NCBI RefSeq assembly: GCF_014650575.1
Contig: NZ_BMVF01000005.1
Span: forward strand, 1 to 64,000
Length of the DNA: 64,000 nt
Direction: 5' to 3'
From: Streptomyces naganishii JCM 4654
Lineage (GTDB): Bacteria > Actinomycetota > Actinomycetes > Streptomycetales > Streptomycetaceae
In this document: positions 1 to 64,000 of the stretch, in pieces
How positions within the stretch are numbered: position 1 is the stretch's first letter
How the letters are laid out: the number at the start of each line of letters is the position of its first letter
Notes under the pieces: generated by a model
What the model was told of the DNA's origin: nothing
Seen by the model: only the letters and a program-made list of their open reading frames with translations
Database searches by the model: none
Position numbers and translations under genes: made by a program

Positions 1-136
1 CAAGACCGTCCCGGAGTCGAAGATCGTGGAGACCCTGATCGAGGAGGCCATGAAGCTCGCCGGGGAGATGGAGCAGGACGGTGCCGCGGCCGGCGCCCCC
101 GACGTCACGGGGACACCGACGGTGACAGTGGGTTGA
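1..136 (+). CDS. ispG: 4-hydroxy-3-methylbut-2-enyl diphosphate synthase (IspG/GcpE), C-terminal end only
   Basis: Only the last 44 codons are in the window; the gene runs in from the left and stops at TGA 134-136. The visible tail contains [16 protein letters not shown], which is how actinobacterial IspG proteins end. IspG is a [4Fe-4S] enzyme of the non-mevalonate (MEP) isoprenoid pathway, but its catalytic cysteines are outside the window. dxs follows after 30 bases on the same strand. An ispG copy beside dxs and an aminotransferase is the usual layout next to Streptomyces hopanoid genes, so this is probably the hopanoid-linked copy. The identification rests on the tail and on context. Confidence 0.75.
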
Positions 137-166
137 TGCAGAGCACGGACCGAGAGGGGGCTCAGC

Positions 167-2131
167 GTGACCATTCTGGAGAGCATCCGTGGACCACGCG
201 ACCTGAAGGCGCTGTCCGAGGCGGAACTCGGTGAACTGTCCGACGAGATACGTGACTTCCTGGTGCACGCCGTCGCCAGGACCGGCGGTCACCTCGGGCC
301 CAACCTGGGCGTGGTGGAACTGACCATCGCGCTGCACCGGGTCTTCGAGTCGCCGGTCGACCGGATCCTGTGGGACACCGGTCACCAGAGCTACGTGCAC
401 AAGATGCTGACGGGACGTCAGGACTTCTCCAAGCTGCGCGGCAAGGGTGGTCTGTCCGGCTATCCCTCGCGCGAGGAGTCCGAGCACGACGTCATCGAGA
501 ACAGCCACGCCTCGACCGCGCTGGGCTGGGCCGACGGGCTCGCCAAGGCGCGCCAGGTGCAGGGGGAGAAGGGCCATGTCGTCGCCGTCATCGGGGACGG
601 GGCGCTCACCGGCGGCATGGCCTGGGAGGCGCTGAACAACATCGCGGCCGCCCGCGACCGGCCACTGATCATCGTCGTGAACGACAACGAGCGCTCCTAC
701 GCGCCGACGATCGGCGGCCTCGCCAACCACCTGGCCACCCTGCGCACCACCGACGGCTACGAGAAGTTCCTGGCCTGGGGCAAGGACGTGCTCCAGCGCA
801 CCCCGGTGGTCGGCAACACGCTCTACGAGTCGCTGCACGGCGCCAAGAAGGGCTTCAAGGACGCCTTCGCGCCGCAGGGCATGTTCGAGGACCTGGGGCT
901 GAAGTACCTCGGCCCGATCGACGGGCACGACATGCGCGCCGTCGAGTCCGCGCTGCGCCGCGCGAAACGCTTCCACGGGCCCGTCCTCGTGCACTGCCTC
1001 ACCGAGAAGGGCCGCGGCTACGAGCCCGCCCTCGCCCACGAGGAGGACCACTTCCACACCGTGGGCGTGATGGACCCGCTCACCTGCGCCCCGCTGACTC
1101 CCTCCAGCGGCCCGTCGTGGACCTCGGTGTTCGGCGACGAGATCGTGCGGATCGGCGAGGAGCGCGAGGACGTCGTGGCGATCACGGCCGCCATGCTGCA
1201 CCCGGTGGGGCTCGGCAAGTTCGCCGAACGCTTCCCGGACCGGGTGTGGGACGTGGGCATCGCCGAGCAGCACGCCGCCGTGTCCGCGGCGGGCCTGGCC
1301 ACCGGCGGACTCCACCCGGTCGTCGCCGTCTACGCCACCTTCCTCAACCGCGCCTTCGACCAGCTGCTCATGGACGTGGCGCTGCACCGCTGCGGGGTCA
1401 CCTTCGTACTGGACCGGGCCGGCGTCACGGGCGTCGACGGGCCCTCCCACAACGGCATGTGGGACATGTCCGTGCTCCAGGTGGTGCCGGGCCTGAGGAT
1501 CGCCGCCCCGCGCGACGCCGAACAGCTGCGGGCGCAGCTGCGCGAGGCCGTCGCCGTCGACGACGCGCCGACCCTGGTCCGCTTCCCCAAGGAGTCGGTC
1601 GGTCCCGAGATCCCGGCGGTCGGCCGGGTGGGCGGCATGGACGTGCTGCACCGGGCGGAGCGGCCCGAGGTGCTGCTGGTCGCCGTCGGCGTGATGGCGC
1701 CGGTGTGCCTCCAGGCCGCCGAGCTGCTCCAGGCGCGCGGCATCGGCTGCACGGTCGTGGACCCGCGCTGGGTCAAGCCCGTCGACCCGGCGCTGCCCGA
1801 ACTGGCCGCCGCGCACCGGCTGGTCGCCGTCGTGGAGGACAACAGCCGCGCGGCCGGGGTCGGTTCGGCCGTCGCACTGGCGCTCGGCGACGCCGAAGTG
1901 GACGTACCGGTGCGGCGGTTCGGCATCCCGGAACAGTTCCTCGCGCACGCCAAGCGCAATGAGGTGCTCGCCGACATCGGGCTCACCCCGGTCGAGGTGG
2001 CGGGCCGCATCGGCGCGAGCCTCGCCGTCCGGGAGCAGGCGGCGGGCGCGGTACGGGCAGCGGCGGACGCGGCGCGCGGAAGCGCCGGGGCGGCGGGAGC
2101 CGTCATGGCAGTCAAGGAGAAGACCGAATGA
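167..2131 (+). CDS. dxs: 1-deoxy-D-xylulose-5-phosphate synthase
   Basis: This enzyme condenses pyruvate and glyceraldehyde 3-phosphate into DXP, the first step of the MEP isoprenoid pathway; it is cytosolic and uses thiamine diphosphate. At 654 aa it has the family length plus an alanine-rich tail of about 25 residues. The substrate-site motif DTGHQ lies at residues 70-74 and the ThDP motif starts GDGALTGG at 143. A central transketolase-type pyrimidine domain (about 320-480, with GIAEQHAA) and a C-terminal transketolase domain follow. The GTG start at 167 has a GAGGGGG ribosome-binding site just upstream. The stop overlaps the next ATG (ATGA at 2128), so the aminotransferase is translationally coupled. 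Beside ispG it probably supplies precursor to hopanoid synthesis and may duplicate a housekeeping dxs elsewhere. Confidence 0.95.
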
Positions 2132-3510
2132 CCACCCAGTTCGACCTCGGCGCTCTCCTGGCCGAGCGCGGAGCCGAGCGCTACCAGCTGCACGCCAGGC
2201 ACCTCAACCACCAGCTGCCGCGCATGCTGCACACCATCGGCTTCGACAAGGTCTACGAGCGCGCCGAGGGCGCGTACTTCTGGGACGCGGAGGGCAACGA
2301 CTACCTGGACATGCTCGCCGGATTCGGGGTGATGGGCCTCGGCCGCCACCACCCCGTCGTCCGCAAGGCGCTGCACGACGTCCTGGACGCCTCGCTCGCC
2401 GACCTGACCCGCTTCGACTGCCCGCCGCTGCCCGGCCTGCTCGCGGAGCGGCTGCTCACCCACAGCCCGCACCTGGACCGGGTGTTCTTCGGCAACAGCG
2501 GCACCGAGGCCGTCGAGACCGCCCTGAAGTTCGCCCGCCGCGCCACCGGGAAGCCGCGGATCCTGTACTGCGAGCACTCCTTCCACGGGCTGACCACCGG
2601 CTCGCTGTCGGTGAACGGCGAGGAGGGATTCCGGGACGGTTTCGCCCCGCTGCTGCCCGACACCGCGATCCCGCTCGGCGACCTCGACGCACTCGCCCGC
2701 GAGCTGAGGAAGGGCGACGTGGCCGCCCTGATCGTCGAGCCGATCCAGGGCAAGGGCGTGCACGAGGCCCCGCCCGGCTTTCTGCGCGCCGCCCAGGAGC
2801 TGCTGCACAAGCACAAGGCCCTGCTCATCGCCGACGAGGTGCAGACCGGCCTCGGCCGCACCGGCGACTTCTACGCCTACCAGCACGAGGACGGCGTCGA
2901 GCCGGACCTGGTCTGCGTCGCCAAGGCGCTCTCGGGCGGCTATGTGCCGGTGGGCGCGACCCTCGGCAAGGACTGGATCTTCAAGAAGGTCTACTCCTCG
3001 ATCGACCGTGTGCTGGTCCACTCGGCGAGCTTCGGCTCCAACGCCCAGGCCATGGCGGCGGGCCTCGCCGTGCTGTCGGTCATGGAGAACGAGCAGATCG
3101 TCGCGAACGCGCGGGCCACCGGCGAGCTGCTGAAGTCCCGGCTGGCGGCCCTCGTGGACACGTACGAACTGCTCGCCGACGTGCGCGGCCGGGGCCTGAT
3201 GATCGGCATCGAGTTCGGCCGGCCCAGGTCGCTGAAGCTGCGCGGCCGCTGGACCATGCTCCAGGCCGCGCGCAAGGGCCTGTTCGCGCAGATGGTGGTC
3301 GTGCCGCTGCTCCAGCGGCACCGGATCCTCACCCAGGTCTCCGGCGACCACCTGGAGGTGATCAAGCTGATCCCGCCGCTGGTGATCGGGGAGGCGGAGG
3401 TCGACCGGTTCGTGGAGGCCTTCACCGCCGTGATGGACGACGCGCACGGCGGCGGGCTGATGTGGGACTTCGGCAAGACACTGGTGAAGCAGGCCGTGGC
3501 GAACCGGTGA
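2128..3510 (+). CDS. Class-III PLP aminotransferase of the hopanoid locus (HpnO-like)
   Basis: This is a fold-type I, class-III aminotransferase of 460 aa. The PLP-phosphate region [16 protein letters not shown] is near residue 120, the pyridine-binding Asp is D236 in [13 protein letters not shown], and the Schiff-base lysine is K266 in VAKALSGG. The class includes ornithine and acetylornithine aminotransferases. Aminotransferases in hopanoid loci (HpnO) are thought to convert a ribosyl-type hopanoid intermediate into aminobacteriohopanetriol. I infer that role from the ispG-dxs-aminotransferase order and the ATGA overlap with dxs. The hopanoid cyclase genes would lie left of the window. An amino-acid aminotransferase role cannot be excluded from sequence. 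Confidence 0.85.
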
Positions 3511-3563
3511 GAGGCCGGGCCGTGGGAGCGTAGGGCCGGGCCAAGGGTTCTGCGGTCGGTGCT

Positions 3564-3612
3564 TTGCCTCTCAGGCAAGAAATTTGCCCCGGAGGCAAGC
3601 CTGCGGTTCAAT
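3564..3612 (+). promoter_or_regulatory. Paired operators and probable leaderless promoter of the XRE-cupin gene
   Basis: Two 15-bp inverted repeats of the form TTGCC-N5-GGCAA lie at 3564-3578 and 3584-3598, with centres 20 bp apart, about two helical turns. A -35-like TTTGCC (3583-3588) overlaps the second site. An 18-bp spacer leads to a -10-like TTCAAT (3607-3612), and the ATG at 3619 lies 6 nt further on. This predicts a leaderless transcript, consistent with the lack of a properly spaced ribosome-binding site. I infer autoregulation by the downstream XRE protein. Confidence 0.7.
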
Positions 3613-3618
3613 GGAGCC

Positions 3619-4242
3619 ATGAGCTCTCCCGAGTCCGAGCCCTCGGCGGGCCCGGCCGAGGCCCTGCCCGCCGTCGCGCCGCAGCTGCGCGCCCTGCGCC
3701 GCCGCGCCTCCCTCACCCTGGAGGCCGCGGCCCGCTCCGCAGGGCTGTCGCCCGCCCACCTCTCCCGTCTGGAGACGGGGCAGCGCCAGCCGTCGCTGCC
3801 GATGCTGCTCTCGCTCGCCCGTGTCTACGGTACGACGGTCTCCGAACTCCTCGGCGAGTCGGTGGCCGGCCGGGACGCGGTCGTGCGCTCCTCCGGCATG
3901 GAACCCACCTACGCCGGGGGCTGGACGTACTGGCAGGCGGGCGCGTCCGGACGCGGCATGCAGGCCCTGCGGGTCCGCGTCCCGTACGGCTCCCAGGGCG
4001 ACATCGTACGGGTGCACCCCGGCGAGGAGTGGCTGTACGTCCTCAAGGGGCGGCTGCGGCTGCGCCTCGGGGACACCGTGCACCTGCTCGCCCCGGGGGA
4101 CAGCGCGCACTTCGACTCGCTGACCCCGCACCGCATCGCCGCCGAGGATCCGGACGGGCTCGAGCTGCTCTTCGTCCACACCCTGCTGCAGAGCCCGACG
4201 GCCACGCTGTGCCTGGGCCCCCACATCGGAGAAACACCATGA
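3619..4242 (+). CDS. XRE-family transcriptional regulator with C-terminal cupin domain
   Basis: The 207-aa protein has an N-terminal helix-turn-helix (about residues 15-70, ending in LSRLETGQRQPSLPML) and a C-terminal cupin barrel (about 105-190). The cupin carries VHPGEEWLYVLKGRLRL and LAPGDSAHFDSLTPHR, the usual two cupin motifs. XRE-cupin regulators generally sense a small ligand in the cupin and repress a nearby gene. ATG 3619 is chosen because it sits 6 nt after a -10-like hexamer and begins the conserved domain; an in-frame GTG at 3559 would put coding sequence across the operators. The stop overlaps the start of a 39-aa membrane-protein gene (ATGA at 4239), so the two are made together. 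The ligand is unknown. Confidence 0.9.
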   Translation: MSSPESEPSAGPAEALPAVAPQLRALRRRASLTLEAAARSAGLSPAHLSRLETGQRQPSLPMLLSLARVYGTTVSELLGESVAGRDAVVRSSGMEPTYAGGWTYWQAGASGRGMQALRVRVPYGSQGDIVRVHPGEEWLYVLKGRLRLRLGDTVHLLAPGDSAHFDSLTPHRIAAEDPDGLELLFVHTLLQSPTATLCLGPHIGETP

Positions 4243-4358
4243 CCGACATGGAAGAGAAGTTTCCGCGCGCCCTGTGGATCCGGCTCATCATCTACATCGC
4301 CGTCGGGCACCTCTTCGCCGGGTTCATATGGCTGCTGTTCTCGGTGGGCGCGAAGTAG
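4239..4358 (+). CDS. 39-aa single-pass membrane microprotein (DUF6126-like)
   Basis: This tiny gene starts within the stop codon of the XRE-cupin gene. The protein has a charged N-terminus (acidic residues, then a few basic ones up to about residue 15), one hydrophobic segment of about 20 residues containing IIYIAVGHLFAGFIWLLF, and ends in a lysine. It resembles the short family I know as DUF6126 in Streptomyces, which has no established role. Coupling to a small-molecule-sensing regulator suggests it works with that regulator, for example by tethering it or modulating a transporter or the membrane. That is inference only. The overlap and the conserved hydrophobic layout make it a real gene despite its size. 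Confidence 0.8.
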   Translation: MTDMEEKFPRALWIRLIIYIAVGHLFAGFIWLLFSVGAK

Positions 4359-4385
4359 GAGGCCCCGGCTCCGGGCCGGTGCGGT

Positions 4386-5183
4386 TCAGTCCAGCAGCCG
4401 GTCGCGCAGCCGCTCCCGGGTCTCGGGCGCGAGCCGCAGCCCCCGCTCCAGGTAGGCGTCGACGCCGCCCCAGGTGTCCTCGATGGTCTCCAGGGCCGCC
4501 GCCAGATACTCGGCGCGCGCGTCGAACAGGGGACTGAGCAGCTCCATGACCTCGGGGGAGTAGGCCGAGGCGGAACTGCCGCTGCGCCGCACCTTGTAGC
4601 GGCGGTGCCGGGCGTTGGACTCCAGGTAGTCGGCGGTGATCGCCTCGCGCTCCACGCCGACCGCGAGCAGCGTGACCGCGATCGACAGGCCGGCGCGGTC
4701 CTTGCCCGCGGCGCAGTGCATCAGGGCCGGGACGCTGTCCTCGGCGATCGCGTGGAGCACCCGCGAGTGCTCGGCGGTGCGCTCCTTGATGATCATGCGG
4801 TAGGAGGCGATCATCCGGTCCGCGCCCTTGCCGTCGGCGAGGATCGCGCGCAGCTGGTCCAGGTCGCCGTCGCGGACCATCTTCCAGAACTCGGCGCCGT
4901 CCGCCGGGTCGCTCAAAGGCAGGTTCACGTTCCGCACGCCCGGCAGTTCGACGTCCGGGCCCTCCAGCTTGCGGTCGGCCGCGTTGCGGAAGTCGAAGAT
5001 CGTGTGCAGGCCGAGAGAGGCGAGGAAGGCGGAGTCCTCGGCGGTCGCGTGCGCGAGGTGGCCGCTGCGGAAGAGCACGCCGTGCCGCACCCGCCGTCCG
5101 TCCACGGTCGGCAGCCCGCCCACATCACGGAAGTTGCGCACTCCGGCCAGCTCCGGCTCGGTCGACGGGACCTGCTGCGTCAC
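4386..5183 (-). CDS. Tyrosine-protein phosphatase (PtpB/Y-phosphatase-3 type)
   Basis: The 265-aa protein carries the cysteine-phosphatase signature HCAAGKDRAG: catalytic C157, P-loop to R163, with K161 and D162 typical of the mycobacterial MptpB and Y_phosphatase3 group. That group can dephosphorylate phosphotyrosine and sometimes phosphoinositides. The N-terminal GVRNFRDVGGLPT (about 14-26) is also characteristic of the family. No signal peptide or membrane segment is visible, so it is probably cytosolic unless exported without a classical signal. It is transcribed divergently from the riboswitch-controlled hydrolase gene. No neighbour gives a substrate. Confidence 0.9.
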   Translation of the reverse strand: MTQQVPSTEPELAGVRNFRDVGGLPTVDGRRVRHGVLFRSGHLAHATAEDSAFLASLGLHTIFDFRNAADRKLEGPDVELPGVRNVNLPLSDPADGAEFWKMVRDGDLDQLRAILADGKGADRMIASYRMIIKERTAEHSRVLHAIAEDSVPALMHCAAGKDRAGLSIAVTLLAVGVEREAITADYLESNARHRRYKVRRSGSSASAYSPEVMELLSPLFDARAEYLAAALETIEDTWGGVDAYLERGLRLAPETRERLRDRLLD

Positions 5184-5616
5184 GGGAACTCCTCCCTGTC
5201 TGCCCCGCCTTCGCGGCTCGTCGGCGGGGGTCGCTCCGACGATACGGCATGGGTTGCTGAGGCAACGAGTTGTATGGGTCTTCTGCCCGTATTGCAGCTT
5301 TACCGGTAACTCGCCAGCAAATGCGGAGCAATGAAAGGTAATGAAGCGTATTCAAGCATTCCGGTGAGCGGAGCGTGAGCAGTGTCATACCGGTGACCGT
5401 CCGTCGCCCGTCATGCCCACGTAATCACGGCCGTTGTCCAGGGAATTGACGGGTGGAAGCCCGGCCCAATTCACCGACGGTAACCGTGAATTCCGGGAAC
5501 GGATCAAGGAAGGGCGGCCCCCGCCGGAACCGTCTGCTTGTCCGCGCGCGTCCTCGTCGCCTACGTTCCCAACCGATCCGGGCGGACGCCTAATCCTGCC
5601 GCCGCCCGGTGCCCGC
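5184..5616. other. Intergenic promoter region between phosphatase and hydrolase genes
   Basis: This 433-bp non-coding region holds the divergent promoters of the phosphatase (leftward) and of the riboswitch leader (rightward). It is less GC-rich than its surroundings around 5270-5480, as expected for a promoter region. I could not assign -35 and -10 boxes with confidence. Short open frames here lack family resemblance and ribosome-binding sites. Confidence 0.5.
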
Positions 5617-5762
5617 ACACTCACCCGCTCACGGCAGGAGCGGGGGACCCACAGGCAACACCGCCTGTTCCGGCCCCCGGAACAGGCCAGGGGTGAAGCC
5701 GCGGCGAACGCGGCCGGGCAGCTCCAGCCCGAACCCGACAGCTCACCTCGCAGGCGCCGGAG
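5617..5762 (+). ncRNA. c-di-AMP riboswitch (ydaO/yuaA class) in the hydrolase leader
   Basis: The leader just upstream of the LysM-M23 gene carries the conserved ydaO core: CAGGGGTGAAGCC (5688-5700), then CCCGAACCCGACAGCTCACC and CTCGCAGGC near 5729-5756. An internal paired element lies between (CCGCGGCGAACGCGG). These blocks match the consensus I know for c-di-AMP riboswitches, which turn off cell-wall hydrolase and resuscitation-factor genes in Streptomyces when c-di-AMP is high. The gene's ATG follows 12 bases after the element, so the switch may act by a terminator or by masking translation. The boundaries are approximate. Confidence 0.85.
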
Positions 5763-5773
5763 AGGAATCCGCC

Positions 5774-6676
5774 ATGCCCGCGAAGGGTAAGCACCGCCGT
5801 CCCAAGGCCCAGCGCCTGACCCGCACGATCGCCGCCGCCGGAACCGGCGGCGCCGCCCTCGCCCTGCCGCTCGTGTCGGCCGCCGGCGCCCACGCCGCCC
5901 CGGCGAAGCCGGCCCCGCAGAGCGCCGTCCGGGCCACGCCGGCGTCCGGGAAGGGCGCGGCCGCCGGCGAGGGCGTACGCACCTACACCGTCCGCCCCGG
6001 CGACTGCCTCTCGAAGATCGCCGGCGCGCAGCACGTCCGCGGCGGCTGGCACCGGCTGTACGCCGACAACCGGCAGGCGGTCGGCGACGACCCCTCGCTG
6101 ATCCACCCGGGCCTCAAGCTGCGGCTCGACGGCGCGGCCGCCGCGACCGGCGCCACGACGGCCCCCAAGTCCTCCGCCGCGCCCGGGCACACGGACGCCG
6201 CACGCCCCGCCGCCGCGGGTTCCGCCGCGAAGCCGGCCGAGGCACCCCGCTCCGCCGCGAGCACCTCCACCGGCTTCACCCTCCCGGTCAGCGGCGCCGC
6301 CATCGGCACCGGCTACCACGTGGCCGGCTCCATGTGGTCCAGCGGCTACCACACGGGTGTCGACTTCGTCGTGCCCACCGGCACCCCGGTCAAGGCCGTC
6401 GGCGCCGGCACCGTCGTCTCCGCGGGCTGGGGCGGCGCCTACGGCAACCAGGTCGTCATCCGGCTCGCCGACGGCCACTACGCCCAGTACGGCCACCTCT
6501 CCGCCCTCTCCGTCTCGGCCGGGCAGAGCGTGACGGAGGGTCAGCGAGTCGGCCTCTCCGGCGCGACCGGCAACGTGACCGGACCGCACCTGCACTTCGA
6601 GATCCGCACCTCGCCCGACTACGGCTCGGACGTGGACCCGGTCGCCTACCTCCGCTCGCACGGCGTCGCCGTCTGA
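5774..6676 (+). CDS. Secreted LysM and M23 peptidase cell-wall hydrolase
   Basis: The 300-aa protein has a basic N-terminus (KHRRPKAQRLTR) and a hydrophobic signal segment ending near AHA at residues 44-46. A LysM peptidoglycan-binding domain follows (about 73-118, YTVRPGDCLSKIAG), then an Ala/Pro-rich linker and an M23 metallopeptidase domain (about 190-290). The zinc ligands H193 and D197 (HTGVD) and H272/H274 (HLHFEIR) are present, so it should be an active endopeptidase cutting peptidoglycan crosslinks outside the cell. ATG 5774 is chosen because an upstream in-frame start would run through the riboswitch. The riboswitch implies control by c-di-AMP, probably tied to germination or growth and osmotic state. 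Confidence 0.92.
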   Translation: MPAKGKHRRPKAQRLTRTIAAAGTGGAALALPLVSAAGAHAAPAKPAPQSAVRATPASGKGAAAGEGVRTYTVRPGDCLSKIAGAQHVRGGWHRLYADNRQAVGDDPSLIHPGLKLRLDGAAAATGATTAPKSSAAPGHTDAARPAAAGSAAKPAEAPRSAASTSTGFTLPVSGAAIGTGYHVAGSMWSSGYHTGVDFVVPTGTPVKAVGAGTVVSAGWGGAYGNQVVIRLADGHYAQYGHLSALSVSAGQSVTEGQRVGLSGATGNVTGPHLHFEIRTSPDYGSDVDPVAYLRSHGVAV

Positions 6677-6805
6677 GCCCCCGCCCCACCTGGCGTACCG
6701 GCGTATTCCCAGGTCGGGGCGGGAATTGAAGTGGCTTATCTCACCGCCCGTCAAGCCCTTCCTACGGTCGCGTAAGCCACATTGAAAGGTGAATCATGGG
6801 CCGAC

Positions 6806-7624
6806 GTGGCAGACGATTCGAAGAGTGACAGCAGATCAGTGATCGGGTCGTACGTGGCGGTGGGGGACAGCTTCACCGAGGGCGTGGGCGACCCCGGGCC
6901 CGACGGGGCGTTCGTCGGCTGGGCCGACCGGTTCGCCGTCCTGCTCGCCGACCGGCGGCCCGAGGGCGACTTCCGGTACACCAACCTCGCCGTACGCGGA
7001 AAGCTCCTCGACCAGATCGTGGCGGACCAGGTCCCGCGGGCCGTCGAACTCGCCCCGGACCTGGTCTCCTTCTGTGCGGGCGGCAACGACATCATCCGGC
7101 CGGGCACCGACCCGGACGACGTGGCCGAGCGTTTCGAGAAGGCGGTGGCCCGCCTCGCCGCCGTCGCGGGCACCGTCATGGTGACGACCGGCTTCGACAC
7201 CCGGGGCGTGCCCGTGCTCAAGCACCTGCGCGGCAAGATCGCCACCTACAACGGGCATGTGCGGGCCATCGCCGACCGCTACGGCTGCCCGGTGCTCGAC
7301 CTGTGGTCGCTCAGGACGGTGCAGGACCGCCGCGCCTGGGACCACGACCGGCTGCACCTGTCACCCGAGGGCCACACGCGCGTGGCGCTGCGCGCCGGGC
7401 AGATCCTCGGGCTGGAGGTCCCGGCCGACCCGGAGCAGCCCTGGCCGCCGCTGCCGCCCCGCGGCACCCTGGAGATCCGCCGCGACGACGTCCACTGGGC
7501 GCGGGAGTTCCTGGTCCTCTGGATCGGCCGCAGGCTCCGCGGCGAGTCCTCGGGCGACCACGTGACAGCCAAGGGCACCCTGTCCCCGGACGACATCCGC
7601 ACACGCATCGGGTCAGTGGCCTGA
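6806..7624 (+). CDS. SGNH/GDSL-family hydrolase (esterase/lipase-like)
   Basis: The protein (272 aa from GTG 6806) shows SGNH block I as VGDSFTEG with nucleophile S22, block III GGND (about residues 90-93), and the catalytic pair in DRLHLSPEGH (about 183-192). Such enzymes hydrolyse esters, often acyl groups on lipids or glycans. There is no signal peptide, so it is probably cytosolic. The start is uncertain: GAAAGGTGA (6784-6792) lies 13 nt before GTG 6806 but only 3 nt before an out-of-frame ATG at 6796 that opens a 10-codon frame ending at 6828. A TTG at 6782 is another in-frame option. The next gene is convergent, beyond a long repeat region. Confidence 0.88.
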   Translation: MADDSKSDSRSVIGSYVAVGDSFTEGVGDPGPDGAFVGWADRFAVLLADRRPEGDFRYTNLAVRGKLLDQIVADQVPRAVELAPDLVSFCAGGNDIIRPGTDPDDVAERFEKAVARLAAVAGTVMVTTGFDTRGVPVLKHLRGKIATYNGHVRAIADRYGCPVLDLWSLRTVQDRRAWDHDRLHLSPEGHTRVALRAGQILGLEVPADPEQPWPPLPPRGTLEIRRDDVHWAREFLVLWIGRRLRGESSGDHVTAKGTLSPDDIRTRIGSVA

Positions 7625-8204
7625 CCCGCCGCTCCGCGGGGCGCGGTGCGCGTTCCCACGCGGGACCGGGGACGCACCCCGCGCGGGATGCCGGCCGCGC
7701 TGCCGCGCGGGGACGAAGCACGTTTCCGTGCGGGGGCGCGAACTGTGTTCTCGTGCGAGGCGTGAGGCGCGCCCGCGCCGACCGTGCCGGGGGTGCGGTC
7801 CGGGTCCCGGGTGCGCCGGGGGTGCGGTCCGGGTCCCGTGCGGGCCGTGGAGTACGCCCGCGCGGGCCCTACGAGGCGTCCCGTGCGGGCCGTTGAGGGT
7901 GCCCGCCCGGCCTTCGGGCGCGTCCCGCGCTGAGCGCTGGAGTGTCCCGCGCGGGACGAAGCGCGTACTCGCGCGGTGCCGCGCTCGTAGTGCGTCGTGC
8001 CCCGCAAGGGTGCGGGCGTGAGGACCGTCGGGCGCTCTTGGGCGGCCCCTGGCGAGCGTCCACGCCGGACGGCGGGTGCGTTCCCGCGTGGGGGCGCGAG
8101 CCGTGAGGCGCGTCCGCGCTGCCCGCGCGAGATGCGGGGGCGCGAGGTGCGGCTCCGTGGGTGTGGGACGCGTCCCGCGCGGGCCCGGCCCTCGGCCGTG
8201 GGGC
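7625..8204. repeat. 580-bp GC-rich non-coding region of degenerate short repeats
   Basis: Two exact 23-bp copies of CCGGGGGTGCGGTCCGGGTC plus CCG lie at 7787-7809 and 7816-7838. A second pair beginning GTCCCGTGCGGGCCGT is at 7833 and 7878, 45 bp apart. Palindromic GTCCCGCGCGGGAC-like units recur throughout. Open frames across it are compositional and show no family resemblance. It separates the convergent GDSL and TetR genes. It may be decayed tandem duplication or a hairpin-rich terminator zone; I see no gene in it. Confidence 0.7.
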
Positions 8205-8828
8205 TCAGTGGGCGTTTGCCGGTGTCAGTTGTGCCGGATGCACGTTCAGTTCGCGGGCCAGGGCCTCGTCGACCCATTGCTGGGCGCGGGCGCGGGAGAC
8301 CGCGCCCTCGTAGGCGGTCATCTGGACGGCGAGGCCGTCCAGGAGTGCCGTCAGGCGCAGGGCCGTGCCGGCCGGGTCCGCGCAGCGGAACTCGCCCGCG
8401 GCCACGCCCTCCGCGAGCACCTCGGTGATGGCGGCCTTCCACTGCCGGTCGAGCCCCCGCGCGACCTCCCGCAGCGCGGGCTCGCGCAGCGCAGCCGCCC
8501 AGCCCTCGATCCACAGCCGCCAGCCCTTGGCCGTACCGGTCGGCGCGTACCAGCGCACCGCCGACCGCAGCCGGCGCAGGGCCGTCGTACGGCGACCGAG
8601 CAGCTTGCGCAGCCGGGCGAGGTCGCCCTCGGCGGCATGGGTGAACGCGGCCGCGACCAGCTTCTCCTTGGTGGAGAAGTGGTAGAGCACCAGCGCGTTG
8701 CTCACCCCGAGCGCCGAGGCCACATCGGCGATCCGCACGGCTGCCACACCCCGCGCCTCGATCTGCTCGATGGCCGCCCGCAGCAACTCCTCCCGCCGCT
8801 CCGCCACGCTCAACCGCACTCTCGCCAC
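8205..8828 (-). CDS. TetR-family transcriptional regulator (BetI-like C-terminus)
   Basis: The 207-aa protein has the TetR helix-turn-helix at residues 10-56 (RIADVASALGVSNALVLYHF) and a helical C-terminal ligand domain of the BetI/TetR_C_6 type. The GTG start at 8828 lies 6 nt downstream of a -10-like TAGGGT (8840-8835 on the minus strand), so the mRNA is probably leaderless. The same place carries an inverted repeat that could be its own operator. It lies downstream of, and on the same strand as, the Glu/Leu/Phe/Val-type dehydrogenase gene, whose promoter has a TetR-like site, so it may control that gene. The ligand is unknown. Confidence 0.9.
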   Translation of the reverse strand: MARVRLSVAERREELLRAAIEQIEARGVAAVRIADVASALGVSNALVLYHFSTKEKLVAAAFTHAAEGDLARLRKLLGRRTTALRRLRSAVRWYAPTGTAKGWRLWIEGWAAALREPALREVARGLDRQWKAAITEVLAEGVAAGEFRCADPAGTALRLTALLDGLAVQMTAYEGAVSRARAQQWVDEALARELNVHPAQLTPANAH

Positions 8829-8845
8829 GCGATCACCCTAATCGC
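8829..8845 (-). promoter_or_regulatory. Inverted repeat over the tetR -10 region
   Basis: GCGAT-N7-ATCGC (8829-8833 and 8841-8845) directly abuts the start codon of the TetR gene and covers its -10-like TAGGGT. This is a plausible autoregulatory operator. The arms are only 5 bp, so chance cannot be excluded. Confidence 0.45.
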
Positions 8846-8905
8846 TCCCGGCGCGGGGACAAGGCGGGAGTCGGCCGCGGGCGGCACCCCGCGCGGGCGG
8901 GCCGC

Positions 8906-10111
8906 TCAGGCGACCGGGGCCGGCCGCTCCCCGTCGCGGTACCAGCCGAAGCGTTCCGCGATCACCGGCAGCCGGTCGGCGGCCAGGGCGTGCGCGGCGG
9001 CCCGGGGACTCCTGCCGTCGGCCTCCGCGCGGGCCAGCACCTGCTCGACCAGGGCCCGCATCGAGCGCCGTATGTGCGCGAACGCCTCCCGCGCGTCGGG
9101 CCCCACGTCCCCGAACAGCGTCCACCACCACCAGGCGTTGGTCGCGGAGTTGACGACGACGTCCGGCAGCACGGTCACCCCGCGCGCGGCCAGCAGTCCC
9201 TCCGCCCCGGGCAGTACGGGCATGTTGGCCGCCTCCACGATCCAGCGGGCGGTGATCCGCCGCTGGTTGGCGGTGTCGATCGCGTACGACACGGCGGCCG
9301 GCACCAGCACCTCCGCGTCCGCGGACAGCCAGGCATCGCCAGGCAGTTCGCGGTCCCCGGAGCGCAGCACCGCGCGGTCGACGGTGCCGTGGGAGTCGCG
9401 GGCCGCGAGCAGCGCGTCCACGTCCAGCCCGGCCGGGTTCACGATCGTGCCCTTGATGTCGGCGACGGCCACGACCACCAGGCCCGCGCGCGCGAGGAAC
9501 CGGGCCGTCGCCCCGCCCATGGTGCCCAGCCCCTGCACGGCGACCCGGGTGCCCGCGCGGGGCACCCCGGCCCGGTCCAGGACCGTCAGCACCGACTCGG
9601 CCACCCCGCACCCACCCGCCAGTTCGTCCAGTCCGATCCCGTCCACCTCGACGGCGAACGCGTCCGCGAGCCGTCGCCGGGCGGCGGCCTCGTCGTCGAG
9701 GAGCGGGTAGACGGCCTGGATGGACGACACGAGCCCCGCCTCGGCGGCGGCCCGGTCCACCAGGTCCTGGCTGAGCCCCAGGTCCTCCCCGGTGGTCCAG
9801 CAGCTCTCGACGTACGGCCGCATCGCCCGCAGGTAGCGCACCAGCACCCCGTACGCCCCCGGGTCGCGCGGATCGCAGTCGATGCCGCCCTTGGCCCCGC
9901 CCAGCGGGACGTAGCGCAGGCGCGGGTCGTAGTGCAGGGCCTCCTTCACGGTCATGCCGCGGGCGAGCCCGGCGACCTCCTGAAGCGTGCAGCCGGGCCG
10001 CATGCGCAGACCGCCGCTGGCCACCCCGCGCACCAGCCGGTCCACGACGAGGAAGCCCTGACGCCCGGTGACGTGGTCGGTCCAGGTGAGGGACATCAGG
10101 GGGGCGGGCAC
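8906..10111 (-). CDS. Glu/Leu/Phe/Val-family amino-acid dehydrogenase
   Basis: The 401-aa protein is an NAD(P)-dependent oxidative deaminase of the ELFV family. The N-terminal substrate domain carries PLGGAKGGIDCDPRD, with the catalytic-region lysine at K74. The Rossmann domain carries VAVQGLGTMGGATARF near residue 190, and a conserved EAANMPVLPGAEGLLAARG segment follows. It would convert a branched-chain or other hydrophobic amino acid, or glutamate, to the 2-oxo acid plus ammonia; sequence alone does not settle which. It starts at GTG 10111 after a GAGGAG ribosome-binding site. A TetR-type inverted repeat lies in the promoter and a tetR gene lies 77 bp downstream, so regulation by that protein is likely. 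Confidence 0.88.
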   Translation of the reverse strand: MPAPLMSLTWTDHVTGRQGFLVVDRLVRGVASGGLRMRPGCTLQEVAGLARGMTVKEALHYDPRLRYVPLGGAKGGIDCDPRDPGAYGVLVRYLRAMRPYVESCWTTGEDLGLSQDLVDRAAAEAGLVSSIQAVYPLLDDEAAARRRLADAFAVEVDGIGLDELAGGCGVAESVLTVLDRAGVPRAGTRVAVQGLGTMGGATARFLARAGLVVVAVADIKGTIVNPAGLDVDALLAARDSHGTVDRAVLRSGDRELPGDAWLSADAEVLVPAAVSYAIDTANQRRITARWIVEAANMPVLPGAEGLLAARGVTVLPDVVVNSATNAWWWWTLFGDVGPDAREAFAHIRRSMRALVEQVLARAEADGRSPRAAAHALAADRLPVIAERFGWYRDGERPAPVA

Positions 10112-10136
10112 GCGGGGCTCCTCGAGCGGGGCGGAT

Positions 10137-10154
10137 ACTGAACGGACAGTCAGT
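10137..10154 (-). promoter_or_regulatory. TetR-type operator candidate upstream of the dehydrogenase gene
   Basis: ACTGA-N8-TCAGT (10137-10154) forms an 18-bp inverted repeat about 25-45 bp before the GTG start, overlapping AGTAT-like -10 sequence on the minus strand. A further TCAGT at 10166-10170 makes a direct repeat of CAGTCAGTG. The arrangement resembles TetR-family operators. The nearby TetR protein is the natural candidate to bind it. Confidence 0.5.
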
Positions 10155-10207
10155 GAAGCAGGCAGTCAGTGTCCGGACGGGTCCGCCCCGCTGTCAACGC
10201 CGGCCGG

Positions 10208-10792
10208 TCACTCCCGCACGGAAGCCGCGTCCGGCGCCGGCGCGGCGCCCGGCACCTCGCACCGGTCCTTGAACCCCTGACTGGTCAGCCCCAGCGCGGA
10301 GTTGATGCGCGAGCGCAGGTTCTCCACCGCCACCATCGCCGTCAGCTCCACCAGCGCCGGCTCGCCGAGCCGGTCCCGCAGCCCGGCGACGAGTCCGTCG
10401 TCCACGGCCGGCGGCGTCGCCGTCATGGCCTCGGCGTACGCCATCACGTCCCGCTCCAGCGGCGTGTACGCGTCGCTGTCCCGCCACACGGGCACGTCCT
10501 GCACCTTGCGCGGCTCCATGCCCCGCTCCCGGCTCACCCAGTAGCCGAAGTCCATGCACCACGAGCAGCCGATCGCGGCCGCCGTCGCCATCTCGGCGAG
10601 CGCCTTCAGGTCGGGGTCGAGCCGGTTCCACTTCGCCACCGACTGCTCGAAGCGCAGGTCGCTCCAGAGCACGCGCGGCTGGTGGGCGAGCGCCCTGGCC
10701 GGGTCGAGGACCTTGCCGTAGGTGCGCTTGCTGTACCACTCCACCAGGCGGAGGAAACGGGTACGGGGCGGGGTGAGAGAGACGCGGGCCAT
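10208..10792 (-). CDS. Carboxymuconolactone decarboxylase (CMD/AhpD)-family protein
   Basis: The 194-aa all-helical protein carries the CMD-type redox pair C76-S-W-C79 in AAAIGCSWCMDFGYW. In AhpD a histidine follows four residues after the second cysteine; here that place is glycine (CMDFG), so classical AhpD-type peroxidase relay chemistry is doubtful. The ATG at 10792 has a good GGAGG about 8 bases upstream. It is on the same strand as the ELFV dehydrogenase, with a promoter region between. The family includes peroxidases and lactone decarboxylases, and this member's substrate is unknown. Confidence 0.85.
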   Translation of the reverse strand: MARVSLTPPRTRFLRLVEWYSKRTYGKVLDPARALAHQPRVLWSDLRFEQSVAKWNRLDPDLKALAEMATAAAIGCSWCMDFGYWVSRERGMEPRKVQDVPVWRDSDAYTPLERDVMAYAEAMTATPPAVDDGLVAGLRDRLGEPALVELTAMVAVENLRSRINSALGLTSQGFKDRCEVPGAAPAPDAASVRE

Positions 10793-10927
10793 GGTGGCCA
10801 CCTCCTGCTCGTACGTCGGACACACGGATCTCACCGGTACGACGGACGCGACCGCGCCCTTGTGACATCGGACTGTCACAGGGGCCCTCCATAATGGAAA
10901 GCCTGACCGACTTCCCCTGGAGGTACC

Positions 10928-12109
10928 GTGGCCGGCTCCCGTCTCCCGATCCCCGGGCTCCGCGCGCTGCGGCCCGCGGCCTTCGGCGCGGACCCCTCCG
11001 GGGAGCGGATGGCGCGCATCCGCCGTTCGCCCCACTTCAAGGACGGTGTCTTCCAGAACCCCGGGGGCGTCGCACGGACCCGGCCCTCCGGCTCGATACG
11101 GGACTTCGCCAAGCTCTACTTCGACAAGGAGCAGCGCCCCCGCCGCGCCCCGCGCGACCCCGTGCCGGTGCACGCGACCACGTTCGCGGACCTGGCCAGG
11201 CCCCCGGCCACCGGTCTGCGGCTGACCTGGATGGGCCACTCCAGCGTCCTCGCGGAGATCGACGGGCGACGGGTCCTGTTCGACCCCGTGTGGGGCGAGC
11301 GCTGCTCGCCCTTCCCCTTCGCCGGCCCACGGCGGCTGCACCCGGTCCCGCTGCCGCTGGCCGCGCTCGGCCCGGTCGACGTCGTCGTCATCTCCCACGA
11401 CCACTACGACCACCTGGACATGCCCAGCATCAAGGCGCTGGCCGGCACCGACACCGTGTTCGCCGTCCCCCTGGGCGTCGGCGCCCACCTGGAGCACTGG
11501 GGCGTGTCCGCCGGCCGCCTGCGCGAACTGGACTGGCACGAGTCGACCGAGGTCGGCGGCCTCACCCTCACCGCGACCCCGGCCCGCCACTTCTGCGGCC
11601 GGGGCCTGCGCAACACCCAGCACACACTGTGGGCCTCCTGGGTCGTCGAGGGTGAGCGGCACCGCGTCTACCACAGCGGCGACACGGGCTACTTCGACGG
11701 CTTCGAGGACATCGGCGCCGGCCACGGCCCCTTCGACGCGACGATGATCCAGCTCGGCGCCTATTCCGAGTACTGGCCGGACATCCACATGACCCCCGAG
11801 GAGGGTGTGCGCGCCCACCTCGACCTCCAGGGCGGTGGACCGGGCGGGGTGCTGCTCCCGATCCACTGGGGGACGTTCAACCTCGCCTTCCACCCCTGGG
11901 CCGAGCCGGGGGAGTGGACGCTGGCCTCGGCCGAGGCGGTCGGCCAGGCGGTTGCCCTGCCCGTCCCGGGCCTGCCCTTCGAGCCCGCGGGCGAGCTGCC
12001 CGCCCACCCGTGGTGGCGGGACGTCTCCCCGCCCCTCACGCGCGCGTGGCCGGTCCCGGAGCTCGGCCTGAAGACGACGCGCGGCCTCGACCTGGTCGGG
12101 GAGGACTGA
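10928..12109 (+). CDS. Metallo-beta-lactamase-fold hydrolase (NAPE-PLD/UlaG-like)
   Basis: The 393-aa protein carries the MBL metal site SHDHYDHLD (H157, H159, D161, H162), further ligands in TPARHFCGRGL and HSGDTGYF, and a C-terminal PIHWGTF. This set is typical of the beta-lactamase_2 group that includes N-acyl-phosphatidylethanolamine phospholipase D and UlaG. The N-terminal extension FKDGVFQNPGG is characteristic of the NAPE-PLD-like branch. It probably cleaves a phosphodiester or lactone in the cytosol or at the membrane. GTG 10928 is preceded by GGAGG. It is divergent from the CMD gene. Confidence 0.88.
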   Translation: MAGSRLPIPGLRALRPAAFGADPSGERMARIRRSPHFKDGVFQNPGGVARTRPSGSIRDFAKLYFDKEQRPRRAPRDPVPVHATTFADLARPPATGLRLTWMGHSSVLAEIDGRRVLFDPVWGERCSPFPFAGPRRLHPVPLPLAALGPVDVVVISHDHYDHLDMPSIKALAGTDTVFAVPLGVGAHLEHWGVSAGRLRELDWHESTEVGGLTLTATPARHFCGRGLRNTQHTLWASWVVEGERHRVYHSGDTGYFDGFEDIGAGHGPFDATMIQLGAYSEYWPDIHMTPEEGVRAHLDLQGGGPGGVLLPIHWGTFNLAFHPWAEPGEWTLASAEAVGQAVALPVPGLPFEPAGELPAHPWWRDVSPPLTRAWPVPELGLKTTRGLDLVGED

Positions 12110-12133
12110 CCGCCGGGCTCACCGCCGCCGGGC

Positions 12134-12355
12134 TCACCGTCGGTACTCGCGGTGGTCGTCGCCCTTGCCGAGGTAGTGGCGCTCCTCGACCACCTCCCGC
12201 TCATTGGGCCGCAGGACCGCGCCCGGCGTCGCCATGAAGGCGATCAGACCGAGCACGCCCGCCCCCATGAGGACGAAGCCGACGACGAACGAGCTGTAGC
12301 CGAACACCAGGCAGGCGCCCAGCACGGTCGCACCGATCAGCAACAGGGGAATCAT
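12134..12355 (-). CDS. Small two-helix membrane protein, 73 aa
   Basis: Two hydrophobic segments (about residues 2-19 and 25-44) are followed by a charged tail ending in GDDHREYRR. The layout resembles the short actinobacterial membrane proteins grouped as DUF6458, but I am not certain of the family. ATG 12355 has a purine-rich AGAAGGCAG upstream. The gene is convergent with the MBL hydrolase gene. The function is unknown. A stress-related role is only a guess from the universal stress gene 470 bp away. Confidence 0.75.
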   Translation of the reverse strand: MIPLLLIGATVLGACLVFGYSSFVVGFVLMGAGVLGLIAFMATPGAVLRPNEREVVEERHYLGKGDDHREYRR

Positions 12356-12826
12356 GGCTGCCTTCTCTCACGAGCCCCGCCAGGTGAACCGGGACGCGTG
12401 AACGCGTCCCCTCGGCCGACGTCCGGCGCCGGCCGATGTCGGCGCCGCAGGGTCAGCGGCACCGTGTCGGCGGTCACGGGCCTGCCGTCCTTGGGCGCCG
12501 CCGCGCGAACCGGCGTGCGACCGAAGTCGTGGTCTTCATGGCAACCTCCTCCGACACCTCCAGCGAACGCCCGTATGCCGCGGTCCGCCAGGGACCGGTC
12601 GGCACCCCCGCCAGGGCCGAACGGCTGCGCCCGGCCCCCGCCGGCCGCGTCAAAGCGGGGCCGGCGGAGGGAAGTTGGAGGAACCGGAAGGGCACGGTCG
12701 GGGCCCTTGCGGCCCTGTACGGGCGCTACGGGGCGGCGCACGCTGGCGATGACAGCGCGACGGACGTGACGGACAGTGGAAGGGCCGGCACGGCCCCGGC
12801 GGCTCGCACACCGAAAGGCGTACGCC
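12356..12826. other. Intergenic region between small membrane protein and universal stress gene
   Basis: These 471 bp hold the promoters of two divergent genes. On the minus strand, ATG 12539 with a strong upstream GAGGAGG opens a 21-codon frame (starting MKTTTSVARRFARRR, very basic) that ends at 12474. It could be a leader peptide or tiny protein, but there is no independent support. The remaining open frames look like composition artefacts. Confidence 0.4.
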
Positions 12827-13702
12827 ATGCAGACACACCCCACGCGGACAGATGTCGTCGCGGGAGTGGACGGCTCCCCCGAGAGCCTCGCGGCCGCGCA
12901 CTGGGCGGCCCAGGAGGCACTGCGCCGGGGTGCCGGGCTGGCGCTCGTGCACGCCTGGCACTTCCGCCCCCGTCCGGAACCGGACGTGCCGCTGGGCACC
13001 ACCGAACGGGACTGGGCCGAGGAGATCCTGCGGGAGGCGGTGGACAGCGTCCGCGCCGCCCATCCCGCGCTCACCGTCGACGCGGACCTGGTGTCCGGCT
13101 CCGCCGTCTCCGCGCTGCTCGGCGCGGCGCCCGACGCGCGGCTGCTGGTGCTGGGCTCACTCGGTCTGGGGGGCGTGGCCGGCTTCGTGACGGGCTCCGT
13201 GTCCCAGCGCGTCGTGTCCCGCTCCCTGCGACCGGTGGTGCTGGTGCGGGCCGGGCAGAGCGCCGCCGCCGAACACCTGCCCGCGGTGGACGGCGTGTCC
13301 CCGGACGAGATTCCCGAGATCCCCTTCCGGTCCGTCGTCGTCGGTCTCGACCTCGGCCGTCCCTGCGACGAACTGATCGAGTTCGCGTTCGACGCGGCCC
13401 GACGGCGCCTCACCGACCTGCGGGCCGTGCACGTGGCCGACGGCCAGGACGCGGCCGAGGGCGGGGCACAGGCCCTGGCGGAACTCCTGCTGCCCTGGCG
13501 CGGCAAGTACCCGCAGGTGCCCGTGTCCGAGGCGGTGCTCTCCGGGCGGCCCGCCGCGGAACTGGTCCGCGCCGCCGAGGGGGCCGGCCTGGCCGTGGTG
13601 GGCCGCCGCACCGGGGGCCCGGCCGGTGACCACACCGGCCCCGTCACCCGTGCGGTCCTGCACCACGTCTCCTGCCCGGTCGCCGTGGTCCCGCACGCTT
13701 AG
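12827..13702 (+). CDS. Tandem universal stress protein (two UspA domains)
   Basis: The 291-aa protein has two UspA domains (about 1-145 and 155-291). The first begins DVVAGVDGSPESLAAAHWA and carries the nucleotide-binding glycine stretch GSLGLGGVAGFVTGSVSQ. The second begins SVVVGLDLGRP and ends VAVVPHA; its glycine loop is less canonical. Such proteins bind ATP and support survival in dormancy, hypoxia or oxidative stress. ATG 12827 is chosen for its GAAAGGCG ribosome-binding site; an upstream in-frame GTG at 12776 lacks one. Confidence 0.9.
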   Translation: MQTHPTRTDVVAGVDGSPESLAAAHWAAQEALRRGAGLALVHAWHFRPRPEPDVPLGTTERDWAEEILREAVDSVRAAHPALTVDADLVSGSAVSALLGAAPDARLLVLGSLGLGGVAGFVTGSVSQRVVSRSLRPVVLVRAGQSAAAEHLPAVDGVSPDEIPEIPFRSVVVGLDLGRPCDELIEFAFDAARRRLTDLRAVHVADGQDAAEGGAQALAELLLPWRGKYPQVPVSEAVLSGRPAAELVRAAEGAGLAVVGRRTGGPAGDHTGPVTRAVLHHVSCPVAVVPHA

Positions 13703-14147
13703 CCCGGGTGGCCTGTGCGGTGTGTGCGGCGTGTACGGCGGGTGACGCCGGCGGTGGGCGCAGGGAAGGCCGGCGGACGCCTCGCGGCGGCCACGTGAGG
13801 GCACCGGGGCCGCGGTGCGGCGCGGCCCCACCCCACTCCGCGGCTTCCGCTTCCGACCGCTTCCGAGCGGCTGTGACCGGTCCCTTTCGGTTCTACTTGC
13901 ATCGTCGTCGGCGACACTCGGTCTGCCGTACGAACCCTCATACCAGAGCGGGACGCCGAGCGGGTGAATTTGTCAACTGCCCGCCGCACATGATGCGTTG
14001 GTGACTACTGTGAGTGGCCGCCGGGCGACATGGAGCCGCAGTCCCGAACCGCCCCCGTCGGCCGGCACAGCGATGACCCATGCCCGTTCACGCCCCGCGT
14101 GAGCACACAGGCCCGACGGACCAGTACGAGGACAGTACGAGGAACAG
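13703..14147. other. Upstream region of the conservon operon
   Basis: This 445-bp non-coding stretch has a GTGTGCGG/GTGTACGG repeat near 13715-13742. A lower-GC segment around 13890-13995 (TTTCGGTTCTACTTGCATCG, then TGAATTTGTCAACTG) is the best promoter candidate. CAGTACGAGGACAGTACGAGG forms a short direct repeat immediately before the cvnA ribosome-binding site. No gene is seen. Confidence 0.5.
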
Positions 14148-16163
14148 ATGTCTCACCTCCGTGCACCGGCCGCCCGCACCGACCGCCGAGAGGGCGGCCG
14201 GCACGGGCGGCCGGTCGCCCGCACCGTCCCCTCGCTGCCCGAGACCCACTTACGGCCTCAGCTCATGCGCCTGGCGGTGCTCCCGCCGACCGCCGTCGCC
14301 CTCAGCGCCGGCGCCGCCGTGCTCTTCACCGTGCGCTCCACCGGCGCCCGCACCGGCGTCGTCCTGTGGGCCGTGCTGGCCGGCGCGTCCTGCGTGGCGC
14401 TGGCCGGCATCGTGATCGCCGCCGTCGCCGCCGGCCGCGCCGCGCGGTCCGTGCACGAGCGGATCGGCGCGCTGCGCCGCAGCACCGCCCGCCGCGAGGC
14501 CGACCTGCGCGCGCTCCTCGACGCCCTGCGCCACGGCGAGCCCCCGGCCCCGCGCAAGCCGCGCGGCGGCCCCGCGCGGGACGCCGACGACTTCGAGCTG
14601 CTCGCCGCCGACCTGGCACGCGCCCACGACGGCGCGGTCGCCTCGGTCGTGCAGGCCTCCCAGCTCTCCAGCCACGCCGGCAGCGAACAGAAGCTCGAGG
14701 TCTTCGTCAACCTCGCCCGGCGCCTGCAGTCCCTGGTGCACCGCGAGATCTCCATCCTCGACGAGCTGGAGAACGAGATCGAGGACCCCGACCTGCTCAA
14801 GGGCCTCTTCCACGTCGACCACCTCGCCACCCGGATCCGCCGCCACGCCGAGAACCTCGCCGTCCTCGGCGGCGCCGTCTCCCGCCGGCAGTGGAGCAAC
14901 CCCGTCTCGATGACCGAGGTGCTGCGCTCGGCCATCGCCGAGGTCGAGCAGTACTCGCGGGTCAAGCTCGTACCGCCGATCGACGGCCGGCTGCGCGGGC
15001 ACGCCGTCGCCGACGTCATCCACCTGCTGGCCGAACTCGTGGAGAACGCCACCGTGTTCTCCGCCCCGCACACCCAAGTCCTGCTGCGGGCGGGCCTGGT
15101 CACCTCCGGGCTCGCCGTGGAGGTCGAGGACCGGGGCCTCGGCATGCCGGTCGGCGAACAGGCCAGGATGAACGCCCTGCTGGCCGACCCCGACCAGGTC
15201 AACGTGGCCAGCCTGCTCGCGGACGGCCGCATCGGCCTGTTCGTCGTCTCCCAACTGGCCAAGCGCCACGGCATCACCGTCCGCCTCCAGACCAACATCT
15301 ACGGCGGCGTCCAGGCCGTACTCGTCGTGCCCCAGGCCCTGCTGGGCTCGACGCCGGGCGCCCTGAACGGGCAAGCCGCGACCGCTGCTCAGGCCACTCC
15401 CGCCGCGGGAGCGGGAGTTCAGGCCGGCGAGCCGGGGGCCGACGGCGGCGTCCCGCGTGCGCCGCACCCCCCACTCCTCCCGCGGCTCCCGGCCGACCGG
15501 CAGGACGCCGACGCCCACCTCAGAGCCGCCGCGCCCGGCACGGACGTACGCCCGGGACCGCCCGGGCGGGACACCGACGCACACCTCGCACCGGCCGTGC
15601 GGGACACCGACGTACACCTCCCACCGGCCGCACCGGACATCGGCGTACGCCCCGGTCCCGCCGGTCAGGACACGGGCGTACGCCCCGGTCCTGCCGGTCA
15701 GGAGGGTGCCGGGGTGTCTCCGGGGGCGCCCCCGGCCGGGGCGCCGCTGCCCCGGCGCGGGGACCGGGAGCGGCGGGCGAATCCCGCCGACGCGGTGCCC
15801 GGGATCCGGCCCGAGGACCGTTCCGCGGTGGAGGCGAACAACGGCGCCCCGCCGGCCCCGCGCTCCGCGGCGGTCCGCGGCACCATGGGCAGGCCCCAAC
15901 TGCCCCGCCGCCGCGCCCAGCAGCACATCGTGCCGCAACTGCGCGGCGGACCGGCGCCGCGCCAGGACGGCGAGCACGCCGCCGGCCACGACCCCGGCCT
16001 GATGGCCGCCTTCCAGCGCGGCGTCGGGCTCGCCGAGGGCCGGCCCGCGCCCGACGGGCCCGCCGCCCCGGACGCGCCGCCCGGCCCCCCGGACGAACCC
16101 GCGCACGCCCCGGTGCCACCCGGGGCTCCCGGTCCGCACGACTCGGGCGCGCCGGCCGGATGA
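14148..16163 (+). CDS. cvnA: Conservon CvnA: membrane histidine-kinase-like ATP-binding protein
   Basis: The 671-aa protein has two membrane segments (about 42-61 and 70-95), a coiled helical region, and a HATPase_c domain (N-box ELVENATVFSAP near 296-307; later GLGMPVG and DGRIGLFVVSQLAKRHG). The classical phospho-accepting H-box is not evident, as expected for conservon sensors. The C-terminal 270 residues are a Pro/Ala-rich tail that includes six consecutive 11-residue repeats (453-518). Conservons work as membrane-associated, G-protein-like signalling complexes in Streptomyces differentiation. It heads an operon with the roadblock, DUF742 and GTPase genes. A short external loop means the signal is probably sensed in the membrane or by partners. 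Confidence 0.93.
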   Translation: MSHLRAPAARTDRREGGRHGRPVARTVPSLPETHLRPQLMRLAVLPPTAVALSAGAAVLFTVRSTGARTGVVLWAVLAGASCVALAGIVIAAVAAGRAARSVHERIGALRRSTARREADLRALLDALRHGEPPAPRKPRGGPARDADDFELLAADLARAHDGAVASVVQASQLSSHAGSEQKLEVFVNLARRLQSLVHREISILDELENEIEDPDLLKGLFHVDHLATRIRRHAENLAVLGGAVSRRQWSNPVSMTEVLRSAIAEVEQYSRVKLVPPIDGRLRGHAVADVIHLLAELVENATVFSAPHTQVLLRAGLVTSGLAVEVEDRGLGMPVGEQARMNALLADPDQVNVASLLADGRIGLFVVSQLAKRHGITVRLQTNIYGGVQAVLVVPQALLGSTPGALNGQAATAAQATPAAGAGVQAGEPGADGGVPRAPHPPLLPRLPADRQDADAHLRAAAPGTDVRPGPPGRDTDAHLAPAVRDTDVHLPPAAPDIGVRPGPAGQDTGVRPGPAGQEGAGVSPGAPPAGAPLPRRGDRERRANPADAVPGIRPEDRSAVEANNGAPPAPRSAAVRGTMGRPQLPRRRAQQHIVPQLRGGPAPRQDGEHAAGHDPGLMAAFQRGVGLAEGRPAPDGPAAPDAPPGPPDEPAHAPVPPGAPGPHDSGAPAG

Positions 16164-16250
16164 CCGGACCGCCGCCCGCCCCCGCCCCCTGACCGCCCCG
16201 CCCCCAGGGCCCCGCAGACCTTCGTACGTACTCCAAGGAGTCGATCCACC

Positions 16251-16685
16251 ATGGCGAGCGATGCGCCGACCGGCCAAGTGTCCGACCTCGACTGGCTGAT
16301 GAGCGGCCTCGTGCAGCGTGTCCCGCACACCACCAGCGCGGTCCTGCTGTCGTGCGACGGCCTGGTGAAGTCCGTCCACGGCCTCGACCACGACAGCGCC
16401 GACCACATGGCAGCCCTGGCCTCCGGCCTGTACTCCCTCGGCCGCAGCGCCGGGATCCGCTTCGGCGACGGCGGCGACGTGCGCCAGGTCGTCGTCGAAC
16501 TCGACTCGACGCTGCTGTTCGTCACCACCGCCGGTTCCGGCACCTGCCTCGCCGTGCTCGCCGGCCGCGAGGCCGACGCGGCGGTCCTGGGCTACGAGAT
16601 GGCGATGCTGGTCAAGAGCGTGCGGCCCTACCTCACGACCGCGCCCCGCCAGCACACCGCCGAACCCCCGGCGCTGCGGCCTTGA
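16251..16685 (+). CDS. cvnB: Conservon CvnB: roadblock/LC7-domain protein
   Basis: The 144-aa protein is a single roadblock/LC7 domain, with LDWLMSGLVQRVPHTTSAVLL at the start and GRSAGIRFGDGGDVRQVVVE in the middle. Roadblock proteins of this type act as regulators of partner small GTPases, here CvnD. The gene follows cvnA by 87 bp after an AAGGAG site, and its TGA overlaps the TTG start of the DUF742 gene. It is cytosolic and probably dimeric. Confidence 0.93.
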   Translation: MASDAPTGQVSDLDWLMSGLVQRVPHTTSAVLLSCDGLVKSVHGLDHDSADHMAALASGLYSLGRSAGIRFGDGGDVRQVVVELDSTLLFVTTAGSGTCLAVLAGREADAAVLGYEMAMLVKSVRPYLTTAPRQHTAEPPALRP

Positions 16686-17059
16686 GCGCGGCGGCGGCCG
16701 GCGACGGGCCCTGGCTGGACGACGCGGCCGGACGGCTGGTGCGCCCCTTCACGGTCAGTAACGGCCGCACCCGGCCCAGCGTCGCCCTCGACCTCATGTC
16801 ACAGGTGATGGCCACCGGAGTGACACCGCTCGGCTACCTCGGCCCCGAGCACGGCCAGGCCCTCGACCTGTGCCTCGCCCCCGTCCCGGTCGCCGAGGTC
16901 GCCGCCCAGCTGAGACTGCCGGCCGCGGTGACCAAGGTGCTGCTCTCCGACCTCGTCGACTGCGGCGCACTGACCACCAAGCCCCCCGCGTACCACCACC
17001 AACCCACCGACCGGGCCCTTCTGGAGGCAGTGCTCGATGGACTACGACGACAGCTCTGA
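16682..17059 (+). CDS. cvnC: Conservon CvnC: DUF742 protein
   Basis: The 125-aa protein starts at TTG 16682, which overlaps the cvnB stop (TTGA). DUF742 features are clear: GPWLDDAAGRLVRPFTVSNG near the N-terminus, a winged-helix-like middle (VAEVAAQLRLPAAVTKVLLSD), and a C-terminal tail. It probably couples CvnA/CvnB to the GTPase or to DNA. Upstream in-frame starts lie inside cvnB and would lengthen it beyond the family. The 3' end overlaps cvnD by 23 bp. Confidence 0.92.
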   Translation: MSAAAAGDGPWLDDAAGRLVRPFTVSNGRTRPSVALDLMSQVMATGVTPLGYLGPEHGQALDLCLAPVPVAEVAAQLRLPAAVTKVLLSDLVDCGALTTKPPAYHHQPTDRALLEAVLDGLRRQL

Positions 17060-17666
17060 CCGGGACGGCGGCCCGGGACCGGACCCCTTCCCCACCGCCC
17101 TGAAGATCCTGGTCGCGGGAGGGTTCGGCGTGGGCAAGACCACCTTCGTCGGCGCGGTGAGCGAGATCGCGCCGCTCAGCACGGAGGAACTGCTCACCAC
17201 GGTCAGCGAGGCCACGGACAAACTCGACGGCATCGAGAACAAGGCCGAGACGACCGTGGCGATGGACTTCGGCCGCATCACCCTCGACCCCCGGCACGTG
17301 CTCTACCTGTTCGGCACGCCCGGCCAGGAGCGGTTCTGGTTCATGTGGGACGAACTGTCCGAGGGCGCCCTCGGGGCCGTGATCCTCGCCGACACCCGCC
17401 GCCTGGAGGAGTGCTTCGCGGCCGTCGACTTCTTCGAGCAGCGCGGCCTCACCTTCGTCATCGCCGTCAACGAGTTCGACGGCGCCTACCGCTACGAGCC
17501 CGACGAGGTGCGCGCCGCCCTGGACCTCGACGCGGCCGTCCCCGTGGTCAACTGCGACGCCCGCATCTCCAGTTCGGGCGTCCAGACCCTGCTGACCCTC
17601 GTACGCCATCTGCTCGCCCAGGCGCCCGCCGCCGCCTCCGCGCCCGGCCACGGCGCACCCTGGTGA
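17037..17666 (+). CDS. cvnD: Conservon CvnD: small GTP-binding protein
   Basis: The 209-aa protein has the P-loop GGFGVGKTT (residues 28-36), a switch region with GTPGQERFWFMWDE, and NEFDGA in place of NKxD. This is an Arf/Ras-like fold of the Streptomyces conservon family. ATG 17037 lies within the end of cvnC, after a GGAGG. The protein would switch between GDP and GTP under CvnB and CvnA. A short Ala-rich C-terminus shows no lipidation cysteine. Confidence 0.94.
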   Translation: MDYDDSSDRDGGPGPDPFPTALKILVAGGFGVGKTTFVGAVSEIAPLSTEELLTTVSEATDKLDGIENKAETTVAMDFGRITLDPRHVLYLFGTPGQERFWFMWDELSEGALGAVILADTRRLEECFAAVDFFEQRGLTFVIAVNEFDGAYRYEPDEVRAALDLDAAVPVVNCDARISSSGVQTLLTLVRHLLAQAPAAASAPGHGAPW

Positions 17667-17754
17667 CCGCGGCCCCCACCGCCACCCTGTCCCCGACCCC
17701 GCACTCCCCACGGAGCCCCGCCATGACACACGCGCACAGCGCCGGAGCCCGGCC

Positions 17755-18342
17755 ATGAGCTACGACCCGCCGCGCCCGGCCGGTCGCCTGCTGCTCACCC
17801 CCGAGGACAACGACGCCCCCGCCCGCACTCTGCGGCTGCGCAGACTGGGCCTGGGGGAGCGCCCCGACCCCGACCTGGACGCCTTCGCCGACCACCTCGC
17901 GCACCTGACCTCGGCGCCGTACGCGATGGTCAACTTCCTCGACGAGCAGGGGCAGTTCTTCGCCGGTCTGCACCGGCCCCGGCGCGATGTGCTGAGCGTC
18001 GACACCGCCGGGCCTGCCGACGGCGACGACCCGGACGGGACGCGGCGCGAGGTCGGCCGCCGTCTCGCGCGCGACCACGGCTTCTGTCCCCACGTGGTGG
18101 TCAGGCGCAAGGCGCTGGTCCTGGAGGACGTCTGCGACTATCCGCGGTTCGCGGGCAATCCGGTGGTCGACGAGTTCGGCATCCGCTCCTACCTCGGCGC
18201 GCCGCTCATCGACAGTACGCAGACGGTGCTGGGCACGGTGTGCGTGGTCGACGTCGAGCCGCGGCCGTGGGGCCGGGAGGGGCTGACCACCATCAAGGCG
18301 GCCGCCGCCGAGCTCGTACCCCGCCTGGAGCGGCGGGGGTGA
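17755..18342 (+). CDS. GAF-domain protein linked to the conservon
   Basis: The 195-aa protein is essentially one GAF domain (about 35-190), with SAPYAMVNFLDEQGQFFAGL, FCPHVVVRRKALVLEDVCDYPRF and LGAPLIDSTQTVLGTVCVVD. Cys residues in FCPHV and VCDYP positions could serve as redox or ligand contacts. In many conservons the fifth gene is a cytochrome P450 or a further regulator; here a GAF sensor takes that place, 88 bp after cvnD. It probably feeds a small-molecule or redox signal into the complex. There is no output domain. Confidence 0.88.
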   Translation: MSYDPPRPAGRLLLTPEDNDAPARTLRLRRLGLGERPDPDLDAFADHLAHLTSAPYAMVNFLDEQGQFFAGLHRPRRDVLSVDTAGPADGDDPDGTRREVGRRLARDHGFCPHVVVRRKALVLEDVCDYPRFAGNPVVDEFGIRSYLGAPLIDSTQTVLGTVCVVDVEPRPWGREGLTTIKAAAAELVPRLERRG

Positions 18343-18572
18343 GCCGCCGGAGCCCGGCGCGAGGGCGTGAAGGGAAGGCGTAGGGGGAGGCAAACGCCAT
18401 GGCCGGAGGGACACGCGAGGGCGTGAAGGAAAGCTGTGGCCGCGCTTAAGAAATCCTCGATGGACCAGCGGGCCGCCGTACGGCAGATTTCTGTGCGATT
18501 CCACTCCTCTCCCCGGACGCGGGCCCCTTCGGCGTGCCCGGAACCGGGGCCGAAAGCACAGGAGCCGTAGCG

Positions 18573-19601
18573 TTGAAGGCGCTGGTCAAGGAGAAGGCGG
18601 AGCCGGGGCTGTGGCTCGCGGACGTGCCCGAGCCCGCCGTCGGACCCGGTGACGTACTGATCAAGGTCCTGCGGACCGGCATCTGCGGCACCGACCTGCA
18701 CATCCGGGCCTGGGACGGCTGGGCGCGGCAGGCCATCCGCACCCCGCTCGTGGTGGGCCACGAGTTCGTCGGCGAGGTCGTCGCCACCGGCCGCGACGTC
18801 ACCGAGATCAAGCAGGGCGACCGGGTCAGCGGCGAGGGCCACCTGGTCTGCGGCAAGTGCCGCAACTGCCTGGCCGGGCGGCGGCACCTGTGCCGGGCCA
18901 CGGTCGGTCTCGGTGTGGGCCGCGACGGCGCCTTCGCCGAGTACGTGGCGCTGCCCGCCTCGAACGTCTGGGTGCACCGCGTCCCCGTCGACCTCGACGT
19001 CGCCGCGATCTTCGACCCGTTCGGCAACGCCGTGCACACCGCGCTGTCCTTCCCGCTCGTCGGCGAGGACGTGCTGATCACCGGCGCCGGGCCGATCGGC
19101 CTGATGGCGGCGGCCGTCGCCCGGCACGCCGGCGCGCGCAACGTCGTCGTCACCGACGTCAGCGAGGAGCGCCTGGAACTGGCCCGCAAGATCGGCGTGA
19201 GCCTCGCGCTCAACGTCTCCGGCACCGGCATCGCCGAAGGCCAGCGGGCGCTCGGACTGCGCGAGGGCTTCGACATCGGCCTGGAGATGTCCGGCCGCCC
19301 CGAGGCCATGCGCGACATGATCGCCAACATGACGCACGGTGGCCGCATCGCCATGCTCGGGCTGCCCTCCGAGGAGTTCCCGGTCGACTGGGCCCGGATC
19401 GTCACCTCGATGATCACCATCAAGGGCATCTACGGCCGGGAGATGTTCGAGACGTGGTACGCCATGTCGGTGCTCCTGGAGGGCGGCCTCGACCTCTCCC
19501 CGGTGATCACCGGCCGGTACGGCTACGCGGACTTCGAGGCGGCCTTCGCCGACGCCGCGAGCGGCAGGGGCGGCAAGGTCATCCTCGACTGGACCGCCTG
19601 A
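18573..19601 (+). CDS. tdh: L-threonine 3-dehydrogenase
   Basis: The enzyme oxidises L-threonine to 2-amino-3-ketobutyrate with NAD+. The protein is 342 aa, against 341 in E. coli. Catalytic zinc ligands are C38 (GICGTDLH) and H63-E64 (GHEFVGEV). The structural zinc cysteines are C93, C96, C99 and C107. The Rossmann motif is [20 protein letters not shown] 18573 is chosen because it gives the canonical MKALVKEK N-terminus and has AGGAG 8 nt upstream; an in-frame GTG at 18534 lies further up. kbl follows 44 bp downstream, so threonine goes to glycine plus acetyl-CoA. Confidence 0.96.
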
Positions 19602-19645
19602 CGACCCCGCCCTCCTCCTGAGCCAGCACCTTCAAGGAGCCCCTC

Positions 19646-20839
19646 ATGTTCGACTCCGTGCGCGACGACCTGCGCGCCACCCTCGACGAGATCCGCGCCG
19701 CCGGCCTGCACAAGCCCGAGCGGGTCATCGGCACCCCGCAGTCCGCGACCGTGAAGGTCACCGCGGGCGGCCGCCCCGGCGAGGTCCTCAACTTCTGCGC
19801 CAACAACTACCTCGGCCTCGCCGACCACCCCGAGGTGATCGCCGCCGCCCACGAGGCCCTGGACCGCTGGGGCTACGGCATGGCCTCCGTGCGCTTCATC
19901 TGCGGCACCCAGGAGGTGCACAAGGAGCTGGAGGCCCGCCTGGCGGCCTTCCTCGGCCAGGAGGACACGATCCTGTACTCCTCCTGCTTCGACGCCAACG
20001 GCGGTGTCTTCGAGACCCTGCTCGGCCCCGAGGACGCCGTCATCTCCGACGCCCTCAACCACGCCTCCATCATCGACGGCATCCGCCTGTCCAAGGCCCG
20101 CCGCCTGCGCTACGCCAACCGCGACATGGCCGACCTGGAGGCACAGCTCAAGGCCGCCGGCGACGCCCGCCGCAAGCTGGTCGTCACCGACGGCGTCTTC
20201 TCCATGGACGGCTACGTCGCCCCGCTCGACGAGATCTGCGACCTCGCCGACCGGTACGGCGCCATGGTCATGGTCGACGACTCGCACGCCGTCGGCTTCG
20301 TCGGCCCCGGCGGCCGTGGCACCCCCGAGCTGCACGGCGTCATGGACCGCGTCGACATCATCACCGGCACCCTCGGCAAGGCGCTCGGCGGCGCCTCCGG
20401 CGGCTACGTCGCGGCCCGCGCCGAGATCGTCGCGCTGCTGCGCCAGCGCTCCCGGCCGTACCTGTTCTCCAACACCCTCGCGCCCGTGATCGCCGCGGCC
20501 TCCCTGAAGGTGCTCGACCTGCTGGAGTCGGCCGACGACCTGCGGGTCCGGCTCGCCGAGAACACGGCGCTGTTCCGCTCCCGGATGACCGCGGAGGGCT
20601 TCGACGTCCTGCCCGGCGATCACGCGATCGCCCCGGTGATGATCGGCGACGCGGCGAAGGCCGGCCGGATGGCCGAACTGCTGCTGGAGCGCGGCGTGTA
20701 CGTGATCGGCTTCTCCTACCCGGTCGTCCCGCAGGGCCAGGCCCGCATCCGCGTCCAGCTGTCCGCCGCCCACTCCACCGACGACGTGAACCGGGCCGTG
20801 GACGCCTTCGTCGCGGCCCGCGCCGAACTGGGGGACTGA
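19646..20839 (+). CDS. kbl: Glycine C-acetyltransferase (2-amino-3-ketobutyrate CoA ligase)
   Basis: This is a PLP alpha-oxoamine synthase of 397 aa. The Schiff-base lysine is K245 in [14 protein letters not shown], the aspartate is in [14 protein letters not shown], and the N-terminal [16 protein letters not shown] is characteristic of Kbl. It cleaves 2-amino-3-ketobutyrate with CoA to glycine and acetyl-CoA, completing the threonine pathway begun by the upstream tdh. ATG 19646 follows an AAGGAG. A LysR gene lies 65 bp downstream. Confidence 0.96.
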
Positions 20840-20888
20840 GCGGGCCGCGTGGTCAGTGCGGTCCGCGTGTTCCGCGGGCCGCGGGGCT

Positions 20889-20905
20889 TGCGATAATCGT
20901 TCGCA
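20889..20905 (+). promoter_or_regulatory. LysR-type inverted repeat over the lysR -10 box and start
   Basis: TGCGA-N7-TCGCA spans 20889-20905 and contains a -10-like GATAAT (20892-20897), 7 nt before the ATG. The transcript is therefore probably leaderless. A LysR-type protein bound here would block its own transcription. The pattern fits the T-N11-A layout of LysR sites. Confidence 0.5.
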
Positions 20906-21807
20906 TGATCGAGGCGCGGCGGCTGCACATCCTCCGGGCGGTGGCCGACCACCGTACGGTGACGGCGGCTGCCGCCGCGCTCTACCTCACGCCCTCGGCC
21001 GTCTCGCAGCAGCTCGCCGCACTGGAGCAGGAGACCGGCCACCGGCTGGTCGAGCGCGGCGCCAAGGGCGTACGGCTGACCCCGGCCGGCGAGATCCTGC
21101 TGAGCCACACCCACGTCGTGCTCGCCCAGCTGGAGCGGGCCGAGGCCGAGCTCGCCGCGTACGGCTCCGGCGAGGCCGGCACGGTGACGGTGGCCGCCTT
21201 CGCCACCGGCATCGCCGAGGTCGTCGCGCCCGCGGTCGCCCGCCTCGCCGCGTACGCGCCCGGCATCCGCATCCGCGTGCAGGACGCCGAGGGCGACGCC
21301 AGCCTGCCGATGGTGCTGGACCGGCAGGTCGACGTGGCCGTCGCCGTCGAGTACCGCGGGGCGCCCCCGGCCGACGACCCGCGCCTGACCCACGTACCGC
21401 TCTACGCCGAGCCCTTCGACGCGGTGGTGCCGGTCGCCCACCGCCTGGCCGGCGCTCCCGAGGTCCCGCTCGCCGAACTCGCCAAGGATCCCTGGATCGG
21501 CCCCTACCCCGGCAACCCCTGCCACGAGGTGGTCGTCCTGGCTTGCGAGGGCGCCGGGTTCCAGCCCCGTCTGGAGCACTCCTCCGACGACTTCCGCGCC
21601 GTCGTGGCCCTGGCCTCCGCCGACGTCGGCGTGGCGCTCGTACCGCGCTCCGCGCTGCGCGGCATGGACCTCACCGGCGTGGTCGTGCGCCCCGTCGACG
21701 GGGAGGCCCCCACGCGCCGGGTCTTCGCCGCCGTGCGCCGGGGCGCCGAGGATCACCCGCTGATCCGCCCGGTCCTGGAGGCGCTGGGCGAGGCGGCGCG
21801 ATCGTAG
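20905..21807 (+). CDS. LysR-family transcriptional regulator
   Basis: The 300-aa protein has the LysR winged helix-turn-helix at residues 1-60 (TVTAAAAALYLTPSAVSQQL) and a periplasmic-binding-like effector domain from about 90. It lies downstream of tdh-kbl on the same strand but has its own probable promoter, with an inverted repeat over the -10 box. Its target could be the threonine genes, the GNAT gene downstream, or itself. No DNA site matching its own was found in front of tdh. The effector is unknown. Confidence 0.92.
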   Translation: MIEARRLHILRAVADHRTVTAAAAALYLTPSAVSQQLAALEQETGHRLVERGAKGVRLTPAGEILLSHTHVVLAQLERAEAELAAYGSGEAGTVTVAAFATGIAEVVAPAVARLAAYAPGIRIRVQDAEGDASLPMVLDRQVDVAVAVEYRGAPPADDPRLTHVPLYAEPFDAVVPVAHRLAGAPEVPLAELAKDPWIGPYPGNPCHEVVVLACEGAGFQPRLEHSSDDFRAVVALASADVGVALVPRSALRGMDLTGVVVRPVDGEAPTRRVFAAVRRGAEDHPLIRPVLEALGEAARS

Positions 21808-21808
21808 G

Positions 21809-21893
21809 CGTGGGCCGTGGGCTGTGAGACATGGGTCGATGGGCCACGGGCCCTGGGCGCTGAGACGTGGCCCGTGGGCCGTGAACCGTGGCG
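21809..21893. repeat. Short degenerate repeat after the LysR gene
   Basis: Units related to GTGGGCCGTGGGCTGTGAGA and GGGCCCTGGGCGCTGAGACG recur about three times in 85 bp between the LysR and GNAT genes. No gene is seen. It could form overlapping hairpins and act as a terminator zone. Confidence 0.55.
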
Positions 21894-21949
21894 GCCGTTG
21901 TGAGCGGCTGGTAACACGCGTGTTCCGGGGCTGAGGTACCTTCCCGGGC

Positions 21950-22531
21950 ATGAGATCAGGGCAGTCGGCCGCCGGCGGTGGCGCGGCCGTGACGGCGTAC
22001 GTGACCCGGCTCGACGCGCCACGACTGGCCGCCCGCGTCGAGGAGTTGGCCCGGCTGCTCACCGACACCGTGGCCGACGGCGCCTCCGTGGGCTTCCTCG
22101 CACCCCTCGGCCACGCCGAGGCCGCGCGCTGGTGGAGGGAGAGGGTGACCGGCGTGGCCGAGGGACGGCTCGCCGTGTGGACGGCACACGACGGCGACGG
22201 CCGCACGGTCGGCACGGTGAGCCTCGCCTTCCCCGACAAGCCCAACAGCCGCCACCGCGCCGAACTGGTCAAGTTGATGGTGCACCGCACCGCCCGCGGC
22301 GCGGGCCTCGGCCGGCGTCTGCTGACCACCGCCGAGCGCGCGGCGGCCGAGGCCGGAGTCACCCTGCTGCACCTGGACACGGAGACCGGGAGCCCGGCCG
22401 AGCGCCTGTACGACTCGGCGGGCTGGACCCGCGTCGGCGCGATCCCCGACTATGCGGCCGACCCGGGCGGAGTCCTGCGGCCGACCACCCTGTACTACAA
22501 GCAGATCGGGGCGGACGTCCGCGGCGGCTGA
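21950..22531 (+). CDS. GNAT-family N-acetyltransferase
   Basis: The 193-aa protein has the GNAT acetyl-CoA loop in MVHRTARGAGLGRRLLTTAERAA (about 104-126), preceded by the beta-strand core TVGTVSLAF and followed by LLHLDTETGSPAERLYDSAGW. The substrate is unknown; small amines or antibiotics are common. The ATG at 21950 has only a weak ribosome-binding site. A later start would remove non-conserved residues. Confidence 0.88.
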   Translation: MRSGQSAAGGGAAVTAYVTRLDAPRLAARVEELARLLTDTVADGASVGFLAPLGHAEAARWWRERVTGVAEGRLAVWTAHDGDGRTVGTVSLAFPDKPNSRHRAELVKLMVHRTARGAGLGRRLLTTAERAAAEAGVTLLHLDTETGSPAERLYDSAGWTRVGAIPDYAADPGGVLRPTTLYYKQIGADVRGG

Positions 22532-22561
22532 CTGTCAGTGGCACGCACTAGCGTGCGTGAC

Positions 22562-22921
22562 ATGCCGGATGCCGAAGACGTACGCCGTATCGCCCTGTCC
22601 CTGCCGGACACGGCGGAGAAGATCGCCTGGAGCATGCCCACGTTCCGGGTCGGGGGGAAGATGTTCGCCACCCTGCCGGAGGACGAGTCCTCCGTCGCCG
22701 TGCGCTGCCCCAAGGAGGAGCGCGACGAACTGGTCCTCGCCGAGCCGGAGAAGTTCTGGATCGCGGGCCACGAGGCCCAGTTCGCGTGGATCCGGGTGCG
22801 CCTGGACGCGCTGGAGGACGAGGGCGAGCTGCGCGACATCCTCGCCGACTCCTGGCGGCAGGCGGCTCCGTCCCGGCTGCTGGAGGCCCATCCCGGGCTG
22901 GGTCTGTCCACAGGGCGCTGA
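22562..22921 (+). CDS. MmcQ/YjbR-family protein
   Basis: The 119-aa protein matches the MmcQ/YjbR fold (CyaY-like, implied to bind DNA or nucleotides): DVRRIALSLPDTAEKIAWSMPTFRVGGKMFA at the N-terminus, then RCPKEERDELV and a C-terminal helix pair. ATG 22562 is 7 nt after a -10-like TAGCGT (22549-22554), so translation is probably leaderless. GCACGC-ACTA-GCGTGC (22541-22556) is a perfect 6-bp inverted repeat overlapping that box. The cellular role of the family is not established. Confidence 0.88.
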   Translation: MPDAEDVRRIALSLPDTAEKIAWSMPTFRVGGKMFATLPEDESSVAVRCPKEERDELVLAEPEKFWIAGHEAQFAWIRVRLDALEDEGELRDILADSWRQAAPSRLLEAHPGLGLSTGR

Positions 22922-23014
22922 AAGGCCGGTGGCGTTGTCGGTGCGCCGTGGCATGATCCGAAGGCGGGTCGGGGCAGGCGTGGGCCGGGGAGGGCCAGAC
23001 AGGGGGTGCCGGGG

Positions 23015-24427
23015 ATGAGCGGCGGGACGTCGTCGCAGTCGTCGCCAGAGGAGGCGGCGGGGGAGCAGGACAGGGTCGCGCGGGCGGCCGTGGACCGCGC
23101 CGGCCGGCGGACGGTGTGGTCGCGGGACTTCGCGCTCTTCTTCGTGGCCCGGGCCGTCGCCCGGCTCGGCGACACCATGCTGCCCGTCGCCCTCGCCGCG
23201 GGCCTGCTCGAGCACGGGTACGGCGCGGGCGCGGTCGGCCTCGCCATGGCCTCCACGGCCGCCGCCTTCGCGGGACTGGTGGTCTTCGGCGGGGTGATCG
23301 CCGACCGGTTCAGCACCCGCAGGCTGATGATCGGCGCCGACCTGGTGCGGCTGGGCACCCAGTCCCTCGCGGCCGCCCTCTTCTACTCCGGGCATGTGGT
23401 GCTCTGGGAGATCTGCGCCATCGGCTTCGTCAACGGCGTGGCCGGTGCGGTGTTCCAGCCGGGCGTGGCCAGTACGGTGCCCCGGCTCGCCTCCGACATC
23501 CAGGCGGCCAACGGCGCCATACGCATCGCCGAGTCCGCCGCCCAGCTCGCCGGGCCCGCCGTGGCCGGCCTGCTGGTCGGCTTCGCCTCGCCCGGCTCGG
23601 TGTTCGCCGCCCACGCGGCCACGTACGCGGTCAGCGCCCTGTGCCTGCTGCTGCTCCGCCTGCCCGGGCTCGCACCGGGCGGACGCGGCAGACCCGACGC
23701 GCTGGGCGTGCCGGGCACGTTCGGCACAGGTCCGCACGAGCACCGTACGGGCACCTTCAAGGCGGATCTGGTCGAGGGCTGGCGGGAGTTCAGGGCGAGG
23801 ATATGGCTGTGGGGCGTCATAGCCGTCTGGTGCCTCTACATGATCGCGGTCTGGGGACCGACCGTCCCGCTGGTGGCCACCGAGGTGGTCCAGCAGCACG
23901 GCCCGCGCGCCTACGGCCTGGTCAACTCCGCGCTCGGCGCCGGCACCGTCGTCGGCGGCTTCCTCGCGCTGCGGCTGCGCCCCCGCCGGATGCTGCGCGC
24001 CGGCGCGGTGGCCCTGTTCGCCTTCGCCGGATTCCCTGCGGCGGTCGGCGCCGGCCTCGGCGTGCCCGTCATGGCGGCGGTCGCCGCGGTCGCCGGGGCC
24101 GGGATGTCGTTCTGGGGCGTGATGTGGGCGACCAGCGTCCAGACGCAGGTCCCGCCGGACGTCCTCAACCGCATACACGCCTACGACGTGGCGGGCTCCC
24201 TCGCCATGATGCCCGTGGGGCAGGCCCTCGCCGGGCCCGCCGCCGCGTTCCTCGGCGCCGGGCACGTCCTGCTGGTGGCCGGGGCGATGAGCCTGGTCGT
24301 CCCGGCCGCGCTGCTCGCCGTCCCCGCGATACGCGACCTGATACGCGCCGACGCGCACACCCTCGCCCCCGGCGACGGTGCCGGTACCGGTGCGGCGCGC
24401 GGGCGGGTGCGCCCGGCGGGACGCTGA
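23015..24427 (+). CDS. Major facilitator superfamily efflux protein (MFS_3/MefA-like)
   Basis: The 470-aa protein has about 12 hydrophobic segments, the first near residues 35-60 after a charged N-terminus of about 30 residues. FGGVIADRFSTRRLMIGADL is the MFS motif A variant between helices 2 and 3. The closest pattern is the actinobacterial MFS_3 group of putative drug exporters. ATG 23015 is favoured by AGGGGGTG 6 nt upstream; GTG 23006 is an alternative. The gene ends 103 bp before a tRNA-Pro. The substrate is unknown. Confidence 0.9.
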   Translation: MSGGTSSQSSPEEAAGEQDRVARAAVDRAGRRTVWSRDFALFFVARAVARLGDTMLPVALAAGLLEHGYGAGAVGLAMASTAAAFAGLVVFGGVIADRFSTRRLMIGADLVRLGTQSLAAALFYSGHVVLWEICAIGFVNGVAGAVFQPGVASTVPRLASDIQAANGAIRIAESAAQLAGPAVAGLLVGFASPGSVFAAHAATYAVSALCLLLLRLPGLAPGGRGRPDALGVPGTFGTGPHEHRTGTFKADLVEGWREFRARIWLWGVIAVWCLYMIAVWGPTVPLVATEVVQQHGPRAYGLVNSALGAGTVVGGFLALRLRPRRMLRAGAVALFAFAGFPAAVGAGLGVPVMAAVAAVAGAGMSFWGVMWATSVQTQVPPDVLNRIHAYDVAGSLAMMPVGQALAGPAAAFLGAGHVLLVAGAMSLVVPAALLAVPAIRDLIRADAHTLAPGDGAGTGAARGRVRPAGR

Positions 24428-24530
24428 CGCCACGGTCTCGTGGAGCGAAAGGCGTGCGCGAGGACCGATCCGAGTGCGGTATGGTTTTCCTGCGCGTTCG
24501 GCCAGGGGAAAGCCCAGGTCAGACGGGCAA

Positions 24531-24604
<74 letters not shown>

Positions 24605-24693
24605 CTTGCGAGGACGCGGGTCAGCGTGTCAGAGGTCGTATCAGGGCAACCTGTACGGCCTTTGTTCGTTTTCCGGCAACCGGCGAAACGTTC

Positions 24694-24711
24694 ACATCAG
24701 ACGTCTGATGT
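24694..24711. promoter_or_regulatory. Perfect 18-bp palindrome: operator of the sialic-acid GntR regulator
   Basis: ACATCAGACGTCTGATGT at 24694-24711 is a perfect inverted repeat 55 bp before the GTG of the GntR gene. It recurs with one arm mismatch at 25907-25924 in front of the catabolic operon. The layout is typical of FadR-subfamily GntR sites. I infer that the GntR protein binds both sites. Confidence 0.85.
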
Positions 24712-24766
24712 CTCATCTTGGTAGCCTGGGCAGGCCGCACGAGGAACGAGGAGAGGGAGGCATCAG

Positions 24767-25552
24767 GTGAACGTGTCGCGTCCGCCGCGTCCGCAGGAGT
24801 TCCGGACGGCGGCCCGGCCGTCGCTGCGCCAGGAGGTCGCCGAGGCGATCAAGAGCTACATCCTCGACAACCGCCTCAAGCCCGGCGACCCGCTGCCGTC
24901 CGAGGCCGAGCTGTGCACGGCCCTGGGCGCCAGCCGGTCCAGCATCCGCGAGGCGGTCAAGACCCTCGCCGTACTCGACATCGTGGAAGTGCGGCGCGGC
25001 CACGGGACGTACGTGGGCCGGCTCAGCCTCTCCGCGCTCGTCGAGGGACTGGCGTTCCGGGGGCTCCTCGAACCCAAGGACGACTTCCGGATCCTTTCCG
25101 AACTGGTCGAGGTCCGCGAGCTGATCGAACGCGGCCTCGCCGAGCGCATCCTGGCCACGCTGGCCCCCGAGGACCTCGACGCGCTCGACACCCTCGTCGA
25201 CGAGATGGACCAGCGCGGCGCCCACGACGGCGACGGTTTCGCCGCCTGCGACCGCTCCTTCCACGAGCGGCTGGTGCGACGGCTGGACAACAAGCTCGTC
25301 GCCCAGCTCTCCCTGGCCTTCTGGGACGTCTACGCCATCGTCGCGCCGCACCTCGAGGGCATCTCCGCGGAGGACGAGGCGGGCACGATCGCCGACCACC
25401 GCGCCATCGTGCGGGCGGCCAGAGCGGGCGACACCGAGGGCTTCGTGCGCGCCCTCCGCGACCACTACGCCCCCGTACGCCGCAGGCTGACCGAAGCCCG
25501 GGCCACGATGGAGACGGCGCAGCCCGCCGGCACGGACACACCGAGCACCTGA
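24767..25552 (+). CDS. FadR-subfamily GntR regulator of the sialic-acid operon (NanR-like)
   Basis: The 261-aa protein has a winged helix-turn-helix (about 20-75: LPSEAELCTALGASRSSIREAVKTL) and an FCD ligand domain (about 100-225: LVEVRELIERGLAERI, FHERLVRRLDN with a metal-type His). GTG 24767 has GGGAGG upstream. The gene precedes the catabolic operon with about 395 bp between and is flanked by its likely operator; the same motif stands before the operon. By analogy with NanR it should repress the operon until sialic acid or a derivative binds the FCD domain. Confidence 0.9.
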   Translation: MNVSRPPRPQEFRTAARPSLRQEVAEAIKSYILDNRLKPGDPLPSEAELCTALGASRSSIREAVKTLAVLDIVEVRRGHGTYVGRLSLSALVEGLAFRGLLEPKDDFRILSELVEVRELIERGLAERILATLAPEDLDALDTLVDEMDQRGAHDGDGFAACDRSFHERLVRRLDNKLVAQLSLAFWDVYAIVAPHLEGISAEDEAGTIADHRAIVRAARAGDTEGFVRALRDHYAPVRRRLTEARATMETAQPAGTDTPST

Positions 25553-25906
25553 CCGGGACGCCGGCTCGGCACCCCGGCACCCCGGCACTCCGGCGCCCCC
25601 GGCACCCCGACGCTCCCGTCAGCCCAACCGGCGGCGAGCCACGAGTCACGGCCCGGAGTCCCGCCTCACACACCAGCAGCAAGGTGGCGGTCGGGCTTTC
25701 GTGGCTCTGATCTTCTTCGGCTGCCGGGGAGCGGTCCTGGTGAGGTGGCCGTACACCGTCGACCGGGACTCCCGAAGGAGAAAGCGGAGCGCGGCGTTGA
25801 GGTCCCTGCGTGCTCCATGTCCGGGCCGGTGAGGTGCTCGTCGGTCTGCTGGTGTGTGACTCAGCCCACTCTTGACCACCCCCCGTCGGCCATGCGTAAG
25901 GTTCGG
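25553..25906. other. Intergenic region with short tandem repeats and a possible transposase remnant
   Basis: At 25563-25619 an 8-bp CCGGCACC-like unit repeats about six times. On the minus strand, 25879-25646 encodes a frame with GHGARRDLNAALRFLL, which faintly recalls the C-terminal zinc-finger region of IS200/IS605 OrfB (TnpB) proteins but lacks the cysteines. I treat it as an uncertain, degraded fragment, or chance. The right part carries the promoter of the catabolic operon. Confidence 0.35.
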
Positions 25907-25924
25907 ACGTCAGACGTCTTACGT
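25907..25924. promoter_or_regulatory. Second copy of the GntR operator, before the sialic-acid operon
   Basis: ACGTCAGACGTCTTACGT (25907-25924) matches the upstream palindrome in all central positions and is itself symmetric at eight of nine pairs. It lies 24 bp before the operon's first ATG (25949), with CACGGAGTAG as ribosome-binding site between. A repressor bound here would block initiation. Confidence 0.8.
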
Positions 25925-25948
25925 GTCAGTGTCACGGAGTAGAACCCC

Positions 25949-26908
25949 ATGCCCTTGCCCACGCCCCTGCGCGGCGTCGTACCGCCCGTCTGCACCCCCC
26001 TCGACGAAGCCGGCGAAGTCGACACGGCCTCCCTGTCCCGGCTGGTCGAGCACCTGATCGCCGGGGGCGTCCACGGGCTATTCGCCCTCGGATCGACCAG
26101 CGAGGTCGCCTACCTCAGCGACGAGCAGCGGGGCGTCGCCCTGGAGACGGTGGTGAACACGGCCGACGGACGCGTGCCGGTCCTCGCGGGCGTCATCGAC
26201 ACCACCACGGCCCGCGTCCTGGACCACGCCCGCGAGGCGGCGCAGCTCGGCGCGGACGCCCTGGTGGTCACCGCGCCCTTCTACACCCGCACCCACCCCC
26301 GGGAGATCGCCGGGCACTTCCGCCGGATCCGCGAGCGGGTGGACCTGCCCCTGTTCGCCTACGACCTGCCGGTGTCCGTGCACAGCAAGCTGTCGCCCGA
26401 ACTCGTGCTGGACCTCGCGGCCGACGGCACCCTGGCCGGGGTCAAGGACAGCAGCGGGGACGAGGGTTCCCTGCGCCGGCTGCTCCTCGCGCTGGGCGGC
26501 CGCGAGGGCCGCGCCTCGGGACCGGTTCCGGGCTTCTCCGTCCTCACCGGCTCCGAACTGACCGTCGACGCGGCCCTGCTCGCCGGCGCGGACGGTGTGG
26601 TCCCCGGCCTCGGCAACGTCGACCCCGCGGGCTACGTCCGCCTCTACGACGCCGCCCGCTCCGGCGACTGGCCGCTGGCCGCCAAGGAGCAGGAACGGCT
26701 CGCCGCCCTGTTCGACCTGGTGGACGCGGGCCCCGAGACCGACATGGGGCGGAGTTCGTCCGCGCTCGGCGCGTTCAAGGCGGCGCTGCGCCTGCTGGGC
26801 GTCATCGCCTGCGGCGACACCGCGTTCCCGCAGATCCAGCTGGGCGCGGCGGCCGTGGCCGAGGTGGACGCCCGCCTGCGCGCGGCCGGACTCACCCCCG
26901 TGCGATGA
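25949..26908 (+). CDS. nanA: Dihydrodipicolinate synthase/N-acetylneuraminate lyase family protein (probable NanA)
   Basis: The 319-aa TIM-barrel aldolase has the Schiff-base lysine K166 (GVKDSSGD), the catalytic tyrosine Y138 (FAYDLPVSVHS) and GSTSE at 48-52. DapA, NanA and keto-deoxy-sugar aldolases share this fold. I favour sialic-acid lyase (Neu5Ac to ManNAc plus pyruvate) because the gene heads an operon with a ROK kinase and a NanE-type epimerase. YDLP instead of YNxP and an SHS-type transporter also fit. The ATGA overlap with the ROK gene couples them. A different keto-acid substrate remains possible. Confidence 0.85.
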   Translation: MPLPTPLRGVVPPVCTPLDEAGEVDTASLSRLVEHLIAGGVHGLFALGSTSEVAYLSDEQRGVALETVVNTADGRVPVLAGVIDTTTARVLDHAREAAQLGADALVVTAPFYTRTHPREIAGHFRRIRERVDLPLFAYDLPVSVHSKLSPELVLDLAADGTLAGVKDSSGDEGSLRRLLLALGGREGRASGPVPGFSVLTGSELTVDAALLAGADGVVPGLGNVDPAGYVRLYDAARSGDWPLAAKEQERLAALFDLVDAGPETDMGRSSSALGAFKAALRLLGVIACGDTAFPQIQLGAAAVAEVDARLRAAGLTPVR

Positions 26909-27891
26909 CCGCCGCCCCGGATCCCGGCGCCGGGCCGGTCATCGGGCTCGACCTCGGCGGCACCAAGATCGCTGCCGCCCTGGTCGGGCCGGACGGCACC
27001 GTGCTGCGCCGGCACACCCGCCCGACACCCGCGCGGGCGGGGGCGCGGGCCGTGCTCGACGCGCTGGCCGGCGCGGCCCGCGAGGTGGACGACGGCGCCC
27101 GGGCGATCGGCGTCGCCGCCGCGGGCGTGGTCGACCCGCGCGGCGGTGTCGTCACCAGCGCCACCGACGCGATCACCGGCTGGGCCGGCACCGCCCTGGC
27201 GGCCGGGCTGCACGAGCGCACCGGTCTCCCGGTCGCCTGCGACAACGACGTACGCGCCACCGCCGCGACCGAACTCGCCGCCCTCCCGCACCCGGACGCC
27301 TCCCTCCTCTACGTCGCCGTGGGCACCGGAGTCGGCGGGGCGGTCGCGGTGGACGGCCGGATGCTGCACGGCAGCGCGGGCATCGCCGGTCACCTCGGCC
27401 ACGTGCCGAGCCCCGAGGCCGCGGACCTGCCCTGCACCTGCGGCCGCCGCGGCCACCTGGAGGCGATCGCCTCGGGCCCCGCGATCACCGCGCTGTACGA
27501 GCGGCTGAGCGGACGGCCGGCCGCACGGCTCCAGGAGGTCGCCGAACGCGCCGGCGCGGGCGACGCCGACGCCCGCCGGGCGATCACCACCGGGGCCCGC
27601 GCCACCGGACGCGCGACGGGCGGCCTGGCCAACGCGCTCGGCCCGCACCGCGTCGTCGTGGGCGGCGGCGTGCCCCACATCGGCGACCTGTACTGGTCGG
27701 CGCTGACCGACGCCTTCACCGCCGAGCTGATGGCCCCCCTGCGGCACCTGCGCCCGGTACCGCCGCGCCTGGGCGCCGACGCCGCCGTACGAGGAGCCGC
27801 CCTGCTCACCCGCACCGAGCCCCTGCACGGCACGCCCGCCCGGCACACGGGCCGAGCCGTCCCACCGCACACTCCCGGAGGACCCGCATGA
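26905..27891 (+). CDS. nanK: ROK-family sugar kinase (probable N-acetylmannosamine kinase)
   Basis: The 328-aa protein has the ROK ATP motif GLDLGGTKIAAALV (14-27), the catalytic aspartate region VACDNDVRATAATEL, the phosphate loop VAVGTGVGGAVAVDG, and the zinc region CTCGRRGHLEAIASGP. The zinc site has His where the third Cys (CxCGxxGCxE) usually stands. Between nanA-like and nanE-like genes with stop-start overlaps at both ends, it most likely phosphorylates ManNAc to ManNAc-6-P. Glucose or another hexosamine cannot be excluded. Confidence 0.87.
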   Translation: MTAAPDPGAGPVIGLDLGGTKIAAALVGPDGTVLRRHTRPTPARAGARAVLDALAGAAREVDDGARAIGVAAAGVVDPRGGVVTSATDAITGWAGTALAAGLHERTGLPVACDNDVRATAATELAALPHPDASLLYVAVGTGVGGAVAVDGRMLHGSAGIAGHLGHVPSPEAADLPCTCGRRGHLEAIASGPAITALYERLSGRPAARLQEVAERAGAGDADARRAITTGARATGRATGGLANALGPHRVVVGGGVPHIGDLYWSALTDAFTAELMAPLRHLRPVPPRLGADAAVRGAALLTRTEPLHGTPARHTGRAVPPHTPGGPA

Positions 27892-28565
27892 ACCCGTCCG
27901 CAGTCGACGCCGTACGAGGGCGGCTGATCGTCTCCTGCCAGGCACCGCCCGGGGACCCGATGCGGGACACCGCGACCCTGGTCCGGCTCGCCCGGTCGGC
28001 CGCCGCCGGCGGGGCCGCGGGCGTCCGCGTCAACGAGCCCGAGGTGGTGGCCGCCGTCGCCGCCGCCGTCGACCTGCCCGTGATCGGGCTGTGGAAGGAC
28101 GGCGACACCGGCGTCTACATCACCCCGACCGTGCCCCACGCCCTCGCCGTGGCCGAGGCCGGCGCGCACGTCGTCGCCGCCGACGCGACGGCGCGGCCCC
28201 GCCCCGACGGCAGCTCCTTCGCCGACCTCGTGGCGGCCGTGCACGCCGCCGGCGCCCTGGTCATGGCCGACGTCTCCACCCTCGACGAGGGCCTCACGGC
28301 CGCCCGGCAGGGCGCCGACCTCGTCTCCTCCACCCTGTCGGGATACGTGCCCGGCTCCCCGCGGCAGAGCGGCCCCGACCTGGACCTGGTGGCCGCCCTC
28401 GCCCGCGAGAGCGGCACCCCGGTCGTGGCCGAGGGCCGTATCAGCACCCCCGAGGAGGCCGCCGCCGCGCTCGCCCTCGGCGCCCACAGCGTGGTCGTCG
28501 GCACCGCGATCACCGCCCCCACCGCGCTCACCCACCGCTTCGTGACACACCTCGCCCGCCCGTAG
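27888..28565 (+). CDS. nanE: N-acetylmannosamine-6-phosphate 2-epimerase (NanE)
   Basis: The 225-aa TIM barrel has the NanE features: GGAAGVRVNEPEVVAAV near 55-71 (after SAAA), LPVIGLWKDGDTGVYITPT with the catalytic lysine, VMADVSTLDEG, and VVAEGRISTPEEAAAALALG followed by VVVGTAITAP. It would convert ManNAc-6-P to GlcNAc-6-P, feeding NagA and NagB. The ATG overlaps the ROK stop (ATGA). This gene is the strongest single indicator of sialic-acid catabolism in the cluster. Confidence 0.92.
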   Translation: MNPSAVDAVRGRLIVSCQAPPGDPMRDTATLVRLARSAAAGGAAGVRVNEPEVVAAVAAAVDLPVIGLWKDGDTGVYITPTVPHALAVAEAGAHVVAADATARPRPDGSSFADLVAAVHAAGALVMADVSTLDEGLTAARQGADLVSSTLSGYVPGSPRQSGPDLDLVAALARESGTPVVAEGRISTPEEAAAALALGAHSVVVGTAITAPTALTHRFVTHLARP

Positions 28566-28625
28566 GCGCGGCACCCCCACCCGAGAGCACTCGACGGCGA
28601 GTGCGTCCGGCATCCTGGAGTCACC

Positions 28626-30092
28626 GTGCACCACACCACCGCGCCACCGCAGACGCCCTGGTACCGCCAGGTCGGCCGAAGCCAGTGGAAGTCCTTCTTC
28701 GCCGCCTGGATCGGTTACCTCCTGGACGGCTTCGACTTCGTGCTGATCACGCTGGTGCTGACCGAGATCAGCGCCGACTTCCACCTCGACACGGTCCAGG
28801 CGGCCAGTCTCGTCTCGGCCGCCTTCATCACCCGGTGGCTCGGGGGCGCCCTGCTCGGCGCCCTCGGCGACCGCTTCGGCCGGAAACTGTCGATGGTGGT
28901 CAGCATCCTGCTGTACTCCCTGGGCAGCTTCGCCTGCGGATTCGCCTGGGACTACACCAGCCTGTTCGCCGCCCGGCTCGCCATCGGCATGGGCATGGCC
29001 GGGGAGTACTCGGCCAGCGCCACCTACGTCATGGAGAGCTGGCCCGTGCACATGCGCAACCGGGCCAGCGGCTTCCTGATCTCCGGCTACTCCGCGGGCA
29101 CGGTCCTGGCCGCCGAGGTCTACAAGTGGGTCGTGCCGGCCCTCGGCTGGCGGTGGATGTTCTACCTCGGGCTGATCCCGGTGGCCGTCGCGCTGTGGAT
29201 GCGCCGCGCGCTGCCCGAGGCCGCCGACTGGCAGGCCTCGGTCGCGGCAGGGGACCGGCGGCCCAACCCGTTCCGCCCGCTGTTCGCCACCCCGGCCGCG
29301 GCGGCCCTCAACCTGGTGCTGGCGGTCGCGGCCACCGTCTCGCTCTTCGCGGTCTTCACCCCGCTCGGCGACGGACTCGTGCCGGTGCTGTCGGTCGTGG
29401 CCGGAGCCTGCCTGATCGCCTTCGCCGTGCAGCTCGGCGGCCGCCGCGGCTGGCCGCTGTACGTGTCGATGATCGTGACGATCTTCTTCGCGTTCCTGTA
29501 CTCCTGGCCCATCCAGGCCCTGCTCCCCACCTACCTGAAGACCGACCTGGGCTACGACCCCGGACAGGTCACCGACGCCCTGTTCTACGCGGGCTTCGGC
29601 ACGATGGCCGGGTGCTGGCTCGCCGGGTTCGCGGGCGACCGGTTCGGCACCAGGAAGGCGTACGCCGGAACGCTGCTGGCCTCACTGCTCTTCGTCTTCC
29701 CGGTCTTCGCGGTCCGCGACAGCCTGCCGCTGCTCGGCGTGCTGCTGTTCGTGCTCCAGGCCACCAGCTTCGGCATCTCCGGCCTGCTGCCCCGCTACAT
29801 CGGCGGCCACTTCCCGACCCACACCCGCGCCGCCGCCCTGGGCTTCACCTACAACGTGGGCGCCCTGGGCGGCGCGGTGGCCCCGGTCCTCGGCGCCCAC
29901 CTCGCCTCCGGCATGGACCTGGGGCGGGCGCTGGCCGTCCTGACCTTCGCCGGGACGATGATCGTGGTGCTCCTCGTCGGACTCGACGTGCCCGCCCGGC
30001 TGGGCCGGCTCCTCGACCCGGACGCGGCGGCCGATCACCTCGTGACGGAGCCCGGGCGCGGCGTCACGTCCGCGCGGGAGACCGCCAGATAG
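28626..30092 (+). CDS. nanT: MFS transporter of the sialate:H+ symporter (SHS/NanT) type
   Basis: The 488-aa protein has 12 predicted helices. The MFS signature LLGALGDRFGRKLSMVVS lies between helices 2 and 3, and IGYLLDGFDFVLITLVLTE in helix 1 is typical of the SHS and aromatic-acid symporter group. GTG 28626 follows TGGAGTCACC. It is 60 bp after nanE on the same strand, so it likely imports the substrate of the operon, by proton symport. Its 3' end overlaps the convergent COG4705 gene by 58 bp. Confidence 0.85.
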   Translation: MHHTTAPPQTPWYRQVGRSQWKSFFAAWIGYLLDGFDFVLITLVLTEISADFHLDTVQAASLVSAAFITRWLGGALLGALGDRFGRKLSMVVSILLYSLGSFACGFAWDYTSLFAARLAIGMGMAGEYSASATYVMESWPVHMRNRASGFLISGYSAGTVLAAEVYKWVVPALGWRWMFYLGLIPVAVALWMRRALPEAADWQASVAAGDRRPNPFRPLFATPAAAALNLVLAVAATVSLFAVFTPLGDGLVPVLSVVAGACLIAFAVQLGGRRGWPLYVSMIVTIFFAFLYSWPIQALLPTYLKTDLGYDPGQVTDALFYAGFGTMAGCWLAGFAGDRFGTRKAYAGTLLASLLFVFPVFAVRDSLPLLGVLLFVLQATSFGISGLLPRYIGGHFPTHTRAAALGFTYNVGALGGAVAPVLGAHLASGMDLGRALAVLTFAGTMIVVLLVGLDVPARLGRLLDPDAAADHLVTEPGRGVTSARETAR

Positions 30093-30877
30093 CCGACGAG
30101 GGCGAGGATGGCGGCCGTCCAGGCGAGGGTGACCGGGCCGAGGCCCAGGTCGAGCCCGCCCCGGGCGGCCGGCAGCGCCATCCAGTCGGCGATCGAGGCG
30201 CCGAGCGGCCGCGTGATGACGTACGCCGTCCAGAAGGCGGCCACGGCGCCCAGCATGCCGCCGCGGTGGGCGAGGGCGGGCACGCAGATGGCCACACCGA
30301 ACAGGACGACCGAGCCGAGGTAGCCGAACCCCGCCGTCGCGGTCAGGTCGCCCGCCGCGGTGCCGAGCGCGAAGGTGGCCAGCACGGCCGCCCAGTAGAA
30401 CGCCTCCCGGCGGCGGGTGTGCACGCTGTGGATGGACAGGGTGCGCTCGACGGCGTACCAGAGGGCGAAGACGAGGCCCAGGGCGATCATGAAGGCGGGC
30501 GTGGAGACGGTGTAGGGGACGCCGAGGCCCACGTGCAGGACGTCGGCGGCCATGGTGCCGAACACGCTCACCATGACGATGGCCGTCCAGTAGATCCAGG
30601 CCACGTACCGGCGCACGGCGAGCTGCACGACCAGCGCGGCGACAAGGGCGAGGCCACCGAGGGCCACCGCCGGGACCGGGCCGAGCAGACGGGCCAGGTA
30701 GTCCGAGGCGGTCTCGCCCATGCCGGTGGTCAGCACCTTGATCACCCAGAACCAGACGGTCACCTCCGGCACCTTGTTCGCCATCGCGCGGACCCGGGCA
30801 CGGGTGGCGGTCCGGTGCGGCGGCAGGCCTTGGGGGTGATCGTCGCGGCGGTCGTCGAGGACGTGCTCTGGGCTCAT
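30035..30877 (-). CDS. COG4705-type integral membrane protein
   Basis: The 280-aa protein has about eight hydrophobic segments in a repeated pattern: KVPEVTVWFWVIKVLTTGMG near the N-terminus and TAGFGYLGSVVLFG later. This matches the COG4705 membrane family, of unknown function. An internal duplication of the helix set is characteristic. ATG 30877 gives no clear ribosome-binding site; an in-frame ATG at 30784 is a second option. Its 3' end runs 58 bp into the convergent MFS gene. Confidence 0.85.
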   Translation of the reverse strand: MSPEHVLDDRRDDHPQGLPPHRTATRARVRAMANKVPEVTVWFWVIKVLTTGMGETASDYLARLLGPVPAVALGGLALVAALVVQLAVRRYVAWIYWTAIVMVSVFGTMAADVLHVGLGVPYTVSTPAFMIALGLVFALWYAVERTLSIHSVHTRRREAFYWAAVLATFALGTAAGDLTATAGFGYLGSVVLFGVAICVPALAHRGGMLGAVAAFWTAYVITRPLGASIADWMALPAARGGLDLGLGPVTLAWTAAILALVGYLAVSRADVTPRPGSVTR

Positions 30878-30980
30878 GCAGCGCACGATCGCATGATCGG
30901 ACGATCTTCTCCCAGCCCCTTTTAACAGGGTTTTGGGAGCTCTGGTGCAGGTGTTGCCCTAGAGGCTCCCGTGGCCCCTG

Positions 30981-31517
30981 TCAGCTCACGAGACCCACGT
31001 GGGCGAGCGCCTGCCTGAGCAGGACCCCGTGTCCGCCGGGCATCTCGCTCCGCACCGCCTCGGAGGCCGCCTCCTGGGGGCTGAACCACACCAGGTCCAG
31101 GGCGTCCTGCCGGGGCCGGCAGTCGCCGGTCACCGGGACGACGTAGGCGAGGGACACGGCGTGCTGCCGCGGGTCGTGGTACGGCGTGATGCCGGCCGTC
31201 GGGAAGTACTCGGCGACGGTGAACGGCTGGAGGGAGGCCGGCACACGGGGCAGCGCCACCGGGCCGAGGTCCTTCTCCAGGTGGCGCAGCAGGGCGTCGC
31301 GCACCCGCTCGTGGTGGAGCACGCGGCCGGAGACCAGGGTCCGGCTGACCGTTCCGTCCGGTCCGATGCGCAGGAGCAGGCCGATGCTGGTCACTTCGCC
31401 GCTGTCGTCGACGCGCACGGGCACCGCCTCGACGTACAGGATCGGCATGCGGGCGCGCGCCGACTCCAGTTCGTCGCTGCTCAGCCAGCCGGGCATGGTT
31501 TCGGTCATGTCAGACAT
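30981..31517 (-). CDS. NUDIX-fold protein with DUF4916 domain
   Basis: The 178-aa protein contains ILYVEAVPVRVD, a basic RVLHHERVRDALLRHLEKDLGP helix and FTVAEYFPTAGITPYHDPRQ, which match DUF4916, a NUDIX-related family. The canonical NUDIX box G-x5-E-x7-RE-x2-EE-x2-G is absent, so hydrolase activity is doubtful. A TATGAT -10 (31529-31524) lies 6 nt before the ATG, predicting a leaderless mRNA. It is downstream of, and on the same strand as, the amidohydrolase gene, with a 25-bp gap. Confidence 0.85.
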   Translation of the reverse strand: MSDMTETMPGWLSSDELESARARMPILYVEAVPVRVDDSGEVTSIGLLLRIGPDGTVSRTLVSGRVLHHERVRDALLRHLEKDLGPVALPRVPASLQPFTVAEYFPTAGITPYHDPRQHAVSLAYVVPVTGDCRPRQDALDLVWFSPQEAASEAVRSEMPGGHGVLLRQALAHVGLVS

Positions 31518-31542
31518 TGCTTGATCATACTTTCAGTGGCGT

Positions 31543-32760
31543 TCAGTGGGGGAGATCGGGAGAGTCTGTCGGGTCCGGCGGGCCGGGGAGGCCGGGCGGG
31601 TCCGTGGGGCCGTCGAGACCGTAGACCCGCCGCGCATTGTCGCGTGCCGTCCAGTGGGCGATCCGCAGGGCGTCGTCGGCGCTCAGCTCGTCGGCGTCGA
31701 CCCGTTCCCCGAGCAGAGCGGCCAGGCCCTGGCGGAAGGCCACCGCGCCCAGGTGGTGGAACTCGGCCACCCCGTAGGCGTCGGAGCTGTGCAGCAGTTT
31801 GCGGAACGGGGTGATCTCCAGGGCCTCGGCGAGCACCGCGCCGGCTCGTGCGGGGCCCACGTGGTGCAGGGCGAGGCCCACGTCGAGGTACACCCGCTCG
31901 AACACGGCCGCCAGATAGGCCGCCTGGCGCTGGTAGGGCCAGCAGTGCAGCAGCATGACCGGGATCGTGCCCGCCGTCAGCCGCAGCCAGTCGGTCAGGA
32001 GCGCGGGGTCCGCCCGGTGCAGGCGCAGGTCGGCGTCGCCGAACCCGGTGTGCAGTTGCAGCGGCAGCCCGAGGTCGACGGCCGTCCACAGCAGGTGCCG
32101 TACGAGTACGGGGTCGTCCAGGCGCGAGCCCCCGCGCCCCAGCCAGGCGGCCGCCGCCCGGGTCACCTCCGCCGCGGACGGGCGTGCGGGGTCGAGGGCG
32201 AAGCCGGTGCGGTAGGCGGCCACCGACTTCACCGCCACGACGCCCGGCCGCCGTACGGCTGCCAGCGCCGCCTCGGTGATCACCGCGCCGTACTCGCCGG
32301 GCTCCACACCGCGCGCCGCGACGGCCTCCGCGACGCCCTCCAGCCGTACGACCTCGTACGCCACCGCGTCACCGCCCGCCGCGGCCGCCAGCTCCGCCGG
32401 GGAGGTCAGGGGCTGGGGCGCGTAGCCGGTGTCGACACAGAACACGTGTGTGCCGGAGGCGGCCAGGAACCGCCGGTTGACCTCCGCGGCGCCCAGCTCG
32501 GCGCGCCTGGCCACGTAGGCGTCGGCGGGAGCGTGGCGGGGCAGGTCCAGCACGGGCGCGCAGTGGCGGCGGACGGCCACGCCCACGGGGCTGTCGAAGG
32601 CGGACACGCCGCTGCCGGGCCAGGCCTCGCCCTCGGTGAGCAGCGACTCCAGACCCGGCCGGTCCAGCTCGGCGGTGACCACCCCGTGGCAGTGGTGGTC
32701 CACCAGCGGCAGCGCGGCGAGCGCCTCCCGGACCGGCCCGGCGCCGGATGCGCGGGCCAT
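31543..32760 (-). CDS. Amidohydrolase-superfamily protein coupled to a GlnA3-like enzyme
   Basis: The 405-aa TIM-barrel protein has the metal motif DHHCHG (21-26), LQLHTGFGDADL, MLLHCWPYQRQ and LLHSSDAYG with further His/Asp ligands. It resembles the N-terminal amidohydrolase half of fungal FluG. Its ATG overlaps the stop of the glutamine-synthetase-like gene by one base, so the two are made together. I infer action on the gamma-glutamyl product or on a related polyamine or aromatic amide. The C-terminal 25 residues are low-complexity Pro/Asp. Confidence 0.85.
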   Translation of the reverse strand: MARASGAGPVREALAALPLVDHHCHGVVTAELDRPGLESLLTEGEAWPGSGVSAFDSPVGVAVRRHCAPVLDLPRHAPADAYVARRAELGAAEVNRRFLAASGTHVFCVDTGYAPQPLTSPAELAAAAGGDAVAYEVVRLEGVAEAVAARGVEPGEYGAVITEAALAAVRRPGVVAVKSVAAYRTGFALDPARPSAAEVTRAAAAWLGRGGSRLDDPVLVRHLLWTAVDLGLPLQLHTGFGDADLRLHRADPALLTDWLRLTAGTIPVMLLHCWPYQRQAAYLAAVFERVYLDVGLALHHVGPARAGAVLAEALEITPFRKLLHSSDAYGVAEFHHLGAVAFRQGLAALLGERVDADELSADDALRIAHWTARDNARRVYGLDGPTDPPGLPGPPDPTDSPDLPH

Positions 32761-34160
32761 CAGTACGTCCAGCGGTAGGCCGCCGCGACCCGCTCGTCGT
32801 CCAGGCCCTCCACGGCGGCGATCTCGCCCTCGCGCACCGCCGTCACCGCGTCGGCGAGCACCGGCCCCAGCGCGCCGCGCAGCACCTCGTCCGCGCGGAA
32901 CGCGGCGACGGACTCCGCGAGTGACGTGGGCAGCCGCCGCACCCCCCGCGCCGCCGCCTCGTTCTCACCGAGCCGGGCCGGGTCCCCGGTGGTCTCCTCG
33001 GGCAGGACCGCCGAGCCGTCCATGCCGTCCAGGCCCGCGGCGATCAGGCAGCCGAGCGCCAGATACGGGTTCGCGGCGAGGTCGACCGGCTTGACCTCCA
33101 GGTTGGCGGCCCGGTCGCCGATGCCGTGGGTGCCGGTGACGATCCGTACGGCCGCCTCGCGGGTCTCGCGGCCCCAGGCGGTGAACACGCCCGCCCACTG
33201 TGACGGTCTGAGCCGCAGATGGCTGGCCGGGCTGGGCGCGGTGACCGCGGTCAGGGCGGGCAGCCGCGCGAGCAGTCCCGCGGCGAACGACTCGGCCTCG
33301 GCCGTCATGCCGTAGCGGCGGTCGCCGCCGGAGTGCAGGTTGGTCCCGTCGCGCCAGACGGACAGGTGCACGTGGCCGCCGTTGCCCACGCCCCGCGCCC
33401 GCACGGCGGGGGAGAAGGAGACCCGCAGCCCGTGCCGGCGCGCCACCGCCCGCACGGTCTGCCGCACCAGGACGTTCCGGTCGGCCGCCGCCACCGGGTC
33501 CAGGGCGCCGACCGACACCTCGAACTGCCCGGCCGCGTACTCGGGATGGAGCTGTTCCACGTCCACGCCCTGCGCGGCGAGCGCCGCCAGCAGGTCGGCC
33601 GTGCAGTCGCTCAGCTCCACCTGCCGTACGGCCCCGTAGGCCGGCCCGGACAGCGCGGGCACGAACTCGCCCTCCGGGGCGCTCCCCAGGCCGAAGACCC
33701 ACTCGGTCTCGATGGCCGCCCGGAACGTCAGCCCGCGTCGCCCGGCGTCCGCGACGATCCGGCGCAGGAAGGTGCGGGAGCACCCCGGGTGCGGCTCGCC
33801 CTCCTGCGTGATGCGGTCCACCGGCGCCCAGGCCCAGCCGGGCTGGGCGGAGAGGACGGCCAGCTGGTCGAGGTCCGGGTAGAGCCGCAGGTCGCCGTCG
33901 GGGGAGCCGAGGACGTCGGTGGTGACGATCGAGTCGTCGGCCAGGAAGGTGTCGAAGACCGGGGACATGCCCACGCCCCAGGCCGCGGCCGCCGGCAGCT
34001 TCGCGGCCGGGACCGTCTTGACCCGGCCCACGCCCGCGGTGTCCACGTAGGCCAGGACGACGCCGTGCACACCGCGCTCGGCGAGCTCCGCGGCGAGCGC
34101 GGTGGCCCGCTCCACGTCTCCGGGACGCCCGCCGGGCACGGGGTCGGCGAGGGTGGTCAT
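32760..34160 (-). CDS. Glutamine-synthetase-like enzyme (GlnA3 type; gamma-glutamylpolyamine synthetase candidate)
   Basis: The 466-aa protein has the GS catalytic domain: AIETEWVFGLG, GQFEVSVGALDPVAAAD, the ATP/glutamate loop VGNGGHVHLSVW, and RLRPSQWAGVFTAWG followed by NLEVKPVDLAANPYLALG. The N-terminal beta-grasp (VVLAYVDTAGVGRVKTVP) is short. Position and neighbours match S. coelicolor glnA3 as I recall it, an enzyme that gamma-glutamylates polyamines for their use and detoxification rather than making glutamine. ATG 34160 has GAGGAGG upstream. Coupling to an amidohydrolase repeats FluG in two parts. Confidence 0.87.
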   Translation of the reverse strand: MTTLADPVPGGRPGDVERATALAAELAERGVHGVVLAYVDTAGVGRVKTVPAAKLPAAAAWGVGMSPVFDTFLADDSIVTTDVLGSPDGDLRLYPDLDQLAVLSAQPGWAWAPVDRITQEGEPHPGCSRTFLRRIVADAGRRGLTFRAAIETEWVFGLGSAPEGEFVPALSGPAYGAVRQVELSDCTADLLAALAAQGVDVEQLHPEYAAGQFEVSVGALDPVAAADRNVLVRQTVRAVARRHGLRVSFSPAVRARGVGNGGHVHLSVWRDGTNLHSGGDRRYGMTAEAESFAAGLLARLPALTAVTAPSPASHLRLRPSQWAGVFTAWGRETREAAVRIVTGTHGIGDRAANLEVKPVDLAANPYLALGCLIAAGLDGMDGSAVLPEETTGDPARLGENEAAARGVRRLPTSLAESVAAFRADEVLRGALGPVLADAVTAVREGEIAAVEGLDDERVAAAYRWTY

Positions 34161-34219
34161 ACGGCCTCCTCGGAACTCGGGCGGGCGCGCGCTCGGGCGC
34201 CCGGCGCGCGGGCCTGGCG

Positions 34220-35032
34220 TCAGGGTTTCACGGCGACCGCGCCGAACTGCGGTACGGCGGCGGGCAGGTCGCCCCCGGCGCGCCACTGCGAGCACGGCAC
34301 CAGACCCGGCTCCACCAGTTCCAGACCGTCGAGGAACGCGGCGACCTCGGCGCGGCTGCGGGCGGTGATCGGCGGGGTGGCGTTGGCGTTCCAGAACTCC
34401 ATGGCCGCGACGTTGCCCTCGCCGCCGAGGTCGGCGTCGAAGGTGGGGTGCGTCAGGACCAGGAAGCTGCCCGAGGGCACCGCGGCCATGACGCGCCGCA
34501 CGATGTCGCGGGCCTCGCCGGTGTCCAGCACGAAGTTCAGGATGCCCAGCATCATCACCGCGATCGGACGGGTGAAGTCCAGCGTGGCCGCCGCGCGTTC
34601 GACGATGGCGTCCGGGTCGTGCACGTCGGCGTCGATGTAGTCGGTGACGCCCTCGCGGGTGCTGGTGAGCAGGGTGCGGGCGTGGACGAGGACGATCGGG
34701 TCGTTGTCGACGTAGACGATGCGCGACTCGGGGGCGATGCGCTGCGCTATCTCGTGGGTGTTGTCGACCGTGGGCAGCCCGGTGCCGACGTCGAGGAACT
34801 GGCGCACGCCCCGCTCGGCCGTCAGGTGGCGCACGGCCCGGCCGAGGAACTCGCGGTCCGCGCGGGCGACGTCCCGGATCACCGGGAACATGCCGGCGAC
34901 GTGCTCGCCGACCTGCTGGTCGACCTCGTAGTTGTCCTTGCCGCCGACCCAGTAGTTCCACACCCGCGCGTTGTGCGCCACACCGGTGTTCAGCCTCGGC
35001 GACCCGCCAGGCGGGGTGCGGCTCTCGCTCAC
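34220..35032 (-). CDS. SAM-dependent methyltransferase (DUF574/SAMT family)
   Basis: The 270-aa protein is of the actinobacterial S-adenosyl-methyltransferase-like family (Methyltransf_19). It has NTGVAHNARVWNYWVGGKDN near the N-terminus, motif I FLDVGTGLPT, RIVYVDNDPIVLVHAR and MMLGILNFV. GTG 35032 follows GGAG. Members are abundant in Streptomyces with no established substrate, and the neighbours do not define one. It is divergent from the HAD gene. Confidence 0.9.
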   Translation of the reverse strand: MSESRTPPGGSPRLNTGVAHNARVWNYWVGGKDNYEVDQQVGEHVAGMFPVIRDVARADREFLGRAVRHLTAERGVRQFLDVGTGLPTVDNTHEIAQRIAPESRIVYVDNDPIVLVHARTLLTSTREGVTDYIDADVHDPDAIVERAAATLDFTRPIAVMMLGILNFVLDTGEARDIVRRVMAAVPSGSFLVLTHPTFDADLGGEGNVAAMEFWNANATPPITARSRAEVAAFLDGLELVEPGLVPCSQWRAGGDLPAAVPQFGAVAVKP

Positions 35033-35240
35033 GTCTGCGCTCCACGTTCGTCTCGTTCGCCTGCCGCCCGTTCTCCGTGCTCCGTGCGGCCGTCGACGCC
35101 ATTGTGCCGCCCGGTGATCACGTTGTCTCCGGAATCGGCCGAGCCGCCGGCTGCGGACCCGCGCTTTTCGGCCAGGGCGTGTTTGCCCGTGAGGAGCCGG
35201 GCGTGTTTCCCTGGGGCCGCTCCCAGCACGGAAAAAGGAC

Positions 35241-36122
35241 ATGCCCAGCACTGCCTCGACCTCGCCCCTGCCCACCGCCGCCGCGCTCCCGGACGGCCCT
35301 GCCGACATACGGCTGATCGTCACCGACATGGACGGCACGCTCCTCGACGACGCCAAGCGGATCCCGGACGGGCTGTGGGCCGCCCTGGCCGAAATGCGCC
35401 GTCGGGGGATCCTTTTCAGCCCGGCCAGCGGCCGCCAGTACGCCACGCTGGCCGAGCAGTTCGCCGGCGCCGACGACGGCATGGTCTTCATCGCGGAGAA
35501 CGGCACCTACGTCGTACGGGACGGTGTGGAGCTGAGCTCCGACCCGCTGGGTGCGGGCGTCGCCGCCCGCATCGTGCACGCGGTGCGCGACCTCGTGGCG
35601 CGGGGCGTGGACGTGGGCGCCGTGGTGTGCGGGAAGCGGTCGGCGTACGTCGAGCGGACCGACGAGGCCTTCCTGGCCGAGGTGCGCAAGTACTACGTGC
35701 GGCACCGGAGCGTCACGGACCTCACGGCCGTCGAGGACGAGGTCGTCAAGGTCGCCCTCTTCGACTTCGGCTCCGCCGAGCGGACCACGGCCCCGGCGCT
35801 GTCCGGCTTTGCCGCGGACCACCAGGTCGTCGTGTCCGGCGAGCACTGGGTCGACGTGATGAACCGCACCGCCAACAAGGGCGCCGCGCTGCGCGGCCTC
35901 CAGCGCGAGCTCGGGATCACCCCGGCCCAGACGATGGTGTTCGGCGACTACCTCAACGACCTGGAGATGCTGGACGCGGCCGAGTGGTCGTTCGCCATGG
36001 CCAACGCCCACCCCGAGGTCGTCCGCCGGGCCCGTCATCTGGCGCCGTCCAACAACGACAACGGCGTCCTGCGCACGGTCGCCCGGCTGCTGCGTCTGCC
36101 GGTGGCCGGCATCGCGGACTGA
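35241..36122 (+). CDS. HAD-superfamily hydrolase (Cof/sucrose-phosphatase-like)
   Basis: The 293-aa protein has the HAD nucleophile motif VTDMDGTLLDD (D29, with D31 as acid/base), motif II SGRQYATLAEQFAG, conserved K in VMNRTANKGAALRGLQ, and motif IV FGDYLNDLEML. The C2-type cap between them places it in the Cof-type sugar-phosphatase group. ATG 35241 has AAAAAGGAC upstream. It probably dephosphorylates a sugar phosphate or FMN-like metabolite; the sequence cannot name one. Confidence 0.9.
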   Translation: MPSTASTSPLPTAAALPDGPADIRLIVTDMDGTLLDDAKRIPDGLWAALAEMRRRGILFSPASGRQYATLAEQFAGADDGMVFIAENGTYVVRDGVELSSDPLGAGVAARIVHAVRDLVARGVDVGAVVCGKRSAYVERTDEAFLAEVRKYYVRHRSVTDLTAVEDEVVKVALFDFGSAERTTAPALSGFAADHQVVVSGEHWVDVMNRTANKGAALRGLQRELGITPAQTMVFGDYLNDLEMLDAAEWSFAMANAHPEVVRRARHLAPSNNDNGVLRTVARLLRLPVAGIAD

Positions 36123-36147
36123 GCGCCGTCCGCAGGCGGTCCGGACG

Positions 36148-36810
36148 TCACTCCTGGCGGTCGCGCCGTGCGCGCAGGGCCGTGCGGAACCCGGTGAGCC
36201 GCCGCGCGGCGTGCTCCCGCAACCGGCGCCGGGCCCGGCCGCAGCGGTCGGCGAACTCGACATGGCGCGCCCCGCTCCCGGGGGGCGGGAATCCGAGGCG
36301 GGCCCGGACGCGGCCGAGGACGCGGGCGACGTCCGGCAGCGGTGACGGCAGCGGGCCGGCGGCCGCCTTTGGGGCGTCGTCGCTCAGCGTCATGCGCAGG
36401 CCGCCCGCGTGGGCCGAGGTCAGGTTGTAGAGCACGGCGACCAGCGTCGCGAGCGCCGTGCCCAGGACCACTTCGACCGCCACCACGGCCACGGCGACGA
36501 GCAGGGCCCAGCCGGCCGGGACCCAGGGTTCCTGGCCCGTCACCTTCAGGACGATCCAGACCACTCCCAGGGTCGCGCCCACGCACACCCCGAACCCGAG
36601 CAGGGCCAGCGAGCACGCTCTGGGCACCGACCAGGGGTCGGCGCCGGATATGTGCACCCGCACAGGGCCTCGCGGCGGCGGTGGTTCCCCGGGGAGTTCC
36701 GGTCCGCGGTCCGGGCCGGGCGGGTCGGCGACGGCCGTGAACTCGCCGGCGTCGGTGCCGCCGGGGAGTTCCGCGGCAGGGGCGGGGCGGGGACGCCGGG
36801 CTGGGCTCAT
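36148..36810 (-). CDS. DUF3566 membrane protein
   Basis: The 220-aa protein has a Pro-rich N-terminus, then the DUF3566 signature PVRVHISGADPWSVPRACSL, two membrane helices (about 63-87 and 99-125) and the LATLVAVLYNLTSAHAGGL segment. A basic C-terminal tail follows. DUF3566 proteins are usually encoded beside gyrA at oriC; this is a second, distant member. The ATG has GAGGAG upstream. The function is unknown, and it lies 44 bp from the next membrane-protein gene on the same strand. Confidence 0.85.
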   Translation of the reverse strand: MSPARRPRPAPAAELPGGTDAGEFTAVADPPGPDRGPELPGEPPPPRGPVRVHISGADPWSVPRACSLALLGFGVCVGATLGVVWIVLKVTGQEPWVPAGWALLVAVAVVAVEVVLGTALATLVAVLYNLTSAHAGGLRMTLSDDAPKAAAGPLPSPLPDVARVLGRVRARLGFPPPGSGARHVEFADRCGRARRRLREHAARRLTGFRTALRARRDRQE

Positions 36811-36854
36811 GCCTGTCTCCTCGTGGTGCGGGGGCGACTCGGGGCGGCGGGGAG

Positions 36855-37406
36855 TCAGGCGGCGGGGCGGGCGTCGTGGCCGGCCGAGGCGAGGACATGG
36901 CGCCGGGTGATGCGGCCGATCTCGTGCCAGAACGGCTTCGCCGTCAGGTACGCGCCGAGCACCGAGAGCACGCCGAGGCTGACGTCGACGCTCAGCCGGC
37001 CCTCCTTGGCCCAGTACACGTCCTGGAGGTCAAGCAGCAGCGCGAACTCGTCGCAGATCAGCGCGGTGCCGCAGCCGTACGCGGCCGCCACGGCCGGGTG
37101 CCCGACGGCCTTCTCGTCACCGCGGACCGCGACCAGGCCGAGGCCGGCGAGCAGGGCGATGCCGAAGTCGTAGTGGTGCAGGTGCTCGCCGCCCGCGGAC
37201 ACGTTGCCCCAGGGCAGCCAGCCGCCCCGGATGCCGTGCGTGATCACCCGTACGGTGCCGAAGGTCACGCCGAAGGAGGCCCAGGTGATCAGCAGCGAGC
37301 GCTGCACCGGGGCCAGGCGGGTCTGTGCCGCCTCCCGCCAGCGGTCGGTGAGCCGCGGCCCCCCGCGATGGCGGCCGTGGCCGCGCCGACGTGCGGTGAG
37401 TCTCAT
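36855..37406 (-). CDS. Integral membrane protein with HLHHYD motif
   Basis: The 183-aa protein has about four hydrophobic segments and GGEHLHHYDFGIALLAGL near the second, followed by ALICDEFALLLDLQDVYWAKEG. These His/Asp/Glu clusters could bind metal. I recognise it as a conserved actinobacterial membrane protein without a named function. ATG 37406 follows GGGAGG; upstream in-frame sequence is Arg-rich and unconserved. Confidence 0.8.
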   Translation of the reverse strand: MRLTARRRGHGRHRGGPRLTDRWREAAQTRLAPVQRSLLITWASFGVTFGTVRVITHGIRGGWLPWGNVSAGGEHLHHYDFGIALLAGLGLVAVRGDEKAVGHPAVAAAYGCGTALICDEFALLLDLQDVYWAKEGRLSVDVSLGVLSVLGAYLTAKPFWHEIGRITRRHVLASAGHDARPAA

Positions 37407-37532
37407 GGCTGACCGGCCTCCCACGCCGAAGGGGCACCCGGGGACGGCGTACGGCCGCCCGGCGGTACCGCAACTGGTGTGCGATTCCGACGCTAAGCGT
37501 GCCCCTGTTCCCCCGCACGCCTGCCGGGTGAC

Positions 37533-37563
37533 CCGTACGGCCGTCCGGGTGACGGCCGTACGG
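37533..37563 (-). terminator. Perfect 13-bp stem-loop after the endonuclease gene
   Basis: CCGTACGGCCGTC (37533-37545), a 5-nt loop CGGGT and GACGGCCGTACGG (37551-37563) form a perfect hairpin. It lies 48 bp past the endonuclease stop. There is no T run. It may end that minus-strand operon or be a protein-binding palindrome. Confidence 0.55.
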
Positions 37564-37611
37564 CGGCCCAAGCGCGACGGCAGGGCGGGGCGGCGTCCGT
37601 GGCGTGGTGGC

Positions 37612-38265
37612 TCAAGCCGCGTGGGCCAGGCACTCCTGAGCCACGTGCTTGTCCAGGGCCGCGCGCACCAGCGCGGCCGCCAGGGCGGCGGGGTCGGTGT
37701 CGCCGGCCAGGCCCGCGAGCCGGCCGGCGTCCTCGGGCAGACCGAGGCGCCCGGCGCCGGAGAGGGTCTTGGCGTCCAGGTACGGCGCCACCTCGGGCCA
37801 CACGGCCTGGACCTCGCGCAGGAAGATGTCCGCGCCGGCCGGGCCGAGCCCCGGCACCTCCTGGAGCAGCGCCCGCAGCGCGGGGACGCTCCCGTCGCCC
37901 TCCGCGCGCAGCCGGCGCAGATCGCCGCCCCAGCGCTCGAGGACCAGCTCGGCGCCGTCCCCGAGCTGGGTCGCCGTGCGCTCGTCGTAGCGCCGGTAGC
38001 CGCCGCGCCCCAGCGCGTCCACGCGGGCCCGCCAGTCCGCGCCTGCCATGCGGCGCGGATCGCGCAGGCCCGCCTCGGACAGCGCGCGGGCGGACGCGAC
38101 GGCCACCGAACCGCGGATGCGGGCGCTGAGCAGCACGGCGAGCACCAGCAGCCGGTACAGCGGCTGCGGGGTGTTCCGCAGGGTGATGCCGGCCTCGTGC
38201 GCGAACGTCTCCCCGTGCGCCCGGACCAGCTCGTTCAGGACCTTCGCGTCCCGGTCACGGCTCAC
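37612..38265 (-). CDS. Helix-hairpin-helix endonuclease-III-like protein
   Basis: The 217-aa protein has the HhH-GPD type DNA-glycosylase fold: LVLAVLLSARIRGSVAVASA, then the hairpin LQEVPGLGPAGADIFLREVQ with a conserved Asp downstream (VAPYLDAKT). No C-terminal [4Fe-4S] cysteine cluster is present, so it differs from Nth/MutY. GTG 38265 overlaps the stop of the DUF3140 gene (GTGA). It probably acts in base excision repair or is a structural DNA-binding relative. Confidence 0.87.
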   Translation of the reverse strand: MSRDRDAKVLNELVRAHGETFAHEAGITLRNTPQPLYRLLVLAVLLSARIRGSVAVASARALSEAGLRDPRRMAGADWRARVDALGRGGYRRYDERTATQLGDGAELVLERWGGDLRRLRAEGDGSVPALRALLQEVPGLGPAGADIFLREVQAVWPEVAPYLDAKTLSGAGRLGLPEDAGRLAGLAGDTDPAALAAALVRAALDKHVAQECLAHAA

Positions 38266-38615
38266 GGGGCCGGTTTGAGGGGATCGTGGCCGAGGGTCAT
38301 GAGCCGGTGACGCCTGCGGGTGTCCTCGGCGTCGCCCGACTCGGTCTCGGGCTCGTTCTCCAGATCCGCCTGGGAGTCGACCGTCTCGACGACCCTGCGC
38401 ATCACGCGCAGGTCGTCGTCGGTCAGGTCGGTGCGGCGCTTCTGCAGGATGGCGAGCACGTGCTGCCCGGTGGGCGTGCCGGCCTCCTGGGGGAGCGGCT
38501 CGGCGTTCTCGTCGGCGTCCCGGACCCTCAGCCAGGCCGCCAGCTCGGCCGAGGTCATGTTCACGACGCGGTGGAAGTCCTCCCACAGGGCGTCGAGTTC
38601 GAGGGCGTCGGTCAT
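38262..38615 (-). CDS. DUF3140-family protein
   Basis: The 117-aa protein is acidic in the middle and contains WEDFHRVVNMTSAELAAWL and DLRVMRRVVETVDSQ, which match DUF3140. That family resembles small DNA-binding proteins. It ends in the HhH gene's start codon (GTGA), so the two proteins are probably made together, perhaps acting on DNA as a pair. ATG 38615 has GGGG upstream. The function is unknown. Confidence 0.85.
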   Translation of the reverse strand: MTDALELDALWEDFHRVVNMTSAELAAWLRVRDADENAEPLPQEAGTPTGQHVLAILQKRRTDLTDDDLRVMRRVVETVDSQADLENEPETESGDAEDTRRRHRLMTLGHDPLKPAP

Positions 38616-38664
38616 CGGGTGCCCCTTTCGTTCGTCATGCGGGAAGCGGGCGGCGCCGCGCCGG

Positions 38665-39147
38665 TCAGTCGTCGTGGGAGACGTTCTCGGCGGCGAACAT
38701 CCAGCGCTGCTTCTCCAGTTCCGCGGTGATGGCGATGAGCAGGTCCTGGGTCACCGGGTCGGCCTTCTCGGTGGCGTCGATGCGCTCGCGCAGCCGGGCC
38801 ACGGCGGACTCCAGGGCCTCGACCAGCACCTCGACGGCCTCCGTGTCACGCACCCAGCCGTCCTTGGGGCCGGGCAGCGTGAAGGCCGAGGCGATGGTCT
38901 CCGGGCGGCCGTCCGGCGGCAGGCCGAGCGCCGAGGACCGCTCGGCGACCGTGTCGGCGAACGTGCGGGCCGCCGCCACGACCTCGTCCAGCTGGAGGTG
39001 GATGGAACGGAACCGGGGTCCCACGATGTTCCAGTGGGCCTGCTTCCCGATGAGGGAGAGCCCGAGGAGATCCACGAGGGTGTTCTGCAGCGCCTCCCCG
39101 GCGACCTGACGGGCGGAGTCGGGGATCGTGCTCTTGACGACAGTCAT
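38665..39147 (-). CDS. dps: Dps-family ferritin-like DNA-protection protein
   Basis: The 160-aa four-helix protein has QNTLVDLLGLSLIGKQAHWNIVG followed by RSIHLQLDEVVAAARTFADTVAER. The Dps ferroxidase residues His (QAHW), Asp and Glu at the subunit interface are present. It should oxidise iron with peroxide and coat or protect DNA in stationary phase or stress. ATG 39147 overlaps the wblR-like gene's stop (TCAT on the plus strand, ATGA on the coding strand), so the two are translationally coupled. Confidence 0.93.
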   Translation of the reverse strand: MTVVKSTIPDSARQVAGEALQNTLVDLLGLSLIGKQAHWNIVGPRFRSIHLQLDEVVAAARTFADTVAERSSALGLPPDGRPETIASAFTLPGPKDGWVRDTEAVEVLVEALESAVARLRERIDATEKADPVTQDLLIAITAELEKQRWMFAAENVSHDD

Positions 39148-39401
39148 ACGGTGCTTCTCCTTGCAACATCGTCTCTGGCGGTCCGGAGCAGTGCGAGGCG
39201 CTCCTCCTCGCCGGTCCCGCCCCACACACCCGAGGTCTGTCCGCTGCTGAGCGCGAAGGACAGGCACTGGGTGATCACCGGGCACCGGGCACAGACGCGT
39301 TTGGCGGCCGCGGTGTCCCGCAGCGCCGGTCCGCGTGTGCCCACGGGAAAGAACAGTTCGGGGTCCTCACCCACGCAGGCAGCACTGCGCAACCACTCCA
39401 T
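39144..39401 (-). CDS. WhiB-like (Wbl) iron-sulfur regulator
   Basis: The 85-aa protein has the four Wbl cysteines C9, C37, C40 and C46 (AACVGEDPELFFP, VCARCPVITQC) for a [4Fe-4S] cluster, and the turn GVWGG with a basic tail. The family senses NO or oxygen and acts with sigma factor HrdB on promoters. ATG 39401 is chosen; the in-frame start at 39434 would add 11 residues, and neither has a good ribosome-binding site. The direct coupling to dps suggests it controls the iron/oxidative response, including its own operon. Confidence 0.9.
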   Translation of the reverse strand: MEWLRSAACVGEDPELFFPVGTRGPALRDTAAAKRVCARCPVITQCLSFALSSGQTSGVWGGTGEEERLALLRTARDDVARRSTV

Positions 39402-39779
39402 GGGGGCGCGGGTGCCCTGCGCGGACCACGGCAAACGCCCCGCCGGGGCACGCCGCCGGGGCGGGACGGGGCTCAGGCCCCCCCTGGGGACGCCGGTCGT
39501 CCGGGCGGGCGGGGGTCGGTGCCACGGGCCGCCGGTCGCCGGGGCGGGCGGGGCGCGGTGTCCCGGGACGGTCGCCGGGGCGGGCGGGGGAGTGCCGGGG
39601 GCCGCGGGTCGTCCGGGCGGTCAGGGCTCAGGGCCCGGGACGCCCGGTTGTCCGGGCGGTCGGGGGTGGTGCCCCGGGAGGCCGGTCGCCGGGGCGGGCG
39701 GGGCGCTGCCCGGGCCGCGGGTCGTCTGGGCGGTCGGGGCTCAGGGCCCGGGACGCCGGTCGCCGGGGCGGGCGGCGGT
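39402..39779. repeat. GC-rich degenerate tandem repeats between wbl and hydrolase genes
   Basis: A 43-bp unit starting CCGCGGGTCGTCCGGGCGGT recurs at about 39602 and 39715 (113 bp apart) with three substitutions. GCCGGTCGCCGGGGCGGGCG recurs at 39531, 39681 and 39755, with a partial copy at 39570. The stretch lies between two minus-strand genes, ahead of wbl. It holds the wbl promoter somewhere near its left end, but no clear gene. Confidence 0.65.
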
Positions 39780-40619
39780 TCAGCGTCCCAGCGCGCCGTC
39801 CAGGAAGGCGGTGAGCTGCGCGAGTGTCTCCGCCCTGTCCGTCTCGTGGAACACCTCGTGCCGGGCGCCCGCGTGGACCCGCTCGGTGAGGGCGCCGCCG
39901 AGCCGCTCCACGCCGACGCGGCTGCCGGGGAGCGGGACCAGCCGGTCGTCGTCGCCGTGCAGCCACAGCACGGGCAGCGAGCCGACGTCGCCGCCCTCGT
40001 CGACGGTCCGGAGCATCCGGGCGAACGCCTCCACCGTTGGCCGCTTCATCGGGCCGTGCCACACCAGCGGGTCGGCCGCGTACGCCGCGCCGACCGCCGG
40101 GTCCCGGGACAGCGCGGCCGGGCTGATCGGCGTGTCGGGAATCTCGTCGAGCGCCAGCAGCCGGCCGGGCAGCTCCCACGCGCCGATGACCGGACCGGAC
40201 AGGGCGAGCGCGGACAGCTCCTCGCGGTGCCGCTGGGCGTAGCGGGCGGCGATCAGGCCGCCCATGGAGTGGCCGATCAGGACCAGGGGCAGGCCGGGGT
40301 GCGCGGCGCGGGCCAGGCCGGCCACGAGGTGCACGTCGGCGACCACGTCCTCGAAGTCCTCGACCACCACGCGCTCGCCCGCCGACCTGCCGTGCCCCGC
40401 GTGGTCGGGCGCGAAGACGGAGGCCCCGTGCGCCACGAGCGCGCCGGCCACCCCGGCGTAGCGGCCGGAGTGCTCGCCGTAGCCGTGCGCCACGAGGGCG
40501 GTGTACCGGGGCCGGGGATGCGGCCACTCCCGGACGAAGAGGGCGCCCCGCGCTCCGGTCAGGGTGTGCTCGCGGGACTCGGCCGGAACGGCGTCCGGGT
40601 GCTCGCGGGACTCGGGCAT
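39780..40619 (-). CDS. Alpha/beta hydrolase (monoacylglycerol-lipase-like)
   Basis: The 279-aa protein has the serine hydrolase elbow GHSMGG (S118), the oxyanion segment HGYGEHSGRY and the C-terminal LHGDDDRLVP and ARHEVFHE regions with catalytic Asp and His. This pattern is typical of the Hydrolase_4/MGL group acting on monoglycerides or lysophospholipids. The N-terminus repeats ESREH twice (residues 3-7 and 14-18), an odd extension. ATG 40619 follows GGAGGA. No signal peptide is evident. Confidence 0.9.
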   Translation of the reverse strand: MPESREHPDAVPAESREHTLTGARGALFVREWPHPRPRYTALVAHGYGEHSGRYAGVAGALVAHGASVFAPDHAGHGRSAGERVVVEDFEDVVADVHLVAGLARAAHPGLPLVLIGHSMGGLIAARYAQRHREELSALALSGPVIGAWELPGRLLALDEIPDTPISPAALSRDPAVGAAYAADPLVWHGPMKRPTVEAFARMLRTVDEGGDVGSLPVLWLHGDDDRLVPLPGSRVGVERLGGALTERVHAGARHEVFHETDRAETLAQLTAFLDGALGR

Positions 40620-40700
40620 GGCTCCTCCAGCTCGTCGGCGCGGCCTCGACGGCCTCCTGGGGGATCTTCCCAGGGGGCCGCGCGGAGGTCTATAGTCAAA

Positions 40701-40717
40701 AACTAGCAGTGCTAATT
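40701..40717. promoter_or_regulatory. TetR-type operator candidate before the thiolase gene
   Basis: AACTAGCAGTGCTAATT (40701-40717) contains perfect arms TAGCA-G-TGCTA, extended by AA/TT with one mismatch. It sits 22 bp before the GTG of the thiolase gene, in an AT-rich stretch. Similar sites stand before fatty-acid-related genes controlled by TetR proteins in actinomycetes. No tetR gene is adjacent, so the regulator would act from elsewhere. Confidence 0.55.
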
Positions 40718-40739
40718 AATGGATGCTGAGGAGTCCTCC

Positions 40740-41927
<1,188 letters not shown>

Positions 41928-42049
41928 CCGCGAGCCGCGCGCGTGTGCCGCGCGCACCGACGGGGGCCTCCCGCGAGGGAGTCAGCAACAGCGGCTTCCC
42001 GCGAGGAGGCCGGCAAGCAAGAGCCGCAACGAAACGGAGCACCCCCTCC

Positions 42050-43600
42050 ATGGCAACCCTCTCCGTCGCCGCGATCCTCGCCGAGAACGCCCGGCGCCGC
42101 CCCGACCGGACCGCGCTGGTCGAGGGCGACCTCAGGCTGACCTTCGCGCAGGTGTGGCAGCGCGCCCGCGCGCAGGCCGGGGCGCTGGCCGCCCTCGGCG
42201 TGCGGCCGGGGGACCGGGTCGCGCTGATGGCGCCCAACACCGCGGAGTTCCCGCAGGCGTACTACGCCGTCGCGGCGGCCGGGGGAGTCGTGGTCCCCGT
42301 CCACCTGTTGCTGTCCGCGCGGGAGGTCGAGCACGTCCTGCGGGACAGCGGCGCCACGCTGCTGCTGTGCCACCCGGCGCAGGCGGAGACGGGCGGGGCG
42401 GCCGCCCGCGCGGTGGGCGTCGAACTGGTCACGCTGGGCGCCGAGCTGGAGAGGCTGGCGGCGGACGCCGAGCCCCTGCGCTCCTACGTCACCCGGGCCG
42501 CCGACGACCCCGCCGTCGTCTTCTACACCAGCGGCACCACCGGCGTGCCCAAGGGCGCGGTGCTCAGCCACTTCAACCTGGTGATGAACGCGACGGTCAA
42601 CGCCTTCGACGCCAACGACATCCGCCCCGACGACGTGGCCCTCGGCGCGCTGCCCCTCTTCCACGCGTTCGGGCAGACGGTCTCGATGAACTCCACCTGG
42701 CGGGCCGGCGCCACCCTCGTGCTGCTGCCCCGCTTCGACGCGGCACGGGCGATCGAGCTGATGGTGAAGGAGGGCGTGAACACCTTCCACGGCGTGCCGA
42801 CCATGTTCGTCGCCCTCGCGGCCGCGGCGGCCGGAGCGGACGCACTGCCCCGGCTGCGGCTGTGCGTCTCCGGCGGCGCCTCGCTGCCCGTCGCCGTACT
42901 GGAGCGGTTCGAGGCCGCGTTCGGGGCGCGGGTCTTCGAGGGGTACGGGCTGTCGGAGACCTCGCCCACGGCGACCGTGAACCAGCCCTGGTTCGGCACG
43001 AAGCCCGGCACCATCGGCCACCCGCTGTGGGGCGTCGACGTGGAGATCGCCCGCGCGGAGGCCGAGGACCGCGTCGAACTCCTGCCGCCCGGCGAACTGG
43101 GCGAGGTCGTCGTGCGCGGCCACAACGTGTTCTCCGGCTACCTCGGCCGGCCCGAGGCCACCGCCGAGGCGCTCGTCGACGGCTGGTTCCGCACCGGCGA
43201 CCTCGGCACCAAGGACGACGAGGGCTTCCTCAGGATCGTCGACCGCAAGAAGGACGTCGTCATCCGCGGCGGCTACAACGTCTACCCGCGCGAGGTCGAG
43301 GAGGTGCTGCTGCGCCACCCGTCCGTCGCCCAGGCCGCCGTCATCGGCCTGCCCGACGAACTGCACGGCGAGGAGGTGTGCGCCGTCGTCGTCCCCGCGC
43401 CCGGCGCCACCCCCGACGCGGCCGCCCTGACCGAGTGGTCCAAGGAACACCTGGGCCGGTACAAGTACCCGCGCCGGGTGGAGTTCACCGACGCGCTGCC
43501 CCTGGGACCGAGCATGAAGGTCCTCAAGCGCGAACTGCGGGCGCGGTACGGGAAGACGAGCCCGGAGACGGAGACGAGCCAGGAGACGGAGACGAGCTAG
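42050..43600 (+). CDS. Acyl-CoA synthetase (AMP-forming ligase, long-chain type)
   Basis: The 516-aa ANL enzyme has the P-loop motif YTSGTTGVPKGAVLSH near 160, FEGYGLSETSPTATVN, GWFRTGDLG with the ribose-binding Asp, and C-terminal PLGPSMKVLKREL with the catalytic Lys. It activates a fatty or other carboxylic acid to its CoA thioester. The ATG lies 122 bp after the thiolase stop on the same strand, and joint use in fatty-acid catabolism is likely. The C-terminus carries a short repeat ETETSQETETS, unlikely to be catalytic. Confidence 0.92.
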   Translation: MATLSVAAILAENARRRPDRTALVEGDLRLTFAQVWQRARAQAGALAALGVRPGDRVALMAPNTAEFPQAYYAVAAAGGVVVPVHLLLSAREVEHVLRDSGATLLLCHPAQAETGGAAARAVGVELVTLGAELERLAADAEPLRSYVTRAADDPAVVFYTSGTTGVPKGAVLSHFNLVMNATVNAFDANDIRPDDVALGALPLFHAFGQTVSMNSTWRAGATLVLLPRFDAARAIELMVKEGVNTFHGVPTMFVALAAAAAGADALPRLRLCVSGGASLPVAVLERFEAAFGARVFEGYGLSETSPTATVNQPWFGTKPGTIGHPLWGVDVEIARAEAEDRVELLPPGELGEVVVRGHNVFSGYLGRPEATAEALVDGWFRTGDLGTKDDEGFLRIVDRKKDVVIRGGYNVYPREVEEVLLRHPSVAQAAVIGLPDELHGEEVCAVVVPAPGATPDAAALTEWSKEHLGRYKYPRRVEFTDALPLGPSMKVLKRELRARYGKTSPETETSQETETS

Positions 43601-43605
43601 CGGGG

Positions 43606-43625
43606 GCGCCCCGGCCGGGGGGCGC
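43606..43625 (+). terminator. Hairpin after the acyl-CoA ligase gene
   Basis: GCGCCCC (43606-43612) pairs with GGGGCGC (43619-43625) around a 6-base loop, 6 bp after the stop. It probably ends the thiolase/ligase transcript, although no T run follows. Confidence 0.5.
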
Positions 43626-43695
43626 GCGGGCAGGGGTCACCAGGCGAGACGGTCCTTACGGCACGCGGTTGTCCGGACATAGGATCGGTGGCCGC

Positions 43696-44478
43696 ATGAA
43701 CACGATGACGCTCTGGCACATATCCGGCTGGGGGTTCGCGGCTCTCGCCTGCGCGGCCCTGCTCGTCGGCTTCTCCAAGACCGCGGTCAGCGGCGCCAAC
43801 ACGGTCAGCCTCGCCGTCTTCGCGGCCGTGCTGCCCGCCCGCGCCTCCACCGGGGTGCTGCTGCCGGTCCTGATCGCCGGGGACGTCCTGGCCGTCCTCA
43901 CCTACCGGCGGCACGCCCACTGGCCCACCCTGTGGCGGCTGTTCCCCGCCGTCGCCGCGGGAGTCGTCGTCGGCACCCTCTTCCTGGTGTGGGCCGACGA
44001 CACGGTCGTACGGATCTCGATCGGCGCGATCCTGCTGCTGATGGCGGGGGTGACGATGTGGCGGCGCCGCACCGCCGACCGCGGCGGCGGGGAGCCGGGA
44101 CCGGACGCCGTCACCACCCGCTCCGGCCGCCTCAAGGCCCGCTCCTACGGCGTGCTCGGCGGCTTCACCACGATGGTCGCCAACGCGGGCGGACCGGTGA
44201 TGTCCCTGTACCTGCTCTCGGCGGGCTTCCGCAAACTCGGCTTCCTCGGCACGTCCGCCTTCTTCTTCCTCGTCGTCAACGTCTCCAAGGTGCCCTTCAG
44301 CGCGGGCCTCGGCCTCATCGACGGGCGCTCCCTGCTGCTGGACGCGGCGCTCGTGGTGTTCGTCGTGCCCGGGGCGCTGATCGGGAAGTGGGCCGTGCAC
44401 CGGATCAACCAGCGGCTCTTCGAGCGGCTGGTGATCGCGGCGACGGTCGTGGGCGGTGTCCAGCTCCTCCTGCGGTAG
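43696..44478 (+). CDS. TauE/SafE-family sulfite or organosulfonate exporter
   Basis: The 260-aa membrane protein has about eight helices in two similar halves. The first half contains ALLVGFSKTAVSGANTVSLA and the second GGFTTMVANAGGPVMSLYLL; both are typical of TauE/SafE (SulP-unrelated anion transporter) domains. It would export sulfite, sulfoacetate or a similar anion. ATG 43696 is preceded by no strong ribosome-binding site. Its 3' end overlaps a convergent minus-strand gene by 74 bp. Confidence 0.88.
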   Translation: MNTMTLWHISGWGFAALACAALLVGFSKTAVSGANTVSLAVFAAVLPARASTGVLLPVLIAGDVLAVLTYRRHAHWPTLWRLFPAVAAGVVVGTLFLVWADDTVVRISIGAILLLMAGVTMWRRRTADRGGGEPGPDAVTTRSGRLKARSYGVLGGFTTMVANAGGPVMSLYLLSAGFRKLGFLGTSAFFFLVVNVSKVPFSAGLGLIDGRSLLLDAALVVFVVPGALIGKWAVHRINQRLFERLVIAATVVGGVQLLLR

Positions 44479-44656
44479 ACCCTCGGGGTGCGGGGGCCCA
44501 GGAGGTGGTGGCGCGGGCCAGGGCGGCCCGCTGACGGTCGTAGCGCTGCACGTGCGCCCAGTCGTCGGCGCGTCGCCGGCGTCCCGTGCAGCAGCTCCAG
44601 GCGCTCGCCATGAATACCGCCGCCAACGGGATGAGCAGCCACGTCAGAGGGTCCAC
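44405..44656 (-). CDS. Small membrane-anchored protein, 83 aa
   Basis: The frame starts at GTG 44656 with a clear GGGAGG 7 nt upstream. The first 20 residues (VDPLTWLLIPLAAVFMASAW) form a membrane segment, followed by two cysteines and a basic, low-complexity tail. I do not recognise a family. The last 74 bp overlap the end of the TauE/SafE gene in convergent orientation, so the C-terminus could be wrong. The ribosome-binding site and hydrophobic start support a real gene. Confidence 0.5.
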   Translation of the reverse strand: MDPLTWLLIPLAAVFMASAWSCCTGRRRRADDWAHVQRYDRQRAALARATTSWAPAPRGSTAGGAGHRPRPSPRSPAARRAAG

Positions 44657-44771
44657 GGTCGTCCTCCCTTTCCGGAGTGGATCAGCAGGTAGGCCGACGA
44701 TGACATACATGATCAGTTCTACATATTTGTACGAAGACCGACTCGTCGCATTTCACCCGGAGGGATTCAGC

Positions 44772-45233
44772 ATGCGGGCCACCCTCCTCGACCACCTCCC
44801 GCCCACCCTCCGGACCGTCGCCCACGCCGGCTCCCGCTACCCGGGATCGCCCGCCGTCGCCGCCCGGCCGGACCTCGCCGCCGGCGCCAACTGCCAGCTG
44901 TACGCCTACGCGGTGCTGCGCCACTTCGGCCTGGCCGCGCCGCCGCTGCGCTCCAGCGACCTGTGGGCCGACACCCGCGCCACGGTCCCGGTGGCGCGGC
45001 CCCGGTCGCTGGACCTGCTCCTGTTCGGGCCCACGAAAGACCCCTACGGCGCCCATGTCGGCGTCTGGGCCGGTGCGGACCAGGTGCTGCACCTGTGCGC
45101 GGAGGTGGGCCGGCCCGCCGTGTGGGGCCTCGCGGAGTTCGCCGCGCGGGAGCGCTACCGGGTGCTGATCGGCTTCAAACGGGTGATCCGTACGGAATCG
45201 GTGGAGGTCTTCGGCGGGTCAAGTGATCGTTAA
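44772..45233 (+). CDS. NlpC/P60-like cysteine hydrolase domain protein
   Basis: The 153-aa protein has a cysteine-protease layout: GANCQLYAYAVLRHFGL (nucleophile C41), then DLLLFGPTKDPYGAHVGVW with the histidine H95, and LHLCAEVG. Together with the 'PL' edge strand this matches NlpC/P60 peptidoglycan endopeptidases. No signal peptide is seen at this start, so it is either cytosolic or the true start is upstream. ATG 44772 has GGAGGG 7 nt before it and is the better choice; in-frame ATGs at 44700 and 44709 precede an AT-rich segment. Confidence 0.8.
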   Translation: MRATLLDHLPPTLRTVAHAGSRYPGSPAVAARPDLAAGANCQLYAYAVLRHFGLAAPPLRSSDLWADTRATVPVARPRSLDLLLFGPTKDPYGAHVGVWAGADQVLHLCAEVGRPAVWGLAEFAARERYRVLIGFKRVIRTESVEVFGGSSDR

Positions 45234-45341
45234 GATGGGCCGGTTGCCGCAACCCGAACGCGCTGCCCGGCCCCTGCCGTGCCCCGCTCCGGGCGGCGGA
45301 CGTGAGGGTGGGACTTTCCGGGGAGCGAGGGCGGGCTACAG

Positions 45342-46601
45342 GTGCTGGTGGCGGATCGGTACCGGCTGCACGCGGTCATCGGGCGGGGCGGGATGGGCGA
45401 GGTCTGGCGGGGCCTCGACGAGGTGCTCGGCCGGCCGGTCGCGGTCAAACTGCTGCTGAACGACGGGGCGGACGCCTCCGCCGAGGCACGCTTCAGGCTG
45501 GAGGCGCAGACCTCGGCGCGGCTGCACCACCCGCACGTGGTGGGCACCCTGGACTTCGGCACCTGGCAGGACCGCTGGTTCCTCGTCATGGAACTGGTGG
45601 AGGGCGACAGCCTCGCCGGGGAACTGTCCACCGGCGGCCCGCTCACGCCCGAGCGCCTGGCCCAGGTCGCCCAGCAGGCCGCGGAGGGCCTCGCCGCCGC
45701 GCACGCGCAGGGCATCGTGCACCGCGACATCAAGCCCGGCAACCTGCTCGGCGACCGCGACGGCACCGTCCGCATCGGCGACTTCGGCATCGCGCGCTTC
45801 GTGGACGACCCCTCCGCCGGGCTGACCACGACCGGGCAGATCGTGGGCACCGGCCTGTACCTGGCGCCCGAGCGCGCCATCGGCACCCCCGCGTCCTCGG
45901 CCTCCGACCTGTACTCGCTGGGCTGCGTACTGTACGAACTCGCCGTCGGACGCCCGCCGTTCGAGGCCGACACCGCGACCGCGCTGCTGTACCAGCACGT
46001 CGACGCGCCGCCCGTGCCGCCGAGCAGGCGGGGCGCCACGCTGCCGCCCGCCTTCGAGGCGTACCTGCTGAGCATGCTCGCCAAACAGCCCGGGGAGCGG
46101 CCCACCGCCCGCCAGGTGGCCGACTGGTTCGGGAGCGGCGCCTGGCGCGGCGCCCCCGAACCGCTGCCCCTGGAGCAGCCGGCCGCGGCCCGCCACCGCG
46201 GCCCGCAGCAGCCGGCGCCCGGCGGCACCCGCCGCCGCCCCGCCCAACCCACGGGCACCCGCCGCCGTGCCACCGGGCCCGCCCCCGCGCGCCGGAGCGC
46301 GCCGGACACCGCGACCGGCACCCGCCGCCGCGGCCCCGAGCAGCCCGGCACCGGGAACCAGCCGCCCGCCACGGTGCGGCCGGCCCCCGGGCTGCCCGGC
46401 TCGGCACCAGCGCACCCCGCCCCGACGGGCGGCGCCCCGGCGTCCGGCCTGGGCACCGGCTGGAACACCACCGTGCACCGCGTCCCCGCCCGCCGTCCCG
46501 GCCTGCGCAGCTCCCTGCGCCGCCACTCCCGCACCACCGCCGTGGTCGCCGGCACCGTCCTGTTCCTCTCGGCCCTGCTCCTGGGCATGGCGCTGTTCTA
46601 G
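45342..46601 (+). CDS. Membrane-anchored Ser/Thr protein kinase
   Basis: The 419-aa protein has a complete Hanks kinase domain: glycine loop GRGGMGEVWRG (14-24), K36 in VAVKLL, the catalytic HRDIKPGN (127-134), and DFGIA followed by a TTTGQIVGTGLYLAPE activation loop. A Pro/Arg-rich linker (about 265-395) leads to one C-terminal membrane segment (398-418) with nothing outside. It thus lacks PASTA or other sensor domains; signals may come through the linker or membrane. GTG 45342 follows GGAGCGAGG. Targets are unknown. Confidence 0.93.
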   Translation: MLVADRYRLHAVIGRGGMGEVWRGLDEVLGRPVAVKLLLNDGADASAEARFRLEAQTSARLHHPHVVGTLDFGTWQDRWFLVMELVEGDSLAGELSTGGPLTPERLAQVAQQAAEGLAAAHAQGIVHRDIKPGNLLGDRDGTVRIGDFGIARFVDDPSAGLTTTGQIVGTGLYLAPERAIGTPASSASDLYSLGCVLYELAVGRPPFEADTATALLYQHVDAPPVPPSRRGATLPPAFEAYLLSMLAKQPGERPTARQVADWFGSGAWRGAPEPLPLEQPAAARHRGPQQPAPGGTRRRPAQPTGTRRRATGPAPARRSAPDTATGTRRRGPEQPGTGNQPPATVRPAPGLPGSAPAHPAPTGGAPASGLGTGWNTTVHRVPARRPGLRSSLRRHSRTTAVVAGTVLFLSALLLGMALF

Positions 46602-46769
46602 GCGTACTGGCCAGACAGGTCGGCCGAGTCCGGGCTCCGACGCTCCGGCACCCTCTGCACCGGGTGACGGTCTGATCGCCGATGACGGCCGCCCGGCCGC
46701 CCCGAGGCCGCCCGGACCGGGCCCGCGCCCAGGGCGTCCCCCGGTCCCGTCGCGTACTACGCTGCCGGC

Positions 46770-47222
46770 ATGCGGATTTCCGTCTCGTCCGACATGGATG
46801 AACCCGTGGCCCGGGCACTCGTCGGGGAGTTGCGGGAGCGGGGACATGAGGTGGTGCTCCACGGGGCGTTGCGGGCCGGGGCCGACCCACAGTGGGCGGT
46901 GTGCTCCGAGGCCGCGGCGCGGGATGTCGCCGAGGGGCGGGCCGAGCAGGCCGTCGTCTGCTGCTGGACCGGAACGGGCGCGTCGATCGCCGCCAACAAG
47001 GTGCCGGGCGTCCGCGCGGCCCTGTGCGCCGACGCCGGCACGGCGGACGGCGCCCGCCGCTGGAACGACGCCAACGTGCTCGCCCTCAGTCTGCGCCTGA
47101 CCTCCCAGCCGCTGCTGAGGGAGATCCTCGACGCCTGGTTCGCCGCCGAGCCCAGCGAGGACCCCGAGGACCGGGACAACGTGGCCCACGTCGAACGGCT
47201 CGACCGCGACGGACGAGGCTAG
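46770..47222 (+). CDS. RpiB/LacA/LacB-family sugar-phosphate isomerase
   Basis: The 150-aa Rossmann-like protein has the RpiB pattern: MRISVSSDMDEPVARALV at the N-terminus and VVCCWTGTGASIAANKVPGVRAALC with the catalytic Cys (C64 or C65). It would isomerise ribose 5-phosphate and ribulose 5-phosphate, or a related aldose/ketose pair. Shorter spacing and GAPHG-type changes mean activity is not certain. It is convergent with the glycosyltransferase gene. Confidence 0.85.
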   Translation: MRISVSSDMDEPVARALVGELRERGHEVVLHGALRAGADPQWAVCSEAAARDVAEGRAEQAVVCCWTGTGASIAANKVPGVRAALCADAGTADGARRWNDANVLALSLRLTSQPLLREILDAWFAAEPSEDPEDRDNVAHVERLDRDGRG

Positions 47223-47238
47223 CCCGGGACGGACGAGG

Positions 47239-48423
47239 CTAGCCCGCGCCCGCGCCCACGATCCTGGTCAGGGCGTCCTCCCGGAACAGTGCGCGGCCGG
47301 CCGCGACGCGCCGCTCGCGGGCCTCGCCCGGCGCGGTGAGGCGGATCAGCGACCGCAGCAGCGCCGCCTCGCCTGAGGCCTGTTCACAGACGCCGAGCGC
47401 CGCCATGCGGCCCACGCCCTCCGCCCCGTGCCCGGGCAGCGGCCTGTACCCCACGACCGGAACCCCCGCGGCCAGCGCCTGGACGGCGGTCTGCCCGGCC
47501 GCGTTGTCCACCAGCGCGTCGCAGGCGTGCAGCAGCCCGGGCATGTCGGTCACCCAGCCAGGGGTGAGGACCCCCGGGAGCCCGGACAGCGCCCGCCGCA
47601 GCCGCTCGTTGCGCCCGCACAGCACGACCGGCGCGAAGCCGTTGCCGGCCAGGAGCCGCGCCGTGGCGGCCAGTCCGGCCCCCGCCCCCCAGGCGCCCGC
47701 CGACAGCAGCACGGCCGGGCGGCCGCCGCCGTGCCGTTCGATCCGGCGCCGCCACTCCCCGGCCCCAGGTCCGCCGGTGAAGAAGCCCGGCGCCACCACG
47801 GGGCCCGTGGCCTCCGCCGGACGGCCCGTGCCCCGGCGCACCTCGGCGGCCACCTGGTCCGTGACGCACAGGTGAAGGTCGTTGCCCGGATGCAGCCACT
47901 GCCGGTGCGCGGCGAAGTCCACGACGACCACCACACTGGGCACCCGGAGCACCCCGCGCTCCCGCAGATGCCCGGTGAGCTGGGCCGCCAGATGGAACAC
48001 CGGCACCACCACGTCGGCGCGCGCGCGGCGCACCACGTCCAGCAGGCGGCCGCTCGCCAGCCGCGCGAGCGGGGTCCCACTGGGCCGCGGGCTGGCTCCG
48101 GGACGCAGGAAGAAGTCGTAGATGCCGGCGTAGATCCAGGGCGCCTCGCGGACGGCGGTCCGGTAGAAGCCGCGCAGTGCCGCGCCCAGACCGTACGGCA
48201 GCAGGGCGAGCACGTCGACGGCGTCGGCCCGCCTGCCCTGGGCGCGGGCCCGGCGGACCAGCTCGTCGGCCACGGTGTCGTGACCCGACCCCATGCTCGC
48301 GCTCACGACGAGCAGCCGCTCGGCCCCCCGCGCGCGGGCCTCACCCGGACGGGCGTCCGCGGACTCCGGCACGGGGCCCCGGGCGGCGGGCAGCGGTGGC
48401 GGTACGAGGTTTTCGGACGACAC
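47239..48423 (-). CDS. MGDG-synthase/MurG-like glycosyltransferase
   Basis: The protein (394 aa from GTG 48423) has SASMGSGHDTVADELVRRA near its N-terminus, the lipid-acceptor motif of the MGDG synthase group. The C-terminal GT-B half carries CDALVDNAAGQTAVQALAAGVPVVGYRP, the UDP-sugar binding region. It probably adds a sugar to diacylglycerol or another lipid at the inner membrane face. The start is uncertain: GTG 48423 fits a promoter with TTGACT and TACTCA immediately upstream (leaderless), while GTG 48468 and 48486 add residues. It is divergent from an SDR-EamA-deacetylase operon. Confidence 0.85.
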   Translation of the reverse strand: MSSENLVPPPLPAARGPVPESADARPGEARARGAERLLVVSASMGSGHDTVADELVRRARAQGRRADAVDVLALLPYGLGAALRGFYRTAVREAPWIYAGIYDFFLRPGASPRPSGTPLARLASGRLLDVVRRARADVVVPVFHLAAQLTGHLRERGVLRVPSVVVVVDFAAHRQWLHPGNDLHLCVTDQVAAEVRRGTGRPAEATGPVVAPGFFTGGPGAGEWRRRIERHGGGRPAVLLSAGAWGAGAGLAATARLLAGNGFAPVVLCGRNERLRRALSGLPGVLTPGWVTDMPGLLHACDALVDNAAGQTAVQALAAGVPVVGYRPLPGHGAEGVGRMAALGVCEQASGEAALLRSLIRLTAPGEARERRVAAGRALFREDALTRIVGAGAG

Positions 48424-48590
48424 TGGAAGTGAGTAACCCTCACCCAGCGCAGTCAAACGGGCGGACACCTCGCACCGCCCGCCCACGTTTCGGGGACGGC
48501 CCCCGGGATACTTTAGCAGCCTCGAGGCCGTCCCCGACCGCCGGGGCCGCAGCGGCGGTCCCCGGTCCCTCCGACACAGAGGTGCGCCCG

Positions 48591-49439
48591 ATGTCCCATG
48601 CCCCCTCCCGCGTACGGTCCGGCTCCGGCACGCCCACGGAGGCGGCCACGCCGGGTGTCCTGCACCGGCCCGCGGGCGGCCCGGCGGGCGCGGCGGGCGG
48701 AGGAGCGCTGGTGACCGGCGCCTCGTCCGGCATCGGCGCCGCCGTGGCGCGGCGGCTGGCGGCGGAGGGCGGCTGGCGGATGGTCCTCAACGGCCGCGAC
48801 CGCACCCGGCTGGAGGAGGTCGCCCGCGGCACCTCCGCGGTCGCCTACCCGGCGGACCTGTGCGGGCCGGGCGCCGAGCGGCGGCTGGCCGAGTTCGCGC
48901 TGGAGAGCGTGGGCCGGGTGGACCTGCTGGTGGCGGGCGCGGGCATCGGCTGGGCCGGGGCGTTCAGCTCCATGCCGGGCTCCGCGATCGACGAGGTGTT
49001 CGACGTGAACGTGCTCGCCACCGTGCACCTGGTGCGGCAGCTGCTGCCGCACATGGTCCGGCAGGGCGGGGGCCGGGTGGTCATCATCGGCTCCCTGGCC
49101 GGCACGGTGGGCGTGCGGGACGAGGCGGTGTACTCCGCCGCGAAGGCGGCGCTGGGCGCCTTCGCGGACGCGGTGCGCTACGAACTGAGGGGGACGGGGG
49201 TCGGGATCAGCCATGTGGTGCCCGGTGTGGTGGACACGCCCTTCTTCGACCGGCGCGGAGTGCCCTACCGGCGCTCGCGGCCGAAGCCCGTACCGGCCGG
49301 ACGGGTCGCCGACGCCGTGTGGGAGGCGGTGGCCAAGGGCCGCGACGAGGTGTACGTCCCCGGCTGGACCCGCGTGCCCGGCCGGGTCCGGGGCGCCGCC
49401 CCCGGCCTCTACCGCCGTCTGGCCGCACGCTTCGGCTGA
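48591..49439 (+). CDS. Short-chain dehydrogenase/reductase
   Basis: The 282-aa protein has the SDR cofactor motif ALVTGASSGIGAAVARRL (GxxxGxG, after a 40-residue N-terminal extension), the NAG region VAGAGIGWA, and the active-site Ser then Y-x3-K in YSAAKAALG. It would reduce a carbonyl or oxidise an alcohol with NAD(P)H. ATG 48591 follows GAGGTG. It heads an operon with an EamA-type transporter and a polysaccharide deacetylase, and is divergent from a glycosyltransferase gene, so a lipid-sugar substrate is plausible. Confidence 0.9.
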   Translation: MSHAPSRVRSGSGTPTEAATPGVLHRPAGGPAGAAGGGALVTGASSGIGAAVARRLAAEGGWRMVLNGRDRTRLEEVARGTSAVAYPADLCGPGAERRLAEFALESVGRVDLLVAGAGIGWAGAFSSMPGSAIDEVFDVNVLATVHLVRQLLPHMVRQGGGRVVIIGSLAGTVGVRDEAVYSAAKAALGAFADAVRYELRGTGVGISHVVPGVVDTPFFDRRGVPYRRSRPKPVPAGRVADAVWEAVAKGRDEVYVPGWTRVPGRVRGAAPGLYRRLAARFG

Positions 49440-49448
49440 GGCGGCGCG

Positions 49449-50345
49449 GTGAACGCGGCCACCGTCGTACTGGCCCTGCTCGCCGCCGCCTCCAACGCCG
49501 CCGCCTCGGTCCTGATGCGCCGCGCGGCCACCGAGCCCGCCGGGGTGCCACGGGCCGGGCGGCGGGTGTTCTGGTTCGGCGGGGCGGGACTGCTGGCGTG
49601 TTCCGCCGTGCTCCAGGCGGCGGCGCTGGCCGTCGGAGGGCTCTCGGTCGTCCAGCCGGTGCTGGCGAGCGAACTGCTGTTCATGCCGGCGATCGGATGC
49701 GCGGTCTTCCACCGGCGCCCCGACCGCGCCACCTGGCTCTCCTTCCTGGCCCTGGCCGCCGGACTCGCCCTGTTCCTCGGCGCCGCGGCGCCCTCGGCCG
49801 GACGCGCCACGGCCGACGGGTCCCGCTGGATCCCGGCCGGCACGGCCGTCCTGTGCCTGGTGCTCCTCCTCACCGGCCTCTCCCGGCTGGTGCGCGGGGC
49901 GCCCCGCGCGGCCGTGCTCGGTCTGGCCTCCGCCGTGCTCTTCGCGGCCACGGCCGCCCTCGTCAAGGAGGTCACCGGCCGCCTCCCCAGGGGCGGCGCC
50001 GCCGCACTGGCCGGCGACTGGACGCCCTACGCCACCGCCGTCACGGGCCTGACCGCCTTCGCGCTGCTCCAGTGCGCCTTCCGCGCGGGCACCCTCGTCG
50101 CCTCCCAGCCCGCGCTCACCCTCGGTGACGCCCTGACCGGCGTGGCGCTCGGCTGGGCGCTCTTCGGGGAACACATCGCGCTGGGCGTGCGGATGCTGCC
50201 CGAGGCGGCCGGCGTGGCGCTGATCGCCGCGGGCACCTTCGGGCTCGCCCGCGCGCCCGCGGTGTCGGGCCAGTGGGACGCCGAACCGGCGCCTGCGGTG
50301 GTGACGTACCGGACGACGGCGCATGCGGAGGCGGAGACCACATGA
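49449..50345 (+). CDS. EamA/DMT-superfamily transporter
   Basis: The 298-aa protein has 9-10 helices. The DMT features are LAVGGLSVVQPVLASELLFM in the first half and RAGTLVASQPALTLGDALTG near the end, a two-domain EamA arrangement. The DMT family includes lipid-like and metabolite exporters and flippases. GTG 49449 is 9 bp after the SDR stop, and the stop overlaps the deacetylase start (ATGA), so the three genes form an operon. It may move a glycolipid or a sugar across the membrane. Confidence 0.85.
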   Translation: MNAATVVLALLAAASNAAASVLMRRAATEPAGVPRAGRRVFWFGGAGLLACSAVLQAAALAVGGLSVVQPVLASELLFMPAIGCAVFHRRPDRATWLSFLALAAGLALFLGAAAPSAGRATADGSRWIPAGTAVLCLVLLLTGLSRLVRGAPRAAVLGLASAVLFAATAALVKEVTGRLPRGGAAALAGDWTPYATAVTGLTAFALLQCAFRAGTLVASQPALTLGDALTGVALGWALFGEHIALGVRMLPEAAGVALIAAGTFGLARAPAVSGQWDAEPAPAVVTYRTTAHAEAETT

Positions 50346-51229
50346 GGTTGGCGACGATCGGGACGAGGAGCGGGGAGACGACGGGCCGGGGTCCGGGCGG
50401 CCGGGCGGGCATCGGGACGAGGAGTGCGGAGACGCCCGGCCGCGGCTCGCGCGGCCGGGCGGGCCGCGGATCCGGCCGGACACCGCTCACCGGCGCCGCA
50501 CGGCCCGCGGCGGCGGCCCTCGTGCCGGCCGCCGCGCTCGCCGCCGTCGCGGCCGCGCACATCGTCCCGGCCGCCACCTGGCTGCCGCGCCTGCGCACCG
50601 CCTTCCTGCCGGGCCTGGCCGGCATCGGCCGCCCGGACCACATCGCGCTCACCTTCGACGACGGCCCCGACCCCGACAGCACCCCGCACTTCCTGACCGC
50701 GCTCGACGAACTCGCCGTACGGGCCACCTTCTTCGTCCTCGGCGAGAACGTCGCCCGCCACCCCGCGCTCGCCCGGCACATCGCCGAGCGCGGCCACGAA
50801 CTCGCCGTGCACGGCTGGACCCACAGCCGCCCCTGGCTGCCCGCGCCGGGCCGGGACCTGGCGGAGACCGCGCGGGCGGCCCGCGTCCTGCACGACACCA
50901 CGGGCCGGCGGCCCCAGTGGTACCGGCCGCCCTACGGCATCCTCACCGGGGGCCGCTGGGCCGCCGCCCGGCGCACCGGACTGCGCCCCGTGCTGTGGAC
51001 CGCGTGGGGCAGGGACTGGACGGCGCGGGCCACGCCCGGCTCCGTGCGGGCCACCGTCGGCGCGAACCTGCGCGGCGGCGGCACCGTCCTCCTGCACGAC
51101 ACCGACCACGCCGCGTCCCCGGGCTGCTGGCAGGCGGCCCTCGGCGCGCTGCCCGGCCTGGTCACCGCCTGCCGGGACGCCGGCTGGGAGGTGGGCCCGC
51201 TCGCGGAGCACGGCACGCTCCCCACGTGA
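50342..51229 (+). CDS. Polysaccharide deacetylase (NodB homology)
   Basis: The 295-aa protein has a membrane segment (about 55-80) and then a NodB domain (about 98-285): motif 1 LTFDDGPDPDS, motif 2 HGWTHSRPW, motif 3 RPPYG, and motif 5 VLLHD. The metal-binding Asp/His set is present, so it should be an active de-N-acetylase acting outside the membrane. Two 18-residue N-terminal repeats precede the anchor. ATG 50342 overlaps the transporter stop. The substrate may be the glycan of a nearby glycolipid or the cell wall. Confidence 0.92.
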   Translation: MRLATIGTRSGETTGRGPGGRAGIGTRSAETPGRGSRGRAGRGSGRTPLTGAARPAAAALVPAAALAAVAAAHIVPAATWLPRLRTAFLPGLAGIGRPDHIALTFDDGPDPDSTPHFLTALDELAVRATFFVLGENVARHPALARHIAERGHELAVHGWTHSRPWLPAPGRDLAETARAARVLHDTTGRRPQWYRPPYGILTGGRWAAARRTGLRPVLWTAWGRDWTARATPGSVRATVGANLRGGGTVLLHDTDHAASPGCWQAALGALPGLVTACRDAGWEVGPLAEHGTLPT

Positions 51230-51291
51230 CGCGGTCCGCGCGGGCGTACGGCGCCGTCCGGCCCGGCGGGCGCGCCCCGTACGCTCGGGCC

Positions 51292-52038
51292 ATGCCCACG
51301 CACGTCCTGGTCCTCGGCGGCACCACCGAGGCACGCGAACTGGCCGCCCTGCTCGCCGCGCGCCCCGGCCTGCGGGTGACGACCTCGCTCGCGGGACGCG
51401 TGTCCCGGCCCGGCCCGCAGGCCGGGGAGGTGCGCACCGGCGGCTTCGGCGGCGCGCAGGGGCTCGCCGCGTGGCTGCGCGAGCACCGCGTGGACGCGGT
51501 CGTCGACGCCACCCACCCCTTCGCCGAGGCGATCACACGCAACGCGGCCGAGGCCGCCGCTGAGACGGGCGTTCCCGTCGTGGTCCTGCGCCGGCCCGGC
51601 TGGCGTCCGGGCCCCGCCGACCGCTGGCACCCGGCCGGTTCCCTGGACGAGGCCGCGCGGCTGCTGCCGGGCCTGGGCAGCCGGGTGTTCCTGACCACCG
51701 GACGGCTGGGCCTGGCCGCCTTCGCCCCGCTGACCGGCCTGCACTTCCTCGTACGCTCGGTGGAGCCGCCCGAGCCGCCCATGCCGCCCGACACGCGGAT
51801 ACTGCTGGCCCGCGGCCCGTTCACCGTGCCCGGCGAGACGGAGCTGCTGCGCGCCCACCGCATCGACGTCCTGGTCACCAAGGACAGCGGCGGCGAGGCG
51901 ACCGCGGCCAAACTCACGGCCGCCAGGGAACTCGGCCTGCCCGTCGTCGTCGTACGGCGCCCCCCGCTGCCGGACGGGGTGACGACCGCCCCGGACGCGC
52001 CGGCCGCGCTGGAACGCCTCCGCCTGCCGCCCGCCTGA
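51292..52038 (+). CDS. cobK: Precorrin-6A reductase (CobK)
   Basis: The 248-aa protein matches CobK/CbiJ: HVLVLGGTTEARELAALLA at the N-terminus, VVDATHPFAEAITRNAAEA, and the C-terminal DVLVTKDSGGEATAAKL. It reduces precorrin-6A to precorrin-6B with NADPH in aerobic cobalamin synthesis. ATG 51292 has no strong ribosome-binding site. It is convergent with cobF, which makes precorrin-6A, so two successive pathway steps lie side by side. Confidence 0.94.
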   Translation: MPTHVLVLGGTTEARELAALLAARPGLRVTTSLAGRVSRPGPQAGEVRTGGFGGAQGLAAWLREHRVDAVVDATHPFAEAITRNAAEAAAETGVPVVVLRRPGWRPGPADRWHPAGSLDEAARLLPGLGSRVFLTTGRLGLAAFAPLTGLHFLVRSVEPPEPPMPPDTRILLARGPFTVPGETELLRAHRIDVLVTKDSGGEATAAKLTAARELGLPVVVVRRPPLPDGVTTAPDAPAALERLRLPPA

Positions 52039-52068
52039 CGGCGCCCTCCCCCCCCCGGCGGCCCGCGC

Positions 52069-52842
52069 CTACTGCTCCCTGGGCCTGCGGCGCAGCAGGT
52101 ACGTGTCCATGATCCAGCCCTTGCGTTCGCGGGCCTCGGCGCGCAGGCGCTCGATGCGGGGGGCGGTCTCGGCGAGGGGGCCCGAGGCGAGGATCTCGTC
52201 CGGGGTACCTATGTAGGCGCCCCAGTAGATGTCGATGTCCTCGCCGGCGTACCGCCGGAAGGTCTGGTGGGCGTCCAGCATGACCACCACGTCGTCGACC
52301 CCCTCGGGGAAGCCCTCGGCGAGCCGCCGGCCCGTGGTGATCTGCACGGGGCGGCCGACCCGGTTGAGTCCCGTACGGTGCCTGGCCACCAGGGCGGAGA
52401 CACTGCTGATGCCGGGCACGACGTCGTACGTGAAGTCCACCGCACCCCGCGCCAGCACCTCCTCCAGGATGCCCAGCGTGCTGTCGTACAGCGCCGGGTC
52501 GCCCCACACCAGGAACGCGCCGCTCTCGTCCTCGCCGAGCTCCTCGGCTATCAGCCGCTCGTAGACGTCCGCGCGGGCGCTGCGCCAGTCGCCGACGGCG
52601 GGGGAGTAGGCCGCGCCGCCCGCGGACCGGTCCCGCTCCGGGTCGCGCGCCTCCACCACGCGGTACGTCCCCTCCGGCACGTGGGCGTCCAGGATGTCCC
52701 GGCGCAACCGGACGAGGTCCGACTTCACCTCGCCCTTGTCCAGGACGAAGAACACGTCCGTGCCGCGCAGCGCCCCGACCGCCTGGAGGGTGAGCTGCTC
52801 GGGGTCGCCCGCCCCGATACCGATGACATGAATCTTTCGCAC
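52069..52842 (-). CDS. cobF: Precorrin-6A synthase (deacetylating), CobF
   Basis: The 257-aa SAM-dependent tetrapyrrole methylase has RKIHVIGIGAGDPEQLTLQ at the start, the SAM-pocket FLVWGDPALYDSTLGIL, and VVPGISSVSALVARH. It methylates precorrin-5 at C-1 with loss of acetate, giving precorrin-6A. GTG 52842 gives the family-typical start, although GGAGG lies unusually close (2 nt). Together with cobK it forms a satellite of the aerobic cobalamin pathway. No cobalamin riboswitch was seen. Confidence 0.93.
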   Translation of the reverse strand: MRKIHVIGIGAGDPEQLTLQAVGALRGTDVFFVLDKGEVKSDLVRLRRDILDAHVPEGTYRVVEARDPERDRSAGGAAYSPAVGDWRSARADVYERLIAEELGEDESGAFLVWGDPALYDSTLGILEEVLARGAVDFTYDVVPGISSVSALVARHRTGLNRVGRPVQITTGRRLAEGFPEGVDDVVVMLDAHQTFRRYAGEDIDIYWGAYIGTPDEILASGPLAETAPRIERLRAEARERKGWIMDTYLLRRRPREQ

Positions 52843-52912
52843 GCCTCCGAGTCTGCCGTACGGCACTGACACCGCGTGCACCGGTGCCGCACCCACCGCC
52901 ACCACCCGCAGG

Positions 52913-53452
52913 TCACCCGTGGGCCGAAAGCCCCTCGCCCCGCAACCGGGGCGCCCGCCCGGCCGCGTCCACGATCCCGGCCGAGCCGTCCTCCACCGCG
53001 TCCGCGAGCTCCCGCGCCCACGCGACGACCCGGGCGAGATCCAGACCGTGGGGACCGCCCTGCCCGGTCAGCGCCGACCACTCCTCCACCGCGCCGGCGC
53101 CCCGCCGCAGCAGCCGGGCGCCGCCGGTGACGTTGCCGCGGGCGGCGTGGGTGAGCCCCACCGCCAGCTGGGCCAGCCCCCGCCACAGACCGCGCTCCGC
53201 CCGCGGGCCCGACTTCCAGGCGTCCTCGAAGACCTCGTGCGCGTGGAACGGCCGTCCCGCGTCCAGCAGGGCCTGCGCCTCCTCGACCGTCTCGGCAGGT
53301 GTGCGCACCACCCCCTCGGGCTGCCGGGGCACGCCCTGGGCCCCGTGGGGCAGGGGCCGCCCGAGCCCGTCCCGCGGCCGGGCGTTGCGCGCCCGGCCCT
53401 CGCCGTCCCGGTCCCGCGAGCGGTCCGGGCGCTGTGACGATGTGCTGCTCAT
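52913..53452 (-). CDS. DUF309-family protein
   Basis: The 179-aa protein has the DUF309 signature LLDAGRPFHAHEVFEDAWKSGP followed by ERGLWRGLAQLAVGLTHAARGN; H-x3-E-x3-W residues suggest metal or ligand binding. The N-terminal 40 residues are charged and low-complexity. ATG 53452 has no clear ribosome-binding site. It lies just left of the second tRNA-Pro, divergently. The function of the family is unknown. Confidence 0.87.
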   Translation of the reverse strand: MSSTSSQRPDRSRDRDGEGRARNARPRDGLGRPLPHGAQGVPRQPEGVVRTPAETVEEAQALLDAGRPFHAHEVFEDAWKSGPRAERGLWRGLAQLAVGLTHAARGNVTGGARLLRRGAGAVEEWSALTGQGGPHGLDLARVVAWARELADAVEDGSAGIVDAAGRAPRLRGEGLSAHG

Positions 53453-53553
53453 ACGCCGATTGTCCCCCCGCCCACGTGCCCACTTCGGCACGGCCCCGGC
53501 GTGCGGTAAAGTGGCGTTCGCGCGATCACGCGGGTCACCGCACGTGAGCGCAC

Positions 53554-53627
<74 letters not shown>

Positions 53628-53634
53628 CGGTGCG

Positions 53635-53671
53635 AAGGGTCCCCGCGGGCGAGAGCCCGCGGGGACCCTTT
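53635..53671 (+). terminator. Strong rho-independent terminator after tRNA-Pro copy 2
   Basis: AAGGGTCCCCGCGGGC pairs perfectly (16 bp) with GCCCGCGGGGACCCTT around loop GAGA, ending in a TTT run. It ends the tRNA transcript and also lies beside the convergent end of the GntR gene (stop at 53681). Confidence 0.9.
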
Positions 53672-53680
53672 CGCGTGTGC

Positions 53681-54466
53681 TCAGGGGCGCACCAGCAGAC
53701 GGAAGTCGAAGGCGTAGCGCGAGGCGCGGTAGACGTGGGTGCCGTACTCGACGGCGCGGCCGGTGTCGTCGTAGGCCGTGCGCTGCATGGTGAGCAGGGC
53801 GGCGCCCTCCTCCTCGTCGAGGCGGGCGGCCTCCTCGGCGGTGGCGCGGCGGGCGCCGATGGTCTGCCGGGCGCTGTGCAGGGTGATGCCGGCCGCGCGC
53901 ATCATCCGGTACAGCCCCGTCGTCTCCAGCCGGGCGGTCCCGGTCTCGACGAGCCCCGCCGGCAGGTAGTTGCACAGGAACGCCACCGGCCGGCCGTGGG
54001 TGAACCGCAGCCGTTCCAGCAGTACGACCTCGGCGCCCTCCGCGACCGAGAGCGCGGCCGCGACGTCGGCGGGGGCGGGGACGTGTTCGTTGCGCAGCAC
54101 CCGGGTGCCCGGTCCCTGGCCCGCCGCCTCCAGGTCGTCGTAGAGGCTGCTCAGTTCCAGGGGGCGCTTGACCTGGCTGTGCACCACCTGGGTGCCCACC
54201 CCGCGCCGTCTGACCAGGAGCCCCTTGTCGACGAGGGCCTGGATGGCCTGACGGACCGTGGGGCGGGACAGGCCCAGGCGCACCGACAGGTCGATCTCGT
54301 TGCCCAGCAGGTCGCCCGGGGCCAGGCGCCCGCGTTCGATCGCCGCCTCCAGTTGCTGGGACAGCTGGTGGTAGAGCGGCACCGGACTGCTGCGGTCCAG
54401 CATGAAGTCCAGGGTGTCGAGCGCACAGCCTGTCCCGGCACGGGATCGGTCACCGGTCACCGTCAC
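53681..54466 (-). CDS. GntR-family (HutC/UTRA) regulator of the inositol cluster
   Basis: The 261-aa protein has a winged helix-turn-helix (about 35-95: LGNEIDLSVRLGLSRPTVRQAI) and a UTRA ligand domain (about 105-250). GTG 54466 has AGGGGG upstream. Its position next to iolD-iolB-iolC and the ABC transporter suggests it represses them until inositol or an intermediate binds. In S. coelicolor, as I recall, a GntR protein at this place governs inositol use. Confidence 0.9.
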   Translation of the reverse strand: MTVTGDRSRAGTGCALDTLDFMLDRSSPVPLYHQLSQQLEAAIERGRLAPGDLLGNEIDLSVRLGLSRPTVRQAIQALVDKGLLVRRRGVGTQVVHSQVKRPLELSSLYDDLEAAGQGPGTRVLRNEHVPAPADVAAALSVAEGAEVVLLERLRFTHGRPVAFLCNYLPAGLVETGTARLETTGLYRMMRAAGITLHSARQTIGARRATAEEAARLDEEEGAALLTMQRTAYDDTGRAVEYGTHVYRASRYAFDFRLLVRP

Positions 54467-54527
54467 GGGTCACCCCCTTCGGTCACGTGCGTGATGGTCG
54501 GTCAGAAAGCATGAGCTGCGGGGGACT

Positions 54528-56402
54528 TCACAGGTGACGGCGGCGGGTCGTGACCCGGCGGTCGTACTCGGCGCGTGCGTTCACCGCGGCCTCGCGGGAG
54601 GCCGTCCCCGCGACCGGCACGTCCCACCATGCCTCGGCCGGGGGAGCGGTGGACGCCGGGTCCGTTTCGACGTAGACGCAGGTCGGGCGGGTGGAGGCGC
54701 GGGCCGCGGCGAGCGCCTCGCGCAATTCGCCCACTGTCTTGGCACGCAGCACCTCCATGCCGAGGCTGCCCGCGTTCGCGGCGAGGTCGACGGGGAGCGG
54801 GGCGCCGGTGAAGGTGCCGTCGGCGGCGCGGTGGCGGTAGGCGGTGCCGAACCGCTCGGCGCCGACCGACTCCGACAGCCCGCCGATGGAGGCGTACCCG
54901 TGGTTCTGGACCAGGACCAGGTTGACCGGCAGGCCCTCCTGGACGGCCGTGACGATCTCCGTCGGCATCATCAGGTACGTGCCGTCGCCGACCAGGGACC
55001 ACACCACCGTCCCGGGCGCCGCCTGCTGCACGCCGATGGCGGCCGGGATCTCGTAGCCCATGCACGAGTAGCCGTACTCCAGGTGGTACTGGCGCCGGGA
55101 GCGGGCCCGCCACAGCTTGTGCAGGTCCCCGGGGAGCGAGCCGGCCGCGTTGATCACCACGTCCTCCTCGCCGGCCACCGCGTCCAGCGCGCCCAGCACC
55201 TGCGTCTGGGTCGGCACGGCGCTGTCGTCGCCGGCCCGGTAGGCGTCCGCGACCACCCGCTCCCAGCGCTCCTTGCCGGCCCGGTACGCGGCCTCGTACG
55301 CGGCCGGGACGCGGTGCCCCGAGAGCGCCTCGGCGAGCGCGGTGAGACCGGCGCGGGCGTCGCAGACGAGGGTCGACGCCGCGAGCTTGTGGGCGTCGAA
55401 GGCGGTGATGTTGAGGTTGAGGAAGCGGACGTCCGGGTTCTGGAAGAGGGTGCCGGAGGCCGTGGTGAAGTCGGTGTGGCGGGTGCCCACGCCGATCACC
55501 AGGTCGGCGGTGCGCGCGAGGTCGTCGGCGACCGCGGTGCCGGTGTGCCCGATGCCGCCGAGGTCGGCCGGGTGGTCGTGGCGCAGGGAGCCCTTGCCCG
55601 CCTGGGTCGAGGCGACCGGGATGCCGGTGGCGTCCACCAGCGCCTTCAGGGCGTCCTCGGCCGCACTGTGGTGGACACCGCCGCCGGCGACGATCAGCGG
55701 GCGGGCGGCGGCGCGGATCGCCCTTACCGCGTCGGCGAGTTCGGCCGGATCGGCGGCGGGACGCCGTACCCGCCAGACACGGTCGGCGAAGAACTCCCGC
55801 GGCCAGTCGAGGACTTCGGCCTGCACGTCCTGCGGCAGCGCGAGGGTGACCGCGCCGGTCTCGGCGGGGTCGGTGAGGACGCGCATCGCGTTCAGCGCGG
55901 ATGGGATCAGCGCCTCCGGGCGGGTGACGCGGTCGAAGTACCGCGAGACGGGGCGCAGGGTGTCGTTGACCGAGACGTCCGCCTCGCTCGGGTGCTCCAG
56001 CTGCTGGAGCAGCGGGTCGGCGGGGCGCGCGGCGAAGTAGTCGCCGGGCAGCAGCAGTACGGGCAGGCGGTTGATCGTGGCCAGCGCGGCCCCGGTGACG
56101 AGGTTGGTGGCGCCGGGGCCGATGGACGTGGTCACCGCCTGCGTGGACAGGCGATCGCGCTGGCGGGCGTACCCCACGGCCGCGTGCACCATCGCCTGTT
56201 CGTTGCGGCCCTGGTGATACGGCATCAGCTCCTCGCCCGCCTCGACCAGTGCCTGGCCGACGCCGGCCACGTTGCCGTGGCCGAAGATGCCCCACATGCC
56301 GGCGATCAGCCGCTGCCGGACGCCGTCCCGCTCGGTGTACTGGGCGGCCAGGAACCGCACCAGGGCCTGGGCGACGGTGAGTCGGGTGGTGGACTGGCTC
56401 AT
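54528..56402 (-). CDS. iolD: 3D-(3,5/4)-trihydroxycyclohexane-1,2-dione hydrolase (IolD)
   Basis: The 624-aa ThDP enzyme resembles acetolactate synthase: the N-terminal pyrimidine domain (QGRNEQAMVHAAVGYAR with catalytic Glu), a middle domain, and the ThDP motif GDGTYLMMPTEIVTAV ending VLVQN. The N-terminus TTRLTVAQALVRFLAAQY is typical of IolD. It opens the ring of trihydroxycyclohexane-dione (the product of IolE) to 5-deoxy-glucuronate. ATG 56402 has GAGGTCCCC upstream. It is last in the iolC-aldolase-iolB-iolD operon. Confidence 0.95.
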   Translation of the reverse strand: MSQSTTRLTVAQALVRFLAAQYTERDGVRQRLIAGMWGIFGHGNVAGVGQALVEAGEELMPYHQGRNEQAMVHAAVGYARQRDRLSTQAVTTSIGPGATNLVTGAALATINRLPVLLLPGDYFAARPADPLLQQLEHPSEADVSVNDTLRPVSRYFDRVTRPEALIPSALNAMRVLTDPAETGAVTLALPQDVQAEVLDWPREFFADRVWRVRRPAADPAELADAVRAIRAAARPLIVAGGGVHHSAAEDALKALVDATGIPVASTQAGKGSLRHDHPADLGGIGHTGTAVADDLARTADLVIGVGTRHTDFTTASGTLFQNPDVRFLNLNITAFDAHKLAASTLVCDARAGLTALAEALSGHRVPAAYEAAYRAGKERWERVVADAYRAGDDSAVPTQTQVLGALDAVAGEEDVVINAAGSLPGDLHKLWRARSRRQYHLEYGYSCMGYEIPAAIGVQQAAPGTVVWSLVGDGTYLMMPTEIVTAVQEGLPVNLVLVQNHGYASIGGLSESVGAERFGTAYRHRAADGTFTGAPLPVDLAANAGSLGMEVLRAKTVGELREALAAARASTRPTCVYVETDPASTAPPAEAWWDVPVAGTASREAAVNARAEYDRRVTTRRRHL

Positions 56403-56409
56403 GGGGACC

Positions 56410-57414
56410 TCACTCGGAGACGGGGGAGGAGCCGGGGACGGGCGTGTCGGAGACATAGGAGCCGGTGTCGGCGGGGGCGGCGGGCGGGGACGTGTAGAGG
56501 GGCAGGCGGGGGTCCACGGGCTGGCCGGGCCAGGTGCCGCGGATCCAGGCGTGGTCGGGGTGGTCGCTGATCAGCCAGGCGCGTTCGGCGTCCGGGCCCG
56601 CCATGACGTTGAGGTAGTACATGTGGTGGCCGGGCACCGCCATCGACGGCCCGTGCCAGCCGTCCGGGATCAGCACCACGTCGCCGTCGCGCACCTCGGC
56701 CAGCACGTCCGTGTCCCGGCCGGCCCCGGAGGGCGAGACCCGCTGGTAGCCGAGCCCGGGGATGCCGTCGTGGCCCGCGAACTCGAAGTAGTAGATCTCC
56801 TCCAGGACCGACTCCTCGCCCGGCCGGTGCTCGTCGTGCTTGTGCGGAGGGAAGGAGGACCAGTTGCCGCCGGGGGTGATCACCTCCACGGCGATCAGCC
56901 GGTCGCACTCGAACACCCCGGCCGCGCCGAAGTTGTTGACCTGGCGCGAGCAGGTGCCGGTGCCGCGCAGTTCCACCGGTACGGCCCCGGCCGGCCCGTA
57001 CCGGGCGGGCAGGCGGCGGGTGCAGCGGGCGCCGGTGAGCGCGAACCGCCCGCCGCCGGCCGACGTGAGGGTCGTACGGGCGTCGCGCGGCACGTACGCG
57101 AAGTCGCTCACCCCGCTGAACACGCTCTCCCGGCCGGTGAGTTCGAAGGTGTCGTGGCCGAAGTCGTCCGCCGCCGCCACGGTGCACGCGCCGGACAGCG
57201 GCAGCACGATCCACTCGCTGTCGCCGGTGTCGAAGGTGTGCGTGCCGCCGGGCGGCAGTTCGAGGACGCGCAGGCTGGAGTGGGCCCAGCCCGCGGACTC
57301 GGGGCCGACGTCGACGGCGTAGGGGCCGCCTGAGGAGCTGCCCGCGGGCAGGTGGTGGCGCACGGCGCCCGGCGCCGGCGCGTCCTTCGACGAGGGTGAC
57401 GTCGGGTGTGTCAT
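56410..57414 (-). CDS. iolB: 5-deoxy-glucuronate isomerase (IolB)
   Basis: The 334-aa bicupin has the conserved SSFPPHKHDE with metal ligands, LEEIYYFEF and GWHGPSMAVPGHHMYYLNVMAG, all typical of IolB. It isomerises 5-deoxy-D-glucuronate to 2-deoxy-5-keto-D-gluconate. ATG 57414 follows a GGAGG; the aldolase stop overlaps it (ATGA). The C-terminus ends in a Pro/Ser-rich stretch of about 30 residues. Confidence 0.95.
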   Translation of the reverse strand: MTHPTSPSSKDAPAPGAVRHHLPAGSSSGGPYAVDVGPESAGWAHSSLRVLELPPGGTHTFDTGDSEWIVLPLSGACTVAAADDFGHDTFELTGRESVFSGVSDFAYVPRDARTTLTSAGGGRFALTGARCTRRLPARYGPAGAVPVELRGTGTCSRQVNNFGAAGVFECDRLIAVEVITPGGNWSSFPPHKHDEHRPGEESVLEEIYYFEFAGHDGIPGLGYQRVSPSGAGRDTDVLAEVRDGDVVLIPDGWHGPSMAVPGHHMYYLNVMAGPDAERAWLISDHPDHAWIRGTWPGQPVDPRLPLYTSPPAAPADTGSYVSDTPVPGSSPVSE

Positions 57415-58361
57415 CGGTGCTCGCCTCCTTCCGATCCTTCCGATCCTTCCGAGAGCGGGCTCACGGCCGCGTCGACTCCTTCCGAGAGCAGGCTCACGGC
57501 CGTGTCGACGGCCGTCTCGACGGTGCCGGTGGCCGGGTAGAGCAGGGAGCGGCCCACCACCATGCCCCGCACGGTGGGCAGCCGCAGCGCCTTGCGCCAG
57601 CGTTCGTACGCGCCCTCCTGGTCGTCGCCGACCTCGCCGCCGAGGAGGACGACGGGCAGCGTGGAGGTCTGGAGCACCTCGGCCATGTCGTCCGGGTCCT
57701 CGGTCACCGGCAGCTTCAGCCAGGTGTACGCGGAGGTCCCGCCGAGCCCGGACGCTATGGCGATGGAACGGGTGACGGCCCCGGCGGACAGGTCGTTGAC
57801 GACCCTGCCGCCGCGGCGCCGGGAGATGAACGGCTCGACGAAGAGGGGCAGCCGCAGCTCGGCCATCTCGTCGACCGCGCGGGCGGTCGCCTCCAGGGTG
57901 GTCAGCGAGCCCGGGTCGTCGTAGTCGATGCGCAGCAGCAGCTTGCCCGCGTCGAAGCGGAGCCGGGCGATGTCCCGGGCGCGGTGGCCGGTGAAGCGGT
58001 CGTCCATCTCGAAGGAGGCGCCCGCGAGGCCGCCGCGGTTCATGGAACCCATGACCACCTTGCCCTCGAGCGCCCCGAGGAGCAGCAGGTCCTCCAGGAC
58101 GTCGGCGGTGGCGAGCACCCCGTCCACGCCGGGCCGCGCCAGCGCTGTGCACAAGCGCTCCAGCAGGTCGGCGCGATTGGCCATGGCCAGGGACCGGTCG
58201 CCGACACCGAGGGCGCCGCGCGCGGGATGGTCGGCGGCCACGATCATCAGCCGGCCGCTGTCGCCGAGCAGCGGGCGGCGCACCCGGCGCGCGGCCGCCT
58301 CGGCGACGGCCTCGGGGTGCCGGGCGCGGACCGAGGTGAGGTCGGGGATGCTGAGGGTCAA
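57411..58361 (-). CDS. (Beta/alpha)8 aldolase of the Cgl0159 type (probable IolJ role)
   Basis: The 316-aa protein has RLMIVAADHPARGALGVGD, a class-I aldolase start, a later LLLRIDYDDPGS and the lysine region AYTWLKLPVTEDP that could form the Schiff base. Actinobacterial Cgl0159-type proteins occur in inositol clusters. By position it should cleave 2-deoxy-5-keto-gluconate 6-phosphate to dihydroxyacetone phosphate and malonate semialdehyde. Its C-terminus has an acidic repeat (SEGVDAAVSPLSEGSEGSEG). The stop overlaps the iolB start. Confidence 0.87.
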   Translation of the reverse strand: MTLSIPDLTSVRARHPEAVAEAAARRVRRPLLGDSGRLMIVAADHPARGALGVGDRSLAMANRADLLERLCTALARPGVDGVLATADVLEDLLLLGALEGKVVMGSMNRGGLAGASFEMDDRFTGHRARDIARLRFDAGKLLLRIDYDDPGSLTTLEATARAVDEMAELRLPLFVEPFISRRRGGRVVNDLSAGAVTRSIAIASGLGGTSAYTWLKLPVTEDPDDMAEVLQTSTLPVVLLGGEVGDDQEGAYERWRKALRLPTVRGMVVGRSLLYPATGTVETAVDTAVSLLSEGVDAAVSPLSEGSEGSEGGEHR

Positions 58362-58412
58362 GGCGGGGCTCCGTTCGGGGAGTGGCCGGTCGGCACTCCT
58401 GGCAGGCGGTGG

Positions 58413-59411
58413 TCAGGCGGGGTCCCGTACGAGGAGGCCGTCGACCTCCGCCGTGGTGGGCATCGCGGAGGAGCAGGCGAGGCGGGAGGCGACGAGGGCG
58501 CCGGCGGCGTTGGCGTACCGCATGGTGCGGGTCAGGTCCCAGCCGGAGAGCAGTCCGTGGCACAGCGCGCCGCCGAAGGCGTCGCCGGCGCCGAGCCCGT
58601 TGACGACCTCCACGGGCACCGGCGGGACCTCGGCGCGGGAGCCGTCGCGGTGCACGGCCAGCACGCCCTTGGGGCCCTGCTTGACGACGGCCAGCTCGAC
58701 CCCGCCCGCCAGCAGCGCCTGCGCGCAGGCCTCCGGTTCGCGCGCCCCGGTGGCGATCTCGCACTCGTCGACGTTGCCGACCGCCACGGTGGCGTGCCGC
58801 AGCGCCTCGGCGTAGTGGGGGCGGGCCTCGTCGGGGTCCCGCCAGAACATGGGGCGCCAGTCCAGGTCGAAGACTGTGATGCCGGACTTCGCGCGGTGGG
58901 CGAGCGCGGCGAGGGTGGCCGAACGGCTCGGCTCCTCGCTCAGCCCGGTGCCGGTGATCCAGAAGATCCGGGCCGCGCGGACGGCGGCGAGGTCCAGCTC
59001 CGCGGTGTGGATCTCCAAGTCGGGCGCCTTGGGCCGGCGGTAGAAGTAGAGCGGGAAGTCGTCCGGCGGGAAGATCTCGCAGAAGGTGACCGGGGTCGGG
59101 TACGCGGCCACGGGCGTCACCCAGCGGTCGTCCACCCCGAACTCCTTCAGCGCCTCGTGCAGATAGGCGCCGAAGGGGTCGTCGCCGGTGCGGGTGATCA
59201 CCGCGGAGGCCCGGCCCAGGCGGGCCGCGGCCACGGCCACGTTGGCGGCCGAGCCGCCGAGGAACTTGCCGAAGGTCTCCACCCGCGCCAGGGGTACGCC
59301 CGACTGGAGCGGGTAGAGATCGACTCCGATGCGGCCCATCGTGATCAGGTCGAACGACGGTACGGAGTCGGAGTCGGTGCCGGACGGTACGGACTCAACG
59401 GGCTCTGCCAT
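58413..59411 (-). CDS. iolC: 5-dehydro-2-deoxygluconokinase (IolC)
   Basis: The 332-aa PfkB-family sugar kinase has FLGGSAANVAVAAARLGR near 50 and the C-terminal catalytic NGLGAGDAFGGALCHGLL. FDLITMGRIGVDLYPLQ is typical of IolC. It phosphorylates 2-deoxy-5-keto-gluconate, preparing the aldolase step. ATG 59411 has GAGGAG 9 nt upstream; a longer frame to 59489 would cover the promoter. It is the first gene of the leftward operon, 51 bp before the aldolase gene. Confidence 0.94.
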   Translation of the reverse strand: MAEPVESVPSGTDSDSVPSFDLITMGRIGVDLYPLQSGVPLARVETFGKFLGGSAANVAVAAARLGRASAVITRTGDDPFGAYLHEALKEFGVDDRWVTPVAAYPTPVTFCEIFPPDDFPLYFYRRPKAPDLEIHTAELDLAAVRAARIFWITGTGLSEEPSRSATLAALAHRAKSGITVFDLDWRPMFWRDPDEARPHYAEALRHATVAVGNVDECEIATGAREPEACAQALLAGGVELAVVKQGPKGVLAVHRDGSRAEVPPVPVEVVNGLGAGDAFGGALCHGLLSGWDLTRTMRYANAAGALVASRLACSSAMPTTAEVDGLLVRDPA

Positions 59412-59468
59412 GCGCGACGCTCCTCGAGCTGTGCCGGGGGTGGGCCCCGGGGGCCTGCCGCCTCCCAG

Positions 59469-59578
59469 GTGTAGGACTCCCGGGCCCACGCTGTCAATAG
59501 TTTGTACTTACATTCGGACTAGCTCGTGAAATGATGTCTTAACAAAGTATTGACAGCGGGCGCGCCAGGGGATTGGAT
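59469..59578. promoter_or_regulatory. Divergent inositol promoters inside a 68-bp interrupted inverted repeat
   Basis: An inverted repeat spans 59490-59557: GCTGTCAATA pairs with TATTGACAGC, and further pairs (TTTGT with ACAAA; ACAT with ATGT) give 19 matches of the outer 24. Each arm holds a TTGACA -35: rightward 59550-59555 with 17-bp spacing to TTGGAT (59573-59578); leftward 59497-59492 with 17-bp spacing to CTACAC (59474-59469). Symmetry suggests a common regulator, most likely the GntR protein, bound between the two promoters. Confidence 0.8.
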
Positions 59579-59724
59579 CCCGTCCCAACGCACCAGCCGC
59601 CCAGGCGGCACAACGCACCAGCCGCCCCGGCGGCACACGGACCGGCGCCAGCAGGGCGCCGGCTCCAGGATCCCTCCGATCTCTCCCTTTCCCCCGTCGC
59701 ACAGCACAGTGAGGTGCAGGAAAG

Positions 59725-60738
59725 ATGGACCGCTCTTCTCGCTCCCGCAGACTCGCCCCCGTCGTGGCCGTGGCCGCGGCGGCGGCCCTGACCCTCGCCG
59801 GCTGCTCCAGCAGCTCGGGCGGAAAGAAGTCCGAGGAGGGCGGTGGCGCCGCATCCGCGGGCAAGGCCTCCACACCGCGGATGACGGTCGCGCTGGTCAC
59901 GCACCAGGCGCCCGGCGACACCTTCTGGGACATCGTCCGCAAGGGCGCCGAGGCGGCGGCCGCCAAGGACAACATCAAGCTCGTCTACTCCGCCGACCCC
60001 AACGCCGGCAACCAGGCCAACCTGGTGCAGAACGCGATCGACCAGAAGGTCGACGGCATCGCGGTCACCCTCGCCAAGCCCGACGCCATGAAGGGCGTCA
60101 TCGGCAAGGCCACCAGCGCCGGCATACCCGTGGTCGGCCTCAACTCCGGCGTCAGCGACTGGAAGAAGCTCGGCCTCACCGAGTTCTTCGGCCAGGACGA
60201 GAGCGTGGCCGGCGAGGCCTTCGGCGACAAGCTCAACGAGGTCGGCGCCAAGAAGGCCGTCTGCGTGATCCAGGAGCAGGGCAACGTCGGCCTGACCCAG
60301 CGCTGCGACGGCGTGAAGAAGACCTTCAAGGGCACCACCGAGACGCTGTACGTGAACGGCACCGACATGCCGTCCGTGAAGTCGACGATCACCGCCAAGC
60401 TCAAGCAGGACAGCGGAATCGACTACGTCGTCACCCTGGGCGCGCCCTTCGCCCTGACCGCCGTGCAGTCGGTCAGCGACGCCGGCAGCAAGGCGAAGAT
60501 CGCCACCTTCGACCTCAACAAGGACCTCACCGGGGCGATCCAGAAGGGCACCATCCAGTTCGCCGTCGACCAGCAGCCCTACCTCCAGGGCTACCTCGCG
60601 GTCGACTCCCTGTGGCTCTACAAGAACAACGGCAACTACAGCGGCGGCGGCGTGCAGCCGGTGCTCACCGGCCCGGCCTTCGTCGACAAGTCCAACGTCG
60701 ACAAGGTCGCGGAGTTCGCCGCGAAGGGCACTCGGTGA
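59725..60738 (+). CDS. Inositol/sugar ABC transporter, substrate-binding lipoprotein
   Basis: The 337-aa protein has a lipoprotein signal with lipobox LAGCSS (C27) and a periplasmic-binding fold of the ribose/inositol type (Peripla_BP_4): [23 protein letters not shown], then [14 protein letters not shown] and [20 protein letters not shown]. It would capture myo-inositol outside the membrane. ATG 59725 follows GCAGGAAAG. The stop overlaps the permease start (GTGA). Confidence 0.93.
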
Positions 60739-61814
60739 TCGACATGTCCCAGCAGGCCGCGCCGGCGGTGGGCACACCGCCGGCTCCCGGCTCCGGGCAG
60801 CGCGACGGGCGGACCGCGCGCCGCCCGCCGGCGCTCAGGCTGCTCGCCCGCCCGGAGGTCGGCGTCTTCCTCGGCGCCGTCGCCGTGCTCGTGTTCTTCC
60901 TGGTCGCCGCGCCCTCGGTCCGCCAGGGCAGCTCGATGGCGACGATCCTCTACCAGTCGTCGACCATCGGCATCATGGCCCTGCCCGTGGCGCTGCTCAT
61001 GATCGGCGGCGAGTTCGACCTCTCGGCCGGCGTCGCCGTCATCACCTCGGCGCTGACCGCGAGCATGCTCAGCTACCAGCTCACCCTCAACGTCTGGGCC
61101 GGCGTGATCGTCGCCCTGGTGGTCTCCCTGGGCGTCGGCGCCTTCAACGGCTGGATGCTGGTGAAGACGGGGCTGCCGAGCTTCCTCGTCACCCTCGGCA
61201 CCTTCCTGATCCTCCAGGGCGTCAACCTCGCCGTCACCAAGCTCGTCACCGGCAACGTCGCCACCGACGACATCAGCAACATGGACGGATTCGACCAGGC
61301 CAAGGCCCTGTTCGCCTCGTCCTTCGACGTCGGCGGGGTCCAGGTGAAGATCACCGTGGTGTGGTGGCTGGTCTTCGCGGCGATCGCCACCTGGGTGCTG
61401 CTGCGCACCAAGTACGGCAACTGGGTCTTCGCCGTCGGCGGCAACAAGGACAGCGCCCGCGCGGTCGGCGTCCCCGTCGCCTTCACCAAGATCACGCTGT
61501 TCATGCTGGTCGGCTTCGGCGCCTGGTTCGTCGGCATGCACCAGCTGTTCTCGTTCAACACCGTCCAGTCCGGCGAGGGCGTCGGCCAGGAGCTCATCTA
61601 CATCGCGGCGGCGGTCATCGGCGGCTGCCTGCTCACCGGCGGCTACGGCTCCGCCGTCGGCCCGGTCTTCGGCGCCTTCATGTTCGGCATGGTGAACCAG
61701 GGCATCGTCTACGCGGGCTGGAACCCCGACTGGTTCAAGGCGTTCCTCGGCGTGATGCTGCTCGGAGCCGTACTCATCAATCTGTGGGTCCAGCGCACGG
61801 CGACCCGGAGGTGA
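60735..61814 (+). CDS. Inositol/sugar ABC transporter, permease
   Basis: The 359-aa membrane protein has about 8-10 helices of the RbsC/BPD_transp_2 type; [20 protein letters not shown] and [17 protein letters not shown] (the EAA-like loop contacting the ATPase) are typical. GTG 60735 overlaps the binding-protein stop and has AAGGG 6 nt upstream; ATG 60744 is an alternative. A Pro/Gly-rich N-terminal 35 residues precede the first helix. It forms the channel for the cognate binding protein. Confidence 0.93.
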
Positions 61815-61819
61815 CCGAC

Positions 61820-62797
61820 ATGACGACCAACGCGGCCGGCAGGCCCGGGACCCACGGCGCGATCCTCGAGGACACCCCGCCCGACGGCGAGGGCCCGGTC
61901 GTCGAACTGCGCGGCGCCGGCAAGTCCTACGGCAACATCCGCGCCCTGCACGGCGTCGACCTCGCCGTCCACTCCGGCAGGGTCACCTGCGTGCTCGGCG
62001 ACAACGGCGCCGGCAAGTCCACCCTCATCAAGATCATCTCGGGGCTGCACCAGCACTCCGAGGGCGAGTTCCTCGTGGACGGCGCCCCCGTGCGGTTCAG
62101 CACCCCGCGCGAGGCCCTCGACAAGGGCATCGCCGCCGTCTACCAGGACCTCGCCACCGTGCCCCTCATGCCGGTGTGGCGCAACTTCTTCCTCGGCTCC
62201 GAGATGACCAAGGGTCCCTGGCCCGTACGCCGTCTCGACATCGCCCGCATGAAGCGGACCGCGGACGAGGAGCTGCGCAACATGGGCATCGTCCTGGACG
62301 ACCTGGAGCAGCCCATCGGCACTCTCTCGGGCGGCCAGCGGCAGTGCGTGGCGATCGCCCGCGCCGTCCACTTCGGCGCCCGCGTCCTCATCCTCGACGA
62401 GCCCACCGCCGCCCTCGGCGTCAAGCAGTCCGGCGTGGTCCTCAAGTACATCGCCGCCGCCCGCGACCGCGGCCTCGGCGTCATCTTCATCACCCACAAC
62501 CCCCACCACGCCTACATGGTCGGCGACCACTTCAGCGTGCTGCGCCTGGGCACCCTCGAACTGTCCGCCGACCGCAGCGAGGTGAGCCTCGAGGAGCTGA
62601 CCAACCACATGGCGGGCGGCGCCGAACTGGCCGCCCTCAAGCACGAACTGGCCCAGGTACGGGGCGTCGACGTGGACGGGCTCCCCGAGGAGCGGGACCT
62701 CACCGCGACCACGACCACGGCGCCCACCGCGCCCGCCGCGCCCGCCGAGAGCGCGACGTCCGCGGCCCCCGTACTACCGGCCCCGGAAGGGAAATGA
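61820..62797 (+). CDS. Inositol/sugar ABC transporter, single ATPase domain
   Basis: The 325-aa protein has one ABC domain: Walker [13 protein letters not shown], signature [14 protein letters not shown] and Walker [12 protein letters not shown]. The tail after about residue 255 is charged and then Ala/Thr-Pro-rich. Most RbsA/MglA-type sugar ATPases are tandem (about 500 aa); here there is a single domain, so the transporter needs a homodimer. ATG 61820 is preferred because a perfect GGAGGTGA lies 5 nt upstream; GTG 61811 is possible. Confidence 0.92.
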
Positions 62798-62801
62798 CGA
62801 C

Positions 62802-63704
62802 ATGACCCCTGTGCTGGACCGCATCCGGGTCGGCTCCGCCCCCGACTCCTGGGGCGTGTGGTTCCCCGACGACCCCCGGCAGGTCCCCTGGGAACGCTTC
62901 CTCGACGAGGTCGCCGAGGCCGGCTACTCCTGGATCGAGCTCGGCCCCTACGGCTACCTGCCCACCGACCCCGCCCGCCTCACCGACGAGGTGGACCGGC
63001 GCGGCCTGAAGGTCTCCGCGGGCACGGTCTTCACCGGCCTGCACCGCGGCCCCGCCGTATGGGAGTCCACCTGGGCCCACGTCAGCCAGGTCGCCGCGCT
63101 CACTCAGGCCATGGGCGCCCGGCACCTCGTCGTCATCCCCTCCTTCTGGCGCGACGACAAGACCGCCGAGATCCTCGAACCGCCGGAGCTGACCGCCGAG
63201 CAGTGGGCCCACCTGACCAAGGGCATGGAACGGCTCGGCCACGAGGTCAAGGAGACGTACGGCCTCGACATCGTCGTCCACCCGCACGCCGACACCCACG
63301 TCGACACCGAGGCGCACGTCGAGCGCTTCCTGGACTCCACCGACTCCGAGCTGGTCAACCTGTGCCTGGACACCGGGCACTACGCCTACTGCGGCGGCGA
63401 CAGCGTCAAGCTGATCGAGACCTACGGCGAGCGCATCGGCTACCTGCACCTCAAGCAGGTCGACCCGGCGATCCTCGCCGACGTGGTCGCCGGCCAGGTC
63501 CCGTTCGGGCCGGCCGTCGCGCGCGGCGTGATGTGCGAGCCGCCGGCGGGCGTACCCGAGCTCGGGCCGGTCCTCACGGCCGCGCAGAAACTGGGCGTGG
63601 ACCTGTTCGCGATCGTCGAGCAGGACATGTACCCGTGCGACCCGGACAAGCCGCTGCCGATCGCGGTGCGCACCCGCAGGTTCCTGCGCTCCTGCGGCGC
63701 CTGA
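62802..63704 (+). CDS. iolE: Myo-inosose-2 dehydratase (IolE)
   Basis: The 300-aa TIM-barrel sugar-phosphate-isomerase-like protein begins RIRVGSAPDSWGVWFPDD, the IolE hallmark, and has metal-binding Glu/Asp/His residues in IVVHPHADTHVDTEAHV and LCLDTGHYAYCGGD. It dehydrates scyllo-inosose to the trihydroxycyclohexane-dione used by IolD. ATG 62802 is 4 bp after the ATPase stop, with GGAAGG upstream. Operon membership with the ABC genes couples uptake and catabolism. Confidence 0.94.
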   Translation: MTPVLDRIRVGSAPDSWGVWFPDDPRQVPWERFLDEVAEAGYSWIELGPYGYLPTDPARLTDEVDRRGLKVSAGTVFTGLHRGPAVWESTWAHVSQVAALTQAMGARHLVVIPSFWRDDKTAEILEPPELTAEQWAHLTKGMERLGHEVKETYGLDIVVHPHADTHVDTEAHVERFLDSTDSELVNLCLDTGHYAYCGGDSVKLIETYGERIGYLHLKQVDPAILADVVAGQVPFGPAVARGVMCEPPAGVPELGPVLTAAQKLGVDLFAIVEQDMYPCDPDKPLPIAVRTRRFLRSCGA

Positions 63705-63944
63705 CGCGACCCCCGCCTTCCTGGGCGGCGCCCGGCGGGCACCGGCCCGTGTCCGCGCCGGTGGACACCTGCCCGGGCCGCGCCGCTGGGTGGCCGCCCG
63801 GTGCCGGGCGGCACAGGCGTCGCGCCCGCGGTGCCCGGTCGTGACCTTGCCGCGCTACAGTCGGCCTGGTACGGGATCCGAGCGCCACCTCCCGCGCCCG
63901 TCGCCAGGGGCGCCGCGTCCGCCACGTCCTCGACGGGGAGCCGC

Positions 63945-64000
63945 ATGAGCACACCGCGTGACCTGATGATCACCGCCCTGGACGTGGCGCCGAGCCGGCC
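63945..64000 (+). CDS. Start of an unidentified gene, possibly GPP34-like (partial)
   Basis: ATG 63945, after GGGGAG, opens a frame running out of the window. Eighteen residues are visible, with MITALDVAPSR. The sequence resembles the start of actinobacterial GPP34 (Golgi phosphoprotein 3-like) proteins, but this is too short to decide. The 240-bp gap before it contains TTGCCGCGCTACAGT-like promoter sequence near 63848. I would not assign a function yet. Confidence 0.4.
   Translation, partial: MSTPRDLMITALDVAPSR

Follow-up and report, generated by a model that had tools for sequence, protein, structure and literature searches.

The window analysed here, a 64,000-nucleotide stretch of the Streptomyces naganishii JCM 4654 genome, carries a putative sialic acid locus at positions 24767–30092 of the forward strand. 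Its first gene encodes a FadR-type regulator (24767–25552, +), which Pfam, NCBIfam and a tree place in the GntR/FCD family and the actinobacterial NanR lineage, and which we predict to be a sialic acid repressor. It is followed by nanA, encoding an N-acetylneuraminate lyase of the CgNal (DHDPS-like) type (25949–26908, +; Pfam, NCBIfam and structure matches), nanK, encoding a ROK-family N-acetylmannosamine kinase (26905–27891, +; same sources), nanE, encoding N-acetylmannosamine-6-phosphate 2-epimerase (27888–28565, +; Pfam and NCBIfam), and a gene for a NanT-type MFS sialate:H+ symporter (28626–30092, +; NCBIfam). The Pfam domains are, in gene order, GntR with FCD, DHDPS, ROK, NanE and MFS_1. 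The left neighbour of the locus is a tRNA-Pro(GGG) gene found by ARAGORN (24531–24605, +). Stop and start codons overlap as ATGA at nanA/nanK and at nanK/nanE, and a gap of 60 bp separates nanE from the MFS gene. Gene set, order, overlaps and the FadR-type regulator all agree with a preliminary description of this DNA. PMC8754123 defines a nan cluster by nanA, nanK and nanE within 10 ORFs, and in the window the three genes are adjacent and overlapping. A canonical cluster also has a dedicated sialic acid transporter, which the MFS protein is predicted to be by its NF003024 score.

The reading as sialic acid catabolism is upheld by two proteins that exceed curated NCBIfam cut-offs. NanE reaches 263 bits against a cut-off of 189, and the MFS protein scores 675 with NF003024, the sialate:H+ symport subfamily, whose cut-off is 604; its TIGR00891 score stays below cut-off (415 of 553 bits). 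Aligned to 4utt, NanE keeps K70 and E182, which we take to be the catalytic residues. The window gene is the only NanE match of the genome, and this search suggests that nanE has no stand-in. NanE was proposed earlier as the most specific marker, and its distribution bears this out: it is found above cut-off in 21 of 121 genomes, this one counted, versus 237 of 392 genomes for NanA-like proteins (E ≤ 1e-80). NanK remains below both N-acetylmannosamine kinase cut-offs (153 of 283 and 134 of 450 bits), though NanK models score best, and the NanK structure 2aa4 in the PDB is its second match after a glucokinase. The genome contains 12 other ROK-family matches, all with at most 38% identity, so nanK may have stand-ins.

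For NanA the best NCBIfam model is dapA, with 132 bits below a cut-off of 206, which weighs against the nan reading. Two N-acetylneuraminate lyase models also stay below cut-off (91 of 281 bits, and 83 of 382 for the E. coli-type model TIGR00683). The best solved matches are 5c54 and 5c55 (E 6e-88), labelled dihydrodipicolinate synthase/N-acetylneuraminate lyase; 5c54 is presumably CgNal, the N-acetylneuraminate lyase of C. glutamicum. Its residue numbers agree with those given for CgNal in the accessible part of PMC5380162, where cleavage and synthesis of Neu5Ac by CgNal were assayed and Tyr138, Lys166, GXXGE, Glu198, Thr199 and Val212 are given as residues of this type. Window NanA keeps Tyr138 and Lys166 (Y138, K166) as well as the Glu and the Val; its recognition site resembles DHDPS and not E. 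coli NanA, whose Asp-Glu-Ser set is absent. It differs from CgNal in having Leu204 in place of Thr199 and GSTSE in place of GSSGE. Ser51 thereby occupies the second glycine of GXXGE, which weighs against lyase identity. Among the 36 NanA rows of the loci, which comprise 34 different sequences, this position is Ser in 27, including S. albidoflavus (L048), and Gly in 8, including L083 and L054; L067 is unmatched by the motif.

The absence of a sialidase from the window, as described earlier, is confirmed by a BNR_2 search without a match on contig C5, the window included. The same search gave a strong match on contig C3 (C3:349010, 97.8 bits versus a cut-off of 31.4). The best solved match of this protein is 1eut (E 5e-125), and we assume that it belongs to GH33. 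By eye, it begins with a signal-peptide-like sequence. The C3 site thus likely holds a secreted sialidase. A second BNR_2 match at C9:184262 lies barely over the cut-off (32.5 versus 31.4 bits), and two further matches lie below it. The C3 region (L034) also contains a second nanA (nanA2, 76% identical to nanA1 of the window), an AXE1 esterase gene whose matches are acetyl xylan esterases and cephalosporin-C deacetylases, a second GntR/FCD regulator gene, and divergent SBP_bac_5 ABC genes. A patatin-like gene was noticed by eye downstream of nanA2. Provided that the contigs are sound, at least about 220 kb separate the two loci. In the C3 region neither nanK, nanE nor an MFS gene was found, and a search there for remnants of nanK and nanE found none (best E 0.44 and 2.8). 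The earlier proposal that an MFS importer replaces an ABC system fails genome-wide because the C3 ABC transporter is linked to the sialidase. Genes for the last steps of the pathway lie elsewhere, with nagB at C8:153093 and nagA at C10:68737, both above cut-off. The locus is therefore complete, as had been claimed, for lyase, kinase, epimerase and importer, but not for sialidase, nagA and nagB. A third NanA paralog (59% identity) is encoded at C12:73976, and no nan genes were seen around it within its 3.9-kb locus.

The regulators of the two loci, R1 in the window and R2 on C3, share 61% identity. R1 scores 100.5 bits with the NanR model NF003011, below the cut-off of 260 but best of the 25 models listed. 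The tree places it among 31 lineage rows that are split from 12 others at 100/100; R1 is a long branch, and its placement inside the 31-row group is unsure. Lineage regulators (E ≤ 1e-60) occur in at least 49 of 392 Streptomyces genomes, and two of them together in at least 2 of 392, the window genome and G019; both counts are lower bounds because scoring was confined to the best six candidates of each genome.

Upstream of the regulator gene lies a perfect 18-bp palindrome, ACATCAGACGTCTGATGT (24694–24711), which we predict to be a NanR operator. The start of the preliminary description, 24694, is the first base of this palindrome, which that description did not mention. A second predicted operator, GTCAGACGTCTTAC (25909–25922), has one altered half and ends 27 bp before nanA. 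The pattern RTCAGACGTCTKAY has four exact matches in the 7.8 Mb genome: the two sites of the window locus and a pair on C3 that flanks the regulator gene, with one site towards the esterase-sialidase-nanA2 genes and one towards the ABC genes. The site on the ABC side and the one before R1 are identical over 17 unbroken bases, so that a repressor of either would be expected to recognise both. With one mismatch allowed, the whole genome gives 14 strand matches versus 2 for the reversed control. For a comparison across loci, regulators were split by identity into 39 of the lineage and 25 other FCD regulators (below 47%), two distant rows being moved by hand to match the tree; the other loci had been chosen via NanE or NanA, and duplicate sequences and rows with less than 150 bp upstream were dropped. 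A site with at most 2 mismatches to TCAGACGTCTGA within 200 bp upstream of the matched part is present for 35 of the 39 lineage regulators versus 3 of the 25 others, and in 0.8% and 0.6% of upstream sequences shuffled in two-base blocks. Since the window and the C3 locus supplied the motif, their two sites among the 35 are circular; without this pair the count is 33 of 37. The four lineage regulators without the site and the three other FCD regulators with one weigh against the operator reading, as does the distribution of the exact pattern: among 20 other NanE-positive genomes only 4 contain it, always at most 6 kb from NanE, and 2 of 18 NanE-negative genomes contain it as well, neither as a full palindrome. 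From these patterns we infer that one predicted NanR operator joins the window locus and the C3 locus.

A comparison with other Streptomyces genomes, proposed in the preliminary description, mapped related nan loci in several arrangements. The S. albidoflavus type has the order ABC genes / regulator, esterase, sialidase, nanA2, nanK, nanE. The MFS type consists of another FCD regulator, nanA1, nanK, nanE and MFS. Both types often lie side by side, and further variants exist. The C3 locus has the same order as the S. albidoflavus-type locus L048, with 80–89% protein identity, but it ends after nanA, and nanE is found in the window alone. The nearest relative of the window locus among the genomes searched is in G379 (L112), with regulator, nanA, nanK, nanE and MFS at 86–90% identity and sites before regulator and nanA as in the window. 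There the ABC genes adjoin the regulator, whereas the window has tRNA-Pro in their place. The genome thus combines an MFS-type set under a lineage regulator with a shortened S. albidoflavus-type set elsewhere. G136 has the reverse arrangement: its nanA2 set is full, and a nanA and an MFS gene form a pair apart from it, at which no match to nanK or nanE was obtained.

We conclude that the window locus very probably forms the intracellular half of a system for Neu5Ac catabolism, with the C3 locus as the other part under one predicted operator. Drawing on gene families, layout and the operator-like sites with their distribution, we propose the following scheme; every activity in it, together with secretion, repression, the inducer and cross-regulation, is predicted. 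Neu5Ac would enter through the NanT-type MFS transporter and be cleaved by NanA to ManNAc and pyruvate. NanK would phosphorylate ManNAc, NanE would convert ManNAc-6-P to GlcNAc-6-P, and the unlinked nagA and nagB would complete the pathway. The C3 locus would supply the likely secreted sialidase, an ABC importer and a second NanA, and its AXE1 esterase perhaps takes off O-acetyl groups. The two FadR-type regulators, paralogs within a single NanR lineage, would repress both loci through one operator until sialic acid or a product lifts repression. The further proposal is a single regulon over two distant loci, with two paralogous repressors acting on the conserved palindrome as NanR operator. 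One locus would contribute nanK, nanE, MFS and nanA1 and the other sialidase, esterase, ABC importer and nanA2, so that neither locus alone would support growth on sialoglycans. To this proposal we give an even chance.

Instead of sialic acid, the locus could serve another 2-keto-3-deoxy acid or acylaminosugar, with lyase, ROK kinase and MFS protein only generically related to nan functions. NanA and NanK do fall under their NCBIfam equivalog cut-offs, the best NanA model being dapA; the GXXGE motif reads GSTSE; and NanA-like proteins are far more widespread than NanE or, at the lower bound given above, the lineage regulator. We nevertheless consider this very improbable, as NanE and the sialate-type MFS protein exceed their cut-offs, the operator and a NanA paralog are shared with a sialidase operon, and the deviating position is Ser in some and Gly in other NanAs of nan loci. 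Separate control of the two loci deserves more weight. Each regulator might bind its own sites only, and the shared palindrome would then reflect common descent without cross-talk. The limited identity of R1 and R2, the altered half of the nanA site and the 22 of 25 other FCD regulators of MFS-type clusters without such a site all fit this possibility, while the 17-base identity between the R1-upstream and R2/ABC sites argues for shared binding. We regard separate control as quite possible, at somewhat less than even probability.

The position beside tRNA-Pro also raises the question whether the nan locus was recently inserted there, as opposed to being ancestral and lost from relatives. The relative G106 lacks the locus: its sequence aligns to window positions 22000–24714 (91.6%) and 30004–31154 (94.1%), with about 60 bases between them. 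G106 gave no NanE match in the search of 121 genomes, and its one NanA-like match has a score comparable to those of the third paralog. An adjoining tRNA and two aligned flanks speak for insertion. The G106 junction, however, retains a 17/18 copy of the operator, which suggests loss of the nan locus, and the G+C content of the locus is like that of the window (0.744 and 0.742). Fragments of tRNA-Pro were sought as a mark of an integration site; no 15-mer of it occurs in the window beyond two intact tRNA-Pro genes. Insertion is therefore unlikely in our judgement, and loss in G106 is the simpler reading. Whether the junction also keeps a remnant of nanT is unsure, as the close match has its start just outside the neighbouring DUF347 gene, at a distance of about 11 bases.

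The preliminary description called sialic acid use not a textbook Streptomyces trait, which is too strong, since the trait is already in print in the accessible parts of PMC8754123 and PMC8749437. According to the former, 1,969 actinobacterial species were surveyed for nan clusters, with a positive rate of 8.37% in Streptomyces; an MFS transporter was found in 22 of 255 species (18 of them ST1), fadR in 226 of 234 Actinomycetia clusters, and transfer and loss of the clusters were frequent. The latter reports Neu5Ac as sole carbon source for S. olivaceus in the free-living, nan-bearing lineage only, evidence that comes from another Streptomyces. Some free-living Streptomyces grow on Neu5Ac according to the available part of PMC10570557. 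With clusters and growth published, the window locus belongs to a described kind: similar to the clusters described in the accessible text of PMC8754123, it has adjacent nanA, nanK and nanE, a fadR-type regulator and an MFS gene, with Streptomyces among the positive genera. It differs from them in that sialidase, ABC genes and a second nanA lie far away and carry the same operator pattern. This likely secreted sialidase and second importer at a distant site with the same predicted DNA switch are the less ordinary part. The analysis points to the probable place of the missing sialidase and provides an example of how a catabolic cluster can be split and, in a relative, has probably disappeared while its operator stayed; the sialic acid trait itself was already known.

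The palindrome also offers a predicted candidate operator for actinobacterial sialic acid control. An earlier study reportedly described NanR of C. glutamicum. NanR direct repeats of the sequence TGGTATAW are given in the accessible part of PMC4494728, and the available portions of that paper and of PMC4746261, PMC4974736, PMC6165865 and PMC10570557 contain no actinobacterial NanR operator. Neither the two-locus split nor this operator is described in the literature searched, which contained few subscription papers. Four other one-mismatch places (C1:416680, C5:153451, C9:92988 and C9:93005) are left outside the proposed regulon; a first look by eye at composition-filtered ORFs found no sialic acid genes near them. 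About 2 kb from C5:153451 lies a 6-phosphogluconate-dehydrogenase-like gene.

Two regulators of the NanR lineage are also encoded in another Streptomyces genome, G019 (C1:3703928 and C1:7224787), which is the sole other such genome among 392, a count that is a lower bound because the six best candidates were scored in each genome. The predicted operator upstream of nanA in the window (25909..25922) reads GTCAGACGTCTTAC. In two MFS-type clusters, L076 and L094, CGTAAGATGTCTTACG is present upstream of the other FCD regulator. By its sequence, GTCAGACGTCTTAC looks like one half of the NanR-lineage motif joined to one half of a CGTAAGATGTCTTACG-type motif.

NanA by itself is a poor marker, as NanA-like proteins (E<=1e-80) occur in 237 of the 392 Streptomyces genomes. 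A third NanA-like protein (59%) of the same genome is encoded at G000:C12:73976-74911 (L133 1504-2436), and no nan genes were seen around it within its 3.9-kb locus. In many mapped Streptomyces nan loci, the sialidase is flanked by an AXE1-family esterase; the esterase beside the sialidase in the second nan region of this genome (L034:6089-7102) may be a sialate O-acetylesterase.

Two copies of tRNA-Pro(GGG) lie in the window (24531-24605 and 53554-53628), identical in sequence and spaced 29 kb apart, and on either side the identity stops exactly at the gene borders. At its 3' end, the MFS gene overlaps by 58 bases (30035-30092) with the 3' end of a convergent DUF347 gene (30035-30886, minus strand). 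Further to the right, at 31543-35102 on the minus strand, an amidohydrolase gene adjoins a gene that by eye appears glutamine-synthetase-like.
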